Part shown: positions 1 through 64,000 of the stretch, piece by piece
How positions within the stretch are numbered: position 1 is the stretch's first letter
How the letters are laid out: each line of letters starts with the position of its first letter
From: Carnobacterium sp. CP1
GTDB taxonomy: Bacteria; Bacillota; Bacilli; Lactobacillales; Carnobacteriaceae
DNA: 64,000 nt
Direction of reading: 5' to 3'
Assembly: GCF_001483965.1 (NCBI RefSeq)
Contig: NZ_CP010796.1
Location: 806,001-870,000 of the forward strand
Made by a program: the position numbers and the translations under genes
The notes under the pieces: model-generated
What the model was told of the DNA's origin: nothing
Database searches by the model: none
Seen by the model: the letters and a program-made list of their open reading frames with translations, nothing else

Positions 1-1
1 T

Positions 2-640
2 ACTAGTGTTATTATCCTAGCAGGGGCTAGTGTTTATTACGGCAATGATACATGGAATGTTTTAGATATCGTTAACAGCTGGGATAGTTTGCCAGCTATC
101 GCTCTTGCAACAATTGTTTTATTGATGACGACCATTTCTACAAACGCAGCTGGAAATATTGTTCCTGCTGGTTTCCAAATAGCGGCACTATTCCCTTCTA
201 AAATCAATTACAAACAAGGGGTCGTTATTGCGAGTATTGTCAGTTTCTTACTAATGCCTTGGAAGCTAATGGAAAACCAAACCAGTATTTATGCTTTCCT
301 TGATATTATTGGAGGCATTTTGGGACCTGTTATTGGTATTATGTTAGCTCATTACTTTGTTATTATGAAACAAGATATCAACTTAGCTCAGCTGTATCCT
401 GAAAAAGGCGATTACAGTTATTATAAAGGCGGCTTCAATATTTTTGCTTTTGTTGTAACCATCATTGCCAGTTTCCTAGCTTTCTCAGGCAAGTTTATCC
501 CCGCTCTTTCTGCTCTTGCAAACCTGACTTGGATTGTCGGTGTCATTGCGGCTTTCATTCTTTATATCATTGGAATGTCGTTCTACCGTAAAGCAAATCC
601 TAAGTTTGATGAAATGAATGCGGACACAGATGCTATTTAA
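2..640 (+). CDS. Allantoin permease, NCS1 family (C-terminal part, 5' end outside window)
   Basis: The reading frame is open from the first bases of the window to the TAA at 638-640, so this is the last ~212 residues of a longer protein; the internal TTG at 89 is not a real start. Several hydrophobic segments are visible, with a short region like the NCS1 nucleobase/cation symporters ([10 protein letters not shown] followed by AALFPSKIN) that matches their conserved loop. NCS1 members beside allantoinase normally import allantoin (PucI in Bacillus). The stop is 47 bases before allB and no terminator lies between, so the two are probably co-transcribed. The substrate is inferred from the neighbourhood; a purine or hydantoin is the alternative. 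Confidence 0.85.
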
Positions 641-687
641 CCTTATGTACAAACTTTAAAAACCATTATATTTTAGGAGGAAAAGAA

Positions 688-2040
688 ATGAACTATGATT
701 TACTAATAAAAAATGGAACTGTAATTTTAGAAAGCGAAGCAATCGTAACGGATGTTGCGGTAAAAGATGGAAAAATCGCAGCCATCGGTTCTGATTTGTC
801 AGATGCCAGTGAAGTGGTTGATGCTCGCGGCTTAATTGTTTCTCCTGGAATGATTGACCCGCACGTGCATATTTCTGAACCTGGCAGAACAGAATGGGAA
901 GGTTATGTAACCGGAACAAAAGCAGCAGCTAAAGGCGGCGTAACTTCATTTATTGAAATGCCTTTGAACCAATTACCTGCTACTGTGGATAGAGAATCGC
1001 TGCAAATCAAATTTGACGTTGCTAAAGGAAAAATGACAACAGATGTTGCTGTCTTTGGCGGATTGACTCCAAGAAACTTAGATGACATCAGCGACTTAGA
1101 TGAAGACGGCGTAACCGCTTATAAATGTTTCATGGCAACTTGCGGCGACCGCAGCAAACCTGAAGACTTTGAAAATGTTGATGACTATTCATTGTACGAA
1201 GGAATGAGACGGATTGCTAAAACAGGTAAAATCTTAGCTATTCATGCTGAAAATGCAGCTATCACCGATCGCTTAGGTCAAATTGCTGCTGAAACTGGTC
1301 CTAGAACATTGAAAGCTTATGTAGAATCTCGTCCAGTCTTTACTGAAGTTGAACCGATTCGTCGCGCGATCCTTTTCGCTAAAGAAACAGGTTGCCGTAT
1401 TCATATTTGTCACGTTGCGTGTCCTGAAGGTGTTGAAGAAGTTACTAAAGCACGTGCTGAAGGTGTCGATGTAACCTGTGAAACATGTACTCACAACTTC
1501 TACTTTGTAACAGATGAATTAGACGCAATTGGAAATGTTGCTAAATGTTCTCCTCCAATCCGCGACAAAAAAAATCAAGACGGCTTATGGGAAAAATTAT
1601 TCAAAGAAGAAATCTCTTTTGCTGTTTCTGACCACTCTCCTTGTACTCCTGATTTAAAAGAAGGCGATGCTTTCTCAGCTTGGGGCGGAGTTGCTGGATT
1701 ACAAAATAACGTTGACGTTATGTTTGACGAAGCCGTTCAAAAACGCGGAATGTCTTTAGAACAATTTGGACGCATTATTTCATCTAATGCTGCTGATCGT
1801 TACAACTTAAATGCTAAAGGCAGAATCAGCATTGGAAAAGACGCTGACTTCGTCTTTATCAAACCAGATGCACCTTATGTCTTAAAAGCTGAAGACTTAG
1901 AATACAAAAACAAACTTAGTCCTTATATCGGTCGTGAAATCGGAGCTCAAGTTGTAAAAACAATTTTACGCGGACAAACCATTTACGATCAAAAAACTGG
2001 CGTAACCGAAACACCAAAAGGTCAATTTATTTTAAACTAA
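688..2040 (+). CDS. allB: Allantoinase
   Basis: Opens the hydantoin ring of allantoin to give allantoate, a cytosolic zinc amidohydrolase step. The 450-residue length is typical. The metal-site residues of the cyclic amidohydrolase family are visible: DPHVH (His59, His61), the lysine to be carbamylated (Lys146 in TAYKCF), His186 (AIHAEN), His242 (ICHVA) and Asp315 (VSDHSP). The ATG has a strong site (AGGAGG, about 9 bases upstream). It follows the permease on the same strand. Its 3' end is only about six bases from the 3' end of an antisense group II intron, which has separated it from the terminator it apparently shared with the convergent aminotransferase gene. Confidence 0.97.
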
Positions 2041-2046
2041 CAACGA

Positions 2047-3907
2047 ATCGAGTAGGAGGAGCCTTACGGCTCCGACCTCTCACACCACCGTACGTACCGT
2101 TCGGTATACGGCGGTTCAATAACTTAAGTATCTCTGCTGGAAAAGTTGGTTTAGGTCTTTTAGACCCCAATTTACTAGCTTTTTCTTCGTAATCGCTCGG
2201 TGAAGTGTGTGGGTACGGGTCATACGCCAATACCCTTTTCTCGTATTAGCCACCTTCCATGCTTCTTCTTTCTCTATTCCATACTTTCTTAACATACGAA
2301 ATTTAGTCGATACTTTGTTCCATCGTTTCCAACATAGTTGTCTCAATCGATGATTTAGCCAATGAGCTACGCTCTTGATAAAGCTTTTCATATCTCCAAT
2401 TCCATAATAATTAATCCAGCCTTGTGTATAGAGGTTAATTTCTTTTATAATTTGTTTGAATGTACCAGGACGTTTTCGGCTCGTTAGTTTTCTCAGTCGG
2501 TTACGGAACTTGAGTTTAGCCGCCTTAGATGGGCGGCTTCTGACTTTCCCTGTGTTTTCCAGATAGTGAAACCTAGAAACTTAGCTTTAGCTGGAGTAGT
2601 CACTTTACTTTTTTCCGTATTAATCTCCAACCGGAGGTTTCCCTCTATAAAGGTCGTCACGCTTTTTAAAACTCGTTCTCCTGCTCTAGGTGTTTTCACA
2701 TAGATACAAAAGTCGTCCGCATAACGTACAAACCGGTGTCCTCGCTTCTCTAATTCTCTATCTAGTTGATTTAAATAGACATTAGCGAGTAGTGGAGAGA
2801 TAACTCCACCTTGAGGGGTTCCTTTATAATTCTCAATAAAGACATTGCCGTCCATAATTCCAGCTTTAAGAAAATTCCATATTAACCGCAACACTATTTT
2901 ATCTTGGATATAGTAGTTGAGGTAATTCATCAACTTCTGATGATGAACTGTATCAAAATAGTTACGCAAATCACAGTCGACAATCGTTTTGTATCCTTCG
3001 GATACATATTGTTCTGCCTGTTTAATCGCTTGATGAGCGTTCCTGCCTTTCCTAAAACCATAACTGTATGTCGAAAAGGAAGGGTCAATGATGGGTTCAA
3101 TCACTTGTAGAATAGCTTGTTGCACCACTCGATCTCGCACCACAGGAATTCCCAAGTTTCTTATACCACCGTTATCCTTAGGGATAGAAACCAGCTTAAC
3201 AGGTTGTGGTTGGTAAGTTCCTGCTCTCATCTTCTCTATCATTTGCTGACCATATTTTATTAAGTGAGCGTCCAATTCATGAACGGTCACTCCATCGATA
3301 CCGGCAGCTCCTTTATTTTGATACACTTTCTTGCTGGCTAACTTTAAATTATCTGAATTAGCGATTTGATTGATTAATGAGATACTATCTTGTTTCATCA
3401 TATCGTTACTGTAGCTCTCTACACTCTCTTGTACTCTTTCGTTTCCAACTTATCCCTCCAAGAGTAGCCATCTTTCGGTCTATACCACGATGTTTTCTGT
3501 AGTCGTGAGCTACATCCACCTCCTTGTTTATTCCAAGATTATTATTGTTCTGCCCTTCAGAGAACTGTGTTCTCCTACTATGGCGTCTGCTGACTTCTCA
3601 CTATTCGTTGTTACTACGGTATTTACCGCTAGTGAGACCTCCCCGGGTAAGAGTTATAACCTTCCACTCATGTCACTGCCTCATTTACTGTAGGAGACTC
3701 GTGCAGTATCGGACTTCGCTTTGTTTGGCAAGCTCGTCCATCTCCATCCAGCCTTGTATGAGATTTCTGTTCGTCAGGGCGAGTGTTTGCGTCCAGCTTC
3801 CTTCGGATTCTTTCTCGCGAAAGACACCCTTGCTATTCGCTAACAGTTCCTACTGCCAAGCCTGTAGTGGACTTTCACCACCAAGTTATCACCCATGCCG
3901 GGCGCAC
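2047..3907 (-). mobile_element. Group II intron, bacterial class C-like, inserted behind a terminator
   Basis: On the minus strand the element begins GTGCGCCCGGCATGGGTG at 3907, the usual GUGCG 5' end and domain I start. It contains a reverse transcriptase/maturase ORF and ends with a recognisable domain V hairpin (about 2115-2084, arms ACCGCCGTA and TACGGTGGT) and domain VI hairpin (about 2080-2051), with a 3' end near 2047 in CTACTCGAT. The 5' end lies one base after the T-run of a factor-independent terminator, the target preferred by class C introns. The encoded protein has no endonuclease domain, which fits that class. The exact 3' boundary is uncertain by a base or two. Confidence 0.9.
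2116..3401 (-). pseudogene. ltrA: Group II intron reverse transcriptase/maturase, frameshifted
   Basis: The first 302 codons (3401 to 2493) hold the RT palm and fingers: KNKGAAGIDG-like N-terminus, IPKDNGGIRNLGIP, GTPQGGVISPLL and the catalytic YADD at residues 227-230. The frame then ends early. Translation in the next frame continues the normal protein through the maturase domain X (RNRLRKLTSRKRPGT, GWINYYGIGDMKSF) to a stop at 2116. The switch is at the three-A run at 2545-2547 (minus strand GGGAAAGTC); one extra A would restore a 428-residue protein. No HNH endonuclease follows. The damage may be real or a sequencing error, but as read the protein loses domain X and should not splice or move the intron by itself. 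Confidence 0.85.
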
Positions 3908-3908
3908 C

Positions 3909-3946
3909 AAAAAAAGGAGCGGCTTAAAAATGCCGCTCCTTTTTTA
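3909..3946. terminator. Bidirectional terminator between pucG and (ancestrally) allB
   Basis: Perfect 8-bp arms GGAGCGGC (3916-3923) and GCCGCTCC (3932-3939), flanked by seven A on one side and six T on the other, so it works in both directions. It ends pucG, and before intron insertion it would also have ended allB. Confidence 0.9.
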
Positions 3947-3961
3947 GGCTTAAAAACTCAT

Positions 3962-5170
3962 TTAGTTTTCTTGGTACACTTTCATGGCAGCTAGGACACC
4001 TTCGCCTTTATTGATTTGCGCACCATTGACAAGCAGCGAAGCTTCTAACGCAGCTAAGGTCAATAAAACATTCTCTTTGCGGCTGCTGTAGCCCATATTC
4101 CCAATGCGCCATGCTTTACCTGCTAAGGAACCAAAGGAACCTGCTATCTCAACCCCAAAGTTAGATAATAAAGTAGAACGCAGCGCAGCTTCGTCGACTC
4201 CTTCAGGTACTTCTATACAAGTGACTGTTGGCAATTTCGTTGCGGGATCTCCAAAAATAGACAATCCCATCGCTTTCAATCCAGTAACCATCGCTTGTTC
4301 GTTTAATTTATGACGCGCATAACGGTCCGTTAGCCCTTCTGCTTGTACAAGGCGTAAACCTTCATGAATAGCATAAATCATAGAAGTAGCTTCTGTATGG
4401 TGATTGATTCCTTCTGCGCTCCAATAGCGTTGGATTTGGCTTAAATCCAAGTAATTGCTTTTGATAAAACGTTTATTGCGTACTTTTGGATCTAAACCTA
4501 GTTCTTTTTGGTAACGAGAAGTCAAGATCTTTTCAACACGCTCGTTGTAAGTGATCGTTGACATGCCTGATGGAACGCTTAACCCTTTTTGCGTACCGCC
4601 GACAGCAATATCAATGCCCCATTCATCGACTTTAACAGGAGTACTGGCAAATGTTGCGACCGCATCGACAATAAACAAAACATCGTTTTCTTGGCAATAG
4701 CGTCCAATTTCTTTTAATTCCTGCATCTGACCAGTTGATGTTTCGCCATGCACCATTGCTAAAACTTTAGGTTGATATTCTTTAATAGCAGCAATAACTT
4801 CTGAGGGTTCAAACGTTCCGCCCCATTCTTTTTCAATCATTTTAATATCGGCTCCAGCACGTTCAGCGAGCTCTGCCCATAAATAAGCAAATCGTCCAAA
4901 CGCGGGAATCAATACGCGGTCTCTTTCTTCAATCAAACCCAGCATAGCAGCTTCTAACCCTGAACGTGATGTACCATCAATCGCAAAAGTATGGGTGTTT
5001 TTGGTTTCAAATGGAATTTTCAATAATTCCGATACTTCTCCCATTAGGCCTCTGAATACAGGATCGTACTGTCCTAAAATAGGCATACTCATAGCTCGCA
5101 GAACTCGAGGATCTACTTCAACAGGGCCCGGGGTCATAATAATTCTATTTGGAATTGAAACTTCTTTCAT
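3962..5170 (-). CDS. pucG: PucG-type aminotransferase ((S)-ureidoglycine/alanine--glyoxylate aminotransferase, class V)
   Basis: PLP-dependent class V aminotransferase of 402 residues. The N-terminal MTPGPVEVDP and the PLP lysine in GGTQKGLSVPSG (Lys195) are typical of the alanine-glyoxylate aminotransferase family. In Bacillus, PucG moves the amino group of (S)-ureidoglycine to glyoxylate, giving oxalurate and glycine; the allantoin genes around it make that the best assignment. Serine- or alanine-glyoxylate aminotransferase activity cannot be excluded. AAGGAG precedes the ATG. It is divergent from the pucR-like regulator, with about 200 bases between, and ends at a strong terminator. Confidence 0.9.
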   Translation of the reverse strand: MKEVSIPNRIIMTPGPVEVDPRVLRAMSMPILGQYDPVFRGLMGEVSELLKIPFETKNTHTFAIDGTSRSGLEAAMLGLIEERDRVLIPAFGRFAYLWAELAERAGADIKMIEKEWGGTFEPSEVIAAIKEYQPKVLAMVHGETSTGQMQELKEIGRYCQENDVLFIVDAVATFASTPVKVDEWGIDIAVGGTQKGLSVPSGMSTITYNERVEKILTSRYQKELGLDPKVRNKRFIKSNYLDLSQIQRYWSAEGINHHTEATSMIYAIHEGLRLVQAEGLTDRYARHKLNEQAMVTGLKAMGLSIFGDPATKLPTVTCIEVPEGVDEAALRSTLLSNFGVEIAGSFGSLAGKAWRIGNMGYSSRKENVLLTLAALEASLLVNGAQINKGEGVLAAMKVYQEN

Positions 5171-5368
5171 GATAAAAAACTCCTTCTTCCATTTTTTTAT
5201 TATTTGAATTCTTTAATTATTAGTGTATAGTAAAATAAGTGTGACTATCATTATTTAAATCAACCAAAGCCTATAATGATTTTAGTACAAACCGGCTAAA
5301 AAATAAACAACTACGGCTTACTATTTTACCTGATTAAATTAACTGTTTACGAATATGGGAGCGATTAA
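5171..5368. promoter_or_regulatory. Divergent pucG/pucR intergenic region with a possible promoter
   Basis: A candidate promoter toward pucR is TTGAAT (5204-5209), 16-base spacer, TATAGT (5226-5231), followed by an AT-rich leader of about 140 bases. I could not pick out a convincing minus-strand promoter or a PucR operator. Confidence 0.35.
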
Positions 5369-7015
5369 ATGACTACTCTTAAAGAACTATTAGAAATACC
5401 ACGTTTTTCCAACATTCGAGTTTTAAATACGCACGCTGATTTATCTAAAGAAGTAGATACGATCGAAATCACTGAAACTCCGGATGTTGCTTTATATTTA
5501 CCTAAAAATACTTTCTTATTAACAACTGCTATGGCTTTCAAAGACGATCCTAAAAAGTTATGCGCCTTCATTCAATCGCTTTATGAATTACCGGCTGCAG
5601 GGTTAGGCATTAAGTTAGGCCGATTCATTAGTGAGTTAGACGAAGAAGTCATCGCCTTTGCGGACAGCCTAAACTTTCCTTTATTACAAATACCAAGCAC
5701 AGTCACCTTAGGAACTGTTTCTCATCAATTGCTTTCTTATATTTGGAACCAGCAAACGGATAAATTATATTATGCATTAGATATTCAAAAGAAATTTTCT
5801 AATATGATGATTAAAGACGCTGACTTACAGGCACTGATCAGTCATTTGGGAACTATTTTAAAACGTCCTGTTATGTTGGTAAACCCGTTTACAGAAATTG
5901 TTGCAGAATCAAGACATTTTCAGCAAGACCTCATTTTTGCGAATTATCAACACCAACAATTGATTCCTTTTTTGAAAAAGGTTCAAAAAATGGATAAAGA
6001 ATCATCGTTTCTTTTTGAAATAGACAATGACAATAAACTACTTGTTTCTGTATTTCCAATTAAAATCAACGCTTATTTCCCTTATTTATTAGTGATTTTT
6101 AAAGCCGATCAGATTCCTTATCCTTTTTCTCAGTTCGCTATTGAACAAGCAAACACCGTTCTTTCACATACCCTTTACAAGAACCTAAAAATAACCGAAA
6201 GCAATTTGCAACTAAGAGAAACTTTTTTCTATCAGTTAACACAAGAAACAAATCAAATAAAAAAATTAGATATTAATTGGTTAGATTATGGGAAAGATTA
6301 TGGATTAGTTGATTCTTCTACCTATACTATCATTATAGTTAATTTTGAAAATCATGAATCGAATCTAATTGATAAAGAACTCGAAACAGACCGTTATCAT
6401 TTAACATATGAATGGTTAGAAAGACAACTGTCTAACCATTTTGAAAATGCTCTATTGTTTCCAATTAAAGACACTATCTGCTATGGTATCCTTTTGCAAA
6501 AATCTGAACAAGCTTTGAAAGACAAGCTTTATCTCATTCATCATCAGCTAAAGGAAAGGTTGCCAATCTCGCTTCATTTTTCAATTGGTAATGAAGTAAG
6601 CGAAATAACGTCTATCCATTTTTCTTATGACGAAGCAAAAGAAACTTATAAAATTGTTTCACAAAATGAGCCTCTTGAAATTATTCATTATTACCAAACC
6701 CAAGGGTTCAGTAAATTGATTGAGAATACTCCATTAGGCCAAGTAGAACATTTCTGTATCACTACTTTAAAAAAATTAGCTTTTCCAATCAATGAAATGG
6801 ATAAAGAATTAAGAAAAACATTGAAAGTTTATTTGGAATCTCAATGTGATATCACACTCACTTCCAAGTTGTTATTTATTCACCGCAATACGGTTAAGTA
6901 TCGGATCGCTAAATGCGAAGAACTTTTTGAAATGCCTGTCAATGACCCTGACTTATCTTTAAAACTTAGATTAGCCCTCGAACTTTCCGAAGAAAATAAA
7001 ACAAATCGAAGTTAA
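5369..7015 (+). CDS. pucR: PucR family transcriptional regulator of purine/allantoin catabolism
   Basis: 548-residue regulator. The N-terminal ~125 residues match the PucR purine catabolism domain (TLKELLEIPRF, then LLTTAMAFKD and LPAAGLGIKLGRF). The C-terminus is the PucR-type helix-turn-helix (LTSKLLFIHRNTVKYRIAKCEELF, about residues 495-518, in a block that ends LRLALEL). In Bacillus, PucR senses allantoin-pathway intermediates and activates the puc genes. Being divergent from pucG inside the allantoin island, it is the likely local regulator. The ATG follows GGGAG with about 8 bases spacing. It ends at a bidirectional terminator shared with the carbamate kinase fusion gene. Confidence 0.9.
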   Translation: MTTLKELLEIPRFSNIRVLNTHADLSKEVDTIEITETPDVALYLPKNTFLLTTAMAFKDDPKKLCAFIQSLYELPAAGLGIKLGRFISELDEEVIAFADSLNFPLLQIPSTVTLGTVSHQLLSYIWNQQTDKLYYALDIQKKFSNMMIKDADLQALISHLGTILKRPVMLVNPFTEIVAESRHFQQDLIFANYQHQQLIPFLKKVQKMDKESSFLFEIDNDNKLLVSVFPIKINAYFPYLLVIFKADQIPYPFSQFAIEQANTVLSHTLYKNLKITESNLQLRETFFYQLTQETNQIKKLDINWLDYGKDYGLVDSSTYTIIIVNFENHESNLIDKELETDRYHLTYEWLERQLSNHFENALLFPIKDTICYGILLQKSEQALKDKLYLIHHQLKERLPISLHFSIGNEVSEITSIHFSYDEAKETYKIVSQNEPLEIIHYYQTQGFSKLIENTPLGQVEHFCITTLKKLAFPINEMDKELRKTLKVYLESQCDITLTSKLLFIHRNTVKYRIAKCEELFEMPVNDPDLSLKLRLALELSEENKTNRS

Positions 7016-7016
7016 A

Positions 7017-7071
7017 AATAAAAGGTTGGAATAAAAGTGACTTTGTCATTTTTGTTCCAACCTTTTTATTT
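7017..7071. terminator. Bidirectional terminator between pucR and allH-allK
   Basis: Outer arms AAAGGTTGGAA (7021-7031) and TTCCAACCTTT (7055-7065), with inner pairing of AAAAGTGAC to GTCATTTTT, and A/T runs on both sides. It serves the two convergent genes. Confidence 0.9.
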
Positions 7072-7076
7072 TTGAT

Positions 7077-8018
7077 TTATTTTGCTACGATTCTAGTTCC
7101 TGAAGTTCCTGCAAGAGCATCAACAGCGTTCTCTAATGAACAGATGATTGCTTCTTTTCCTTGAGCGGCAAAGGCAATCGCTGCTTCCATTTTAGGTCCC
7201 ATACTTCCGGCTGCAAAATGACCTTCCGTAACGTATTGGTTCGCTTCATCTAAAGTAACTGTTTCTAGTTTCTTTTGATCTGGTTTACCATAATTCAAGT
7301 AAACGTTGCTGACGTCAGTTAAAATCATAAAGACATCTGCATCTACTTGCTCAGCTAAGCGTAATCCAGACAAATCTTTATCGATCACTGCTTCAATTCC
7401 TTTTAACAGACCTTTTTCATCTGCTACAACCGGAATTCCGCCTCCACCAGTCGAAATGACAACGGTGTCGTTTTCTAACAACGCTTTGATTGAACTAACG
7501 CCATGGATTTTTTGTGGTTGTGGTGAAGCTACAACACGACGGTAACCGCGTCCTGCATCTTCAGCCATATTCCAGCCTTTTTCTTGTTCCAATTGTTTAG
7601 CTTCTTCTTCTGTGTAGAAAACCCCGATCGGTTTTGTCGGATTGTTAAATGCTGTATCGTTTGCATCTACTTCTGTCTCAGTTAAAAGAGTGATGACATT
7701 CCCTGAAATTTCTTTTTCAGTTAAAGCATTTTTAAGTGATTGTTCCATCATATAACCAATAAACCCTTGAGATTGTGCGCTTAATGCATCTAATGGCAAT
7801 TGAGGAACAACGTCTTTGGCTTCTTCGTTTTGACGGAGAATATTCCCGACTTGCGGACCGTTCCCGTGTGTAATGATAACTTGGTGTCCAGCTTTTTTCA
7901 CATTAGAAATTGAATCTGTACTGATTTCTACGTTTTTTAATTGATTTTCAAAAGTTGCTTCTTGGTTAGGACGTAAAATTGCATTTCCTCCAAGAGCAAT
8001 AACGACTCTTTTTCCCAT
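7077..8018 (-). CDS. allK: Carbamate kinase part, possible independent internal start
   Basis: Alternative product inside the fusion frame. ATG at 8018-8016 preceded by AAAGGAG gives a full-length 313-residue carbamate kinase. It differs clearly from the arcC kinase at 22620-23561 (for example [17 protein letters not shown] versus [18 protein letters not shown]). In this setting it would use the carbamoyl phosphate released from oxalurate. Whether this start is used in addition to the fusion start cannot be told from sequence. Confidence 0.5.
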   Translation of the reverse strand: MGKRVVIALGGNAILRPNQEATFENQLKNVEISTDSISNVKKAGHQVIITHGNGPQVGNILRQNEEAKDVVPQLPLDALSAQSQGFIGYMMEQSLKNALTEKEISGNVITLLTETEVDANDTAFNNPTKPIGVFYTEEEAKQLEQEKGWNMAEDAGRGYRRVVASPQPQKIHGVSSIKALLENDTVVISTGGGGIPVVADEKGLLKGIEAVIDKDLSGLRLAEQVDADVFMILTDVSNVYLNYGKPDQKKLETVTLDEANQYVTEGHFAAGSMGPKMEAAIAFAAQGKEAIICSLENAVDALAGTSGTRIVAK

Positions 8019-8879
8019 AAGTGTGTTTCTCTCCTTTTCTAACACCAGTAACCCTAATAGGATACCGGTCATTGTATCTAATCCAGATGTACTGCCATTT
8101 GTTAATAGTTGATGGAAATCGGTTTTTATGCGGTTTCCTTGGTATTCTTCGCTGGTTTCTTTCAAAAAAGATAGAATCGTTGTGCTATACAAATGGTTAA
8201 CTGCATACCGAAGATAGGTTTCTGCAACAGCCGTTGTACGCGTTGTTGTTTCAAGTAATTCTACTAATAGCAGACGAACATTCTGATCTAATAATCCGTA
8301 AGCCGAATCAACACTTAGCAACCCTACCAGAAGATCATCACCTGAAGGCGTTAACCCTTTGCCGCGTCCAATAAAAAACAGCAGCGCTTCACGGATGTTC
8401 TCTTCTTTTTCTGAAATAAGACCCTTAACAGCTTGGGAAAATGAAGTGTCCATTTGTTCTAAATAAGCAAGGGAGAAAGGCAGTTTTTCGCCGAAGCCAT
8501 TGCGGTCTTGAACCATCTTGGCCTCATTCAGTACTTTTGTTATCTGTTTCCAATTCACTGGTTTTTGTTGCAGTAAATGTGAGTTATAGTGACTTGCATA
8601 ATCAAAAGATAGAATAAACTGGTTGTTTTGCAATCGTTTGGAATGCGAATCATACGTGAATGGATCCCCAATGTTAACTTTTTTTAGTACCTCTTTCGTG
8701 TCTTTAAACGAAAGATGCACTGCAAACGGCAATTCACCATTTTTGTCTGTTCCAATAAACAATAATTCTTTTCCACTAATGAGATTCAAACCATTTTTAA
8801 AAATACTATGGACTTTCCAGCGATGATGTTCCATTAATTTCATTTCTAACTGTTCTGAAATTTTTTGCACATAAATCAC
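7077..8879 (-). CDS. Fusion of oxamate carbamoyltransferase subunit AllH (DUF2877) and carbamate kinase AllK
   Basis: One 600-codon frame carries two enzymes. Residues 1-287 are a DUF2877 protein (GKGLTPSGDDLLVGLL near 170-190), the family of E. coli YlbF/AllH, a subunit of oxamate carbamoyltransferase. Residues 288-600 are a complete carbamate kinase starting [17 protein letters not shown], with [10 protein letters not shown] and the usual 313-residue length; this converts carbamoyl phosphate and ADP to ATP, ammonia and CO2. The kinase Met codon is at 8018-8016 and has AAAGGAG 12 bases upstream, so it may also be made separately by internal initiation. No stop separates the parts. The first start is GTG (8879) after GGAG. 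In E. coli the two are separate genes (allH, allK). Confidence 0.85.
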   Translation of the reverse strand: MIYVQKISEQLEMKLMEHHRWKVHSIFKNGLNLISGKELLFIGTDKNGELPFAVHLSFKDTKEVLKKVNIGDPFTYDSHSKRLQNNQFILSFDYASHYNSHLLQQKPVNWKQITKVLNEAKMVQDRNGFGEKLPFSLAYLEQMDTSFSQAVKGLISEKEENIREALLFFIGRGKGLTPSGDDLLVGLLSVDSAYGLLDQNVRLLLVELLETTTRTTAVAETYLRYAVNHLYSTTILSFLKETSEEYQGNRIKTDFHQLLTNGSTSGLDTMTGILLGLLVLEKERNTLMGKRVVIALGGNAILRPNQEATFENQLKNVEISTDSISNVKKAGHQVIITHGNGPQVGNILRQNEEAKDVVPQLPLDALSAQSQGFIGYMMEQSLKNALTEKEISGNVITLLTETEVDANDTAFNNPTKPIGVFYTEEEAKQLEQEKGWNMAEDAGRGYRRVVASPQPQKIHGVSSIKALLENDTVVISTGGGGIPVVADEKGLLKGIEAVIDKDLSGLRLAEQVDADVFMILTDVSNVYLNYGKPDQKKLETVTLDEANQYVTEGHFAAGSMGPKMEAAIAFAAQGKEAIICSLENAVDALAGTSGTRIVAK

Positions 8880-8904
8880 TTTATATCAGCTCCATGAAGT
8901 CGTT

Positions 8905-8950
8905 TTTAAAAATAAGCGGGTCAATGTTTAACCAATTGACCCGCTGGTTT
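8905..8950 (-). terminator. Hairpin/terminator between allG and allH-allK
   Basis: Arms AGCGGGTCAAT (8915-8925) and ATTGACCCGCT (8935-8945), 11 bp perfect. On the minus strand it is followed by TTATTTTT, so it can terminate or attenuate transcription from allF-allG into the allH-allK gene. Confidence 0.75.
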
Positions 8951-8963
8951 TGGAAGAATAGCT

Positions 8964-10226
8964 TTAAATATCCATACCTAATTTTTTAGCATAAGCTGTA
9001 ATGGCTTTTTCGAAACATTCGATTGGAGGTGTAACCGTTCCTGCTCCAATTTGTCCAAGTCCAGCTACTTTATGAGCGATCCCTGTATTGATAACCGGTA
9101 AAATACCTGTTTCAACAACTTTTCGCGCATCGATTCCTAAAACGATTCCTTGGAAATCCCATGTTGGAACTGGGAAGTTCGGGTTGTGATCAATAGTGAT
9201 CTCAGTCATTTCATTACTCGTTTTTAAAGCGTCGTTGAATCCGCCAGTACCTACGAAACGGGTAACAGCAGGTGCTGCGATCATCGCCATACCGCCTACA
9301 CCAAAGGTTTCAGTAATCGCACTGTCTCCAAGGTCCGGGTTAGCATCATCAGCTGTATAACCAGAGAAGTACAACCCTTGTGGTGTATTAACAGGACCAG
9401 TAAACCATTCGTCGCCCATTCCGCTGATCTTAATACCGAAATTTTCTCCGTTACGAGCCATAGCTGTAACAACTGTTCCAGATTCAATCATACGTGCTCC
9501 ATCCATAACTGCTTTTGCTGCAGCCATCATTGGGTTTAAGAAGAATTGGTCCGTGTCAGCTAAGAACGTGATAACTTCTTGACGTTCTTTTTCGTCGATA
9601 TCCAATTGAGTAACAATTGGAGCTACTTCTTTTAAGAAGTTTAATGAGGCAGCGATATTTCGTTGGTGGAACTCGTCTCCCATCGCAATTGATTTAGCAA
9701 TAATAACGTTTAAGTTCATGCCTTCTTCCATCGTTTTCAACACTTTGCTTAAGACTGGGCCTAAAACATCGCGCATCCAGCGTAAACGGTTCACAACGTC
9801 TTCGCCATAAGCTCCAAAACGTAAAACGGCTCCAATACCTTCATTCATTTGACAATAAGCAATGTTTCCATCCGTACGGTTTTCTACTACTAAAACCGGC
9901 ATATTTCCAGATGTGATTCCGCCCATTGGTCCAACTGCATTAACAGAGTGACAAGGGATGAATTTTACTTCACCGCTTGCTAACAACGTTCTTGCATCTT
10001 CTTCTGTTGCAGCCCACTCTTCAAAAAGAACAGCTCCTACACATGAGCCTTGCATCGGATCCGTCATGTTTTCCCATTTGATAGGAGGTCCTGCATGCAG
10101 CAAGACCTTTTCATTCAATTCTTCGATTACCGATTTTGCGGGTACAACATCCAATAAAAATGGTGCTCCGGCAACGATTTTATCGATTACTGCACGGTTT
10201 GCTTCGTCAATTGTTTTATAAGTCAT
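8964..10226 (-). CDS. allG: Oxamate carbamoyltransferase subunit AllG (DUF1116, YlbE-like)
   Basis: DUF1116 protein of about 420 residues, the family of E. coli YlbE, renamed AllG as a subunit of oxamate carbamoyltransferase (AllFGH), which splits oxalurate into oxamate and carbamoyl phosphate. Typical stretches are VPAKSVIEEL, HAGPPIKWENM and GPMGGITSGNMPV. An upstream TTG at 10286 would add 20 residues, but the ATG at 10226 has AGGAGG 11 bases upstream and gives MTYKTIDEANR, so I use it. It follows allF by 49 bases and is followed by a hairpin before allH-allK. All three transferase subunits are therefore in line, as in E. coli. Confidence 0.88.
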   Translation of the reverse strand: MTYKTIDEANRAVIDKIVAGAPFLLDVVPAKSVIEELNEKVLLHAGPPIKWENMTDPMQGSCVGAVLFEEWAATEEDARTLLASGEVKFIPCHSVNAVGPMGGITSGNMPVLVVENRTDGNIAYCQMNEGIGAVLRFGAYGEDVVNRLRWMRDVLGPVLSKVLKTMEEGMNLNVIIAKSIAMGDEFHQRNIAASLNFLKEVAPIVTQLDIDEKERQEVITFLADTDQFFLNPMMAAAKAVMDGARMIESGTVVTAMARNGENFGIKISGMGDEWFTGPVNTPQGLYFSGYTADDANPDLGDSAITETFGVGGMAMIAAPAVTRFVGTGGFNDALKTSNEMTEITIDHNPNFPVPTWDFQGIVLGIDARKVVETGILPVINTGIAHKVAGLGQIGAGTVTPPIECFEKAITAYAKKLGMDI

Positions 10227-10275
10227 AGTCAATAAACCCTCCTGTATTTTCTGAAACTCATTTGTTTGTTCGTTT

Positions 10276-12033
10276 TTATTTTGCAACGTAACTATTTAAG
10301 AAGTATAAAACTTTTTGTAACGTTACGTCTCCGCCTGCGCTTGGTCTCCAATCGAATTGAACAGATTTGCCGTTGTTTTCTTCAATCGCTTCAGCAAAAC
10401 TCTTCAAACCAACGTTGATAACAAATGGTTTTTGGCTTAATAAAGCTAATGTTGCTTCTGATGGCGCAGAAACTTCGACAGCTGCCTCGTTAGCAATTTC
10501 TTTGACTTCTTTTGGTTCATCTTTGATGGTGTGACCCAAAATAGCTAAAGCTGTCCGAACGGCTTTATTATTGCTTTCGCACACGATTACGCCGGCTTCT
10601 TCAAGAATTTGTTTTTGTCGTGCAAAGTTTTGCGGGTCTGCTGATGTTCCAACAACCGTTCCTAAAACGACCAATTCGCGACCGTCTTTTTGAGCTGCTG
10701 CTTTCGCTTCTTTGATAGCTGGAGCTAATTCAGTTGCCATATCGTCATGCGCACCGTAACCTAAAACAACATCTAATAAAATAATCGCTGTTTCTGGGTT
10801 ATCGCCAGCTTTTTTGATCATTTCAATCCGTTTTTCAGGATCGATCATTGGGTGTGGTTTACCTTGAGTGTACATATCATCGCCTAAGTCGATGATTTCA
10901 TGTCCCGCAGAGTTTAAAATAAACCCTTCTTCGTGTGTTAAACCTTCAGCTAAATTTAAGCCATCAGCAATCAGCATACCTGCTTCATTTGCTAATGTTC
11001 CGCCTGAGTAATACCCTTTGATCAATGTTTGTTCTGGTTTCAATGATACCGCTGGTTTTTCAACAGTCTCATTTAATGCCTTGACTTCTTCGCCATTTAA
11101 AAGTGCTACGGCGATTTTAGCTGCTTCTTCCAAAGTATATGCATGATACAGATCTTTCTCGTTGAATGTTGGTTTTTCACCTAAGAAAATCGTTACTGCC
11201 GGTTTAGAAATCGTTCTCAATAAACCAAGGACTTTGTCTCTGACAGATTTTGCAGGTGGTTTAGAAATAACCACGATCACATCCGTATCTGGGTCTTTCT
11301 CTAAGGCAACGATACTATCCAACATAGTGATACCGCCGACTTCTTCAGACAAATCACGTCCTCCGGTACCAATTGCATTAGTTACACCTGCTCCTAATTT
11401 ATCAATAATTGTTGAAACTTCTTGGATACCTGTGCCTGAAGCTCCAATGATGCTGATTCTTCCTGGACGAACGATATTCGTAAAGGCCATCGGTACACCA
11501 TTGATAATACCTGTCCCACAGTCTGGTCCCATAACTAACAAGCCTTTTTCATGTGCTTTTTTCTTTAAGCGAACTTCGTCTTCGATTGCTACGTTATCAC
11601 TAAAGATAAAGGGATGTAGCCCCTCGTCTAGTGCCTTCTCTGCTTCTAAAGCAGCATACGTTCCTGGTACAGAAATCAACGCTACGTTAGCATCTTTGCC
11701 TAGTTTTAAAGCAGTGTCCCACGTACGAGCTGTTTCTTCTGTATCGCCTTCATCTGCTGCTCCTTGTGAAGCTAGAAATTCATCGATTTCAGCTAAAATA
11801 GTGTCGATAACTTCATCGTTATCTGTATCTACTACTAGAGCCATATCGTTTGCTGAAGCTTTTTCAAGTTCAGGTGTTCGTAGTCCGCTGCCTTCGAAAA
11901 GGTCTTTGTTAGCTGGCGTTCCCATCATGATGGAAACCCGGTTAACTCCTTCGATCGTGTTGAGTTTGTTGGTCAAAAGCATTAAGACAACTGAGTCTTG
12001 ATACGCATTTTCTTTAATTATTGTGTGTAACAT
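10276..12033 (-). CDS. allF: Oxamate carbamoyltransferase subunit AllF (FdrA family)
   Basis: 585-residue FdrA-family protein, related to the succinyl-CoA synthetase alpha subunit. Visible are an N-terminal domain (RVSIMMGTPANKDLF), a Rossmann-like CoA-binding-type domain (IIGASGTGIQEVSTII, about 200-215) and a ligase-type C-terminal domain (LDVVLGYGAHDD). In E. coli FdrA is AllF, part of oxamate carbamoyltransferase. A TTG start at 12048 is possible, but the ATG at 12033 follows GGGGAA with 5 bases spacing and begins MLHTIIKENAY, as in homologues. It is the first gene of the allF-allG stretch, about 160 bases downstream of allD. Confidence 0.88.
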   Translation of the reverse strand: MLHTIIKENAYQDSVVLMLLTNKLNTIEGVNRVSIMMGTPANKDLFEGSGLRTPELEKASANDMALVVDTDNDEVIDTILAEIDEFLASQGAADEGDTEETARTWDTALKLGKDANVALISVPGTYAALEAEKALDEGLHPFIFSDNVAIEDEVRLKKKAHEKGLLVMGPDCGTGIINGVPMAFTNIVRPGRISIIGASGTGIQEVSTIIDKLGAGVTNAIGTGGRDLSEEVGGITMLDSIVALEKDPDTDVIVVISKPPAKSVRDKVLGLLRTISKPAVTIFLGEKPTFNEKDLYHAYTLEEAAKIAVALLNGEEVKALNETVEKPAVSLKPEQTLIKGYYSGGTLANEAGMLIADGLNLAEGLTHEEGFILNSAGHEIIDLGDDMYTQGKPHPMIDPEKRIEMIKKAGDNPETAIILLDVVLGYGAHDDMATELAPAIKEAKAAAQKDGRELVVLGTVVGTSADPQNFARQKQILEEAGVIVCESNNKAVRTALAILGHTIKDEPKEVKEIANEAAVEVSAPSEATLALLSQKPFVINVGLKSFAEAIEENNGKSVQFDWRPSAGGDVTLQKVLYFLNSYVAK

Positions 12034-12121
12034 TAAAATTCCCCGCAATCTCTTTGATTTTTTTTATTCCTAAGTTTATAAAACTCATTTAGTGCTCTTA
12101 ATTAAAGGTATTTCTTTTTAT

Positions 12122-12155
12122 TGATCAGCTCTTAGAGAGATAAAACAGCTGATGT
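12122..12155 (-). promoter_or_regulatory. Inverted repeat between allD and allF
   Basis: ATCAGCT (12124-12130) and AGCTGAT (12147-12153) flank a 16-base loop in the 160-base gap between the allD stop and the allF start. It lacks a T-run directly after the stem on the minus strand, so it may be a weak terminator or a regulatory palindrome. Confidence 0.3.
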
Positions 12156-12194
12156 ATTCTACACTATTTGCTAAAACTATATTTTTTGACAATA

Positions 12195-13265
12195 CTATTT
12201 TTCGCCAAATGCATCGGCTTTATCGTAATTGTCAAAATGGATCGTATCGCTTTGAAGGTAATCGTAAATTTCTTTTACGATTGGAATGCCGTCTTCTTCA
12301 TATTTTTTAGCAACGATATTCGACAATTCTCCTGGATAAAGAACTTGGTCAAAACCTTTAGCCGGTTTAACTGCATGCAGCTCGTCCACCATCTTATTGA
12401 TGTTTTCTTTGAATTCCGTTAAATCAGTGAAGTAACTAGGATTGATCAGAATATGCAATTGTCCTAAATTACGACCAGCAGTGATATCCGTATACATAGA
12501 GGAAACGTGTTTCCCAAATGGCAATCCTAACAACATGCCGGATAAAATATCAACCATCATCATCAAGCCATAACCTTTTGGCCCGGCAATCGGCAACAAT
12601 GCTTTAACGTTATGCGGATCTGTTGTTGGCTCTCCATTTTCATCTACTGCCCAATTAGCTGGGATATCGACGTTACGTGACCGAGCGTCTAAGATTTTGC
12701 CCCAAGCTTGAACCGTTGTTGCCATATCAAAAACCACTGGGCTATGTCCTGCTCTTGGAGCAGCAAATGCAATAGGATTTGTTCCATAATAAGGTTCTGA
12801 TCCGCCAAACGGCACAACCATTGGATCTGATTGACAAACAGATAACGCTATCAAATCTTGTGCAGCTGCTTGTTCTACAAAATACGCCAATGCGCCGCTG
12901 TGGCCCATTTGGTGAACACCAACCACTCCGATTCCAGTTTCTTTAGCTAATTTCATGCCTTCTTTTAAAGCTTCATTTGCAGCCACATGACCTACACCAT
13001 TATCTGCTTCAAACACACCAGTACTTGGACCCGTTTGATTGAATTTGAAATTCGGGTTGGTATTGCTGCCACCTTTTGAAATTCGTTCAGCATAATAATC
13101 TACGCGGACTGCTCCATGGGAATGAATCCCATGAGCGTCTGCAAAGACTAACGTATCTGCAACTCCTGAAGCATGCTCTTTAGAAAGACCTGCTTTTTCA
13201 AGTTTAGCTTGAATCAATTGATGCAATTCTTCTTCTGTTACTTTGACCATTTCTAACTCAGTCAT
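12195..13265 (-). CDS. allD: Ureidoglycolate dehydrogenase (Ldh2 family)
   Basis: 356-residue member of the malate/L-lactate dehydrogenase-2 family of NAD(P)-dependent 2-hydroxyacid dehydrogenases. The family stretches HGAVRVDYYAERI, GVVGVHQMGHSGALAYF (around the catalytic His) and GPKGYGLMMMVDIL are present. In an allantoin island this is AllD, which oxidises ureidoglycolate to oxalurate and makes NADH. The ATG follows GCAGG by about 8 bases. It lies 20 bases behind allE on the same strand, so product and consumer are adjacent. Malate or lactate dehydrogenase would be the call without the context. Confidence 0.9.
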   Translation of the reverse strand: MTELEMVKVTEEELHQLIQAKLEKAGLSKEHASGVADTLVFADAHGIHSHGAVRVDYYAERISKGGSNTNPNFKFNQTGPSTGVFEADNGVGHVAANEALKEGMKLAKETGIGVVGVHQMGHSGALAYFVEQAAAQDLIALSVCQSDPMVVPFGGSEPYYGTNPIAFAAPRAGHSPVVFDMATTVQAWGKILDARSRNVDIPANWAVDENGEPTTDPHNVKALLPIAGPKGYGLMMMVDILSGMLLGLPFGKHVSSMYTDITAGRNLGQLHILINPSYFTDLTEFKENINKMVDELHAVKPAKGFDQVLYPGELSNIVAKKYEEDGIPIVKEIYDYLQSDTIHFDNYDKADAFGEK

Positions 13266-13285
13266 TCTTAAACCTGCTTTCTGTC

Positions 13286-14074
13286 TTAAATTTTCGGATC
13301 ACGATTGCAATCTTTTGAGTAGATATAGCTTAACGGCTCATCGCGTCCAACAGCATAAGTTGCTTGCGGAACATAAGCTCCCATAAAGATGTAATCGCCT
13401 TTTTCGACTGGGATCCATTCGTTATCTAAAACATAAACGCCTTTTCCAGAAAGCAGCAACGCGCCGTGTTCTTGAACGTGGGTTTCAATGTACCCATGAC
13501 TTGCGCCTGGTTTGAATGATAAGATATGAATATTCATATCGAATCCTAAATCAGTCGGCAATAAATCAGATAACGCTACATCGGTCATGCCTTCATAGTC
13601 TATTTTTTCAAGGTCATTTACATTTCCAACAACGTTGTGTGCTTCATAACCTTCAATGGCTTCATAGCGTTTTTTGTATAAGAACAGTTCGCTATTCTGA
13701 CCGTCGTTGATGTTTTCTAAATACATCTTTTTCCCAGCTGGCAAATACACATAGCCGCCTGTTTCTAATGTATAGTCGGTTTCGCCATCGTTCACTTTGA
13801 CTTTGCCTTCAATAACATAAACAAATGTTTGAACGCCTTCTTCGCCAAATCCTCTAGTGTTTTTTCCTTCAGGCAGCATCGTCACAACGTAATCTACGAA
13901 ACTAGCGCCTAATTTTGGTGAACCAAGAACAGATAATTCACAATTTTCAAATCCTGGAATTCTGTTGTTCACTAATCCATCTTGTGGAATCAGTGCAAAA
14001 TTATCTCGTCTGATAATTGAACGTGATGCTAATAGTTCATCACTGTAGCCTGTTCTTTTGTTTTTGTAACCCAT
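13286..14074 (-). CDS. allE: (S)-ureidoglycine aminohydrolase (bicupin, AllE/YlbA)
   Basis: Two-cupin protein of 262 residues that deaminates (S)-ureidoglycine to ureidoglycolate and keeps the S configuration. The N-terminal [15 protein letters not shown]-like stretch, the first cupin ([24 protein letters not shown]) and the second, metal-binding cupin ([21 protein letters not shown], with H, E and H ligands) match YlbA. An in-frame GTG at 14089 would add five residues, but GTGAGG upstream of the ATG at 14074 makes the latter the likely start. It is upstream of allD and separated from the MFS gene by a perfect hairpin. Confidence 0.92.
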
Positions 14075-14107
14075 TATTAAAAACCTCACTTTATTTTTTT
14101 ATACATT

Positions 14108-14148
14108 ATTATAAAGGAGAACATTAACAACGTTCTCCTTTATTTTTT
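14108..14148 (-). terminator. Hairpin between MFS gene and allE
   Basis: Perfect 12-bp arms ATAAAGGAGAAC (14111-14122) and GTTCTCCTTTAT (14132-14143) directly behind the MFS stop codon. The T-run is better on the plus strand, so on the minus strand it may act as partial attenuation of allE-allD or as an RNA-stabilising stem. Confidence 0.65.
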
Positions 14149-15406
14149 ATGCGTGTTTCTTTTTTAAACTGTCTCTGTTTGCAATTAAGAAGAAAATTGT
14201 TCCAGCTATCATAATAAAACCAGATAAATAGAATCCTCCAACTTTAGAACCGGTTAAATCAGAAATATACCCAGTTACTATGGGTGCTAAAACAGATGAA
14301 CTCATTCCAAAGAAGTTGAATACACCAAACGTTGTTCCGTATCCGGTTTTTGGTGCAGCATCTCCCATATAAGAAATAATGATAGGTTCAACAGCTAACT
14401 TACCTAACAATCCATACAGAATTAAACCGACTAGCAAAATAGCTGATGAAGGAGCGAGTACAGTCAATGCTAACATCGCTGCTGCTGCTATTTCTAAAAC
14501 AATAATAAATTGAATTTTTTTACTATTGAATTTATCTGATAAACGACTGAATAGTAACGCTCCTGGAATAGAAGCAAATGCAACTAATGCTGAAGAGAAC
14601 CCAATTGCAATTCCTTGAAACCCACGTTCTTGTGATAGGAATGTTGGCAACCATGTTACTACCATATAATATCCATAACAAGTAGCAAAATATAGAATAT
14701 AACTTGAAACCATTTTTGGAGCAAACAAACTTTTCATTGTTGGTTTTTCGTGTTCTTCTTTTTCTATTGTCTTAGCTTTTTTTCCTGCTGCAATAGGTGT
14801 TTGTTCTTTACTAGAACGTAAAACAAAAACGAAACTAACCATCAATAAAGCAATCAATACAATAACAATATACATCATCGTTTGCCAAGGAAGGTTCCAA
14901 GATTTCACCAATAGACTTGAAAGAATTAACCCAATCCCCATACCTACTGCTGAGCCACTATTAACAATTGCCGTAGAAAGACCGCGACGGTCTCCAGGAA
15001 TATGTTGTGAAGTTAACGAATATGCTGAACCATAATAAGATCCACAACCAATACCCGCTAACAAACTACCAGCATAAATCATACCGATACCTGTTGATAA
15101 GGCAATCAATAAAGCCCCTAGAGCAAATAAAGTAAAACCGGGTATAAGAACCTTTTTCTGTCCGATTTTGTCGACTAAAATTCCTGCTGGAATCTGCATC
15201 GCTGTATATCCGAAAAAGTAGAAACTAGAAATAGCACCTAGTGCAGTATCACTAATTCCTCCACCAAGAGAGGCATTTAATTCTGGAAAGATTGGAGATA
15301 ATGCTGAACGATAAATCCAAATTACAACCCAACCTAATGAGAGCATAATAATAATTTGCTGCCAAAATGGTAAACCTTTACTTTTCACTGTTTCATTATT
15401 ATTCAT
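14147..15406 (-). CDS. MFS transporter of the allantoin island
   Basis: 419-residue major facilitator with about 12 membrane segments and the loop motif after TM2 (GILVDKIGQKKVL). It resembles the anion:cation and oxalate/formate-type MFS families. The ATG follows AGGAGG at 8 bases, and that site overlaps the end of allC, so the two genes are translated as a unit. Since an allantoin permease is already present, it may carry a different intermediate such as allantoate or ureidoglycolate, or export a product; the sequence does not decide. Confidence 0.8.
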   Translation of the reverse strand: MNNNETVKSKGLPFWQQIIIMLSLGWVVIWIYRSALSPIFPELNASLGGGISDTALGAISSFYFFGYTAMQIPAGILVDKIGQKKVLIPGFTLFALGALLIALSTGIGMIYAGSLLAGIGCGSYYGSAYSLTSQHIPGDRRGLSTAIVNSGSAVGMGIGLILSSLLVKSWNLPWQTMMYIVIVLIALLMVSFVFVLRSSKEQTPIAAGKKAKTIEKEEHEKPTMKSLFAPKMVSSYILYFATCYGYYMVVTWLPTFLSQERGFQGIAIGFSSALVAFASIPGALLFSRLSDKFNSKKIQFIIVLEIAAAAMLALTVLAPSSAILLVGLILYGLLGKLAVEPIIISYMGDAAPKTGYGTTFGVFNFFGMSSSVLAPIVTGYISDLTGSKVGGFYLSGFIMIAGTIFFLIANRDSLKKKHA

Positions 15407-15418
15407 TAAAATCTCCTC

Positions 15419-16651
15419 CTATTCAACGTATGCTAATTCATATAGAGCTGCTGCTAAAGTTTTGATGCCTTCTACTAAATCTTCATTCTTAGTATCTTCA
15501 GCAGGATTGTGACTGATTCCATTAATACTCGGAACGAATAACATAGCTGTTGGGATATAAGGTGCAATGATTTGTGAATCGTGTCCAGCACCACTGTGCA
15601 TCATGCGATAATTAATATTATTTTTTTCAGATGCTTCTTTCAAAGCAGTTACTATTTTTTCATCCATAGGTACTGGCGGCTCATTCATCCATAAGTCAAT
15701 AGAAATTTCCATCCCCATATCTGCAGCAATTTTTTTCATATCTTCTTCGATTTCATGTGTAAATTGATTTAATTCCTCTTGATCTGTATGGCGGCAATCC
15801 ATTGTAAACAAAACTTCTCCTGGAACAACGTTTACCGTATTTGGTTTAGGTTCTACTTTTCCAAACGTCAAAACAAGCGGTTCGCCTATCTTTTCAGCTT
15901 TTCCAATAGATTGTGTCACAATTTTACTAAAGGCATACACAGCATCTTTTCTTAATTTCATTGGTGTTGTTCCTGCATGGTTAGCTTGACCTTTTAATAC
16001 GATCGTATATCGTTTTTGACCTACAATACTGGTTACGACACCAACTGATTTCTTTTCTGTTTCAAGGACGTTTCCTTGTTCAATATGAATCTCTACAAAA
16101 GCTTTTAAATCTTCACGAATTTTCTCATCTTCTTTTCTGAAGTCAAAACCAGCTTTGCGCATTGCATCTACAAATTTAACACCATCGAAATCAGCAATAT
16201 CTTCTAGATCTTCTTTCTTAGCTTCTAATACTAAGTTTTTACTGCCCCAGAATGCATAAGGAAAACGGCTACCTTCTTCTTCGGCCATGGAAATAACTTC
16301 TAAGTTACGTAATGGCTGTCCATACTTTTCTTGCAACATCTTTGCAGCCATATATGAAGCTAACACGCCATATTGTCCGTCTAATTTACCGCCATTAACA
16401 ACTGTATCTATATGTGAGCCTGTTAGAATCGTTTCATTTGGATATTTCGACCCTTCCAAACGTCCAAATAAGTTCCCTATGGCATCAAAATGCGTTTTCA
16501 TTCCAATTTCTTCAAATTTATTTTTGACGCTATTTTGAGCTTCTACCCAAGAATCAGAATACAATAACCTAGTCGTTCCTCCTGTTGGATCTGCCCCAAT
16601 ACTTGAAAGCCATTTCACATTATTCGCTACTTCTTGATCAAAATTCATCAT
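15419..16651 (-). CDS. allC: Allantoate amidohydrolase (M20 family)
   Basis: About 410 residues, M20/amidohydrolase of the hydantoinase/carbamoylase branch. Metal ligands are visible in GSHIDTVVNGGKLDGQYG, MAEEEGSRFP and FVEIHIEQG, plus the C-terminal HSGAGHDSQ. It hydrolyses allantoate to (S)-ureidoglycine, ammonia and CO2 with manganese. N-carbamoyl-amino-acid hydrolase is the nearest alternative; the position argues for AllC. Two ATGs compete: that at 16657 touches its AAAGGG site, while the one at 16651 is spaced six bases, so I prefer the latter. The gene is divergent from the alpha/beta hydrolase. Confidence 0.92.
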   Translation of the reverse strand: MMNFDQEVANNVKWLSSIGADPTGGTTRLLYSDSWVEAQNSVKNKFEEIGMKTHFDAIGNLFGRLEGSKYPNETILTGSHIDTVVNGGKLDGQYGVLASYMAAKMLQEKYGQPLRNLEVISMAEEEGSRFPYAFWGSKNLVLEAKKEDLEDIADFDGVKFVDAMRKAGFDFRKEDEKIREDLKAFVEIHIEQGNVLETEKKSVGVVTSIVGQKRYTIVLKGQANHAGTTPMKLRKDAVYAFSKIVTQSIGKAEKIGEPLVLTFGKVEPKPNTVNVVPGEVLFTMDCRHTDQEELNQFTHEIEEDMKKIAADMGMEISIDLWMNEPPVPMDEKIVTALKEASEKNNINYRMMHSGAGHDSQIIAPYIPTAMLFVPSINGISHNPAEDTKNEDLVEGIKTLAAALYELAYVE

Positions 16652-16689
16652 TGCCATCCCTTTCTCTTTTAAAGTCTAACTTTTATTTA

Positions 16690-16799
16690 AAGTGACCGTT
16701 TACATCTCTTATTGTAAGCGCTGTTCAATTTGATTGCATTGTACAAATACGCTAAAAACTAATAAGATATTTTGTTCTATTTAGACAAGTGACCATTTA
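16690..16799. promoter_or_regulatory. Repeated motif AAGTGACC(G/A)TTTA in the allC/hydrolase divergent region
   Basis: AAGTGACCGTTTA at 16690-16702 recurs as AAGTGACCATTTA at 16787-16799, 97 bases apart on the same strand, between two divergent genes. This is a candidate regulator site, possibly for the PucR protein; that link is inference. Confidence 0.35.
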
Positions 16800-16891
16800 G
16801 CTATTGGTAAGTCTTACTATAGCTCTTCTATTCTATTTTCACTATAATTTAACTTGTTACGAGACAATAAAATTTTGAGAGGAGTTTATTT

Positions 16892-17737
16892 ATGTTACCT
16901 GAAACGTTTACTTTTTTTGAAGACAGTTCTTTAACATTGAACGCATCTTTTTATCGTTCAACAACTAGTTCAAAAGATCAAACAATTATCTACCTACACG
17001 GCGGTGGACTCATTTGGGGTGATCGAAAAGACTTACCCTTAGAATATATCTCCCAATTTCTAAAAGCTGGTTACCATTTTTTAGCGATTGACTATCCCTT
17101 AGCACCTGAAACAGCTCTTCCAGAAATATATGCAGCTGCGGCCAAAGCAATAAATTGGTTCTCAGATCAATTCATATCTGTTTTATCACTTAAAACAGAT
17201 GACTATTTTCTATTCGGCCGTTCTGCAGGAGCCTACTTAGCATTATTGTTAGCTCATGATCCAGCATTACCTAAACCTAAAAAAATCTTAAGTTTCTATG
17301 GTTATCATTCAGTGGAGGAATCATTTTATCTTTCCCCAAGTAAGCACTATCAGCAGTATCCAACAATTCCAGAGAAATTAAAAAATCAGTTAGTTCAATC
17401 TAAACCATTAGTGTCAGGCAGCTTGGAAAATCGTTATGCTATTTATATTTATTGTCGCCAAACAGGAAAATGGCTAGATGTAGTTATGCCGCAGAAAAGA
17501 GACCGTTCACAATTTTCTCTTTTAGATACTGAGCTGAAACAACTTCCTCCTGCTTTTATCGCACAAAGCAAACAGGACCAGGATGTTCCCTATGCCCTCG
17601 GCGTACACTTAGCAAACACAATCCCTTATAGTAAGTTGTTTACAGTTGAAAAACTAACGCATGACTTTGATAAAGATCCAACGAATCCAATCGCGCAACA
17701 GGCTTATACAGAAGCTATTGACTGGCTAAATAACTAA
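16892..17737 (+). CDS. Alpha/beta hydrolase (esterase/lipase-like)
   Basis: 281-residue alpha/beta hydrolase of the hormone-sensitive-lipase-like type: oxyanion-hole motif HGGG at 36-39, nucleophile Ser111 in GRSAG, acid near SKQDQDVP and His in LTHDFDKD. No signal peptide. GAGAGGAG precedes the ATG. It is divergent from allC and convergent with the lactate-permease gene. Its substrate is unknown; a carboxylester or amide linked to ureide metabolism is only a guess. It ends at a strong terminator. Confidence 0.8.
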   Translation: MLPETFTFFEDSSLTLNASFYRSTTSSKDQTIIYLHGGGLIWGDRKDLPLEYISQFLKAGYHFLAIDYPLAPETALPEIYAAAAKAINWFSDQFISVLSLKTDDYFLFGRSAGAYLALLLAHDPALPKPKKILSFYGYHSVEESFYLSPSKHYQQYPTIPEKLKNQLVQSKPLVSGSLENRYAIYIYCRQTGKWLDVVMPQKRDRSQFSLLDTELKQLPPAFIAQSKQDQDVPYALGVHLANTIPYSKLFTVEKLTHDFDKDPTNPIAQQAYTEAIDWLNN

Positions 17738-17742
17738 CTAAA

Positions 17743-17796
17743 GAAGAACAAGTTATTATCTTAATCATTGATTAGAGAATAACTTGTTCTTTTTAT
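17743..17796. terminator. Terminator after the alpha/beta hydrolase
   Basis: Arms GAACAAGTTATT (17746-17757) and AATAACTTGTTC (17778-17789), 12 bp perfect, followed by TTTTT. It lies between convergent genes. Confidence 0.9.
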
Positions 17797-17845
17797 ACTA
17801 CTACGTAGCCATTTTATTATCTAATTTCAACAAATCAATATTCGT

Positions 17846-19450
17846 TTAAAAAAAGAAAAAGTAATCTAAGTATAGCAATAGGCCGAATAAACTAACTATT
17901 ATAAGTGTTAAAGGGATAATTTTAATCAATACTCTACCTTCTGACCCAAGAATTCCAGCTGTAGTTGTGCCCAAGATAATATTTCCAGGAGCAATAGAAG
18001 TTCCAACTCCTCCACCTGCTGTTTGTCCACCTAGTATAGCTGAAGTTTTTAACCCAATAAATTCAGAAACATGTAATTGAAAGTCACCAAAAAGGATATT
18101 AGAAGACATATTACTACCGGTAATAAAAGAACCTAACAATCCAACAAAAGGAGCAACTAAGACATAATAATCTTTTAATACGTTTGCAATCCCCTGAGCC
18201 AATACCTCGGTCTGGCCAGTTCCAGCCATCAACCTTGAAATCGATAATAAAGCAAAAATAGCAATGCTAGGAGATAATGATTTGGTTATTGCACGTAATA
18301 GAATAGGTTTAAATTTTTTCATTTGAATGATCTTTTTTTTCCGATAATAACAATAAGTCAACACTGAAGTGACCAGTAAAAACATACTTGGGTGCGTAAA
18401 TGGTGTGATTGGTGCATAGTGTTCAATCGATTTATTTATGAAGCCATACCCAGTACTTGTTTCTGTAAAACGCGGGCCGTAACTAAAACTTCCTAAATAA
18501 GTAGCGATAAAAGGAATCAGCAAGATCGTTAAAGAGATAATAGTAACAATATAATAAGGCATCAATGCTTGATGAGTAGTTAATCCCCTCTCTTTTTTTA
18601 TTTTTTCGGTTTTTATCTGTAACATGATCTTGCTATTTTCCATTCGCCATTCGTCTCGATATAACGATGTTTTTGATAACAAGATAAGCGCGCCTAAAGA
18701 AATAGCACTAGGGATAAAAGCAGCTAATTGAGGATTAATGGTGGAAAAGATAATTTGTCCAATACCTTGAATTGATGAAATAATTGCAATTGCAATAAAA
18801 CCTTTTTTTACAGCTTTCCACCCTCCATAAAAATAAGCAATAGTATAACTAGAATAAATGGTTAACAGCAATAAAAAGAATGAAGCATATAAAGCAGAAT
18901 GAAAAATTAAGGCATGATCCTGAATTCCTGTTTGAATAAGTAATGAATTCCACCCTAAACCCAATGTACCGAATGTGCCAGCCCAGCTATGACCCAATAA
19001 TGGAATAATAACGGCCCATAGCGGAGCTACGCCTATCTCTAATAATAGTGGAGCTGTTATCAAAACCGGTACTCCAAAGCCGGTAATGCCTTGTAAAAAA
19101 CTAGCAAAAACTACTCCAATAAGTATGATTCTAATTAATTCATTCGGTGCTATTTTTTTAAATAACTGATTTAACGTATCAAATGCCCTTGCTTCATAAC
19201 TGATTTCATAAGATAAAATAGCTGTTAAAATCACCAGTATAATTCCAATCGAATTCCACCCTGCTCTTAAAAATTCATCGATTAGTAGTTTTCCACTTGC
19301 TTTGAAAAAAAATATACTTATTAGTGCTGTAATAACCAACGTAATCGGAGCAGCTTTTGAAACACCCCATTGAAATATGATCATAAATATCAACATTAAC
19401 AAAATAGGTACGATACACAACGACCAGGAGAGCAAATTAATAGGAACCAT
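17846..19450 (-). CDS. L-lactate permease family transporter (LctP/LldP)
   Basis: 534-residue, very hydrophobic protein with about 13 membrane segments. The LctP family region QGITGFGVPVLITAPLL and the stretch LLGHSWAGTFGTLGLGW are present. Family members carry lactate, glycolate and related 2-hydroxy acids with protons or sodium. It sits at the end of the allantoin island, next to enzymes whose end product, oxamate, is a close structural analogue of pyruvate and lactate, so oxamate or glyoxylate export is a reasonable alternative to lactate. Upstream is about 500 bases without a gene. Confidence 0.85.
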   Translation of the reverse strand: MVPINLLSWSLCIVPILLMLIFMIIFQWGVSKAAPITLVITALISIFFFKASGKLLIDEFLRAGWNSIGIILVILTAILSYEISYEARAFDTLNQLFKKIAPNELIRIILIGVVFASFLQGITGFGVPVLITAPLLLEIGVAPLWAVIIPLLGHSWAGTFGTLGLGWNSLLIQTGIQDHALIFHSALYASFFLLLLTIYSSYTIAYFYGGWKAVKKGFIAIAIISSIQGIGQIIFSTINPQLAAFIPSAISLGALILLSKTSLYRDEWRMENSKIMLQIKTEKIKKERGLTTHQALMPYYIVTIISLTILLIPFIATYLGSFSYGPRFTETSTGYGFINKSIEHYAPITPFTHPSMFLLVTSVLTYCYYRKKKIIQMKKFKPILLRAITKSLSPSIAIFALLSISRLMAGTGQTEVLAQGIANVLKDYYVLVAPFVGLLGSFITGSNMSSNILFGDFQLHVSEFIGLKTSAILGGQTAGGGVGTSIAPGNIILGTTTAGILGSEGRVLIKIIPLTLIIVSLFGLLLYLDYFFFF

Positions 19451-19665
19451 TTTTATCCACTCCTCTTATTTACTATATTGTTTTATTAAAAAAGCTAACA
19501 ATTGAGTATTAATAAAATAATAAGCAGCATTTAAAAAGATCTACTAAATAGATATGAGAAAAATGATTAATTATTCCGTAGCTCTTTTATTATACAAGGC
19601 TTAAGTATTAAAATAAAGATTAACTACTCCTCTTCGTATTTTAATCTGAATATAATTTGTATTTT

Positions 19666-19730
19666 CAAAAAAAGAACGATTCCTATCTCATGTGCGCCCT
19701 GCACGTAAGTTATAGAAATGGTTCTTTTTA
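19666..19730. terminator. Long stem-loop between divergent lctP-like and manganese operon
   Basis: Arm from 19667 (seven A, then GAAC) pairs with GTTCTTTTT at 19721-19729, extended inward with mismatches, and an inner stem GTGC/GCAC crowns it. Both strands have T-runs after the stem. It looks like a bidirectional terminator although no gene ends here. Between 19451 and 19969 I see nothing else except the manganese promoter. Confidence 0.6.
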
Positions 19731-19863
19731 GTCTATTACTATCTCACCCTTCCACTCCTAGCAAATCTTACCTAAGAAATTGTTCGCTTTTCTTTGCTTC
19801 TATCTGTCAAAAGACTAAAAAGTTTCATCTAAAGCAAAATTAACTTAAAATGAACAAAAAAGG

Positions 19864-19920
19864 TTGCTAAAGAGCACCAGTTTAGCTATACTTTAACTAA
19901 GGTTTAGGTATCCCTTAAAT
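19864..19920 (+). promoter_or_regulatory. Promoter and DtxR/MntR-type operator of the manganese ABC operon
   Basis: TTGCTA (19864-19869), a 17-base spacer and TATACT (19887-19892) form a good promoter. Just downstream lies TTTAGGTATCCCTTAAA (about 19903-19919), an imperfect inverted repeat close to the sites bound by manganese-sensing DtxR-family repressors (MntR, EfaR, ScaR) in this order. Its place over the expected transcription start fits repression by manganese. Confidence 0.6.
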
Positions 19921-19969
19921 ATTTTCGTACTTATAATTAAATGATTAAATGAAAGAAAGGAAGTTGTAC

Positions 19970-20704
19970 ATGATTGACGTGAAAAATCTTACTGTTACTT
20001 ACCAAGACGAACCAGCTCTTTCAGATGTATCTCTTACTATTAGAGAACAAGCTATTACTGGAGTTATTGGACCGAACGGAGCTGGAAAATCGACTTTGTT
20101 AAAAGGAATGATGGGTTTGGTAAAAACAGAATCAGGAGTTACTACAGTTGACAATCAGCCTTTAAACAGCGTAAGGAAAGAAATCGCTTATGTTGAACAA
20201 CGCAATACGGTTGATTTAACCTTTCCAATCAAAGTAGAAGAAACAGTTTTGTTAGGAACTTTTCCTAAATTAGGTCTTTTCCATCGTCCAAAAGAACGAG
20301 AAAGACAAAAAGTTACGGAAAGTTTAAAAAAAGTTAAAATGGAAGAATTTAGAAATCGGCAAATCGGAGAACTTTCCGGAGGACAACTGCAACGTGTCTT
20401 TATTGCTCGTGCGCTAGCTCAAGAAGCCGATATCATCTTTTTAGACGAACCTTTTGTAGGTATTGACATGAACAGTGAAAAAGTGATCATCGATTTACTC
20501 AAACAGCTTCGAGATGAAGGAAAAACCATTTTAGTCGTGCATCATGATTTAAGCAAAGTAACGACTTATTTTGATGACTTAGTTATCTTAAACCAATCTC
20601 TCATCAGCTATGGACCAATTGCTGAATCATTTACAACCAGTAATATAAAAGCAGCTTATGGCGATTCAATGGGTGATTTGATGATTAAGGGGGTCAAAGA
20701 CTAA
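19970..20704 (+). CDS. Manganese ABC transporter, ATP-binding protein
   Basis: 244-residue ABC ATPase: Walker A GPNGAGKSTLL, signature LSGGQLQRVFIARAL, Walker B IIFLDEP, H-loop VVHHDL. It is of the metal-uptake class (EfaC, MntB, ScaC type). I start at the ATG at 19970, seven bases after AAAGGAAG, rather than the ATG at 19949 which overlaps that site. Its stop overlaps the permease start by one base (TAATG), so the operon is translationally coupled. Zinc is the alternative metal, but the binding protein's ligands favour manganese. Confidence 0.92.
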   Translation: MIDVKNLTVTYQDEPALSDVSLTIREQAITGVIGPNGAGKSTLLKGMMGLVKTESGVTTVDNQPLNSVRKEIAYVEQRNTVDLTFPIKVEETVLLGTFPKLGLFHRPKERERQKVTESLKKVKMEEFRNRQIGELSGGQLQRVFIARALAQEADIIFLDEPFVGIDMNSEKVIIDLLKQLRDEGKTILVVHHDLSKVTTYFDDLVILNQSLISYGPIAESFTTSNIKAAYGDSMGDLMIKGVKD

Positions 20705-21549
20705 TGATTGCACACTTTATAGATGGTTTAACTAAATACCAGTTTTTACAAAATGCATTATTTACTTCAATCGTTATCGGAATCGTATCAGGAGTTATCG
20801 GTTGTTTCATCATTCTAAGAGGAATGTCTTTAATGGGAGATGCTATTTCCCATGCTGTTCTTCCAGGTGTAGCCGTGTCTTATATTGTAGGAGTAAACTA
20901 CTTTATTGGAGCAACTGTTTTTGGTGTATTTGCGGCGCTACTTATTGGCTTAGTAACGCAACACAGTAAGCTGAAAAGCGACACAGCCATCGGCATTGTG
21001 TTTAGTTCGTTTTTTGCTGCCGGAATTATTGCTATTTCTTTTGCAAAAAGCTCGACTGATTTATACCATATTTTATTTGGGAATGTATTGGCTGTTACAC
21101 AAACCGATATGATCATCACTGTTGTGGTTGCTATTTTAGTTATTTTATTTGTTGTTCTTTTTTATAAAGAATTGCTCGTCAGTTCTTTTGACCCCGTTAT
21201 GTCGCAAGCTTACGGTTTAAAAGTACAACTCATCCATTATGTGTTGATGTTGCTGCTTACATTAGTAGCTGTTGCAGCTTTACAAACTGTTGGAACGATA
21301 CTAGTTGTGGCCATGCTAATCACTCCTGCAGCGACCGCTTACCTACTATCAAATAAATTATCTACTATGATTCTGATAGCTTCTACGATCGGTATCATCA
21401 GTTCCGTGGTCGGATTGTTCTTAAGTTATTCATATAACTTAGCGTCTGGTGCTGCGATCGTATTGACAACTACGGTATTTTTCTTAGTTGCATTCTTATT
21501 TTCACCAAAACAAAACCTACTAATAAAGAGAAGGAAGGATAAAAAATGA
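20704..21549 (+). CDS. Manganese ABC transporter, permease
   Basis: 281-residue membrane protein of the ABC-3 family with about eight to nine segments (for example [20 protein letters not shown], the coupling region, then [12 protein letters not shown]). It forms the channel for the ATPase and lipoprotein encoded on either side. Its stop overlaps the start of the lipoprotein gene (ATGA). Confidence 0.92.
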
Positions 21550-22487
21550 AAAAAATCAATTTACTCCTGGCTTTAATAGCGGTCACCGTTATTGGGGCAG
21601 CTTGCGACAATAACTCATCTGACTCGTCAGCTCCTGCTAATGAAAACGATAAATTACAAGTTGTTGCAACGAACTCCATTTTAGCGGATATGATCAAAAA
21701 TGTTGCGGGCGACAATGTCGACTTGCATAGTATCGTACCCGTCGGAACAGATCCGCATGAATACGAACCTCTTCCAGCTGATATTGAAAAAGGCACTGAA
21801 GCGGATGTCGTTTTTTATAACGGATTGAATCTTGAAACTGGCGGAAATGGCTGGTTTACCAAATTAATGGAAACCGCTGGAAAAGAAGACGGAAAAGATT
21901 ACTTCGCTGCCAGCGAAGGCGTCGAACCAATGTACTTGTCATCAAAAGGACAAGAAACAGAGCAAGATCCTCATGCTTGGCTGGATATCAGCAATGGTAT
22001 TCAATACATTGAAAATATTACTAAAGTCTTGTCAGATAAAGATCCAGCTAACAAAGAAACCTATGAAGCCAATGCAAAAGAATACACAGAAAAACTGGCT
22101 CAATTAGATGCTGAAGCAAAAGAAAAATTCAAAGACATTCCCGACGATCAAAAATTACTCGTAACCAGTGAAGGAGCTTTTAAATATTTCTCTGCAGCTT
22201 ACGGAGTAACGGGAGCTTATATTTGGGAAATCAATACCGAAAGCCAAGGAACCCCTGATCAAATGAGCGCGATTATCGATCAAGTTAGAGACAGCAATGT
22301 TCCCGCTTTGTTTGTTGAAACCAGTGTAGACAAAAGAAGTATGAACAGCGTTTCGAAAGAAACCGGTGTCCCTATCTATTCTACGATCTTTACTGACTCC
22401 ATCGCAAAAGAAGGCGAAGATGGCGACAGCTATTACGGCATGATGGAATGGAATTTAACTAAGATACATGAAGGCTTAATTCAATAA
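21546..22487 (+). CDS. Manganese ABC transporter, substrate-binding lipoprotein (EfaA/PsaA type)
   Basis: 313-residue cluster A-I binding protein. Signal peptide and lipobox end at Cys20 (VIGAAC), so it should be anchored to the outer face of the membrane. The four metal ligands of PsaA/EfaA-type proteins can be read: His71 (TDPHEYEP), His143 (DPHAWLD), Glu209 (TSEGAF) and Asp284 (FTDS). No His-rich zinc loop is present, supporting manganese. Last gene of a three-gene overlapping operon, followed by a terminator. Confidence 0.93.
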
Positions 22488-22491
22488 AAAT

Positions 22492-22533
22492 AAAAAAACG
22501 AATTCTCTTATAAAAGGGAATTCGTTTTTTTAT
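22492..22533 (+). terminator. Terminator of the manganese operon
   Basis: Arms CGAATTC (22499-22505) and GAATTCG (22518-22524), with A7 before and T7 after. It can also work toward the minus strand. Confidence 0.88.
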
Positions 22534-22619
22534 TTTCTTTTTTAAACTTTTAAAGCAAAAGATAATCGTGTTCGCTTAGTAAGTAGATTGGATATTTCCT
22601 TCCACCTATTTTATCTCAA

Positions 22620-23561
22620 TTATTTGGTTATAATTGTACCGCCTTGTCCAGTTAAAACTTGTTCAATATTTTCTAGTGACGTGATCATCGCTTTGCCTTC
22701 AGGGTGGTTTTCAACAAAAGCAATCGCGGCTTCAACTTTTGGCAACATACTGCCAGGCGCAAATTGGTTATCCTTAATGTACTGCTTCATTTCTGACACT
22801 GTAACTTTTTCTAGTTTCTTTTGATCAGGCTCGTTGTAGTTCACGTAAACATTGTCGACCCCAGTTAAAATAATCAGCAGATCCGCTTTAACCAATTCAG
22901 CTAGTTTTTGTGAAGCAAAATCTTTATCTATTACGGCTTCAACACCGATTAACTGTCCATCTTTTTCAATCACCGGTATTCCTCCGCCGCCAACAGAAAT
23001 AGTCACTACACCATTTTCGACTAATTGATTGACAGCACGATATTCTTTGATGCTAACAGGTTTCGGCGAAGGAACGACTTTTCGCCAGCCGCGGCCTGCA
23101 TCTTCTTTAAATAAAGAGCCAGTAGCTGTCATTGCTTGCTGAGCATCTGTCTCATTCAAAAAAGGGCCAATGGGTTTTGTCGGTTTTTCAAAAGCTGAAT
23201 CGGCTTCATCAACCACTACTTGCGTTACAATAGAAACAACCGATTTAGACAGATTTCTTTTTTCCAAAGCGTTTCCCAATGCATTCTGCATCCAAAAGCC
23301 AATGCTCCCTTGAGTCATTGCTACACAGGTATCCAATGGCATTGCTGGGGTTTTTTCACTATCGGCCGCAGCTTGTTGCAGCACTAAATTGCCGACTTGC
23401 GGACCATTCCCATGTGAGATAATCAAATCATCGCCATTTTCAATAAATTTGACTAAATATTCTGCTGTACGGGCTAATGCTGCTTGTTGAGCTGCGGCAC
23501 TAGCGTCGTCAGATAATATCGCATTACCGCCTAAAGCTATTACAATTTTTTGTTTTGTCAT
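22620..23561 (-). CDS. arcC: Carbamate kinase of the arginine deiminase pathway
   Basis: 313 residues. [22 protein letters not shown] and the amino-acid-kinase C-terminal region ([11 protein letters not shown]) identify the enzyme that makes ATP from carbamoyl phosphate and ADP. It is the last gene of arcA-arcB-arcD-arcC, 19 bases after arcD. The ATG follows AGGGGA. The window carries a second, fused kinase in the allantoin island, so two systems feed the same reaction. Confidence 0.95.
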
Positions 23562-23580
23562 GGTTGTCCTGTCCCCTCAT

Positions 23581-25008
23581 TTACATATTGCCAATATCAA
23601 TTGAACCATTAAAAATTTGAATTAAAGCTACTCCAAATAAAACAATTATCGCCGCTGCAGCAATTAGTTCGTTTTTCGTAAAAATTTTCCGATTATTCTC
23701 TTTTTGAGCCCAAGCAAAGATAAAAATTCCTGGAGCGTAAAGCAGCATAGTGATCAATAGATAATTAATTCCTCCGGCATAAATCAACCATAAAGAAAAA
23801 ATACTTCCAAAAAATCCGATCATTATATTTCTAGTACGGTTAGGAGTAGTTTTAGATTCCGATAATGATAATTTTAGCTGATAAAATGCTGTAAAGGCAT
23901 AAGGAATTAAAATAGCCGATGAAGCTAAAGAAAAAGCAAAATTATAAGCTCGTTCACTGATTAGAAATGTAAATAAAAACAATTGAACAATAATATTGGT
24001 AAAAATAAGCGAATTGACCGGCGCATCATTTTTATTTTTCTTAGTAAAAAACTTCGGAAACGATCCTTCTCTGGCAGCTTGATAAGGCAGTTCAGCCGTT
24101 AACATGGTCCAAGCCAGCCAAGCACCAGCGACGGAAATGATCACTCCTATATTAATCAAAATAGCACCCCAGTGTCCAACAACACTTTCTAAAAGAGAAG
24201 CCATTGCGGGTTGATTTAGCTCAGCCAGTTCAGGACGAGAAAGGACACCCATTGATAAAATAGTTGTCAATAAATAAATACTGATCACAGTAGCTAACCC
24301 TAAAATAGTAGCTTTTCCAACGTCTGATTTTTTCGCAGCACGCCCAGAAAAAACTACGGCTCCTTCGATCCCGATAAATACCCATACTGTTACCAGCATA
24401 GTCCCTCTGACTTGGTCCATCACTTCTCCAAAACTAAAACTGCCATTTTGTGTTCCCCAAAAATCAGCGGTAAAAACATCTAGCCTAAATGCAATAAACA
24501 TCGTTACAAGGAATATAGCTAATGGAATCAATTTAGCAAATGTAACGATCGTATTGATAAACGAAGCTGTCTGAATTCCTTTTAAAATCAATCCATGCAC
24601 AAGCCAAAGCATAATAGACGCTCCGATAACCGAAGCCAGGTTCTGACCATTCCCAAACAAAGGGAAGAAATATCCTATCGAACTGAACATCAACGTTCCG
24701 TAAGCTACATTTCCTAAAAATGCAGACAGCCAATACCCCCAGGCAGAGTTAAAGCCCATATAATCGCCAAAACCTGCTCGTGCATAACTGTAAATGCCGG
24801 CTTCTAGATCTGGCCGTTTGGCAGATAAGTTTTGAAAGCTGAACGCCAATAACCCCATTCCTACACCTGTAACTAACCAGCCAATGATTACCGGCCCGGG
24901 GGATGCTGTTAGTGCCATATCGGACATTAAATTAAAAATTCCGCCACCAATAATTGATCCCACGACTAAACTCATCAATGGGATCAATCCTAATTTTTTT
25001 TCATTCAT
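23581..25008 (-). CDS. arcD: Arginine:ornithine antiporter
   Basis: 475-residue APC-superfamily carrier with about 12-13 membrane segments. The first segment has the family motif VVGSIIGGGIFNLMSDMA, and TM6 shows VFIGIEGAVVFSGRA. It swaps external arginine for ornithine and so needs no energy. Its position between arcB and arcC supports the assignment. About 90 bases with a hairpin separate it from arcB. Confidence 0.93.
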   Translation of the reverse strand: MNEKKLGLIPLMSLVVGSIIGGGIFNLMSDMALTASPGPVIIGWLVTGVGMGLLAFSFQNLSAKRPDLEAGIYSYARAGFGDYMGFNSAWGYWLSAFLGNVAYGTLMFSSIGYFFPLFGNGQNLASVIGASIMLWLVHGLILKGIQTASFINTIVTFAKLIPLAIFLVTMFIAFRLDVFTADFWGTQNGSFSFGEVMDQVRGTMLVTVWVFIGIEGAVVFSGRAAKKSDVGKATILGLATVISIYLLTTILSMGVLSRPELAELNQPAMASLLESVVGHWGAILINIGVIISVAGAWLAWTMLTAELPYQAAREGSFPKFFTKKNKNDAPVNSLIFTNIIVQLFLFTFLISERAYNFAFSLASSAILIPYAFTAFYQLKLSLSESKTTPNRTRNIMIGFFGSIFSLWLIYAGGINYLLITMLLYAPGIFIFAWAQKENNRKIFTKNELIAAAAIIVLFGVALIQIFNGSIDIGNM

Positions 25009-25044
25009 TTTATTTGCCCCATTCCCATACTGTATTTGTTAAGA

Positions 25045-25085
25045 CAGCATCAGAGCATCAGGGAACCAAAACTCCTCATGCTCGT
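25045..25085 (-). promoter_or_regulatory. Hairpin between arcB and arcD
   Basis: GAGCAT and ATGCTC flank an inner AGGGA/TCCT pairing in the 94-base arcB-arcD gap. It has no clear T-run, so an RNA processing or stability element is more likely than a full terminator. Confidence 0.4.
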
Positions 25086-25102
25086 AACCTATTGGGTCAA
25101 AG

Positions 25103-26119
25103 CTAGACTTTAGGAATGAATAAGTTGCCTAGAGTAGCAGCCATGATCGCTTTGATCGAGTGCATTCTATTCTCTGCTTGGACGAATTGACGCGCATGCG
25201 GGCTTCTGAAAGCTTCATCCGTGATTTCCATCGCTGTGATGTGATGATCTTTTTCCACTTGTTTTCCATAATCGGTTTCGACATCATGGAAAGCCGGTAA
25301 ACAGTGTAAAATAATTACATCTTCTTTACCCGTGGCGCGTACCATTTCCATATTGATTTGATAAGGCGTCAATAATTCGATACGTTCTGCAAATTTGTCT
25401 TCTTCGCCCATTGAAACCCATACGTCGGTATACAATACATCCGCGTTCTTAACTCCTTTAGCGACTTCATCGGTAATCATCACTTCGCTACCGGCTTCTT
25501 CGGCATACTCTTGTGCCATGTCAATTAAATGTTGTTCAGGGAATAGAGATTTAGGAGAAACAATCCGTATGTTTACACCTAGAATCGCTGCTGTGACCAA
25601 TAAACTATTGGCGACATTATTACGTCCATCTCCGACATACGCTAAAGTGATCCCTTCTAAACGGCCAAAGTTTTCTTTAACAGTTAAAAAATCAGCAATC
25701 ATTTGAGTTGGATGCCATTCATCGGTTAAACCGTTCCAAACCGGCACACCTGAAAATTCAGCTAATTGTTCTACAGAGCGTTGACTGAATCCTCTAAACT
25801 CTATTCCATCAAACATACTGCCTAATACACGAGCCGTATCTTCAACCGATTCTTTTTTGCCCAGTTGGATATCGTCTTTGCCTAAATATTCAGGGTGGGC
25901 ACCTAAATCAATGGCAGCTGTTGTGAAAGCAGCTCGTGTTCGAGTAGAAGCCTTTTCAAATAATAAAGCTATATTTTTCCCCTCTAAATAATGATGAGGA
26001 ATACCTTTTTTCTTCAATAATTTTAAATGTTCTGAGAACTCGATTAAATACACTAACTCTTCTTTAGTAAAGTCCTTTTCAGCTAAGAAGCTGCGCCCTT
26101 GAAATACTTGTTTACTCAT
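25103..26119 (-). CDS. arcB: Ornithine carbamoyltransferase, catabolic
   Basis: 338 residues. The carbamoyl-phosphate motif STRTR (58-62), HPTQ ([11 protein letters not shown]) and HCLPAFHD are all present. In the arginine deiminase pathway it runs toward ornithine and carbamoyl phosphate from citrulline and phosphate. The ATG follows AGGAGG. It is 37 bases after arcA in the same operon. Confidence 0.97.
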
Positions 26120-26156
26120 CTTTATTCCTCCTAGTTTTTTTATCCTATCTCTCTTT

Positions 26157-27395
26157 TTAGCGTTTTATGTCTTCACGAACTAACGGCATGCTCATACAGC
26201 GAGGACCGCCACGACCTCTAGAAAGTTCACTCGAGGCAATTTCAATTACTTTAATTCCATGTTGCCGTAATAGTTCATTCGATACATAATTTCGGTCATA
26301 GGTAACTACTACTCCTGGAGCGATAGCCAATGTATTCGAGCCATCATTCCATTGCTCACGAGGGGCTGCAATGGCATCGCCTCCGCCACAAGGAATCAAA
26401 TCTAATTTTTCTACACCAAGCGCTTCGCGTAAAACCTCTTGCAAATCTTTGCGGTGAGTAATTTTAAGCTTGCCGGATTCCTCACCTTGTTCAAGGATAT
26501 ACGTATCTACTTCTCCGCCATTTTTTTGAATACCAGGATGTATTGTAAATTTATCATAATCTACCATCGTGAAGACGGTATCCAAATGCATCATAGCCCG
26601 CACGTTAGGAATCTTAATAGCCAATATTCTTTCGAAATTTGAATGGCGATCAAACAATTCATGAGCTAGCTTTTCAATTGCTTTAGCTGAAGTTCGTTGC
26701 GAGATACCTAAAGCCAATACTTTATCATTCAGTACCAGTTCATCTCCGCCTTCAATATGAGAAGTGTGATTCCGATCTCGCCAAATTTCGACTCCTTGGT
26801 CAGCAAAACGTGGATGGTGCTTCATTATCGTTTCAATAAACATCGACTCGCGATTACGGGCTTCATAAGTCATATGGTTAACCGTCACTCCATTACCTAA
26901 TGAAGCAGCCGGATCTCTAGTGAAATAAAGGTTTGGCATTGGATCCATATAAAAAGGATAGTCTTCTCCATTGGAAGCTGTCGTTAAATCATTTGACGGA
27001 ATAGCGATATCTTTTTTACGAACGCCTGCCATTATAGTATCTACCATTTCCTGTGTTTCAAATTTCATTAGATGATCTTTTAATGCACTCATAACCGCTT
27101 CTGATTCAATATTTGATTCAGCTAACATACGGTCAATAAACTCTTCCTTGATATTTCCCGCATCAATAGCTTCCGCCGATAATTTTTCTAAATACAATAC
27201 TTCCACACCATTATCTTCTAATGTTTTAGCAAAAGCATCGTGTTCTTTTTGAATAACTGGCAAATGAGGGATATCATCAAACAATAAACGTTCCATAATA
27301 GCGGGTGTTAAATTTTCAACTTCTTTTCCTGGCCTTTTCAATAAAACAGTTTTTAACGGTCCAATCTCTGACATAACATGAATCGGTTTATTCAT
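26157..27395 (-). CDS. arcA: Arginine deiminase
   Basis: 412 residues. Typical motifs are [21 protein letters not shown] and the C-terminal [12 protein letters not shown] with the nucleophilic cysteine at about residue 400. It converts arginine to citrulline and ammonia, the first step of the operon, giving acid resistance and ATP. The ATG follows GAGGAGG. Upstream is a 540-base regulatory region before the Crp/Fnr regulator gene. Confidence 0.98.
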
Positions 27396-27414
27396 TTTAG
27401 TTTCCTCCTCTGGT

Positions 27415-27590
27415 TTATTCTTACATCCTTATAATAGCGGTAACAAAATAAAAAGAAACGCATTAATCATCAAACAAAATGTCGAATTACTCACATTTTC
27501 ACAATGGTTTTTCATATATATTCTTTATAAAGTATAACTGTTATCAATCGCTTTATTATGCTGTATATTTAATGTGTTTATACATCTTTT
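27415..27590 (-). promoter_or_regulatory. Regulatory region of the arc operon
   Basis: On the minus strand a TATTAT (-10 like) lies about 40 bases before the arcA ATG, with no good -35, as expected for an activator-dependent promoter. GCATTAATCAT at 27460-27470 covers the -35 position and recurs at 27783-27793. An inverted repeat TGTATA/TATACA lies at 27562-27584 and two TGTGA boxes (minus strand) near 27490-27505. These are candidates for ArgR and Crp-type (ArcR) binding. I see nothing else convincing between 27590 and 27934. Confidence 0.4.
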
Positions 27591-27934
27591 ATAAATTTAA
27601 TAATTCTAAAAAAATTTGAATAAACTCTTGTTCCAAATTGCAAATTGAATTCTGAGCTACTTTAAAGTTTGTGTACTAAAAATGGAACAGCTGGGTTAAA
27701 TAGATTCTCGATACTCTTCTTTAATTACGATTTGAGATATTTCATTTAGACAATCTCACAAAAACATGAGCAGTTTAAATGTGCATTAATCATTATCTAA
27801 AGCAAAAACAACCTGTTTTAACGTTCGCGGTTTTTTTAGTTTATCTATTATACACAAAAACCTCTAAAAACATGTGAATTAAAGCGCATGACAATTCATA
27901 AAAAATTCTCTTTTAAATTATATCCTAACCTTCT

Positions 27935-28639
27935 TTAGTCAGAAAAAGATTTAAAATAAGTGATGTCTTTAAACGCAAAATGTTTACGTTCATATTCGAT
28001 TTTCCTTGCTTCTTTTAACTGTTTCACTACACTCCCAACTGTTTCTCTGGAGCAGCCGCTGATGTCAGCAATCTCGTTGATTGTAATTGGAAAAGGAATT
28101 TCAATTAGAGCAGGTGTTGTATAGATACCCAATTCTTCCATCAAGTAAGACAATGTTTTAACAATACGACTGGTTGCACTGGAAATGGCTAAATATTGAA
28201 TGCGCTTCTCTTGCTGTTTTAAAAGCACAGCGATATTTTTGTAAAGGTACAGAAGTTGTTCTGCATTAGATGTTACCTGTTCTTCAAATATTTTAGTGGG
28301 AATATAGTATACTTCAATATCAGTAACAGCATAAGCAGAAAAATAATACTCTTCATCAGAAAACATCCCCCCATACGGGAATAAGGTGTCTGGTTTAGTA
28401 TAGTCGATATATGAGAAAGTATCGCTTTCATCATAGCTTTCGATTCGAACTAATCCTTTGGCTAGATAATATATTTTTTCGCGCTTATCTCCTTCATCAA
28501 ATAAGACTTGGCCTTTTTTATAGGTTCTAAAAAAAAACTCGTTTTTAAGGCAGTTAAACTCTCTATCGGTAAAATTTGAAAAAACAGGTTTGTAGCGTAA
28601 TTCATACAATTGGTTAAGCTTCATCTGTTTAGTTGGCAT
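27935..28639 (-). CDS. Crp/Fnr family transcriptional regulator (ArcR-like)
   Basis: 234 residues: a cyclic-nucleotide-binding-like beta-barrel domain (about 20-140, KGQVLFDEGDKREKIYYLAKG) and a Crp-type winged helix (about 150-230, INEIADISGCSRETVGSVVKQL). No Fnr-type cysteine cluster is seen near the N-terminus. It lies directly upstream of arcA on the same strand, as ArcR regulators do in lactic acid bacteria, so control of arginine deiminase genes is likely. GGAGAGAG precedes the ATG. Confidence 0.85.
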   Translation of the reverse strand: MPTKQMKLNQLYELRYKPVFSNFTDREFNCLKNEFFFRTYKKGQVLFDEGDKREKIYYLAKGLVRIESYDESDTFSYIDYTKPDTLFPYGGMFSDEEYYFSAYAVTDIEVYYIPTKIFEEQVTSNAEQLLYLYKNIAVLLKQQEKRIQYLAISSATSRIVKTLSYLMEELGIYTTPALIEIPFPITINEIADISGCSRETVGSVVKQLKEARKIEYERKHFAFKDITYFKSFSD

Positions 28640-28767
28640 TTTACTCTCTCCTCACATATTTCGAAAATAAATGAAAGCGGTTACTTACTTGTAAGTATAA
28701 TATAGCACAAAGAATATAAATTTACTTTAATGAAGCAGTTATATTAAAATATGAAGAAATTTAAATT

Positions 28768-28810
28768 AAAAAAATGACCTTTATTCATCCCTGAATATTA
28801 GATCATTTTT
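28768..28810. terminator. Bidirectional terminator between sortase remnant and arcR-like gene
   Basis: Outer arms AAAAATGA and TCATTTTT with inner TTATTCA/TGAATAT pairing. It sits behind the stop of the sortase gene, which reads toward it on the minus strand. Confidence 0.75.
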
Positions 28811-28830
28811 CTTATTTTATGTAAATTCCA

Positions 28831-29471
28831 TCAAAGCAAAAAACCTTCTCTTGGTACTTTTTCAATAAATTTAGCACGCAGAACATACCGTTGTTGTTCT
28901 GTCAGGTTGCAAGTAATCAATGTCAGCATCTTTTCATCTATCTGTTCATCCCATAGCGGTATTTCTTTTGAATCTACGGTTAGACTGCTAGTCATGACAT
29001 AGATATAGACCATTTCCAAATCAGTCATATATATTTTTTGGCCCTTTTTCAGCTGATGCAATGGACCGAACAATAAGTTAGAGTTATCTAAATAATTTCC
29101 AGCTAATGTGTAGTTGCCTTCGCCCATTGTTTGATCAGGTGCTAATGTAACTGCCCCTACTGCCAATCCTTCATTGGAAACGCCTTTGATGATTGGCATG
29201 TCAATTTTAGCTGTGGGAATCACAAGTTTTCCAACGATTGGCATATCTTGAATTTTTTGACTAGCTTTCACTATGGTTTTCAAATCAAGGTTCTCAATGC
29301 TGTCATAATCAAATGTACTTGCAACTTGTTGGTTACGCTCTACAGTTGCGAGTGTTAATTCTTGTTTTAAGTAGTGTTGATTCATCCAAGATACCAGTTT
29401 GTGTTTCACTGGATTGACCAATAAGGCAAAAAAAGCGCTATGCCTTTAATCATTCGATTCTTTTTATGCAC
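28831..29471 (-). pseudogene. Class A sortase-like protein, frameshifted and lacking the catalytic histidine
   Basis: From 29421 the frame gives 196 residues of class A sortase: KLVIPTAKIDMPIIKG, GNYTLAGNYLDNSNLLFGPL, TLITC with Cys171 and arginines at 178 and 182. In active sortases the box after TLAG starts with His; here it is Asn109. The likely original start is the GTG at 29471 behind AGGAGG (29479-29484), giving VHKKNRMIKGIALFF, a signal anchor, but the seven-T run (minus strand, 29429-29435) throws the frame; eight T would restore about 213 residues. As read, the anchor is lost and catalysis is unlikely. No LPXTG protein gene is adjacent. Confidence 0.75.
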
Positions 29472-29594
29472 AACCGCACCTCCTTATGATGTATCCCTTT
29501 ACATTATGCCACATCATTTTTAGTTTTTACATTTCTTCCCCTTGGATCTATACCATTTGTTAAAAAATTAAACTTTTCTTAATGAATGAATAAA

Positions 29595-29652
29595 TAAAAA
29601 AAGAAGAACGACGCTTTATTTTTGCGCAATGTTCTTCTTAATCCTTTTTTAG
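29595..29652 (-). terminator. Terminator after PTS IIC gene
   Basis: AAGAAGAAC (29601-29609) pairs with GTTCTTCTT (29631-29639), with CGC/GCG inside, and is flanked by A and T runs. Confidence 0.85.
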
Positions 29653-29670
29653 ATGTCATCCTGTTCCAAA

Positions 29671-30933
29671 TTAATGATCAGCAACCACCGTTTCTTCAGT
29701 TATTTTTTTATTGTCCCCTAATTCGATCAGCAACTGTTTTTTTTCCGCAATCTTAAAGAATGGCAAATAAATCAAATAAGAAATCACAATAGTACAAACT
29801 GACCAAATAGCGGCTGGGATATTGCCATTCGTTGCTAAGTAAGGTCCAATGATTGGCGGAATTGTCCAAGGAACGAGAAAAACAATTTTCCCGATAATAC
29901 CGACTTTCATCAATACATAACTGCTTGCTCCTAGAACCATCGGTGTCGCAATAAATGGAATCATCATTAGCGGATTCATCACAATAGGAAAACCAAAAAT
30001 CACCGGCTCATTGATACAAAAGATAGCTGATGGAAAAGACAGTTTCCCAAGAGAACGGTATAGTTTGCTTTTTGAACGCAGCATCGCCAATACCAACCCC
30101 ATCGTGCCACCGGATCCGCCAATGCTCATAAATAAAATCCAGAACCCGTCGGCTACTTCATAAGGAATCGGCTGGCCATTTTGAAATGCCGCTGTATTAG
30201 CAGCTAAGTAGCTCAAGAAAATCGGAGTTGCGATCCCAGCTAAAACATTTGGTCCATGAATACCGCAGCTCCACAAAAAACAGGCCAATAATGTATAGAC
30301 CATCAAACCTGGCAATGTGCTCAACCCAAAAACCAGCGGCTGAAAAATCCATTGCAAGATCTCATTTAAATTGATTTTCAATAAAACATGAATGATCCAA
30401 ATACTGCCGATCACTGTAGCAGCTGGCATCATACTGGCAAATGACCGAGATACTGAAGGCGGAACGCCTTCAGGCATTTTTATGGTGATGTTCTTAACGA
30501 CGAAAAAACGGTAAACAAATGTAGTAAAAATTGCTACCAAAATAGCGGTAAACATGCCGGTGGCATCCAATAAAGCAGGATCGATTGTGAAGTCTTCCGT
30601 TAATGTCGCTAATAGAAAAGCGACAGTTGTGATCACTGTATTGGAAATGGGATCTACACCAAACCCTATAGCGAGGTTATACCCTATTCCAATCGCCACA
30701 ATTAAACCCAAAACGCCAAAAGTCACTGAAACAGGAGCATTCAACATTCCGGAAACAGGTTCTATGAAATCCGTCCAGGCTTTGATCGGCAAGTTTCCTA
30801 AAATCAAAAAAAAGCTTCCGACAATCGTAAAAGGAATCGTCAAAGTCAATCCATTACGGATGGCAACCAGTACTTTGTTTTCTCCAATTTTTAAAAAGAC
30901 CGGCAATACATATTTTTCTAATCCTGCTAACAT
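29671..30933 (-). CDS. PTS IIC component, lactose/cellobiose family
   Basis: 420-residue membrane permease of the phosphotransferase system with about ten segments. The family signature FCINEPVIFGFPIVMNPLM and the region LWSCGIHGPNVL are visible. It transports a beta-glucoside or oligosaccharide while IIA/IIB domains, absent here, phosphorylate it. No IIA, IIB or glycosidase gene is adjacent, so it must borrow partners from elsewhere. GGAGGAG precedes the ATG. Confidence 0.88.
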   Translation of the reverse strand: MLAGLEKYVLPVFLKIGENKVLVAIRNGLTLTIPFTIVGSFFLILGNLPIKAWTDFIEPVSGMLNAPVSVTFGVLGLIVAIGIGYNLAIGFGVDPISNTVITTVAFLLATLTEDFTIDPALLDATGMFTAILVAIFTTFVYRFFVVKNITIKMPEGVPPSVSRSFASMMPAATVIGSIWIIHVLLKINLNEILQWIFQPLVFGLSTLPGLMVYTLLACFLWSCGIHGPNVLAGIATPIFLSYLAANTAAFQNGQPIPYEVADGFWILFMSIGGSGGTMGLVLAMLRSKSKLYRSLGKLSFPSAIFCINEPVIFGFPIVMNPLMMIPFIATPMVLGASSYVLMKVGIIGKIVFLVPWTIPPIIGPYLATNGNIPAAIWSVCTIVISYLIYLPFFKIAEKKQLLIELGDNKKITEETVVADH

Positions 30934-31054
30934 TTGGCTCTCCTCCTTCAGATTCCTTGTTATGAATAACTTTAGTTTACCCTATTAAGTTAACTGTTGG
31001 AAAATTTTTAACCTTATCACAAGCTAAAACCAAAACCTCTTAGAGAATAAAACA

Positions 31055-31099
31055 AGAGATTCAAACAAAATGGACAATGCCTCTTTTGGTTGAATCTCT
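31055..31099 (-). terminator. Terminator after the small L7/L12-tail protein gene
   Basis: AGAGATTCAA (31055-31064) pairs with TTGAATCTCT (31090-31099), extended inside by CAAAA/TTTTG. On the minus strand TTGTTTTATT follows. Confidence 0.75.
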
Positions 31100-31121
31100 A
31101 TTTTATCGTTTGCTTTGCTTA

Positions 31122-31406
31122 TTACTCTAACTCATCAATAAATTGTTTCGCATGTACTAAGCCCATGCCTGTCTTTTCTCTCAACAACTTAACTGCTTGA
31201 ATATCTTCTCCTTTGTTTTTCAACATTGCTAACTCTGATTTCAAAGGCTCCTCAACATAATTGCTGGATAACTCTTCATAACCTGTAGCCTTTGCCAAGT
31301 CATCTAACCTCTTTTTTAATTCCTTGTTTTCTTTCTTCATTTCATTAATGGCACTCCATACTAATAAGAGCCCGATTAGAATAAACCAAAAAAACCAAAA
31401 ATTCAT
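31122..31406 (-). CDS. Small membrane protein with L7/L12 C-terminal-like domain
   Basis: 94 residues in three parts: an N-terminal membrane segment (WFFWFILIGLLLVW, 3-18), a charged coiled-coil stretch (about 22-42, MKKENKELKKRLDDL) and a C-terminal segment VKLLREKTGMGLVHAKQFID that resembles the C-terminal domain of ribosomal protein L7/L12. Such domains occur in several small proteins outside the ribosome; function unknown. It stands alone between PTS IIC and the efflux operon. The ATG follows AGAGAGGTGG. Confidence 0.8.
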   Translation of the reverse strand: MNFWFFWFILIGLLLVWSAINEMKKENKELKKRLDDLAKATGYEELSSNYVEEPLKSELAMLKNKGEDIQAVKLLREKTGMGLVHAKQFIDELE

Positions 31407-31539
31407 CTATATCCACCTCTCTATTAAAATTTCATGTCCTTCATCTCATCTTTTTATGACATTATTTTTGAGTTGCGTTTCTAAACGTTTTGAATTCTTT
31501 TCGTTATCTGCGTATGACTTTTCCAATTTTTTATTGATT

Positions 31540-32775
31540 TTATTGATAAATCGCTTTGATTGGATCCATTTTAGCTGCGTTGATCGCTGGCATGATTCCG
31601 AAAAATAATCCGGTCAAAACAGAAACAGAGGTCGACAACAGAATCGTCTGCATCGTCAACACAGGTTGGAGTTCCATAAAATTGCCGACTAATAAGGCGA
31701 TTCCATAACCAAATGCCAAACCGACTATTCCGCCGATAAACGTAATAAAAGCCGCTTCTAAAATAAATTGGAAAAGAATATTGCGCGGTTTTGCTCCGAT
31801 CGCACGGCGAATCCCGATTTCTCTTTTGCGCTCAGTCACCGAAACGTACATGATGTTCATCACGCCAATGCCTCCTACCAATAAGGAAATGGCGGTAATG
31901 GCCATCAGAAAATTAACGATACCCGACATGTAACTTTCCATTTCTTGCTGCATTTCTTCATTTGAACGATCTTCTTCAAAAATTCCTTCTTCATCGGGGT
32001 AACTTTCGATTAATGATTGGGTAACAGCTTCGGTCACAGCATAACGATCCGCCGTTTCCTCTACTTTTATTTTTAATGCACTGATCGGTTTAAACCTGGT
32101 CAATTCATTATAAGAGGCCCGAGACACAACGGAAGTCATGGCAGACATATAATCTTCTTCACCGCCGCTCAGTGACATACTACCATAGTCATATGGCTGT
32201 TTGATACCAATGACTTTATACATATAGCCATTAATAGCGATGGCTTGATCGATCATCTCTTCTGGATCATCGATCATGATTCCATAGTCGAAGATATCAT
32301 GAGACAAAACAATCACATCATGATTGGCATCCGCTGGTGTGATATCTCGGCCGTATAAAAGAGGCTGCTGCTTACTGTATGGCGTCAATTGGACTGAAGC
32401 CGTTTGACCAAAGTAATCGAACTCGCCGCTGATCATTTCTGTACTGCCCATACCCATTCCTTCTCCATAATCAGGTAAAACAGAAGCGACTCCATCGATT
32501 TTTTGAATGCGTTTCATGTCGATTCGAGAAAACACAAAATTAGACTCTTCATGGTACATCGTTTCTTCAGTCATCGGCAGTGTATACTGCATCCGAATTT
32601 CATTGGCATTAGCTGAATCAGCTAGTTCCAATGTCTGTTGCCGGATGCCTTCGCCTAAAGCTGCAATCGTAACGACCGAAGAGATTCCAATGATGATTCC
32701 CAGCATCGTTAGAAAGACACGGAATTTATGAGCTTTCAAACTTAAAAAAGTACTGATCAATAGATTGTGTATCAT
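31540..32775 (-). CDS. MacB-like ABC transporter permease
   Basis: 411 residues: one N-terminal membrane segment (RVFLTMLGIIIGISSVVTIAAL), a large outside MacB-type domain (about 40-270) and three C-terminal segments of FtsX type. The stretch VTERKREIGIRRAIGAKPRNIL is the usual coupling region. With the ATPase and membrane-fusion protein encoded upstream it forms a tripartite efflux or peptide-export system like YknXYZ of Bacillus. Its start overlaps the ATPase stop (ATGA). Confidence 0.9.
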   Translation of the reverse strand: MIHNLLISTFLSLKAHKFRVFLTMLGIIIGISSVVTIAALGEGIRQQTLELADSANANEIRMQYTLPMTEETMYHEESNFVFSRIDMKRIQKIDGVASVLPDYGEGMGMGSTEMISGEFDYFGQTASVQLTPYSKQQPLLYGRDITPADANHDVIVLSHDIFDYGIMIDDPEEMIDQAIAINGYMYKVIGIKQPYDYGSMSLSGGEEDYMSAMTSVVSRASYNELTRFKPISALKIKVEETADRYAVTEAVTQSLIESYPDEEGIFEEDRSNEEMQQEMESYMSGIVNFLMAITAISLLVGGIGVMNIMYVSVTERKREIGIRRAIGAKPRNILFQFILEAAFITFIGGIVGLAFGYGIALLVGNFMELQPVLTMQTILLSTSVSVLTGLFFGIMPAINAAKMDPIKAIYQ

Positions 32776-33479
32776 ACGTTGATCACCTCTTCTTCAAAAG
32801 AACCGTCTTTCATGCGAATAACACGCGAAGCATAAGTCGTCAAATCTTCATCATGCGTAACCATCACAATTGTCTTGCCTTCTTGGTTCAACTGGCTTAA
32901 CGTTTCCATGATGCTTTGTCCCGTTTCACTGTCTAGTGCACCCGTCGGCTCATCGGCCATGATCAACAAAGGATCATTGATCAGCGCCCGCGCAATTGCC
33001 ACTCGTTGCTGCTGTCCGCCAGACAATTCAGTTGTTTTCACTTTCAGTTTTTCGCCAATTCCTACTAATTCTAGAAATTGTTTCGCTTTTCCTTTTTTCT
33101 CTTTTGCGCTGTTTACACCTTTATAAACCATTGGCAGTTCCACATTTTGTTGGACATTCAATGACTCGATTAAAAAAAACTGTTGAAAAACGAATCCAAA
33201 AAAAGCATTGCGGTATTCAGATTTTTTATTTTCATTCAATAAGGCTACATCTTCTCCGCGGAACAAATACGTTCCATCGGTGATACGGTCTAAAAAACCG
33301 ATAATGTTCATCAAAGTTGTTTTCCCGCTGCCGGATTTCCCCATGATCATCACGAAGTCGCCTTCATTGATGGTTAAATCCAATCCTTTTAAAATATGGG
33401 ATTCTTGCTTGCCACGTTTAAAGGTTTTATGGATTCCTTTTAATACAATCAATGGTTGAGGTTTCTCTATTGGGTTCAT
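32772..33479 (-). CDS. MacB/LolD-like ABC transporter ATP-binding protein
   Basis: 235 residues with Walker A GKSGSGKTTLMN, Q-loop VFQQFF, signature [15 protein letters not shown], Walker B LLIMADEP and H-loop VTHDED. Belongs to the class that powers mechanotransmission-type exporters. Second gene of the three-gene operon; the adaptor gene stops 12 bases upstream, and the permease start overlaps its stop. Confidence 0.93.
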   Translation of the reverse strand: MNPIEKPQPLIVLKGIHKTFKRGKQESHILKGLDLTINEGDFVMIMGKSGSGKTTLMNIIGFLDRITDGTYLFRGEDVALLNENKKSEYRNAFFGFVFQQFFLIESLNVQQNVELPMVYKGVNSAKEKKGKAKQFLELVGIGEKLKVKTTELSGGQQQRVAIARALINDPLLIMADEPTGALDSETGQSIMETLSQLNQEGKTIVMVTHDEDLTTYASRVIRMKDGSFEEEVINV

Positions 33480-33491
33480 TTATTCCACCTC

Positions 33492-34637
33492 CTATTCTTC
33501 GCTATCGATTGGATCAACAAATTCTTGTTCTGATGATTCAGATAGCAATTGACCTTCTTCAATATCCACTTTAGAAGAAACAATAATTTGATCTTCGGCT
33601 TCTAAACCGCTGGTAACAATGGTATTCTCGCCTTCTGCTTCGCCTAGTTGAACCACTCGTCTGACCACTGTGCCGAAGTCATTAACTAAGACATACGCTT
33701 GATCGTCTTCTTGATGGATAGCAATGGTCGGAACATTGACGGTACTTTCGCCGCTGCTTACGATAGCTTGGACATGGTATCCATTACGGATGCCTTCTAA
33801 TGAATCCAAAGACAGTTTTACAGGATAATTGGACATTGTTGTTTCTTGTCCTCCGTAGCTTCCCATACCATCTCCTGTATCTTCCGTGGGGTTGTGGTCA
33901 ATAAATGTAACTTTTCCAGTCACTGCATGGTTATTTGAAATCACTTTGATATCTGCGATTTGATCAGGAGCTAATTTCCCAACATCTTTTTCATTAACGG
34001 TCCCAACTACATAGAAACGATCTGAAATCAGTTTTAAAATAGGTGTTTCTGCATTTTTGTCTTCAGGAATGTACACTTTCCCGCTAAAAGGCGCCACGAT
34101 ATCTTTGTACCGTTGTTCTTTTAAGGATTCAATATTGTTGTACAATTCTGTGATCTCTGCATCTAAATCTGATGTACTCGTATCGATTTTCACTTCTTCT
34201 AATGTTTGTGTGCGTTCTTCTTCCGGCATTTTATTCCAATTTTGAATCGCTAAATCACGTTTGTACACAGCATTAGAACGTTGTGTTTCCATTCGTGCCA
34301 CTTGATTCTCTAAATCATTGATTTGTGTGGCTACTTCTGTATTTTCATATGTATATAAAAGCGTTCCTTCTTCGATAGCAGCACCATTTTCAACTTTCAG
34401 TTCTCCTATCGTTCCAAGGCCTTCTTCTTTACGAAACTCTTGCGACTGCTCAGGATTTACTGTCCCATTAACAAATATCTGTTCCATACTGGGAACTGTA
34501 AAATACTCAATCCCGTAAGGATCTTCAAGTCCTTCTTCCGCGACTTCTTCAGGTGAAAAAAACAGTGCTCTCGCTCCAAAGCCTCCTAGTAGTAAAACGA
34601 CTACAATACCTAACCCAATCCAAATTTTCTTTTTCAT
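33492..34637 (-). CDS. Efflux transporter adaptor, membrane-fusion protein (HlyD/YknX-like)
   Basis: About 381 residues: N-terminal membrane anchor (IWIGLGIVVVLLLGGFGARALFF), then a biotinyl-lipoyl-like/beta-barrel region interrupted by a coiled coil (about 95-150), ending with an acidic tail. The GTG at 34652 would add five residues; the ATG at 34637 has GAGGAG seven bases upstream and is chosen. It should link the MacB-like transporter to the outside face or cell wall. First gene of the operon. Confidence 0.88.
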   Translation of the reverse strand: MKKKIWIGLGIVVVLLLGGFGARALFFSPEEVAEEGLEDPYGIEYFTVPSMEQIFVNGTVNPEQSQEFRKEEGLGTIGELKVENGAAIEEGTLLYTYENTEVATQINDLENQVARMETQRSNAVYKRDLAIQNWNKMPEEERTQTLEEVKIDTSTSDLDAEITELYNNIESLKEQRYKDIVAPFSGKVYIPEDKNAETPILKLISDRFYVVGTVNEKDVGKLAPDQIADIKVISNNHAVTGKVTFIDHNPTEDTGDGMGSYGGQETTMSNYPVKLSLDSLEGIRNGYHVQAIVSSGESTVNVPTIAIHQEDDQAYVLVNDFGTVVRRVVQLGEAEGENTIVTSGLEAEDQIIVSSKVDIEEGQLLSESSEQEFVDPIDSEE

Positions 34638-34912
34638 CTTTTTGCTCCTCACTTATTGTTAGTTCAATTATTAACAAGAGTCTCCGTATTTATTAGGTCT
34701 TTATATTATTGTACTGTACCTCATCCGCCTTCCCATTTTTTATCCATTCCATCTAAGCATCCTGAGAAAAATCGCTTGCTTTTTCTGATTCTGACAATAT
34801 CTTATCGTATTTTTTAAAAATTATCCATTGTTATTTTTTGGAAAAGAGATCATTTTAGCTTTTCCATAGATTTTTACATAAAAACAGCTGAGTTGAATTT
34901 TGAGGGCACAGC
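34638..34912. other. Intergenic stretch upstream of the MacAB-like operon
   Basis: About 275 AT-rich bases hold the expected promoter of the adaptor gene, but I cannot name a convincing -35/-10 pair, and no ORF or structured RNA is evident. Confidence 0.4.
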
Positions 34913-34963
34913 AAAAGCAGCAGGCTGAACAGTTCATCAATAACTGTTCAGCCTGCTGCTTTT
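34913..34963 (-). terminator. Strong terminator after D-lactate dehydrogenase
   Basis: Arms at 34913-34934 and 34942-34963 are a perfect 22-bp inverted repeat centred on a seven-base loop; the core is GCAGCAGGCTGAACAG and the outer four pairs are A:T. Works in both directions. Confidence 0.92.
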
Positions 34964-34979
34964 AATTGATTTCAGCGAA

Positions 34980-35972
34980 TTATTTTACTTCAAAATCGCT
35001 CTTGCCGCTAGTTATGATATCACGAGTCGCATCCAACGATCCTTCTACTAGGTTCTCAACTGCTGTTTCTGTATAGAACGCAATATGAGGAGTGTAGAAA
35101 ATATCATCTCTCGCCATCAATGCATTGAAAATATCATCGTCAATTGCGGCGCCTTTCAAATCTTTGTTGACAAATGGGTGCTCATATTCATAGGTATCTA
35201 AAACTGCGCCCGCTAGTTTTCTGTTTTCTAGTGCTTCAAGCAAGTCTTCTGTATCCACGATCGTTCCTCTTGCTGTATTGACCAAATAAGCACCGTCTTT
35301 CATTTGAGCCAATAACTCTTTGTTAAATAAGTGGTAGTTGTCTTCAGTTGCAGGCATATGAATTGAAACCAAGTCCGCTTCTTTTACTAATTCTTCAAGT
35401 GTATCTTTATAGGTAAGAAACTTACGCGCTTCATCATTTGGGTACAAATCAAAGCCGATGATTTCAGCACCGAAACCAGCAAATAACTCGCCTGTAATGC
35501 GCCCAATACGACCTGTTCCTACGATCCCTATTTTCATTGAACGCACTTCTCTGCTTAAGATGCCTTTGTTCCAACTGAAGTTGTGGTTTTCTACATTTTT
35601 TTTGATTAAGTCCATATGACGAATCATGTTTAATGAAGCTGTAACGGCAAACTCTGCAATAGCATTAGGCGAATAAGCAGGTACGTTTGTGATTGCTAAT
35701 CCGTTTTCCTTTGCCGCTTTCAAATCAAACATATCGTAACCAGCAGAACGAGTAGCCAACTGTTTGATACCCATCTCAGCTAAGGCAGGATATAAAGCTT
35801 CATCTAATTTTCCTGTTTGCTGGATCAAAACGCCGTCGTTGCCTTTTACTTTACCCAGTGTATCCATCGTAAGAATCTCCGTTGTTGTTTCAACGTTGAT
35901 ACCTGTTTTTTTACTCCATACCATCGCTGCATCTTTCTCATCTTCACGTGTTCCAAACATAATTAAATTCAT
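34980..35972 (-). CDS. D-lactate dehydrogenase (D-2-hydroxyacid dehydrogenase family)
   Basis: 330 residues. NAD-binding motif GTGRIGRITGELFAGFG, catalytic arginine in NTARG, glutamate in YEYEHP and histidine in YTPHIAFYT are all present, as in D-lactate dehydrogenases of lactic acid bacteria. It reduces pyruvate to D-lactate and regenerates NAD. D-2-hydroxyisocaproate dehydrogenase is a possible alternative. It follows the PfoR-like membrane protein gene on the same strand, 62 bases apart, and is probably co-transcribed with it. Confidence 0.9.
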   Translation of the reverse strand: MNLIMFGTREDEKDAAMVWSKKTGINVETTTEILTMDTLGKVKGNDGVLIQQTGKLDEALYPALAEMGIKQLATRSAGYDMFDLKAAKENGLAITNVPAYSPNAIAEFAVTASLNMIRHMDLIKKNVENHNFSWNKGILSREVRSMKIGIVGTGRIGRITGELFAGFGAEIIGFDLYPNDEARKFLTYKDTLEELVKEADLVSIHMPATEDNYHLFNKELLAQMKDGAYLVNTARGTIVDTEDLLEALENRKLAGAVLDTYEYEHPFVNKDLKGAAIDDDIFNALMARDDIFYTPHIAFYTETAVENLVEGSLDATRDIITSGKSDFEVK

Positions 35973-36034
35973 TTATATTACCTCCATCAACTAATTTTTA
36001 ATAACTGTTTTTTTTAGTGTATATACTTAGCTGT

Positions 36035-37096
36035 TTATTGTGCAGTGAAAAACTTAAAGATATCTTTATCGTATATTTTCAATACTTTGCCAAAAACTAA
36101 ATCACCGATAAAAGCACTGGCAAATGGGATAACGAAAAACACCAAGACAGCTATACTGATATTGGTACCTACACTGCCCTCCATAAACTTAACTGCGTTG
36201 ATAGGTCCGACTAATCCTGAGAAGCCGAAACCTGCTGAGAAAGGAGTACCTTGTATATTGAATAGAGCAGCAAACACCGCACTAATGACAGCACTAAATG
36301 CAATCGGCAAACAAATGATTGGGTGTTTGATCAAGTTTGGCATCATCATCTTCATTGCACCTAAACCGACTGAAGAAGTAACCCCTAGGCTATTGACTTT
36401 CATCGAACCAATGACTAAAGTCGCAGCTGCTGCACAAATCCCGATATTCGCTGCACCAGAAGCTAATCCAGACAAGCCAATAGCTGTAGCAATCGCAACG
36501 GTTGATATCGGAGAGATAATAAGAATAGAGAATGAGACTGCAATTAAGACGCTCATTAAAATCGGTTGCAACTCAGTGAAACTATTGATCAAAGTTCCTA
36601 TAGTAGACGTGATCATTTTTACATAAGGCAATGTAAATGAACCTACTGCCCCTGCGCCAGCTCCGGCAATGATCGGAAGCAGCAAGATGGTCATCGAACC
36701 TAGTTTATTTCCAATAGCTCTAACAAGGATAACTGCTAACGAAGCGGTTATCATTGTGTTGATCAAGTCGCCGATTCCGACCAGCATGAATGCTCCATCA
36801 GTAATCACATACGCACCTGATCCAACAAGTGCTGCAGCTCCAACAATGATCGTTTGCATCGGGTTTAACTTGAATTGCATAGCAATCAATACCCCTACAA
36901 TAATAGGAACGGAATATTGAAAACCTTGAACTACATGCAATAAAGAAATAAAGACATCCATTTTTGTACCGAAATATTTAAATAGTTCTCCCAAAATTGC
37001 ATTTGGAATCAGTCCAACTACGATACCTGTTGCTGTTCCTGCTAAAACGCGGTTAAAAAATATTTTAGCTGATAATTTTGTTTCTTGTTCTGACAT
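36035..37096 (-). CDS. PfoR-like membrane protein (PTS EIIC type 2)
   Basis: 353-residue, Gly/Ala-rich membrane protein with about nine to ten segments; LLLPIIAGAGAGAVGSFTLPYV and GSMKVNSLGVTSSVGLGAMK match the PfoR/EIIC-2 group. The group is PTS-IIC-related but usually has no IIA/IIB partners, and its substrate is unknown. Position before D-lactate dehydrogenase hints at a link to lactate or pyruvate. The ATG follows GGGGGAG. Confidence 0.8.
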   Translation of the reverse strand: MSEQETKLSAKIFFNRVLAGTATGIVVGLIPNAILGELFKYFGTKMDVFISLLHVVQGFQYSVPIIVGVLIAMQFKLNPMQTIIVGAAALVGSGAYVITDGAFMLVGIGDLINTMITASLAVILVRAIGNKLGSMTILLLPIIAGAGAGAVGSFTLPYVKMITSTIGTLINSFTELQPILMSVLIAVSFSILIISPISTVAIATAIGLSGLASGAANIGICAAAATLVIGSMKVNSLGVTSSVGLGAMKMMMPNLIKHPIICLPIAFSAVISAVFAALFNIQGTPFSAGFGFSGLVGPINAVKFMEGSVGTNISIAVLVFFVIPFASAFIGDLVFGKVLKIYDKDIFKFFTAQ

Positions 37097-37275
37097 GATG
37101 TCTCCCCCTAGTTATATAATTCACAAGACAAAGTAAAAAAATAAGATATAATAACATTAAACCTGTGTAAACTATATGAAAACTTATTTACTGACTATAT
37201 AAGATTGGCAACCAAATCCTTTTCTAATAATTATTCGTCGCGAATCATTGTGCACACATTCACTAACTTGCTTTT

Positions 37276-37304
37276 ATTATCTATTAAAAGCGATTAAATG
37301 TCAA
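37276..37304 (-). promoter_or_regulatory. Promoter of the pfoR-like/ldhD genes
   Basis: On the minus strand TTGACA (37304-37299), a 17-base spacer and GATAAT (37281-37276) form a near-consensus promoter, giving a leader of about 170 bases. Inside that leader lie two short palindromes, ATTCGTCGCGAAT (37228-37240) and GTGCAC, of unknown role. Confidence 0.65.
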
Positions 37305-37442
37305 GCAAATTTTTGTTCTTTTAATTCTATTGTGAAGATCAGGAAGCGCCGACCTCTTATTTTATCAACGTTTTCAAGAACATCCCTAACCGAAAGCTAA
37401 TTAAAATTTCATCTGTATCTTAATAAAGTTAAAGCAAAAATA

Positions 37443-37478
37443 AGCTAAGGAACGGGTTTCCCCAACTTTTCCTTAGCT
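37443..37478 (-). terminator. Terminator after vanZ-like gene
   Basis: AGCTAAGGAA (37443-37452) and TTCCTTAGCT (37469-37478), followed on the minus strand by TATTTTTG. Confidence 0.85.
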
Positions 37479-37483
37479 CTCAT

Positions 37484-38125
37484 TTAATCTTTCCTATTTC
37501 TAGAATCGTTACTGACAAGGCTCGCGGTTCGCTTCCTTCTTATTTTGTTAAACAGTACAGAAGCGATCAGCCCTATTCCAGCGCCACTGCTATCGATGAA
37601 GACATCGCTTAATCGACCGCCTCTGCCTGGAACAAACACCTGATGGAACTCATCGGAAACCGCATAAAGTGCACAAATCAGTAAGCTGAGTCCAATTCCC
37701 TTGATGCCTGCTATCCCGCTGTTGTTCAATGCATTTTTCACTAAAATGCCTAAAACCAAGTAAATAAAAAAATGAGCGTGCTTTCTAATCGCATTTGGCA
37801 AATCGGGCGGCACAACTGCATCACGCATTTCAACGGACAAAATGTAAAGCAGGCAAATTACTGCCCCGATGGCGATTATTTCTTTCATGCCAATTGTTAT
37901 GCCTTGTTTTTTTAGTTTGCTTCCTCCCCAAACTGCTAAAACTAAGAAAAATAAACCTTGAAAGATTTTTATCGTTGGTATCATAATATACAAGGTTTCA
38001 TCGCTCAATGTTCGCGATTGATCCGCAACTTGGTGAGACAAATAAAAAATCAGTCCCATCCATATAACTACAAAAGCCCACGAAAAAAATCGACTGTTTC
38101 CCCAATAGCGTTCTTTTGATTCCAT
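37484..38125 (-). CDS. VanZ family membrane protein
   Basis: About 213 residues with four to five membrane segments and the VanZ signature pieces KHAHFFIYLVLGIL, AVSDEFHQVFVPGRGG and DVFIDSSGAGIG. VanZ proteins give low-level teicoplanin tolerance in Enterococcus; most homologues have no known role. The longest frame starts at a TTG (38215), but a TATAAT lies inside that extension and AAAGG precedes the ATG at 38125, so I use the shorter form. Confidence 0.85.
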   Translation of the reverse strand: MESKERYWGNSRFFSWAFVVIWMGLIFYLSHQVADQSRTLSDETLYIMIPTIKIFQGLFFLVLAVWGGSKLKKQGITIGMKEIIAIGAVICLLYILSVEMRDAVVPPDLPNAIRKHAHFFIYLVLGILVKNALNNSGIAGIKGIGLSLLICALYAVSDEFHQVFVPGRGGRLSDVFIDSSGAGIGLIASVLFNKIRRKRTASLVSNDSRNRKD

Positions 38126-38227
38126 TTTTTTCACAACCTTTTTGTTCGCTAACGTTTTTTGAACAAAGCGTTCATTTAGTTTGCTTATTATACCGATAAG
38201 AGGAGGTTCCTTCAAGTTTATTCGACT

Positions 38228-39046
38228 TTATGCGTTTTGGTTTAATGCCCATTTGTAAATAGCATGGGCAACTCCATCTTCTTCATTTGACTTTGTTTCG
38301 TACTTAGCCGCTTTTTTGATGGTTGCTGTAGCATTTCCCATCGCGACACTGTGGCCTGCAGCTTCGATCATGTCGATATCGTTTTCTCCATCTCCAATAG
38401 CCATGATTTCTTCGTGGTCAAAACCCAGCTTTTCAGCTAATCCAAGCAAAGCCGTTCCTTTGTTAGCGTGTTTAGGCAAAACTTCAAAGACATAGGAAAG
38501 GCTTCTGATCGGATAATACTCTTCAGAAATAAAGTCTGGAATATGTTCCACAAAATGATCCAACACAGCTTCTTCCCCAACGAACATTGACTTATAAATG
38601 GTCCGATCTTCTGGAAGTTCTTGAACGGGCATAGAGTTCAACTCCATTCCCAGCAAATGAGCATCATATTTCAATACTTCGGTTGGTTCTCCAGTATAAA
38701 AGTAATGCGTCTCATCAAAAAAAGAAAAATTTATTTCAGCAACGTCCTTCCGCAATTTTTCTATTTTCACTAAATCTTCGTGGGATAACGTTTGTTTGTA
38801 CACGATTTCTTGTGTATTCGTCTTTTGGATCAATGCCCCATTTAATGAAATGACGTAATCTTCTTCTTGAGCCATCTCCAATTCTTCAAGATAAGGATAA
38901 ATAGCTTTCAATGGCCGTCCGGTACACAAAACAATCTTTATTCCAGCTTCAATAGCCTCATGTAAGGCTTTTTTCACTTTATTGGTTATCAGATGAGATT
39001 CATTTAGCAATGTTCCATCCATATCAATAGCAATCAATTTAATCAA
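38228..39046 (-). CDS. Cof-type HAD-IIB phosphatase
   Basis: 272 residues. HAD motif I DMDGTLLN (8-15), motif II LCTGRP, motif IV AIGDGENDIDMIEAAG and the C2B-type cap in between. Family members remove phosphate from sugar phosphates or flavin/pyridoxal phosphates (YidA type); the exact substrate is unknown. Cytosolic. The ATG is preceded by AAAGGAGT. It lies 100 bases upstream of the vanZ-like gene on the same strand. Confidence 0.9.
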   Translation of the reverse strand: MIKLIAIDMDGTLLNESHLITNKVKKALHEAIEAGIKIVLCTGRPLKAIYPYLEELEMAQEEDYVISLNGALIQKTNTQEIVYKQTLSHEDLVKIEKLRKDVAEINFSFFDETHYFYTGEPTEVLKYDAHLLGMELNSMPVQELPEDRTIYKSMFVGEEAVLDHFVEHIPDFISEEYYPIRSLSYVFEVLPKHANKGTALLGLAEKLGFDHEEIMAIGDGENDIDMIEAAGHSVAMGNATATIKKAAKYETKSNEEDGVAHAIYKWALNQNA

Positions 39047-39310
39047 TAATGTCTACTCCTTTATTCTTCAGCTTTCTTTTAATGTACCACATTCAAGATA
39101 AAAAAACTTCCACCGTTGCCTTGCACAAAGTACATACAAAAGAGAACGATGAAAGTTTTCTGTTTCAATTTCTTTATTCGTCATATTTTTGACACTCTTT
39201 GGGTTTAAGGTTCTATTCTTTTGAAATAATTCTATCTAATTACAAATAGCGAGGTATAATTAAATCACGCATCGAATTTAATGTGAAAAAGGTAATTGGA
39301 GGAATGGAAA

Positions 39311-39904
39311 ATGGCAAAGAAAAAGTTGTACGATGAAAATGGTAATGTGGTTAAAGGTAGATTGAAAAAGCCTTTCTATAAGAAGATTTGGTTTTGGTTG
39401 TTAGTAATAGTTGTTGTAGGTTACTCATTGAATAGTGAAGAAGAAACTGCAGAACCAACTGATAGCATTGCCGTGGAGCCATCAAAAAGTGAAGAATCAG
39501 CTGAACCAGTAGTGACTTCAGATTCAGAACCTACAGAGGAAATAAAGGCAGAACCAGTAGTGAAAGAAGAACCGATTGAAACAAGTGCAGAAGAACAATA
39601 TCAAGCTATTTTAGATGAATATACTCAAAAAATAAAAGAAGCTGCTCCGAAATTAGTTGAAGAATACAACGCGGAATATCCAAACAATCAAGGTGGATTA
39701 GAAGGTTTAGCAGAATTATCTAATGATAAGATTTCAGATTTAGCTGAAATTTCAAACGATGGCATCAGCGCGATGGCGGAAGTTCACTTTACTAAAGGTT
39801 CAGGGAAATACGAAGATTATGAAGAATGGGCAAGTAAATTGATGGATATCTATATGGAAGAATCTGGACAAATAACAGATGCATACATGAATTCTGCACA
39901 ATAA
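39311..39904 (+). CDS. Hypothetical single-pass membrane protein with acidic repeat linker
   Basis: 197 residues: a positive N-terminus (MAKKKLYDENGNVVKGRLKK), one membrane segment (IWFWLLVIVVVGYSL, about 30-45), a Glu/Pro/Ser-rich linker with repeats of the type AEPVV (about 48-100) and a helical outside domain with the repeated pieces LAELSNDKI and LAEISNDGI. No catalytic motif is seen. It stands alone on the plus strand. The ATG at 39311 follows GGAGG; the TTG at 39296 overlaps that site. Function unknown, probably surface-exposed. Confidence 0.75.
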   Translation: MAKKKLYDENGNVVKGRLKKPFYKKIWFWLLVIVVVGYSLNSEEETAEPTDSIAVEPSKSEESAEPVVTSDSEPTEEIKAEPVVKEEPIETSAEEQYQAILDEYTQKIKEAAPKLVEEYNAEYPNNQGGLEGLAELSNDKISDLAEISNDGISAMAEVHFTKGSGKYEDYEEWASKLMDIYMEESGQITDAYMNSAQ

Positions 39905-39960
39905 AAAAAATGCACTCTCCTCGACCAAAGTTTGAGTGCGATAAAAAAACTATTTTTTTA
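39903..39960. terminator. Stem-loop after the hypothetical membrane protein
   Basis: GCACTC (39912-39917) and GAGTGC (39934-39939), with an eight-A run before it, so the T-run favours the minus strand. A weak plus-strand terminator. Confidence 0.5.
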
Positions 39961-40080
39961 TAGGACTTTATACTATAAAAAAAAGAGTTTTTATCTATTT
40001 GAAAGGAAGTATTATAGCATAAAATTTAAATACATCGAATGGTATACAGTTTCTTATACCAATAAAACAAAGAGAAAATC

Positions 40081-40168
40081 ATTGCTCTAACTTCTGATCA
40101 TTTCCGAAATGGTGTGTTCCCTTTAGAGTTATTATGGATTCTGTCAGTCAAGGACAGAGCAATTTTAA
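40081..40168. other. Unexplained inverted repeat in the 420-base gap before pepC
   Basis: ATTGCTCT (40081-40088) pairs with AGAGCAAT (40156-40163), followed by TTT and A-rich DNA; inside is a CTGTC/GACAG hairpin. No ORF is present. It could be a small RNA with its terminator or a relic of a mobile element. Elsewhere in 39961-40265 I see nothing. Confidence 0.3.
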
Positions 40169-40270
40169 AAAAAGATAAATACTTACGTAACCCGTAAACC
40201 AAATGTCGTTTTGTCTGAAACACTAAAATTTATTTGAATTCCAACTGTCCCTTTTGTGCCCCTTTTGAAC

Positions 40271-40303
40271 AAAAAGAGAGAGAATATGTAATCCTCTCTC
40301 TTT
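40271..40303 (-). terminator. Terminator of pepC
   Basis: AAAGAGAGAG (40273-40282) and CTCTCTCTTT (40294-40303) with an 11-base loop. Confidence 0.8.
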
Positions 40304-40325
40304 AAAACGTTGATATACAAATGCT

Positions 40326-41663
40326 TTATTTCACCATAGCCAAAGCGCCCATTGGATCCCATGGTTCTAATTCAATCAGCGGCTCGTCTAAAGCCTTCAG
40401 CCATTTTTCAGGAATGTATTTTTTATCAACAGCGATTTGGTAAGTGTATTCCTCAAACCATTGATCACTCATCGAGTAAATGCCTTTTTTACCGGCTTTC
40501 TCACCCCAGCTGTTTTCCACTTTCCAAGTCAACGGCTTACCTTCGTCATCCAAATTCACTCCGACAAATACCATCGCATGAGTCAGCAGACTATCGCCAT
40601 AATCTAATCGTTGGGCTTTCGACAGATTTAGCCCTTCTCCTAAGGTCAGATCATAGTCGTAACTTTTGTCGTCCATGATGCCCGCATCTTTAACCAACAA
40701 CTTGCCTACATCACAGCCAAACCAAACAGGTTCGCCATTTTTAATGGAAGCAACGGCTGCTTCTTTCAAAACATCGATTGGTACATTAATGTAGCGAACC
40801 GGTTGCGCTTCTTTAACCGTGCCTAAGTACTTCACCGTATAAGCTCTGCCATAAGGTTTGTCAGCCGTTGGTGCATTCAATAAGCTAACAAGATTAGGCA
40901 AGTCCCAGCCTACATAAGATGAGAAAAACTCTTGAGGTGTAACATCTGAAATTCTGTGGTACTGATCATCCTTGTCGCGGTAATCATACGTAAAGGTCTC
41001 AGGCACCTCTCCTAAAGCTTTTACCAAAACATTGTAAACAAAATACAGCATGTCTTCTTTTTTTGCTGCCAATTCCTCAGTCGTTTGCCCCGCTTGATGG
41101 CCTTCACGTAAGACACTAGCAAATTCACGCAACTTAGAAGTCAAAATAGTGTTTAATACTGATGTATGAGCAGAATGAAATGTTTCTGGCATCACTGCTT
41201 TCGGTACAGCTCCGTATTTTTCTAAGATGCCGGAAAACATATCCCATTGTCCGCCGTCTTGAACCGGATCGGTCAACAAATGAGCAATCAATCTAGAATC
41301 TTGAGCTTCATTGACGGTGTCTAAAATGCTGTCTAAGAAATAATTAGCTTTTTCTAATTTATCCCAAAATAATGTATAGTTTTGTGAAAACTCAAAACTT
41401 TCGACATTTAATTTCTCCATTGTGCCCACGCGTGCCGTATTTAAGGCCGCAAACATCCAGCATCGACCACTGGCTTCTTGGTTAGTGATTTTACCGCGTT
41501 TGGTTTCGTCTGAAAAGACAAACGAATGCCTGCGCAAGACATTATTATCCAAAGATGCGTCATTGATACCGACTTTGGCAATTGCCCCTTTGATAGCCTG
41601 ATTTTCTTGATTGCCTTCAAAGCGGTTTTTAAAATTAGCTAATAATTCATTATTGATCGTCAT
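40326..41663 (-). CDS. pepC: Aminopeptidase C (bleomycin hydrolase family, peptidase C1B)
   Basis: 445 residues, the usual PepC length. The papain-like triad is visible: Cys68 in NQEASGRCWMFAA, His in LLTHAMVFVGVN and Asn in WKVENSWG. Cytosolic hexameric peptidase that removes N-terminal residues from peptides, part of the lactic acid bacterial proteolytic system. The long frame starts at 41729, but AGGAGGG six bases before the ATG at 41663 sets the start. Flanked by terminators, so monocistronic. Confidence 0.96.
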   Translation of the reverse strand: MTINNELLANFKNRFEGNQENQAIKGAIAKVGINDASLDNNVLRRHSFVFSDETKRGKITNQEASGRCWMFAALNTARVGTMEKLNVESFEFSQNYTLFWDKLEKANYFLDSILDTVNEAQDSRLIAHLLTDPVQDGGQWDMFSGILEKYGAVPKAVMPETFHSAHTSVLNTILTSKLREFASVLREGHQAGQTTEELAAKKEDMLYFVYNVLVKALGEVPETFTYDYRDKDDQYHRISDVTPQEFFSSYVGWDLPNLVSLLNAPTADKPYGRAYTVKYLGTVKEAQPVRYINVPIDVLKEAAVASIKNGEPVWFGCDVGKLLVKDAGIMDDKSYDYDLTLGEGLNLSKAQRLDYGDSLLTHAMVFVGVNLDDEGKPLTWKVENSWGEKAGKKGIYSMSDQWFEEYTYQIAVDKKYIPEKWLKALDEPLIELEPWDPMGALAMVK

Positions 41664-41790
41664 ATAAATCCCTCCTAGAAAATGATACTTACTATGGTAC
41701 TCCTTTTTCAAAAGAGTTACAAACTCCATTTAAAAGCAAGCAGCAAACTATTTGATAAATTAAACGGTCTTTTCAAACGTTAAACAGGAC

Positions 41791-41825
41791 AAAAAAGTGC
41801 ATTCTTGAGTGAATGCACTTTTTTA
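41791..41825 (-). terminator. Terminator after the ornithine cyclodeaminase-family gene
   Basis: AAAAAAGTGCATTC (41791-41804) and GAATGCACTTTTTT (41811-41824), a perfect 14-bp stem. Works both ways. Confidence 0.9.
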
Positions 41826-41855
41826 TATTCTCTCTTATTAAGTTTTTAGCTGTTT

Positions 41856-42848
41856 TTACATATTGATTGTTGTTCCAACACCAAACTTTTTAGCTTTTTG
41901 AAGTATTTTTTCAGCTGTAACAACATCCAACACCGCTGTTCCAACCGTTTTAAAAACTGTGATTTCAGCATCTGTTGCTCTTCCCGCTATTTTACCCAGC
42001 ATCACTTCTCCTAAATCTCCTTGGTAATGACTTCTTTCAACCAGACCTTCTTCTAATGGCGTTATGATATCTCCTGCTTCTGCTAACACGCCTTCAGTTG
42101 TATCAAAAATGACCTTATCTGCTTTTACGATAATATCAGCAGGTATTTCATGCATTTCAGGAGTATAAGCTCCAACTCCGTTAATATGAGTTCCCTCTTC
42201 AACAAATTTCCCATCAAACGTTGCACGTTTAGAAGTAGTCGCAGAAGTAATAATATCCGCTCCTGCAACAGCCTCTTCAGCAGATGTTGCAGCTATCATC
42301 TTCGTACCGAAAGCTGCGAATTCTTCTGACATTTCCTCAACAAATTTTTGACAGCGTCCTTTGTCTATATCGAAGATTCGGACCTCTTCTAACTGACGAA
42401 CTGTCAACATCGCTTCCAACTGCGTAATAGCTTGGCCTCCGGTTCCAAATAAAGCAGCAACCTTGGCATCTTTTCTAGCTAAAACATCTGTAGCCGCTCC
42501 TTGTACAGCTCCTGTGCGAAGTTGTGTTAAATAGGTCCCATCCATTACGGCCTCCACAATGCCGGTTTTTGAATTAAGAACTACCATAGTTGCCGGTACA
42601 CTAGGTAGATTTTTGTCGATATTATTGGGGTAAACTGAGACAATTTTTACTCCTAACGCTGACTGACTTCCTGAAACATAAGCCGGCATGTAAAGACTTT
42701 GTCCTTCATATTCCGGTACATCGATATTTGTTCGCAGCGGAACTGTGCTTTTTCCTTCAGAAAAGAGACGCAGTGCTTCTTTGTCTGCTTCAATCGCTTC
42801 TTCCATCGAAAATACCTTTTGCATATCTTCCTTAGTTAAAATAATCAT
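41856..42848 (-). CDS. Ornithine cyclodeaminase/mu-crystallin family protein
   Basis: About 330 residues with the family N-terminal part (LTKEDMQKVFSMEEAIEADKEA), a region VSVYPNN and MDGTYLTQLRTGAVQGAATD, and a Rossmann domain (AALFGTGGQAITQLEAML). Members include ornithine cyclodeaminase, alanine dehydrogenase and ketimine reductases; which one this is cannot be read. GGAGAG lies ten bases before the ATG at 42848. Third gene of a TrmB-TauE-OCD operon. Confidence 0.85.
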   Translation of the reverse strand: MIILTKEDMQKVFSMEEAIEADKEALRLFSEGKSTVPLRTNIDVPEYEGQSLYMPAYVSGSQSALGVKIVSVYPNNIDKNLPSVPATMVVLNSKTGIVEAVMDGTYLTQLRTGAVQGAATDVLARKDAKVAALFGTGGQAITQLEAMLTVRQLEEVRIFDIDKGRCQKFVEEMSEEFAAFGTKMIAATSAEEAVAGADIITSATTSKRATFDGKFVEEGTHINGVGAYTPEMHEIPADIIVKADKVIFDTTEGVLAEAGDIITPLEEGLVERSHYQGDLGEVMLGKIAGRATDAEITVFKTVGTAVLDVVTAEKILQKAKKFGVGTTINM

Positions 42849-42864
42849 TCTTTCGCTCTCCTTT

Positions 42865-43752
42865 TTAGATTGCTTCATTTGCAATATTTTGTTTTGATTT
42901 AATTAATTCTAATACCATGCTGACTGCTGTATATAGTAAAACAACAATGACTAACCATTGTAGCATACCCGTATTTAATGATTTTACGAAGTAAACTGCT
43001 GTCAATACTCCAAGTACTCCGAATGTAGAAGCGAATAAAGTTATTTTACGGCTGTACTCTCCAAATTTCACAAATTGCATACTTCCGATCGGAACTGAGA
43101 AAGTACAAGCTCCCATCATTATTGGGAATGCAGCTGCAGGATTCATTCCTAAAGCATAAACAGTCGCCATAGTTAAAGCATACGAGCCTATTCCAATATT
43201 ATTTAATGCCCCGTATGCAAATAATAAAATTCCAGCTGTTACTAATTTTATACCATACAATTCAGTCGCTGTTCCATTAGAAGGAATCAAATTGAATTTT
43301 CCAGCCAGTATCAAAAGAGCAGCTATTGTCAAACCAATCGACACAAATTTTTTAATCGTTTTTTCGGGTAACTTCACAACAAAACGTGGGCCCACATATG
43401 CACCGATTACTTGACTGATGATACAAACAGCTAGTGTCTTGATTCCTACATCAATAGAAGTAATATACGAAAGAGCCATAGCAGCAACCGGAATCACACA
43501 TTGGGCGTTTAGTGTACCTGGCAATTTTTTTAGCGGTACCCATTTTAACTTTTGGTACAATACTGTTCCAATAGCAAAATCTGAAATACCAAAAGTGGAA
43601 AGCAAAAAGGTGAAAAATGCGACAAAAGGCAACGCAATAGTATTGGCTGGTTCCTTTTTAATTTCATTTTTATGCTTTGTTATATCTTTCACAAAAGAAA
43701 TTACAAAAAACAAGTTGACGATCACGATTAAAGATAATAACACTGTAGTCAT
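42865..43752 (-). CDS. TauE/SafE family sulfite/anion exporter-like permease
   Basis: 295 residues with eight to nine membrane segments in two homologous halves, as in the TauE/SafE (DUF81) family of organo-anion exporters. The stretch GAYVGPRFVVKLPEKTIKKFVSIGL is typical. Located between a TrmB-type regulator and an ornithine cyclodeaminase-family enzyme, it may export or import the acid this enzyme handles. GGAGG precedes the ATG at 43752; the TTG ten codons' region upstream is part of that site. Confidence 0.82.
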   Translation of the reverse strand: MTTVLLSLIVIVNLFFVISFVKDITKHKNEIKKEPANTIALPFVAFFTFLLSTFGISDFAIGTVLYQKLKWVPLKKLPGTLNAQCVIPVAAMALSYITSIDVGIKTLAVCIISQVIGAYVGPRFVVKLPEKTIKKFVSIGLTIAALLILAGKFNLIPSNGTATELYGIKLVTAGILLFAYGALNNIGIGSYALTMATVYALGMNPAAAFPIMMGACTFSVPIGSMQFVKFGEYSRKITLFASTFGVLGVLTAVYFVKSLNTGMLQWLVIVVLLYTAVSMVLELIKSKQNIANEAI

Positions 43753-43772
43753 TTTAGTTTCCTCCAAATTTT

Positions 43773-44573
43773 TTATTTCCCATAAATATTTCTGACATCC
43801 ATTAAATCTTTTCCAAATACTTGTTTAGCAGGATCTTCCAGCTGATTAATCATCCTTAAATTATAAGCATCATGGATAACATATTCTTTCGACAGCTTGA
43901 CCATGGAATGGTTCCGTGTCCAAATGACATCTGGTTGTCCTTTTGGAAAGGTCCCATAAACAACTTCCTTTGAATCTGCCACAACAGTAATCCACCGGCT
44001 TCCATAATCCTTTAATTTATCTTCTTCAAAACCATGTTTGTAAAATCGATTAAAAGGTAATTCATAATGACGTTTCTTGCTAAATAATATAACAATAAAT
44101 TTATCAAGCCGCTTTTCCGCCTCTGTTAATAAGGTAACCATCATTTCGGTTAAATCTTCTTCCCAAATTTGCAGATAAAGGTCTTTTTGAGAATGTCTTA
44201 TCAATTGAATAGATTTTTCAATCACTTGATTGTATTCTGACAAGCTCCATAAAATGTCTGTTTCTTCTTCTTTTTCTATACTGCCCAAACTCTTTTTAAT
44301 TTCATTAAAATCAGATTGTACTTTTTTATTTAACCGATCGATTAATTCTTCAACCGATTTTGCTTTGTAGCGAACAGGATCTGTATTACTGCAAATAATA
44401 ACACCTTTTTTTAATAAAATTTCTAAAATATTATACACTTTTGAACGAGGAACACTTGAATTTTTACTAGTTTCGTAACCAGTTTGGTTGCTTTTTTTTA
44501 ACAACGCCATATACACAAGTGTTTCATATTCCGAAAATTGGTAATCTTTCATAATGGTTATTATATGTTCCAT
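43773..44573 (-). CDS. TrmB family transcriptional regulator
   Basis: About 266 residues: N-terminal TrmB winged helix (YQFSEYETLVYMALLKKSNQ, then ETSKNSSVPRSKVYNILEIL) and a C-terminal ligand domain with a PLD-like regulatory fold (IIRHSQKDLYLQIWEEDL). Local repressor or activator of the permease and enzyme genes that follow it at 20-base spacing. AAGGAGG before the ATG at 44573 decides the start. The effector is unknown. Confidence 0.85.
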   Translation of the reverse strand: MEHIITIMKDYQFSEYETLVYMALLKKSNQTGYETSKNSSVPRSKVYNILEILLKKGVIICSNTDPVRYKAKSVEELIDRLNKKVQSDFNEIKKSLGSIEKEEETDILWSLSEYNQVIEKSIQLIRHSQKDLYLQIWEEDLTEMMVTLLTEAEKRLDKFIVILFSKKRHYELPFNRFYKHGFEEDKLKDYGSRWITVVADSKEVVYGTFPKGQPDVIWTRNHSMVKLSKEYVIHDAYNLRMINQLEDPAKQVFGKDLMDVRNIYGK

Positions 44574-44851
44574 TTCATCCTCCTTCAAGTGAATTTAATC
44601 ACATGTCGTAGTAGCTACCTTCAGTGACTAATATAAACCTATAACAATAAATTGTCAAGAGTATTGTGAAAAAAATATCTTTTTTTATTAAGCATTAGAA
44701 ATGTATTTCCCTGCTTCATTTCTTTGGTATGTTGTGCTTTATCGTCATTGCGGTAACGAAACTGTTGTATCAAAAAATAGATTAAATAACCCTTTAGGAT
44801 GACTTTTCAGGTTAATCATTAGTTCTCGAAAATGCCTGAGTTTAAAATTGC
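44574..44851. other. Intergenic stretch upstream of trmB-like gene
   Basis: About 280 AT-rich bases between the trmB-like start and the LytT terminator; the promoter of the trmB operon is expected here, but I cannot place it with confidence, and no ORF or RNA motif is evident. Confidence 0.4.
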
Positions 44852-44888
44852 AAAAAAAGGGAGTGAGACAAGTTTCTCCTCCCCCTTT
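44852..44888 (-). terminator. Terminator of the lytS-lytT operon
   Basis: AAAGGG (44855-44860) pairs with CCCTTT (44883-44888), with GAGA/TCTC inside; on the minus strand six T follow. Confidence 0.65.
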
Positions 44889-44955
44889 GCTATATCTGAA
44901 AGGATTGTTTTTGAACGTGTTCAAAAATAGAATTGGACAAACATGTTTGCTCTTC

Positions 44956-45681
44956 TCACAACCCCACTTGCTCTCTAAAGTCTTTCATATAAGAACGGCT
45001 GACAGGAATCTTCAACTGGTTTTCCAGTGTAACTTGATAGGTATGGTTAAACCAAGGTTGGATCTCATCAATTGCATTCACGTTGATTAAATATGAGCGG
45101 TGTACGCGTAAAAAAGCATGATGACAGATTTTTTTCTCAATCGCACTTAATGGTTCATTGATCGGGTATTCGCGTTTTTTTGTATAAATCGTTGTTTCCC
45201 CATTTTCAACACCCACTGCTATTATCTCTTCAATCTTTACCAAGAAGATCCGGTCATCTAATTGAACAGGAATAGCTTTTAGTGGTTCTTCTGGAAGCTC
45301 ATGGACTTGTTGTTTCTCATTTTGATGTGTTTTATAAGCTTTGGTAACGGCTTGCTGAATCCGTTTTTGTTCGAAAGGCTTTAGCACATAGTCTTTCGCA
45401 TTCAATTCAAAAGCTTTGATCGCATAGTCATCGTAGGCTGTGGCAAAGACGATCAATGGCGGGTTTTTCACTTGTTTGATTTTTTCAGCTAGCGTTAGCC
45501 CGCTCTCATTGGTTAAATGAATATCAAGAAAAATCAAATCCACTGTTTTTTTCAGCATTTGTTCTAACGCTTCTTCGATCGAGTCTGCTTCAGTTACCGA
45601 AGTTACCTCTTCACACTGTTCTAATAAGTAATTCAATTCATTTCTAGCCAAAGGCTCATCATCAACGATCAATGTATGCAT
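44956..45681 (-). CDS. LytTR family response regulator
   Basis: 241 residues: receiver domain (1-120) with phosphoacceptor Asp53 (DLIFLDIHL) and KPF lysine (VLKPF), and a LytTR DNA-binding domain (about 140-240, VENGETTIYTKKREYPINEPL, FLRVHRSYLINVNAI). Works with the LytS-type kinase encoded just upstream (gap of four bases). GGGAGG precedes the ATG at 45681; the longer frame to 45774 lies inside lytS and is not used. Confidence 0.92.
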   Translation of the reverse strand: MHTLIVDDEPLARNELNYLLEQCEEVTSVTEADSIEEALEQMLKKTVDLIFLDIHLTNESGLTLAEKIKQVKNPPLIVFATAYDDYAIKAFELNAKDYVLKPFEQKRIQQAVTKAYKTHQNEKQQVHELPEEPLKAIPVQLDDRIFLVKIEEIIAVGVENGETTIYTKKREYPINEPLSAIEKKICHHAFLRVHRSYLINVNAIDEIQPWFNHTYQVTLENQLKIPVSRSYMKDFREQVGL

Positions 45682-45685
45682 CTTT

Positions 45686-47434
45686 TCATTCCTCCCTTTC
45701 ACGATACGGTACAGTGCACGAAACCGCGGTTCCTTGAGTTGATGTTTCAAACTGCAGCTTTCCGCTCTCTCCAAATAAACTGATCAATCGCTTATTTAAA
45801 TTTTCAAGCGCTGATCCTGTTCCTTTTTCAGACAAAACAACTTCTTTGCCTAGTTTTATTAACCGTTCAGTTTCTATTCCTAATCCATTATCTTTCACGC
45901 TGACTTGTATGCCTTGTTCGTGCTTAGTAACATCGACCCAAATTTGGTTGTCGATTTTGCGGCTTCCAAAAGCATGTTTAAACGCATTTTCTACCAATAT
46001 TTGAACCAAAAAAGGCGGCACTAAAACTTCTGACAACCCGTCTTCCACTTCTATGTTTACCTGATAGCGGTCTGGAAATCGGGCTTGTTCTAAAGATAAA
46101 TAAGCTTTTACTTGCTCTAGTTCTTTTGACAATGGAATCAAGTTGGTTCTCGCTCCTTGTAAATTAGACCGAAAAAAGTGGCTTAACTGAATCAATAGAC
46201 TGCGGGCTTTTTCACTATCGACTCGAATCAAAGCTGAAACAGTATTGATCGCATTGAAAAAGAAATGCGGATTCACTTGAGCTTGCAGGGACTTGATTTC
46301 AGCGTCTTGCAATAGTTTTCCTTGCAACTCCATTTCGCCTAATTCAATTTGGCTGGAGAAGATATTGCCCAAGCCTTCTGCTAATTGGCGTTCGACAAAA
46401 GTTAATTTCGTCGCATCTGTAAAATACATCTTCAAGATGCCGACCGTCGCACCTTTCGATCTCAATGGAATAACGATTGCTGCTTCAAGTGGGCAGCCTG
46501 GGAAGTCGCAGCCGATTTCATCGTGCGAATGAGCTTCTTTGATTTTTCCGCTCTTCAATACTTCTTTTGATAAATTGGTCAAAATTCCATTAGAAGGTAT
46601 ATGGTGATCGCTGGCTGCACCGACATGCGCCAAAATTCTTTCTTGATTGGTTATGCTGACAGCAGATACTTTAATGAACCGCATGATAATTTTTGCTGCT
46701 TCTGTACACGATCGTTCATGCATTCCTGCTCGAAAATAAGGCAGTGTTTCATTGGCCAGCTGCAAAACATCATGAGTCTGCACTGCTTTTGTTTGTTCTT
46801 CATGCCGCAAAGTCGAATCAATGATCGACAAAAAGATAGCGGTTCCCAAACTATTGATCAAAATCATCGGAAAGGCAATAAATCCGACTAATGTTAGCGA
46901 CGCCAAGAAATGCCCGCCAAAAATCAAGATACACAGCATTTGAATGCTTTCCATCACTGCACCAACGATCATGCCCTCTTTTACTTTCGGGTAGCTGTTT
47001 TTGCGCATGGATCTGGCCCCATAAATTCCAGAAAACAAGCCGATCAAAATGGATGAGATCACATAAATAAACGCCGCTTCGCCTCCTTGAAAATAACGAA
47101 CGATTCCAGAGATAACTCCGACACTGAGTCCAACGACCGGCCCTCCGATAAAGCCAGATACTCCAATTGTCAAAGCACGCGTATTTGCCAAAGATGCATC
47201 TGCAGATAGCGTAATGAGCAATTGATCTGACACAACTTGATCACGACTGATCGCAACACCGGTAAAATTCGAAATAATAGCAAAAATACTGAATACAATA
47301 ATCAATTGAACTTTCGTTGAGAACAATTGTCGCTTGGTTAAAATCGTTTTAAAATGTTGGACGTTCATTAAAATGTACGCCACCAGAATGATCAAACCCA
47401 CTCGTTCAAGCATTAAGATAAACAAATTCAACAT
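45686..47434 (-). CDS. LytS family sensor histidine kinase
   Basis: 582 residues: 5TM-Lyt membrane sensor domain (about 1-195, with SGFIGGPVVGLSVGVISGIVR), GAF domain (about 225-355) and His_kinase region with LQAQVNPHFFFNAINT and the ATPase box (VKDNGLGIE, GTGSALENLNKRL). Senses cell-wall or pyruvate-type signals in its relatives. GGAGG precedes the ATG at 47434. First gene of a two-gene operon; a lrgAB pair is not in the window. Confidence 0.93.
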   Translation of the reverse strand: MLNLFILMLERVGLIILVAYILMNVQHFKTILTKRQLFSTKVQLIIVFSIFAIISNFTGVAISRDQVVSDQLLITLSADASLANTRALTIGVSGFIGGPVVGLSVGVISGIVRYFQGGEAAFIYVISSILIGLFSGIYGARSMRKNSYPKVKEGMIVGAVMESIQMLCILIFGGHFLASLTLVGFIAFPMILINSLGTAIFLSIIDSTLRHEEQTKAVQTHDVLQLANETLPYFRAGMHERSCTEAAKIIMRFIKVSAVSITNQERILAHVGAASDHHIPSNGILTNLSKEVLKSGKIKEAHSHDEIGCDFPGCPLEAAIVIPLRSKGATVGILKMYFTDATKLTFVERQLAEGLGNIFSSQIELGEMELQGKLLQDAEIKSLQAQVNPHFFFNAINTVSALIRVDSEKARSLLIQLSHFFRSNLQGARTNLIPLSKELEQVKAYLSLEQARFPDRYQVNIEVEDGLSEVLVPPFLVQILVENAFKHAFGSRKIDNQIWVDVTKHEQGIQVSVKDNGLGIETERLIKLGKEVVLSEKGTGSALENLNKRLISLFGESGKLQFETSTQGTAVSCTVPYREREE

Positions 47435-47555
47435 GTCTGTAACCTCCATTACTGATACCTCTAGTTTACATCAAAACATGCCAAAAACTAATGGTTTTAA
47501 ACACAAAAATAAGCTCTTTTACCGTTTAACGTAAAAGAACTTATTTCATTTCATT

Positions 47556-47700
47556 TTATTCTTCTGCCAAATATGCCGTTCTAAAGTTGAAGTAATCGCC
47601 ATACAGGTGATATTCGATGCCTTTTAATTCAGGATTGATCAAATAATTCGATGCTCCTTGGTATAAAGGTACTTGAGCAGCATCAAGAGTGCTCAAAAGG
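47556..47700 (-). pseudogene. 3' remnant of an oligopeptide-binding protein (OppA-like) gene
   Basis: Read on the minus strand, 47556-47700 encodes STLDAAQVPLYQGASNYL followed by INPELKGIEYHLYGDY and NFRTAYLAEE, then a stop. This is the C-terminal tail of an OppA-type peptide-binding lipoprotein. The rest is missing: coding similarity ends where the 52-bp repeat array begins. No start or ribosome site is present. The family call rests on my recognition of the tail and is not certain. Confidence 0.7.
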
Positions 47701-47866
47701 TTTTTGCATACCTTATCAACATAAATTTAAACTCTTTAAGGTACGTAAAAGGTGTTTGCGTGACTTAAGAACAGAAATTTAATCTCTTTAAGGCACTCAA
47801 AAGGAATTTGCGTGCCCTAAGGACAAAGGTTTAATCTCCTTAAGGTACTCAAAAAAACAAAATAAC
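47691..47866. repeat. 52-bp tandem hairpin repeat, array A
   Basis: Units at 47729-47780 and 47781-47832 are exactly 52 bp, preceded by a partial unit (47691-47728) and followed by a truncated one (47833-47866). Each begins AAACTCTTTAAGGTACTC or a variant, then CAAAAGG, then TTTGCGTACC or a variant. Within a unit GGTAC or GGCAC faces GTACC or GTGCC to form a short hairpin. The same unit occurs at 56924-57104. Confidence 0.85.
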
Positions 47867-47922
47867 TTTTAATACAAACAAACGAACAAAAAGAAAGAAC
47901 TCACCTGCAAATTCTTAAACCT

Positions 47923-47972
47923 AAAAACCCCGTAAGCCAAATTTAAAAGATACATTCGGCTTACGGGGTTCA
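47923..47972 (-). terminator. Terminator of bceAB
   Basis: AACCCCGTAAGCC (47926-47938) and GGCTTACGGGGTT (47958-47970), 13 bp perfect, followed by TTT on the minus strand. Confidence 0.9.
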
Positions 47973-48021
47973 GAGTAGGTTATATCGCTAAATGACTGCC
48001 TAGTAAGCAACATTGAGCTTT

Positions 48022-50022
48022 TTATTTAACAATATTGTAGTAAATTTTTGAAGTGATACGGTAAATCAACCAATAGATCAAACTAAATGCTGCTATCACA
48101 CCAATGATCGACAAGATCAAAAGCTTTTGATTGGTGATTCCAAAGACAACCAGCATTTTTTGAATGATTGGGTAAGCAAAAGCGATATGGATAACCGCAA
48201 TGATGATTGGCAAGAAAAACATCCAAACAATTTGCAGACGAGTGGAATCTTTGATCATCTTTTGATCTAACCCAACTTTTTGCATGATTTGGAATTTTTC
48301 ACGGTCGTCATACCCTTCGGAAACCTGTTTGAAATACGTGATCAAAACAGTCCCAATGGTAAACAACAGCCCCAAGAAGACCCCAAGGAATAGGAATCCG
48401 CCGTTCATACCATACCATTCATCCCGATTCATTTCTTTGGATTCATAACTCATTGAAGGTGTGTCGTTAAATACTGCTTTTAAATCAGCAGCATAAGCCG
48501 CTTTCTCTGCCGGACTGCCTGTCGTGTCCCAATTGATCGTTCCAGAAAGACCCGCTATAAAAGTATCGGGGTTTTGCTGCATATAATTTTGAGTCACCTT
48601 TTCAATTTCTGAAATACTTGGCAAGACCAGTACCAAAATCTCTAACAACTCACCTTGACTTTCGATATCTCCTGGAACAACTGCCATTTTCTGCAGCTGA
48701 TACGTTTGTTCTCCTAACGAAAGTGTTTGTCCCTTCAAAGTATCTTTTGAATGATAATACAACGCTTCATTCTCTCCTAGTTCCATCGTTTCATCCGTCC
48801 ATTGATTGTAATCTTCCAATGGAAGGATAATGACAGATACTATAGAAGTAAAGTCAGTGAGTGAGGTACTCTCTGGTATCACAAATTTATTCTTTTCAAG
48901 CATTCCAAGGAGTGTTTGGTATCTGTAGCTTTCCAGCTGATCAATTTTTAAATCAGCGGCTGCAGTCTGCTCATCAATGGTTGTTTTGATCTGTTCCATC
49001 TCAGGCAGCTGACTATTTCCTGCCGATTCTTCTTGTTCTCCGCCATAGATCGTTACCGCATTCTCAAATGGGAAACGGTTATCCAAAGTCTCTTCTGTAC
49101 CGACAAACATCGCAACAGTTGTCGATAAAGCCACAATAACCATGGTAGCCAGAATACAAATATTGGCTAAACCCACCGCATTTTGTTTCATGCGGTACAG
49201 CATTCCTGAGATGGAAATAAACGGACCAGGACGGTAATAGAATTTCTTGTTTTTCTTTAAAGCTTTAAGAATAAAAATCGATCCGGAAATAAAGAACAGA
49301 TAGGTACCGACGATCACTAGTAAAACCGCTATAAAGAAATACTGAAGTGCATCGATCGGATTATCGATCGACAAGGAGATCCAATAACCGCCTGCCAGCA
49401 AACCGACTGAAAGGATGAACAAAACAATCGATCCTTTTGGTTCTTTTTCCCCTTCTTTACGGCCTTTTAATAATTTGATCGGATTAGAAAATGTTACTTG
49501 GCTGATATTGTAAAGCAGCCCGATCAAGAAAATGCCGATAAATAAAGCGGCCGTCAGCAAGACTTTGTCTAAAGAACCCGTATATTCCATCGGTTCAGGT
49601 AAATTCAACATGTAATTCAAGAACATGAAAAACAATTTCCCGAATACTTGCCCGGTGATCAACCCAGCTGTGATACTAAAGAAACTTGTCAATACCATTT
49701 CCAGCATCAGAACTTTCGCCACGTGTTTCTTCCCTAAGCCCAATATACCGTAAAGGCCGATTTCTTTTTTTCGGCGTTTGATCAGAAAGCTGTTGGTATA
49801 TAGAATAAAGATAAACGAAAACATTCCGACCACAACAGCCCCAAAGCCAAACAACATAGGCAATGTACTTGAACGGCCTTGGACAAATTCATTAGTCAAT
49901 AGTGAGACCATCAAAAAGAACATAGCCACTGTCATCGTAGAAGAAAGCACGTATGGCAAATACGTTTGCATGTTAGATCGAATATTCCGCACGGCTAATT
50001 TGGCGAAAAATTTAGTGTTCAT
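48022..50022 (-). CDS. BceB-type ABC transporter permease (antimicrobial peptide resistance/sensing)
   Basis: About 666 residues with ten membrane segments: FtsX-type blocks at both ends and a large outside domain between segments 7 and 8 (about 300-530), the hallmark of BceB proteins. It recognises peptide antibiotics such as bacitracin or lantibiotics and signals to the partner kinase. The longer GTG start (50031) is replaced by the ATG at 50022, eight bases after GAGG. It overlaps the end of the ATPase gene by 11 bases. Last gene of the module. Confidence 0.93.
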   Translation of the reverse strand: MNTKFFAKLAVRNIRSNMQTYLPYVLSSTMTVAMFFLMVSLLTNEFVQGRSSTLPMLFGFGAVVVGMFSFIFILYTNSFLIKRRKKEIGLYGILGLGKKHVAKVLMLEMVLTSFFSITAGLITGQVFGKLFFMFLNYMLNLPEPMEYTGSLDKVLLTAALFIGIFLIGLLYNISQVTFSNPIKLLKGRKEGEKEPKGSIVLFILSVGLLAGGYWISLSIDNPIDALQYFFIAVLLVIVGTYLFFISGSIFILKALKKNKKFYYRPGPFISISGMLYRMKQNAVGLANICILATMVIVALSTTVAMFVGTEETLDNRFPFENAVTIYGGEQEESAGNSQLPEMEQIKTTIDEQTAAADLKIDQLESYRYQTLLGMLEKNKFVIPESTSLTDFTSIVSVIILPLEDYNQWTDETMELGENEALYYHSKDTLKGQTLSLGEQTYQLQKMAVVPGDIESQGELLEILVLVLPSISEIEKVTQNYMQQNPDTFIAGLSGTINWDTTGSPAEKAAYAADLKAVFNDTPSMSYESKEMNRDEWYGMNGGFLFLGVFLGLLFTIGTVLITYFKQVSEGYDDREKFQIMQKVGLDQKMIKDSTRLQIVWMFFLPIIIAVIHIAFAYPIIQKMLVVFGITNQKLLILSIIGVIAAFSLIYWLIYRITSKIYYNIVK

Positions 50023-50782
50023 ACTGCTCACCTCGGCTAGATAAGACTCTCATGGATTGGGCAATATGATCCATAAATTCTTCCGCAGTTTGATCGCCTC
50101 GGTAAATTTCATGGTAAACAGCTCCATCTCGGATAAACAAGACTCGGTTCGAGTAGCTGGCTGCCCGCGCACTATGCGTGACCATCATGATCGTTTGTCC
50201 TGATTCGTTGATCCGTTCAAATGTTTCCAACAAATTTTGTGAAGCTCGTGAATCCAATGCTCCAGTCGGTTCATCTGCCAAAATGATTTTAGGGTTGGTG
50301 ATCAAGGCTCTGGAAACAGCTACCCGTTGTTTTTGTCCGCCTGAAACTTCATACGGATAATTATCCAAATAAGCTTCTATTCCTAAATTCTTAACGATTG
50401 GTTGGATGCGGCTTTCCATTTCAGCGACCGGTGTATTGGATAAAACCAGCGGCAATAAGATATTGTCGCGAATTGTAAAGTTATCCAATAAATTAAAATC
50501 TTGAAACACAAATCCCAATGTATTCCGGCGAAAAGCAGAGATTTCACGGTCTTTGATTTTAGACAACGGCTTGCCGTCTAAATAAACTTCTCCGCTGCTG
50601 GCGGTATCCAATGTTGAGAGGATATTCAGTAACGTTGTTTTCCCCGATCCTGATTCCCCCATGATAGAAACGAACTCCCCATTTTCAACTGAAAAATTAA
50701 CGTTTGTCAGTGCTTCTGTTTGTTGACTCGAAAAACGAGCGGTATAAACTTTTTTTACATTCTTAACTTCTAATAAAGGCAT
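50012..50782 (-). CDS. BceA-type ABC transporter ATP-binding protein
   Basis: 256 residues; Walker A GESGSGKTTLLN, Q-loop VFQDFN, signature VSGGQKQRVAVSRAL, Walker B IILADEPTGALDS, H-loop VTHSA. Drives the BceB permease. A BceR-type operator lies about 85 bases upstream of its start. GGAGGTAG precedes the ATG. Confidence 0.95.
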   Translation of the reverse strand: MPLLEVKNVKKVYTARFSSQQTEALTNVNFSVENGEFVSIMGESGSGKTTLLNILSTLDTASSGEVYLDGKPLSKIKDREISAFRRNTLGFVFQDFNLLDNFTIRDNILLPLVLSNTPVAEMESRIQPIVKNLGIEAYLDNYPYEVSGGQKQRVAVSRALITNPKIILADEPTGALDSRASQNLLETFERINESGQTIMMVTHSARAASYSNRVLFIRDGAVYHEIYRGDQTAEEFMDHIAQSMRVLSSRGEQYEH

Positions 50783-50848
50783 ATGCTACCTCCTCCTCTT
50801 CTACTCTTACATCTTATGATAAATAAGGATACCTTGCATTTACCTAGT

Positions 50849-50886
50849 CTTACAAAACAGAAAAACAACCTTACAGTTTTGTAAGG
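50849..50886 (-). promoter_or_regulatory. BceR-type operator upstream of bceAB
   Basis: CCTTACAGTTTTGTAAGG (50869-50886) is an 18-bp palindrome whose core, read on the minus strand, is TTACAAAACTGTAA, the T(n)ACA-N4-TGTAA pattern known for BceR-like regulators in Firmicutes. A second half site TTACAAAAC lies at 50850-50858. A weak promoter with -10 TATCAT (minus strand) follows, fitting activation by the response regulator. It doubles as a hairpin with a T-run behind the kinase gene. Confidence 0.75.
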
Positions 50887-50906
50887 CTGCTCATTTTTTA
50901 TCACAT

Positions 50907-51923
50907 TTAATCAAATAGCTCTAATTCTTTTCTAGCCAAGTTGATAAATACTTTTGTTCCTTCTCCCATCACGGATTCGATTGTCAGCTGATGTCCTAAA
51001 CGCTGAACAATTTTCTGGCTTAGAAAAAGACCTAGGCCTGTTGATTTTTCATGGAGTCGTCCATTCAGTCCAGAATAGCCTTTTTCAAAAATCCTCGGCA
51101 AATCTTCGGCGCGAATGCCCATGCCATTATCTTCAATGACCAATGTTTCTGGCTTCTCAGGATCTAAGTAAATTTTGATAGTGCCTCCGGTCGTATACTT
51201 CAGGCTGTTTGATAAAATCTGTTCCAGTAAAATTTGAAGCCATTTGCCATCAGTCAAAACAGAAGCTCGAGTATCTTCGTATTCTAATGAGATATGGTTA
51301 TAAATGAAGATAATCGAGTATTTTTTGATTGTTTTCTTAATAATGTCATCCAAATCAATTTCGATGAAATCCATATCTGTTCCACTCTCTTCAATTTTCA
51401 AATAATTCAAGGCCATATGCGTGTAATCTTCCAACCGCAGCAATTCTTGCTTCACTTGTTTCGTCAGCGGTTGTTTGGGCTGGCTTTGCATCAATAGGCT
51501 GATCGCTGCGATCGGTGTCTTGATCTGATGCAGCCAAAGGGTGAAATACTCCAGCTGTTCGCTGTTTTTTTCGCTGAACCGCTGCTCTGTTTCGCGTAAC
51601 TGCGCCACCAATGAAAGGATTTTTTCTTGATACAATTCATCTGCCGGATCCATGTTATTAGGCAAATGATTCTCCAAATCGATATTGTCTTTTTGGATAT
51701 TGTGCAATCCTTCGTATCTTTTTGCATAGCGGTAGAATTGCGCCAACAAATAAAGAAGAAATAAAAAGGCTGTCAGTTCAATCGTATAAAATAATAAATC
51801 TAATGGCAGCTGGCCTAACCAGTAAACGGCACTAAAAAAGAACAGCATGCCGCTATACAGAATAAATTGGGGGCGCATGGCTTTTAAAAAAGAGGTGATG
51901 AGCTGCTTATTTATCGATTTAAT
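50907..51923 (-). CDS. BceS-type sensor histidine kinase
   Basis: Intramembrane-sensing kinase: two membrane segments with almost no outside loop (FILYSGMLFFFSAVYWL and LLFYTIELTAFLFLLYLL), then DHp with His in LWLHQIKTPIAA and HATPase motifs (LEQILSNSLKYT, VIEDNGMGI, STGLGLFLSQ). The only ATG (51878) gives 323 residues but has no ribosome site and cuts off ITSFLKAMRP, the family N-terminus. An in-frame ATT at 51923-51921 sits six bases after GGAGAGG and overlaps the stop of the regulator gene, giving 338 residues. I therefore propose an ATT start; the ATG is the conservative choice. Confidence 0.85.
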   Translation of the reverse strand: MKSINKQLITSFLKAMRPQFILYSGMLFFFSAVYWLGQLPLDLLFYTIELTAFLFLLYLLAQFYRYAKRYEGLHNIQKDNIDLENHLPNNMDPADELYQEKILSLVAQLRETEQRFSEKNSEQLEYFTLWLHQIKTPIAAISLLMQSQPKQPLTKQVKQELLRLEDYTHMALNYLKIEESGTDMDFIEIDLDDIIKKTIKKYSIIFIYNHISLEYEDTRASVLTDGKWLQILLEQILSNSLKYTTGGTIKIYLDPEKPETLVIEDNGMGIRAEDLPRIFEKGYSGLNGRLHEKSTGLGLFLSQKIVQRLGHQLTIESVMGEGTKVFINLARKELELFD

Positions 51924-52608
51924 GAGAATCCTCTCCTTTATTCAAGCCGTAGCCCCACCCTTTTTTGGTCAAAATGAACTCTTTTAATCCGATGGCGGTC
52001 AGCTTTTTGCGTAACCGAGCGATATTAACAGCCAATGTATTGTCGTCGATGAAAGATTCATCTTCCCATAACTTGACCATGATGTCTTCTCTTGATACAT
52101 ACTCGCCTTTAGATAAAAATAACAATTCCATGATCTTCAGTTCATTACGGGTCAGTTCTATTTCTTGTTCTTGGTATTGGAGCTTTGATTCCCCTAATTT
52201 TAGAATCGCCTGATGATGCGTTAAAAAATTTTCCGCATCATTAAAATCGTAAGTTCTTCGCAAAAGCGCCTGCACTTTTGCAACAGCGACCGTCAAATCA
52301 AAAGGCTTGCTGATAAAGTCATCTGCTCCCATTTGGATGGCCATCACAATATCCATATTCTCGTTGCGCGAAGAAATGAAAATAATCGGAACTTGTGAAA
52401 ACTTGCGTATTTCCTGACACCAATAATACCCATTGAAATACGGCAGCTGAATGTCCATCAACACCAATTGAGGTGCTTCTGCTATGAACTCTTCAATGAT
52501 CGTATTAAAATCGGTCACTACTACTGCTTCATATTGCCACCGTTGCAGTTCATCGCGCAGCACATGAGCAATCGTCAAGTCATCCTCGACGATCATGATT
52601 TTAAACAT
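51919..52608 (-). CDS. BceR-type response regulator (OmpR family)
   Basis: 229 residues: receiver domain with Asp52 (LVLMDIQLP) and KPF lysine (ISKPFDL), and an OmpR-type winged helix (about 130-229, LTRNELKIMELLFLSKGEYVSREDI). Activates the bceAB operon through the palindrome at 50869-50886. AGGAGGG precedes the ATG at 52608, while the longer frame to 52635 lies over that site. First gene of the module. Confidence 0.94.
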   Translation of the reverse strand: MFKIMIVEDDLTIAHVLRDELQRWQYEAVVVTDFNTIIEEFIAEAPQLVLMDIQLPYFNGYYWCQEIRKFSQVPIIFISSRNENMDIVMAIQMGADDFISKPFDLTVAVAKVQALLRRTYDFNDAENFLTHHQAILKLGESKLQYQEQEIELTRNELKIMELLFLSKGEYVSREDIMVKLWEDESFIDDNTLAVNIARLRKKLTAIGLKEFILTKKGWGYGLNKGEDSH

Positions 52609-52651
52609 CGTATCCCTCCTAACTGTTTTCTCCATTCTATGCTGCTTATGC

Positions 52652-53593
52652 TTACCTTATGCTATCTCTTTCTATTTCCTTAACGGCTACTTGTTTCAAA
52701 TTCTTGTGATTCCCTAAATTGGATAGAATCAATACTGAAACGAGAACGATGATGATCCCCATGATTTCGTATAGACCAAATATTTGTTTGAACACAAAGA
52801 CCGAAAAGACAGCTGCTAGCAGCGGCTCTAAAGCAGTCATGATGCTGGCTAACGAGGCTTCAATGTAATTCAGACTTGCTAAATATGAAATAAAAGAAAA
52901 AGCCGTACCAAATAGAACAATCACAGCTAATAACAAGTAACTTTGTCCTGTCATTTTAAATCCTGGCTGCCAGAATGGATGAATAAATTGGAAGAGGATC
53001 CCGCCAATCAACATTCCCCACCCAACAATCATCGGCGGACCGTATTTTGTTAGCAGATTGCGAGGCTGCAAGGTATAGAATACTACTGCTATTGCTGATC
53101 CGATACCTAAAAGAAATCCAAGCGGTGACACAGACATTTGTGTAAAATTCCCACTTGTTACAATGAGCAGTACACCAAAAAAAGTCGTAAAAACTAAGAA
53201 TAATTCCTGTACTTTCAAGTGTTTCTCGCCTCTCAGCAGCATATAAAAATAAACAAAAAGAGGAGCTGTAAATTGTAAGATAGTAGCTACTGAGGCACTG
53301 CTTACTTCAATAGTTTTAAAGAACAAATATTGAACGCCTACCATACCAAAAATGGAAAATAACGCTAACTGTATTAAGTCTTTACTGTTGCGAATAATGG
53401 CAAAGATGTTGTCCTTTTTAACCATACTACTATAAAGCAAAATCAAAATCCCCGCTGACAATAATCGTGTGCTTACCAGCCACTCAGTTGATGCAGAGTA
53501 ACGATTAAAGAGCACTTGCGCAACGACGCCTGACAATCCCCACATACTCCCGCCAAAAGCAGCTAATAAAATTCCTTTTAATTTTGTATCCAT
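52652..53593 (-). CDS. EamA family (DMT superfamily) transporter
   Basis: 313 residues, ten membrane segments in two EamA repeats (GGSMWGLSGVVAQVLF and GTAFSFISYLASLNYIEASLASIMTALEPLLAAV). Family members export amino acids, metabolites or drugs; the substrate is unknown here. GGAGGG precedes the ATG. It ends 44 bases before the bceR start and could be followed by read-through into it. Confidence 0.88.
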   Translation of the reverse strand: MDTKLKGILLAAFGGSMWGLSGVVAQVLFNRYSASTEWLVSTRLLSAGILILLYSSMVKKDNIFAIIRNSKDLIQLALFSIFGMVGVQYLFFKTIEVSSASVATILQFTAPLFVYFYMLLRGEKHLKVQELFLVFTTFFGVLLIVTSGNFTQMSVSPLGFLLGIGSAIAVVFYTLQPRNLLTKYGPPMIVGWGMLIGGILFQFIHPFWQPGFKMTGQSYLLLAVIVLFGTAFSFISYLASLNYIEASLASIMTALEPLLAAVFSVFVFKQIFGLYEIMGIIIVLVSVLILSNLGNHKNLKQVAVKEIERDSIR

Positions 53594-53924
53594 TTTTATC
53601 CCTCCATTAATAGTGTTCTTAAAAATGCATCAATGGGTTTGCACTTAGTTGATTGAATAGTGCTATTGCCTGCACAACTTTTATAAAGAACTCTGTTCCA
53701 TCTTTTAAAAGATGGCTGTTTTCTGATTGCAACAAGGTATTCGCTCGAGAAACAACACACCTCGTTGCTCTAGTATACTATCAAACAGACAAAATATCTT
53801 TTCAAATTTTACTAAGCTGGAAATCCTATCCTCTTTCTCTACCAATGCCTTTTTTTTGAAGAAATACCTGAAAAAGACTACAATTAAATAAATAGGAGTA
53901 ATACACAGAAAGAGGGCACATAAT
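53594..53924. other. Divergent intergenic region between EamA transporter and M20 genes
   Basis: 331 bases. GCAACAAGGT (53731-53740) faces ACCTCGTTGC (53757-53766) in a ten-base stem with one mismatch, without a T-run. No T-box or other known leader motif was found. Promoters of both genes are expected here; none is clear. Confidence 0.3.
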
Positions 53925-55103
53925 ATGACCGAGACACCACTAGAACAAACCACAAAAATAGAACAGCAACTGATTGAGTTTCGCAGATTATTGCATTCAG
54001 AACCAGAATTAAGCGAGAACGAATTTAAAACGCAAGAAAAAATTATCGCTAAGTTGGAAGAATTTGGTATTCCGTATAAAAAAGTCGGAAAAACATCGAC
54101 GATTGCAACAATCAAAGGCAAAAGTCCTGGAAAAACCGTCGCTTTACGTGCAGATATCGATGCTTTGCCGATCAACGAGGACCTAGGCTTAGATTTTCAA
54201 TCTAAAAATCCTGGCGTTATGCACGCTTGTGGACATGACGCTCATACAACGATGGCCATGGGCGCTGCAAAAATATTAAATGAATCAAAAGAAAGCTTCG
54301 ACGGAGAAGTCCGTATTTTCTTTCAAGAAGCGGAAGAAACATTTGAAGGAGCGAAAAAAATTGTCGCTGATGGAGGAATGGATGGCGTGGATGCGGTATT
54401 CGGCATGCACAATTACAATACTATTCCGACAGGATCTTTTTATTCTGGAGCCGGCGATTTGTTTTCTGGTTGCGATACGCTTTACGTAACGTTTACTGGA
54501 AAATCCGGCCACGGCGGAACTCCTCAACTAGGGAAAGACTCTTTCACTCCGGCTGCTCAATTTGCACTTGATTTGCAGCAAATCATTGCTAAAAATATTG
54601 ATTCCCGCGATCCGGTTGTTTTAAATATTGGACGTTTTGCAAGTGGAACAAAAGCCAATATCGTTCCGAAAGAATCGACGATGGATATTTCTATGCGCTA
54701 CTTTGATGAAGATAGCCGCGATATTGGGCATGAAGCCATCAAACGTCACGCTCAAGCTTTTGCGGACATGTATGAAATCACTGTCGATGTAACCATTGAG
54801 CCAAGTACTCCTCCAACTAAAAATGATGCAGCTCTAGCAAAAATAGCGACTAGTGCCGGCATGAAAATATTCGGTTCAGATAAAATTTCCGAATTTCCAA
54901 GAGCAATGAATTCCGAAGACTTTTCTTACTATCTGCAAGAAGCTCCTGGTGTTTATGGCATTATCGGAATCTACAATGAGAAAAAAGGCACCACTCATGC
55001 CCCTCATGATGACCACTATGAACTGGACGAAGATATTTTAAAACTAGGTGCCGCATGGCATGTTGAATTTGCCTTAGAGTTTTTAGGGACAGCCGACAAC
55101 TAA
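53925..55103 (+). CDS. M20 family amidohydrolase (N-acyl-amino-acid/hippurate hydrolase-like)
   Basis: 392 residues of the M20D branch: metal-binding HACGHDAHT, FQEAEETFEGA, MHNYNTIPTGSF and a dimerisation insert (SGHGGTPQLG). Relatives cleave N-acyl amino acids, hippurate or amide conjugates of auxin type, in the cytosol with zinc or manganese. Which substrate applies is open. GAGGG precedes the ATG. It is monocistronic and closed by a strong terminator shared with cstA. Confidence 0.9.
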   Translation: MTETPLEQTTKIEQQLIEFRRLLHSEPELSENEFKTQEKIIAKLEEFGIPYKKVGKTSTIATIKGKSPGKTVALRADIDALPINEDLGLDFQSKNPGVMHACGHDAHTTMAMGAAKILNESKESFDGEVRIFFQEAEETFEGAKKIVADGGMDGVDAVFGMHNYNTIPTGSFYSGAGDLFSGCDTLYVTFTGKSGHGGTPQLGKDSFTPAAQFALDLQQIIAKNIDSRDPVVLNIGRFASGTKANIVPKESTMDISMRYFDEDSRDIGHEAIKRHAQAFADMYEITVDVTIEPSTPPTKNDAALAKIATSAGMKIFGSDKISEFPRAMNSEDFSYYLQEAPGVYGIIGIYNEKKGTTHAPHDDHYELDEDILKLGAAWHVEFALEFLGTADN

Positions 55104-55107
55104 AATC

Positions 55108-55152
55108 AAAAGAAGCTTATACCGATAAAAATTCGGTATAAGCTTCTTTTTT
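55108..55152. terminator. Bidirectional terminator between M20 gene and cstA
   Basis: AAAAGAAGCTTATACCGA (55108-55125) and its complement (55133-55150) form a perfect 18-bp stem, with T-runs. Confidence 0.93.
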
Positions 55153-55166
55153 GTCTTTTTTTACTA

Positions 55167-56687
55167 TCAGCTCTTTGGTTCAGCAACTGGTAGGGGTTGA
55201 TTCGTCCGTTCACCATTAGAAGCAAACGTACCGATCGGCAAGTGATCGTTCAGCAATTCATCTGTTGGATCCAAGTTTTCTTTTTGCTTCTTCCCTGTTT
55301 TCCAATAGACTGCCAGAATAGCGAGTGTTGCAAGGACGCTGACGATATATGTTAAGGGCGTTAGTCCCATTCGGAATCCTATGGGTTCGCTAAAAATATA
55401 AACCACACAGGCAAATAACATAAAGATACCGGGAACAAGCGTTACAATATAATTCTTTCCTTTTAAGTAAAGGTAACGCGTCGAAACCAATAGTGCAATG
55501 ACAGCCGTAACTTGATTAGCCCAGTTGAAATATCTCCACAAAATATTAAAGTCCGCTTTAGTCAAAAGAAACGAAATAGCGTAAAGCGGTATGGTGACCA
55601 TCAAGATTTTCTTCAATGTATCTTGTTTAATGTTTAAGTAATCTGCTAGTATCGTCCGTAAACTTCTAAAAGCAGAGAGCCCAGAAGAGATTGGCAAGAC
55701 GATAACGCCAATGATAGCAATCGTTCCTAGTACATTGCCCAGCAATAGAACCGAAACTTGGTTCACTACAGCTGATGGTGTCCCTGCATCGATCATTTGG
55801 CTAAGCGTTTTTCCGTCAAATAACGACATTGAAGCTGCTGTCCAAATCATCGCGATCACACCTTCAGCAATCATCATGCCGTAGAAAGTAAAGCGCCCTT
55901 CTTTTTCATTTGTAGACGTTCTTGAAACCATCGGTGCTTGTGTCGCATGGAAACCAGATAACGCTCCACAAGAAATGGTAAAGAACAAAGCTGGAAAAAT
56001 CGGTGTACCTTTTGGATTAAAGTTCTTCATCGTCGCCAAGTTCAGATTCGGTATATTGTGGCCGCCAAAAATCAAACTCCCTCCAATCGCGATTGTACTG
56101 ATGATCAAGATTGCTCCAAACCATGGATACACTTTTCCTAAAGCTTTATCGATCGGCAAAATTGTTGAAATAATGTAATAGACAAAAATCAATATGGTGA
56201 TGACCCCTAACGTTAACCAGTCAGGTGTGATGCTTTTGATCAGGTTGGCTGGTGACGTAACAAAAACGGTTCCCACTAACATCAAAAGCAAGATAGAAAA
56301 TAGGTTGACGACATGTTTGACCGGTTTTCCTAAATATTTGCTGGCCAATTCTGGTAGATGTGCTCCATCGTTTCTTAATGAAATCATCCCCAGCATATAG
56401 TCATGAACGGCTCCTCCAAAAATACAACCGATCACGATCCAAAGATAAGCTACGGGACCATAAAGCGCTCCCATTATCGGTCCAAAAATTGGACCTGTCC
56501 CTGCAATGTTTAATAACTGAATAATAGCATTTTTTGATTTAGACATCGGTACAAAATCATACCCGTCTTTTAAAGCTTCTGCAGGAGTTATTCGCTCAGG
56601 ATCAATGGTAAAATTCTTTTCGATATAACGACCATAAAAAATATACCCTACAATCAGTAACGCAATCCCGCCTAATAAAGTAATCAT
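55167..56687 (-). CDS. cstA: CstA family carbon starvation/pyruvate-type transporter
   Basis: 506 residues, about 15 membrane segments, with CstA-type stretches NIAGTGPIFGPIMGALYG, IFGGAVHDYMLGMISLRNDG and GFHATQAPMVSRTS. Relatives in E. coli take up peptides (CstA) or pyruvate (BtsT, CstA-like); the short C-terminus fits the smaller Gram-positive forms. BtsT expression in E. coli is controlled by a LytS/LytT-type pair, and such a pair lies nine kilobases away here, though other genes separate them. AGGAGG lies about seven bases before the ATG. Confidence 0.9.
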   Translation of the reverse strand: MITLLGGIALLIVGYIFYGRYIEKNFTIDPERITPAEALKDGYDFVPMSKSKNAIIQLLNIAGTGPIFGPIMGALYGPVAYLWIVIGCIFGGAVHDYMLGMISLRNDGAHLPELASKYLGKPVKHVVNLFSILLLMLVGTVFVTSPANLIKSITPDWLTLGVITILIFVYYIISTILPIDKALGKVYPWFGAILIISTIAIGGSLIFGGHNIPNLNLATMKNFNPKGTPIFPALFFTISCGALSGFHATQAPMVSRTSTNEKEGRFTFYGMMIAEGVIAMIWTAASMSLFDGKTLSQMIDAGTPSAVVNQVSVLLLGNVLGTIAIIGVIVLPISSGLSAFRSLRTILADYLNIKQDTLKKILMVTIPLYAISFLLTKADFNILWRYFNWANQVTAVIALLVSTRYLYLKGKNYIVTLVPGIFMLFACVVYIFSEPIGFRMGLTPLTYIVSVLATLAILAVYWKTGKKQKENLDPTDELLNDHLPIGTFASNGERTNQPLPVAEPKS

Positions 56688-56923
56688 TTTTTTACCTCCT
56701 TGTTTATGATAAATACACTAAACCAACTTAAAGAATGATTTCTTTTGATAAGTATAGTGTACTCGTAAATAAACATCATGGAGGCGTTTCCATACGAAAT
56801 GACAAAAAAGCAGGCTAAGATGCACGCCTGCCGTTCTGAAATGCTATGGGGTTATCTTTATCTAATTACATATCTATTTCAAAAAAAATTATCTCATACA
56901 ATGTTAATGAAAAATGCCGATTT

Positions 56924-57104
56924 AAACTCTTTGTGGCATTCAAAAGGAGGTTATGTGCCTTAAGGATAGAGAAATAAACTCGTTGCGGTACTCAAAAGAG
57001 GTTTGCATACCTTATTGCTAGAAATTCAAACTCTTTAAGGTACTTAAACAGGATTTGCGTACCTTGTGAGTAAAGATTTGAACTGTTTGAGGTACTCAAA
57101 AAAA
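56924..57104. repeat. 52-bp tandem hairpin repeat, array B
   Basis: Three complete 52-bp units (56924-56975, 56976-57027, 57028-57079) and a truncated fourth ending GGTACTCAAAAAAA near 57104, the same end as array A. The hairpin arms vary in step: GGCAT/GTGCC in unit 1, GGTAC/ATACC in unit 2, GGTAC/GTACC in unit 3. It lies in the 600-base gap between cstA and the ABC exporter. From 56688 to 56923 there is only a hairpin (GCAGGC/GCCTGC near 56809-56832) and no credible gene. Confidence 0.87.
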
Positions 57105-57294
57105 TGAAAGAATGTTTAAACTAGACTAAAAAAATGGTACTCATCTTCGAACGCTAAAAAATTTTGTGATTTAAAATTTCATTGGGCCGAAGAATCACAG
57201 CTAGTTTTATTTTAACAATAGCAACCTATTTTTGATAATGGTATTTTTTCTTTCTATCTATGTTAAAATCAATTTAAAACAAAGGAGGCTAATG

Positions 57295-58080
57295 ATGTTA
57301 CCTATTTTAGAAATAAAGAACCTTAAGAAATCGTTTGGTTCAAACGAAGTATTAAAAGGCGTTGATTTTGCGGTTTATCCCGGTGAAATCATTGGATACA
57401 TCGGCACTAATGGTGCTGGAAAAAGCACTACTGTCAAAATGATTTTGGGGTTGCTGAAACCTGATAGCGGAGAAATCACTATTTTCGGAAAACCACTAAT
57501 TCAAAACGAAACGGTTTATAAAAACCGCATTGGATATGTACCGGAAAATGCTGATTTATATGAGACTCTGACAGCAGAAGAATATTTTTTGTTTGTCGGG
57601 CAGCTGTATGGTTTAAATGAATCGGATATCCAGCAAAAAAGTTTTGCCATGATGGCCGCTATGAAAATCGAATCTGCTTTTCGCAACAGACTCTCAACGT
57701 TTTCCAAAGGAATGCGCCAAAAAGTACTGATCATATCCAGTTTATTACATAACCCTGACATTCTTTTTTGGGATGAACCACTAAATGGGCTAGATGCCAA
57801 TAGTGTGCTGGTCATCAAAGAACTATTAGCTCAATTAAAAATGGAAGGAAAAACGATTTTTTATTCTTCACATATTATGGATACAGTTGAAAAACTTAGT
57901 GATCGTATTTTAATTCTTAATAATGGACAAATCGTTGCGGACGGTCCTTTTAATGAAATCCGGCATGAAGCGGAAGGAACTTTAGAAGACTTATTTAACG
58001 AATTGACTGGATTCGATGAACAGCAACAACTTGCTCAAGACTTTGTACAAGCCATGAAGGGGGAAGATAGTGATGCTTAA
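57295..58080 (+). CDS. ABC-2 type exporter ATP-binding protein
   Basis: About 261 residues: Walker A GTNGAGKSTT, signature LSTFSKGMRQKV, Walker B ILFWDEPLNGLDA, H-loop YSSHIM. The class drives ABC-2 exporters of lipids, peptides or drugs. The ATG at 57295 follows AAAGGAGG at six bases; the long upstream frame is not used. It overlaps the permease gene by eight bases. Confidence 0.9.
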   Translation: MLPILEIKNLKKSFGSNEVLKGVDFAVYPGEIIGYIGTNGAGKSTTVKMILGLLKPDSGEITIFGKPLIQNETVYKNRIGYVPENADLYETLTAEEYFLFVGQLYGLNESDIQQKSFAMMAAMKIESAFRNRLSTFSKGMRQKVLIISSLLHNPDILFWDEPLNGLDANSVLVIKELLAQLKMEGKTIFYSSHIMDTVEKLSDRILILNNGQIVADGPFNEIRHEAEGTLEDLFNELTGFDEQQQLAQDFVQAMKGEDSDA

Positions 58081-59719
58081 GCCGCTTCCTTCAAAAGAGC
58101 CGCTTTATTTAAAAATATTGGATGCCTTCTCTTCTCTTTATGAAAAAAATGGAGTGGATTATGATCAGCTGCGGTTGATTGTGAAAACAAAAATCATGAT
58201 GGACGGCCGTGAGCCTAACCCCATCGTGCAGAACGGAAAAAATAAAGAAGATAAAAATTCTTTTTTCTCTTCTTTGATTTTATACTTTATTATTAGTGCT
58301 TTTATGATCGTTATCTTATTTTTCGGCGACAGTTTGATTTTACAGTATACATTCTATTTTAGTTACCTGTTTGTTATGCTGCTGTCTACGATGATTGCTA
58401 GTTTTTCTTCTATACTATTGGATACGAAAAATCAGATTCTGATTGGCACAAAGCCGGTGACTGGCCAAACGCTCAGTGCAGCTAAAGCTACTCATATTTT
58501 TGTCTACTTGTTCTCTTTAACTGTAGCGTTGGGCGGTCCAGTGACCATCGCATCTTATTTTGTTCATGGACTGATCGCTGGTTTGCTCGTCACCTTGTTG
58601 ACCATTATCTTTAGTTTTTGGACGCTGCTGTTTACACTAGTTATCTATGCTGCCATCCTGAAACGGTTCAATGGAGAAAAATTAAGAAACATCATCGCTT
58701 ACAGTCAAATCGGCTTATCTATCTTTACTATTTTGGGCTATCAATTGATTGGGCGGATATTTGATATCGTAGATGTCTCCATTGTGTACCAGCCAAAATT
58801 TTGGCATATTCCATTATTTCCATTGTGGTTCGCCGCTCCGCTGGGTTTGCTCCAAGAAGGCGCCAATACGTATTACGTCTTGTACACTTTGTTATTTGTA
58901 GTCGCAACTATCCTATTCTTTTTCTATTACAAAAAGAATAGTGCCCAATTGGAACAAAACATTCAAAAACTGACCTATCAAAATGAATCCATTAAAGAAC
59001 ACAACTGGTGGATGAATCGAACCAAGAATGTACTTTGTCTCACTAAAACAGAACGACCTTATTATCAATTTACATGGAAAATCATTCAAAACGAACGCGA
59101 ATTTAAAACCAGAGTCTATCCGTCATTAGCCGCTTCTTTTATCATCCCGTTTATTTTTATCTTTAACAGTTTCAGCAGCGGTATGACACTCAGTGATATT
59201 CGGGAAAATAGTTTTCCGTACTCTGTTTACATCACGCTCTTCATGATTCCGCAATTAGCTTCTTCGTTGAATTATTCATCTTCTTATAAAGGAGCTTGGA
59301 TTTTCCGAATGAGTCCGAAAAGCGATGACGGCTTGTTTGTAAGAGCTGCTGGAAAAGCTGTCTGGATGAGGCTGATCGTACCTTTTTACGCAGTATTGGG
59401 AGGTTTATTATTGTTCTTATTCGGTTGGGATGACCTTTCTGTTATCCTCAATGGCTTCTTAGCCACAACAGTTATTTTTTTCGCATACCTAAAAACGACG
59501 ATGAAAACTTATCCTTTTTCACAAAAATTTACTGCTGCAGACAGTACCAATGAGTTCGTGATGATCATCCTTTTGTTTCTTTTTGCTGGTCTATTAGGAT
59601 TGATCAACTTCTTTACCCGCTCCTTTATTCCGCTTGGCAGCTGGCTAATGACACTTATTTTGGCTGTTATTGCACTTTACTATTTATTTAAAACGTATAA
59701 AAGCAGTTTGTTCAAATAA
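58073..59719 (+). CDS. ABC exporter membrane subunit (uncharacterised)
   Basis: About 548 residues with a soluble N-terminal stretch (1-65) then about 10-12 membrane segments in two groups (about 65-260 and 355-545), separated by a charged loop. No recognised substrate motif. Its start (ATG at 58073) overlaps the ATPase stop, and GGGGGAAG lies just upstream, so the pair forms one exporter. The substrate is unknown. Confidence 0.85.
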   Translation: MLKPLPSKEPLYLKILDAFSSLYEKNGVDYDQLRLIVKTKIMMDGREPNPIVQNGKNKEDKNSFFSSLILYFIISAFMIVILFFGDSLILQYTFYFSYLFVMLLSTMIASFSSILLDTKNQILIGTKPVTGQTLSAAKATHIFVYLFSLTVALGGPVTIASYFVHGLIAGLLVTLLTIIFSFWTLLFTLVIYAAILKRFNGEKLRNIIAYSQIGLSIFTILGYQLIGRIFDIVDVSIVYQPKFWHIPLFPLWFAAPLGLLQEGANTYYVLYTLLFVVATILFFFYYKKNSAQLEQNIQKLTYQNESIKEHNWWMNRTKNVLCLTKTERPYYQFTWKIIQNEREFKTRVYPSLAASFIIPFIFIFNSFSSGMTLSDIRENSFPYSVYITLFMIPQLASSLNYSSSYKGAWIFRMSPKSDDGLFVRAAGKAVWMRLIVPFYAVLGGLLLFLFGWDDLSVILNGFLATTVIFFAYLKTTMKTYPFSQKFTAADSTNEFVMIILLFLFAGLLGLINFFTRSFIPLGSWLMTLILAVIALYYLFKTYKSSLFK

Positions 59720-59756
59720 ACGTAATGCAACATGATCTAAGAGATTTCTCTATATG

Positions 59757-59812
59757 AAAAAACGATAAGGAGCTAAGATATAAGTCTTAGGTCTCCTTAT
59801 CGTTTTATTTTT
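59757..59812. terminator. Bidirectional terminator between ABC exporter and nucleotidase genes
   Basis: AAAAAACGATAAGGAG pairs with CTCCTTATCGTTTT, extended by CTAAGA/TCTTAG inside, giving a long stem with T-runs on both strands. It lies between two convergent genes. Confidence 0.92.
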
Positions 59813-61395
59813 TATTCCATTACTACTTTAAAATTATCATTGGTTTCAGCAAAAATAACCGGATGTTCTACCAAGTAATCTGCAATCAATTCGGTCATGT
59901 CTTTTTGAACTTCTTTTATAATTTTATCTGCGCTATACATGCCATAGTTTCCACCGCCGACAGCCCGGTATTGATTGGCTGTTACGTCAAACCAATCTGC
60001 TGCGTGAATTGGTTGTCCCTTGTACAATAAGGTTGTGATCCGTTCTCCAATCGGTCGTTTCACATTGATCGTGTATTCAATGCCTTCATACATATCATAA
60101 TTGTAATACTGTGGTTTAGGTTCGATAAACTGCGGATTGATCCCAATCGTTCCATCTGTTTCTGCTTGGAAAAAGGCAGCTGATTGCTCCAAGGCTGCTT
60201 TTAGATCCTCTCCTGAGATGCGCAAGACTGCTAGTGTGTTCGGATAAATATAATTGGTCACGACATCGCGCATCGTAATGATCGAGCCAAATCCTTTTCC
60301 TTCATTATTGAATAACGCCGTTCCGGAAATATCGGTTCCAGTCGCATCCATTTGAACTTTCTGGATAAATTCCACATAAGGGTGTTCCGTCAAACGAGCT
60401 TTGTCGGCATCTTGAATGGTCATATCGCCTTCTACTTTGCCTAACGGTTGATCCAGCCACTCTTCTACTTCTTCAGACAATTCTGCTAAAGAAGATAATA
60501 CGGCTGCATCCGGGATTGCGTTGCCGGTTTCTAGTAATTGCGCTTCGCTGTCGGTTACCACATAAGTCCCTTGAGTATTTTGTTCAAGAGTTAAGGTGAT
60601 CTCTCCGACGTATTCTCCGCGGAAGCCAGGTTGAATGATTGGAACACCGTTTAATTTAGTCGCAATCACACGGTGTTGGTGTCCTGTGATCAACGCATCG
60701 ATTCCTGCCACTTGCGTCACTAGCTCATAACCTTCATTTTCACCAGTCAAAGCTTCGGTCGGCTCTCCAGTCTTCAGCTCTTTTTCAAATCCGCCGTGGT
60801 AACTCACCACGACCACATCCGCTAATTCTCTTAATTTAGGAACGTACTCTTTTGCGGTGTCTACAATACTCTTAAAGGTTAACCCATGGATATGGGTGGG
60901 GTGTTCCCAGTTTGGAATATACTGAGTTGTCATGCCTAAAACGGCGATTTTAACTCCACCTTTTTCAAAAATTTCATATGCTTTGCCAAAAGCCGGCTCC
61001 CCTTGTTCATTGACGATGTTAGCTGCCAAAATCGGGTGTTTAGCAGCGGCAATAGCTTGCTGCAGATAGTCTTTTCCATAGTTGAATTCATGATTGCCTA
61101 ATACAGCAGCATCGTAATCGATCAAATTCAAAACATTTACTAAATCAGAAGGATCATTCGGCGTTTTGCGTCTGGCAATATAATAACTTAACGGTGAGCC
61201 TTGGATAAAATCACCGTTTTCAATCGTCAGCACTGGCCCTGCTGCTGCAGCTTTTTTTTCTTTGATAATGGTTGCAGCTTTTGCTGAACCAAAAGGCATA
61301 TCTTGTTCTTTAGCACCGAAGTTACTTGGTTTAATATAACCGTGCATATCACTAGTCGCTAAAATCGTTAGTTTCATTTTAGTAGTTCCTTTCAT
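59812..61395 (-). CDS. 5'-nucleotidase/2',3'-cyclic phosphodiesterase-like metallophosphatase
   Basis: 527 residues: calcineurin-type metallophosphatase domain (LATSDMHGY, NGDFIQGSPL, GNHEFNYG, TGHQHR) and a 5'-nucleotidase C-terminal substrate domain (about 330-500). No signal peptide or LPXTG anchor, so it acts in the cytosol. It probably releases phosphate from nucleotides. An internal ATG at 61377 with AAAGGA upstream is an alternative start. It follows the phnC-phnE-phnE genes on the same strand, behind a terminator-like hairpin. Confidence 0.88.
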   Translation of the reverse strand: MKGTTKMKLTILATSDMHGYIKPSNFGAKEQDMPFGSAKAATIIKEKKAAAAGPVLTIENGDFIQGSPLSYYIARRKTPNDPSDLVNVLNLIDYDAAVLGNHEFNYGKDYLQQAIAAAKHPILAANIVNEQGEPAFGKAYEIFEKGGVKIAVLGMTTQYIPNWEHPTHIHGLTFKSIVDTAKEYVPKLRELADVVVVSYHGGFEKELKTGEPTEALTGENEGYELVTQVAGIDALITGHQHRVIATKLNGVPIIQPGFRGEYVGEITLTLEQNTQGTYVVTDSEAQLLETGNAIPDAAVLSSLAELSEEVEEWLDQPLGKVEGDMTIQDADKARLTEHPYVEFIQKVQMDATGTDISGTALFNNEGKGFGSIITMRDVVTNYIYPNTLAVLRISGEDLKAALEQSAAFFQAETDGTIGINPQFIEPKPQYYNYDMYEGIEYTINVKRPIGERITTLLYKGQPIHAADWFDVTANQYRAVGGGNYGMYSADKIIKEVQKDMTELIADYLVEHPVIFAETNDNFKVVME

Positions 61396-61413
61396 AACAT
61401 CCTCTTTATTTTA

Positions 61414-61456
61414 AAGAAGGCCAAACAAGAAAGCGTGCTTCTTGTCTGGCCTTTTG
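61414..61456 (-). terminator. Terminator between phnE2 and nucleotidase gene
   Basis: AAGGCCA and ACAAGAA (61417-61431) pair with TTCTTGT and TGGCCTT (61439-61453), one bulge. Minus-strand T-run is modest (TTCTTT), so read-through is likely. Confidence 0.75.
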
Positions 61457-61561
61457 TTTGAGACAAACACACTGCATTTTGTCAGTAGTTCGTCCCGGTT
61501 TTTAAATAGTTGCTTAAATTAACTTCAGATGTCTAGCAGTCCAGCTAAAACATCATCGCAA

Positions 61562-62350
61562 TTAGACTAATTTTTTTCTTAAAGCTCCAGAGAGGAAATC
61601 GATCAGTGTAACCATGACAATGATTCCAATCAGAATGATACCGACACGGTCCCATGAACGGGCATCGATCGCAAAGATCATTGGAGTTCCGATTCCGCCG
61701 GCTCCTACGATCCCTAAAATAGATGCTGAACGAACCGCTAATTCGAAACGGTAAAGCGTATAAGAAATAAATTCAGGAACCAATTGCGGCAATGTTGCAA
61801 AAAACAACACATCGATTTTGTTTCCGCCCGCACTGATGATCGATTCCGATGGTCCTTGATCCATATTTTCAATGGCTTCACTATATAATTTAGCTAACAT
61901 CCCGATGGAATGGATACTAACGGCCAAGACACCCGCAAACGACCCCGGTCCAACGGTTTTGATAAACATAATAGCCAGAACGATTTCCGGAAAAGTCCGA
62001 ATAGCGGTTAGAACAAATTTACCTGTCGTTGAAACAAACCGTTTGTTTTTCTTATTGCGCGCTGCCCAGAAAGCAAATGGCAAACTTAAAACAGCTGATA
62101 TAAAGGTTCCTAAAAACGCGATCGCAATCGTTTCAATCAATAAACTGACCAAATCTTCGCCGTCGCCCATATACACGTAACTCCAGTCAGGATGGATCAA
62201 GCCGCTAAAAATAGCTTTGGATACACTGCCGGCAGTATCTTTAATGCCGCCAAATGGAATCCCTGCAAAAGCCCAAACATAGATTGCGACCAAAATAAGG
62301 ACGATCAGAATCGTTTTGTACCTGTTTTTCTTTGGTTGAGTTGGTAGCAT
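61562..62350 (-). CDS. phnE: Phosphonate/phosphate-type ABC transporter permease (second PhnE)
   Basis: 262 residues, about six membrane segments, with the PhnE-type stretch YRFELAVRSASILGIVGAGGIG. Pairs with the other permease to form the channel. Overlaps the first phnE gene by one base (TAATG). The substrate may be phosphonate, phosphite or phosphate-ester; no phosphonate lyase genes are nearby. Confidence 0.9.
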   Translation of the reverse strand: MLPTQPKKNRYKTILIVLILVAIYVWAFAGIPFGGIKDTAGSVSKAIFSGLIHPDWSYVYMGDGEDLVSLLIETIAIAFLGTFISAVLSLPFAFWAARNKKNKRFVSTTGKFVLTAIRTFPEIVLAIMFIKTVGPGSFAGVLAVSIHSIGMLAKLYSEAIENMDQGPSESIISAGGNKIDVLFFATLPQLVPEFISYTLYRFELAVRSASILGIVGAGGIGTPMIFAIDARSWDRVGIILIGIIVMVTLIDFLSGALRKKLV

Positions 62351-63138
62351 TATAGTAATCTCTCCCTTAGTTTGTTACTGATGGCATCAATGACCAGCAC
62401 CACCAAGAAAATCACAATAACAATGACAGCTGTTCTATCGTATCTGAATTGGCTCAGTGACCGTTGCAAGAAAATACCGATCCCGCCGGCTCCAATATAC
62501 CCTAAAACGGTGGATGCCCGGACATTGATCTCAAAACAGTACAAGAAATAACTGAAAAAGTGACTGCTGACTTGCGGAAAAATAGCGTACCGAATGATCT
62601 GCATTTTATTTGCACCGGAAGCCGTTAACGCTTCGACCGGTCCTTCATCGATCGTTTCGATCGCTTCATAAAATAATTTTGAGATCATTCCGAAAGAAAA
62701 GACGGATAAGGTAATAACACCGGCAACCGGTCCGATTCCTACGATCGCTACGAATACGGCAGCCAACATTAAGTCGGGAACTGTCCGTACGATATTCAAA
62801 ACGAACCGTAGAACACCATTGATCACTGGATTTTTAACGATATTTCGAGCAGCTACTAAAGAAAACGGTAAAGCAACCAACGCTCCAAAAGTTGTTCCAA
62901 TAATCGCCATTTGAATAGTTTCTAATAAAGGCTGAATGACAATGCTTATGTAACTCCAATCTGGTGAAGCCATTTGTTTCAAAATAACGGTCATTTGCTT
63001 CATATTGCCAAATAAACGCCCCATTTGCACTCCAGAAAGATCCGCACTGTAAAGAAAAATAAGTACAAATAAAATAGCCCAAATCAGATTTTTTACTTTG
63101 CTTTTTCCTTTGGGCAAGGCTGAAGAATGGGACTTCAT
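62350..63138 (-). CDS. phnE: Phosphonate/phosphate-type ABC transporter permease (first PhnE)
   Basis: 262 residues with an N-terminal segment ([17 protein letters not shown]) and PhnE-type stretch [24 protein letters not shown]. Start overlaps phnC stop (ATGA). About the same length as the second permease, so the two come from a duplication. Confidence 0.9.
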
Positions 63139-63938
63139 ACAGTAACCCCCTCAGGTTTAGGCTCTTCCAGAATTTTTTCACCATAGATGCCGCGTAACGT
63201 TTCATCTGTGGCTTTTGCTACTGGACCATCAAAGACAACTTCTCCATCACGTAACCCAATAATTCTTGTGCCGTATTGACGGGCTAAATCAACTGAGTGC
63301 AAGTTCACGACGATCGTTATGCCCAATTCGTGATTGATCCGCAATAAATCGTCCATCACTTTTTCTGTTGTGACCGGGTCTAATGAGGCTACCGGTTCAT
63401 CAGCTAAAATAATTTTGGGTTCTTGCGTCAACGCGCGAGCAATCGAGACCCGTTGTTGCTGTCCGCCAGACAATTCATCAGCACGTGTATAGACTTTTTC
63501 TGCCAAATTGACGCGCTGCAAAGCTTCATAAGCAAGCTGTTTGTCTTCTTTTGGAAATAACCCAAACATCGTTTTAAGCGTCGAATGATAAGCTACACGA
63601 CCGGATAAAACGTTTCGCAACACCGTTGACCGTTTGACCAAGTTGAAGCTTTGAAAAATCATGCCGATATCTCGGCGAATCAAGCGCAATTCTTTGCCTT
63701 TTGCCTTTGTGATCGATTTTCCATCGATTTGAATATCTCCGGAAGTAATTTCGTGCAGACGGTTGATGGCCCGCAGCATCGTACTTTTTCCCGCACCAGA
63801 CAAGCCGACGACTATCACGAATTCTCCTTGTTTGATATCAATGTTTAAGTCCTTTAGTCCTTGGACTCCGTTCGGATAGATTTTGCTTACATTTTGAAAA
63901 GAAATAATCGATGCTTTTTTATCGACAATGGGTCCCAT
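63135..63938 (-). CDS. phnC: Phosphonate/phosphate-type ABC transporter ATP-binding protein
   Basis: 267 residues: Walker [13 protein letters not shown], signature [15 protein letters not shown], Walker B IILADEP, H-loop replaced by VNLHSV as in PhnC proteins. Powers the two PhnE permeases. GGAGGAG precedes the ATG. The binding protein gene (phnD) is expected upstream and lies outside the window. Confidence 0.93.
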
Positions 63939-64000
63939 TTTTCTTCTCCTCCAATTTCTTTAATATCATACAAATAATTTGTCTTCTATAGTGTAAAGTA

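What the first reader, a model, noticed from the sequence alone, without database searches (positions are those of the whole stretch)
7077..8879. In-frame fusion of oxamate carbamoyltransferase subunit AllH with carbamate kinase
A DUF2877 domain (287 aa) runs without a stop into a full carbamate kinase (313 aa). The kinase Met codon still has an AAAGGAG 12 bases upstream, as if a stop codon between two genes had been lost. Joining the enzyme that releases carbamoyl phosphate with the one that uses it could channel this unstable intermediate. The E. coli functions (AllFGH transferase, AllK kinase) come from established work on those genes.
Basis: partly seen in the sequence, partly recalled or inferred. 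Interest (0 to 1): 0.65.

Follow-up and report, generated by a model that had tools for sequence, protein, structure and literature searches.

The report
AllH–carbamate kinase fused enzyme gene
In a Carnobacterium-type bacterium, two neighbouring genes that take apart the purine waste product allantoin have merged into one reading frame; the same merger appears to have happened separately in Listeria and in an Enterococcus, which hints that the two enzymes work best side by side.

Summary
Window 7077-8879 (-) is one 600-codon frame: AllH (residues 1-287, one of three oxamate carbamoyltransferase subunits) runs straight into a complete carbamate kinase, AllK (288-600). It lies in an allantoin operon (allC, transporter, allE, allD, allF, allG, allHK). 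In relatives of the same genus, allH and allK are separate and overlap by TAATG. The junction is also fused in all 9 genomes examined of one Listeriaceae genus and in Enterococcus alcedinis. A tree of 91 AllH-AllK pairs needs three changes of state. The kinase keeps its own ribosome-binding site in every fusion seen, and in fused Listeria synonymous change nearly stops there. My reading is therefore a dual-output gene that makes a tethered AllH-AllK plus free AllK. A full-length model (pLDDT 93) puts the kinase directly after AllH's last helix. Carbamoyl-phosphate channelling is plausible but untested; neutral loss of a stop is a serious rival, and a base error in this one genome is unlikely but not excluded. 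In a neighbouring family the other two subunits, AllF and AllG, are fused (23 of the 27 genomes that have AllG). This is a new variant of known parts and supports the kinase belonging with the carbamoyltransferase.

The parts
7077..8879 (-). allHK fused open reading frame, 600 aa
8019..8879 (-). AllH part, residues 1-287 (Pfam AllH domain at 8049-8375)
   Evidence: alignments A2 and A4; predicted alone with pLDDT 94.1
8064..8096 (-). C-terminal AllH motif G262-x-x-S265-G266-x-D268-x-x-x-G272, 16 to 26 residues before the kinase Met
   Evidence: G262, S265, G266, D268 and G272 invariant in 52 of 52 AllH sequences aligned, fused and unfused, E. coli included
8031..8038 (-). Internal ribosome-binding site AAAAGGAG of the kinase, 12 bases before the ATG
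   Evidence: anti-SD duplex -9.3 kcal/mol, in the range of likely true starts in this window
8016..8018 (-). Internal ATG, start of the kinase (residue 288)
7077..8018 (-). Carbamate kinase (AllK) part, residues 288-600
   Evidence: solved carbamate kinases by sequence and by fold
8964..10232 (-). allG; start most likely 10226 (ATG) or 10232 (TTG), not the listed 10286
   Evidence: PF06545; ribosome-binding sites; solved relative 3clq
10276..12048 (-). allF (fdrA); start probably 12033
   Evidence: (PRK06091, 737.1 bits)
12195..13265 (-). allD, ureidoglycolate dehydrogenase (makes oxalurate)
   Evidence: TIGR03175
13286..14089 (-). allE, (S)-ureidoglycine aminohydrolase
   Evidence: TIGR03214
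14147..15406 (-). Major facilitator transporter, substrate not known
15419..16657 (-). allC, allantoate deiminase
   Evidence: TIGR03176
5369..7015 (+). PucR-type purine-catabolism regulator, convergent with allHK
   Evidence: PF07905, PF13556
688..2040 (+). allB, allantoinase
   Evidence: PRK08044

Best explanation
allHK is a real fused gene with two products. Ribosomes that start at allH read on into the kinase and make a 66-kDa AllH-AllK; ribosomes that start at the internal site make a free 33.5-kDa AllK. AllH-AllK takes AllH's place in the AllF-AllG-AllH oxamate carbamoyltransferase. It thereby ties the enzyme that releases carbamoyl phosphate from oxalurate to the kinase that uses it to make ATP. 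Shown here: the fused frame, intact domains, recurrence in three lineages, the kept internal start, and constraint on that start in Listeria. Inferred: that both proteins are made, that the fusion assembles with AllF and AllG, and that nearness helps carbamoyl-phosphate transfer or fixes the enzyme ratio.
For: Fused frame with both domains over curated cut-offs. Of 92 distinct AllH-AllK pairs, 9 are one open frame through the junction to the kinase end (window, 7 Listeria, E. alcedinis) and 2 more Listeria are fused at the junction. All 9 genomes examined of Listeriaceae genus g35 have the fused junction. The tree needs 3 changes and starred branches force 3. All 92 pairs keep an SD-like tetramer within 20 bases of the kinase ATG. 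In 7 fused Listeria, identical-residue codons -10 to -1 differ synonymously in 3% of comparisons, against 7-38% in the other 33 windows; in a sliding scan 5 of 335 windows are as low, all starting at codons -18 to -7. Unfused Enterococcus, where allK needs its own start, also show a low value there, 10%. The window's internal SD scores -9.3 kcal/mol; of 121 other internal in-frame ATGs 3 score as strongly, one of them the likely true allG start. AllH loses nothing in the fusion: its tail after the last invariant Gly is 10, 13 or 15 residues in the 8 fusions where it can be measured up to the kinase Met, and 5-25 in 77 of 79 other AllH rows. The model joins AllH helix 265-287 to kinase strand 291-296. 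An active E. coli preparation carried a C-terminal tag on AllH (PMC11326118, abstract and section 7). AllF and AllG, subunits of the same enzyme, are fused in 23 of 27 AllG-bearing genomes of family f4.
Against: No protein, transcript or activity data. In-frame neighbours separated by a stop are common (24 of 92), so fusion is one mutation away and may be neutral. The fused state is absent in most carriers: 1 of the 4 Carnobacterium-genus genomes with the pair, 1 of 8 own-family genomes matched at E <= 1e-120, and no stop-free full-length row in the 36 matched of 105 Enterococcaceae genomes (E. alcedinis came from another collection). Three of the 9 Listeria genomes have a broken frame in AllH or AllK. 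In Sporosarcina, an unfused control, the codons just after the allK start show no such dip (32%). In E. coli, deleting allK had little effect (PMC9843812, passages), and AllH tagged alone did not hold AllF and AllG. The window's internal SD spacing of 12 is long. The constraint test is on Listeria, not on the window's lineage, where a hidden stop by base error is not excluded.
Confidence: 0.6

Rival explanations
1. Neutral stop loss. allH and allK lie so close that an indel or a stop mutation now and then joins them. AllH tolerates a C-terminal extension, the internal start keeps making free kinase, and the fusion has no benefit of its own.
For: 24 of 92 pairs are already in frame with a stop between; E. 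aquimarinus and E. alcedinis differ at the junction by little more than the stop. The internal site is kept in every fusion. A C-terminal tag on AllH is tolerated in E. coli. Junction codons in Listeria are limited by the ribosome-binding site itself, so persistence of the open frame is weak evidence.
Against: The Listeria fusion has lasted through a genus whose AllH parts are mostly 56-63% identical to that of L. booriae (L. riparia 93%). Three origins, all at AllH-AllK, and a widespread AllF-AllG fusion in the same operon, look less like accident.
Confidence: 0.33
2. Sequencing or assembly artefact in this genome: a real stop was hidden by a misread base near the end of allH.
For: Only one genome of this species could be read. 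One surplus base at any of 15 positions (-37 to -23), or any of 10 substitutions, would hide a normal AllH stop. A related, separate allH-like gene about 13 kb away has a frame break near its 3' end, so frame errors or decay exist in this genome.
Against: Independent fused junctions in 9 Listeria genomes and E. alcedinis. The 15-base stretch has no homopolymer longer than three, and an error in the AAAA run would not give a normal end. Neighbouring operon genes are intact.
Confidence: 0.06
3. Only the fusion is made: the internal start is a dead relic and all kinase is tethered.
For: In the window lineage the spacing is long (12 bases) and the TAATG coupling seen in relatives is gone.
Against: Internal SD as strong as at likely true starts; synonymous constraint at the same place in fused Listeria; the unfused Carnobacterium relative L005 uses the same 12-base spacing.
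Confidence: 0.1

Closest known systems
allFGHK operon of Escherichia coli K-12 (fdrA-ylbE-ylbF-ybcF)
   Same: Same four functions in the same order; AllF-AllG-AllH shown to be oxamic transcarbamylase, AllK shown to be catabolic carbamate kinase (PMC11326118, abstract and sections 7 and 10 read; PMC9843812, passages read).
   Different: In E. coli allH and allK overlap by 4 bases and are annotated as two proteins; here they are one frame.
Fused allHK of Listeria (g35 genus: L. booriae, grandensis, portnoyi, newyorkensis, rustica and others) and Enterococcus alcedinis, found here
   Same: Same domain order; allF and allG directly upstream in the two read (L025, L033); same kept internal ribosome-binding site.
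   Different: Separate origin on the tree; AllH only 27-33% identical to the window's.
AllF-AllG fused proteins of family f4, found here
   Same: Neighbouring genes of the same operon joined in one frame.
   Different: Joins two transferase subunits, not a subunit with the next enzyme.
Carbamoyl-phosphate channelling complexes (for example anabolic carbamate kinase with ornithine transcarbamylase in Pyrococcus furiosus)
   Same: A carbamate kinase working next to a transcarbamylase; carbamoyl phosphate half-life about 5 min at 37 C (PMC6022934, passages read).
   Different: Those are separate proteins, the flux runs the other way, and the transferase is of another family.
Genes that make a long protein and, by internal in-frame initiation, its C-terminal part (Cas11b, SpaO short)
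   Same: One frame, two products expected (search listing and start of abstract only: PMC11899642, PMC13059759).
   Different: There the short product is a part of one protein; here it would be a whole second enzyme.

Membership tests
Oxamate carbamoyltransferase subunit AllH (PF11392) | Profile match over the curated cut-off | tested here: met
   81.7 bits against 25
Oxamate carbamoyltransferase subunit AllH (PF11392) | Residues invariant in the family, E. coli AllH included | tested here: met
   17 columns invariant in 52 of 52 rows, the window among them
Oxamate carbamoyltransferase (AllFGH) | AllF and AllG encoded alongside | tested here: met
   allG and allF directly upstream
Oxamate carbamoyltransferase (AllFGH) | Oxalurate + phosphate to oxamate + carbamoyl phosphate | not testable with these tools
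   Needs an enzyme assay
Catabolic carbamate kinase (arcC/allK) | Equivalog profile over cut-off, full length | tested here: met
   TIGR00746 425.1 bits against 358.25, residues 290-598
Catabolic carbamate kinase (arcC/allK) | Carbamate-kinase fold | tested here: met
   Foldseek 1e19_A E 2.3e-39, TM 0.91 by target length; the first 15 rows are carbamate kinases, some titled otherwise
Catabolic carbamate kinase (arcC/allK) | Works as a homodimer and makes ATP | not testable with these tools
   Dimer state recalled from established work; no assay
Substrate-channelling fusion | Transfer of carbamoyl phosphate without release | not testable with these tools
   Kinetics needed
Two-product gene with internal initiation | Ribosome-binding site and start codon inside the frame | tested here: met
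   Present in the window and in the other fusions
Two-product gene with internal initiation | That site kept by selection | tested here: inconclusive
   Synonymous constraint shown in 7 fused Listeria; not testable in the window's lineage, one fused genome
Two-product gene with internal initiation | Short product seen in cells | not testable with these tools
   Needs proteomics

The most novel reading that the evidence does not exclude
The single gene builds a balanced metabolon. AllH-AllK sits in the carbamoyltransferase; because carbamate kinase is a dimer (recalled), the free AllK from the internal start pairs with the tethered one, so each transferase carries a complete kinase dimer without being cross-linked to its neighbours. 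Carbamoyl phosphate passes between them before it decays. Together with the AllF-AllG fusion of family f4 this would show that allFGHK encodes one physical complex.
Probability: 0.22. Interest if true: 0.68.

Novelty: new variant of a known kind. Interest (0 to 1): 0.46.

Why it matters
AllFGH was tied to its genes only in 2024, and the sections I read give no structure of the whole complex. Gene fusions are natural hints of physical contact. Repeated AllH-AllK fusion, with AllF-AllG fusion elsewhere, suggests which parts touch and that carbamate kinase is a working part of the transferase. It offers ready single-chain constructs for testing whether carbamoyl phosphate is channelled in a fermentative pathway.

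Tried and rejected
Sequencing-error reading: judged unlikely, not excluded. I first held that no single indel could give a normal gene end; a systematic check showed that a surplus base at 15 positions could, so that argument was withdrawn and the odds of the artefact raised from 0.04 to 0.06. Unique-to-this-genome reading: rejected. A third kind of kinase fusion, suggested by a 649-codon frame around a kinase in G114: rejected, since AllH there is a separate 286-aa frame; that look led to the AllF-AllG fusion.

Fold of AllH: no PDB match at E <= 0.001 by Foldseek, none by sequence at E <= 1 (one row, E 1.4); the second look by VIA-align gave at most Z 6.1 over 72 residues of the N-terminal beta part, with L,D-transpeptidases, which its own notes class as possibly a common arrangement. 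So no mechanism was borrowed from structure.

Use of junction persistence in Listeria as proof of selection for the fusion: rejected, because the ribosome-binding site constrains the same codons.

AllF-AllG fusion was not searched for in print.

Rows dropped before counts: 54 duplicate pairs by identical kinase segment; L010 from the tree for a short kinase; kinases without an AllH nearby were not counted as pairs. L030 counts as fused although its AllH front part is broken. The synonymous test used 7 of 9 distinct Listeria loci, leaving out L039 and L041 for their broken frame.

Full report
WHAT IS THERE. Window 7077-8879 on the - strand is a single 600-codon frame. Residues 1-287 are AllH (PF11392, 81.7 bits; cut-off 25) and residues 288-600 are a full carbamate kinase (TIGR00746 arcC, 425.1 bits; cut-off 358.25). 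The kinase Met is preceded by AAAAGGAG with 12 bases between GGAG and ATG. Expected sizes are 66.1 kDa for the fusion and 33.5 kDa for the kinase alone. Upstream on the same strand lie allG, allF, allD, allE, a transporter and allC; on the + strand lie allB and a PucR-type regulator. This is the oxamate branch of allantoin breakdown as worked out in E. coli (PMC11326118: abstract and sections 7 and 10 read; PMC9843812: passages read).

WHERE IT COMES FROM. The genus is most likely Carnobacterium: two contigs of a named Carnobacterium assembly (L067, L069) have the same lengths and matches as contigs of same-genus genome G004. Of the five genomes of the genus held, four have AllH next to AllK: the window's, fused, and three unfused in which AllH ends at a TAATG overlap with allK (G001, G002, G004). 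The fifth, G003, has no AllH beside its kinase. Between the window and L005 the distance from ribosome-binding site to ATG is the same (12), while AllH is net one base out of phase upstream of the site and the stop is gone (read).

COULD IT BE A MISREAD BASE. A wrong length of the AAAA run would not give a normal end: AllH would stop 50 or 79 bases inside the kinase gene. But one surplus base at any of the 15 positions -37 to -23 would hide a stop at -23, which would be ordinary: 75 of 83 pairs not scored as one frame end AllH within 25 bases of the kinase ATG. That stretch holds no run longer than GGG. Ten single substitutions would also do it. I had no second isolate. The fusion in other lineages makes the window's open junction credible, not certain.

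IS IT ELSEWHERE. I collected 92 distinct AllH-AllK pairs after dropping 54 duplicates. Nine are one open frame through to the kinase end: the window, seven Listeria (one of them, L030, with a broken AllH front) and Enterococcus alcedinis. Two further Listeria (L039, L041) are fused at the junction but their frame breaks about 28 codons into the kinase. Twenty-four pairs are in frame with a stop between, and the rest are in another frame. In Listeriaceae (36 genomes searched), all 9 of genus g35 have the fused junction: six as complete fused frames, one with a broken AllH front, two with a broken kinase (the last three carry the same kinase segment as L030, L039 and L041). In the rows listed there was no stop-free fused frame among 105 Enterococcaceae genomes (36 matched), nor besides the window's among 18 of its own family (8 matched), 398 drawn from the class (17 matched) or 398 drawn from the phylum (152 matched, list cut). 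In the order sample of 395, six Listeriaceae genomes had the full fused frame besides the window, and a seventh a shorter one. E. coli K-12 has the two genes overlapping by 4 bases.

HOW OFTEN IT AROSE. On a 91-row tree the fused state needs three changes and the starred branches force three: the window, the Listeria group, E. alcedinis. Three gains is the simplest account; one gain with losses inside the Listeria-Carnobacteriaceae group plus another in Enterococcus needs more changes. The tree was a quick search with SH-aLRT support only, and has some long rows.

WHAT THE JUNCTION SAYS. AllH loses nothing by fusing: the tail after its last invariant glycine is 10 residues in six fused Listeria rows, 13 in E. 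alcedinis and 15 in the window, against 5-25 in 77 of 79 other AllH rows; L039 and L041 give 42 because their frame breaks later, and L030 could not be measured. The strictly kept motif GxxSGxDxxxG ends 16 residues before the kinase Met. The AlphaFold2 model (mean pLDDT 93.1, pTM 0.79) runs AllH helix 265-287 straight to kinase strand 291-296, with about 83 pLDDT over residues 281-290. The kinase half matches solved carbamate kinases. AllH alone folds confidently (pLDDT 94.1) but I found no convincing solved relative; AllG has one, 3clq.

TWO PRODUCTS. Every one of the 92 pairs has an SD-like tetramer within 20 bases of the kinase ATG. In the window the internal site binds the anti-SD at -9.3 kcal/mol, like the likely true starts around it; of 121 other internal in-frame ATGs three score as strongly, one of them the likely real allG start. 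In seven fused Listeria, synonymous differences fall to 3% in the ten codons before the internal Met, the lowest of 34 windows (the others 7-38%), and are 12% in the ten codons after it. In a sliding scan 5 of 335 windows are that low, all starting between codons -18 and -7, and the dip holds with five less similar rows and, at 5%, without the three SD codons. Controls: unfused Enterococcus show 10% both before and after the allK start; unfused Sporosarcina show 9% before it but 32% after it. So the site before the Met is constrained whether or not the genes are fused, which is what one expects if free kinase is still made in fused Listeria. For the window's own lineage this is by analogy.

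HOW IT PROBABLY WORKS. AllH-AllK replaces AllH in the AllF-AllG-AllH transferase, so that kinase rides on the enzyme that makes its substrate, while internal initiation adds free kinase. Carbamoyl phosphate is short-lived (about 5 min at 37 C; PMC6022934, passage), so nearness could help. The E. coli enzyme that was assayed carried a C-terminal tag on AllH, which makes a C-terminal fusion tolerable. Gene pairs with very short spacing are enriched for subunits of one complex (PMC10666635, passages), which fits the close allH-allK spacing. Against: AllH tagged alone did not hold AllF and AllG, and allK deletion had little effect in E. coli. The odds given to the best reading and to neutral stop loss overlap, since a neutral fusion could also make two products.

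A SECOND FUSION IN THE SAME OPERON. In family f4 of the same order, AllF and AllG form one frame of 1,004-1,048 codons in 23 of the 27 genomes with AllG, out of 76 searched (AllF and AllG both found in that frame in all 23; one read in full). Both are subunits of one enzyme. That neighbouring parts of this operon fuse in different pairs in different lineages is the best circumstantial support that AllK too belongs to the complex.

VERDICT. It is a new variant of known enzymes, convergent and probably two-product; channelling remains a hypothesis, neutral stop loss is not excluded, and in this one genome a base error is unlikely but open.

Noticed in passing
L183:574-3633 (-) (G114) and L191-L213: AllF and AllG, the other two transferase subunits, are fused in one frame of 1,004-1,048 codons in 23 of 27 AllG-bearing genomes of family f4. 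Three of these genomes (G388, G233, G312) also hold an AllG in a 438-codon frame of its own.
   Followed up: partly
G000:C1:799418-800302 (-), L180:7419-8303, about 6 kb left of the window start: A second, diverged AllH-like gene next to an amidohydrolase and transporters, with no AllK seen beside it; its 3' end appears frame-broken, since the last part of the domain matches in another frame.
   Followed up: partly
22620-23561 (-), with 23581-27395: A second, ordinary carbamate kinase in an arginine-deiminase cluster (arcC, antiporter, arcB, arcA judged by eye from sequence), so the cell does not depend on AllK alone for carbamate kinase.
   Followed up: partly
2116-3401 (-): Remains that look like a group II intron reverse transcriptase (judged by eye), cut into two frames, between allB and the aminotransferase gene.
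   Followed up: no
3962-5170 (-): Class V aminotransferase resembling glyoxylate aminotransferases, below those models' cut-offs, beside the allantoin genes; may serve the ureidoglycine branch.
   Followed up: no
L030, L039, L041: Three of nine fused Listeria loci have a broken frame in AllH (L030) or AllK (L039, L041); draft error or decay could not be told apart.
   Followed up: partly
L025:41-1894 (Listeria booriae): Two tandem Ldh_2-family dehydrogenase genes (allD-like) directly before allF.
   Followed up: no
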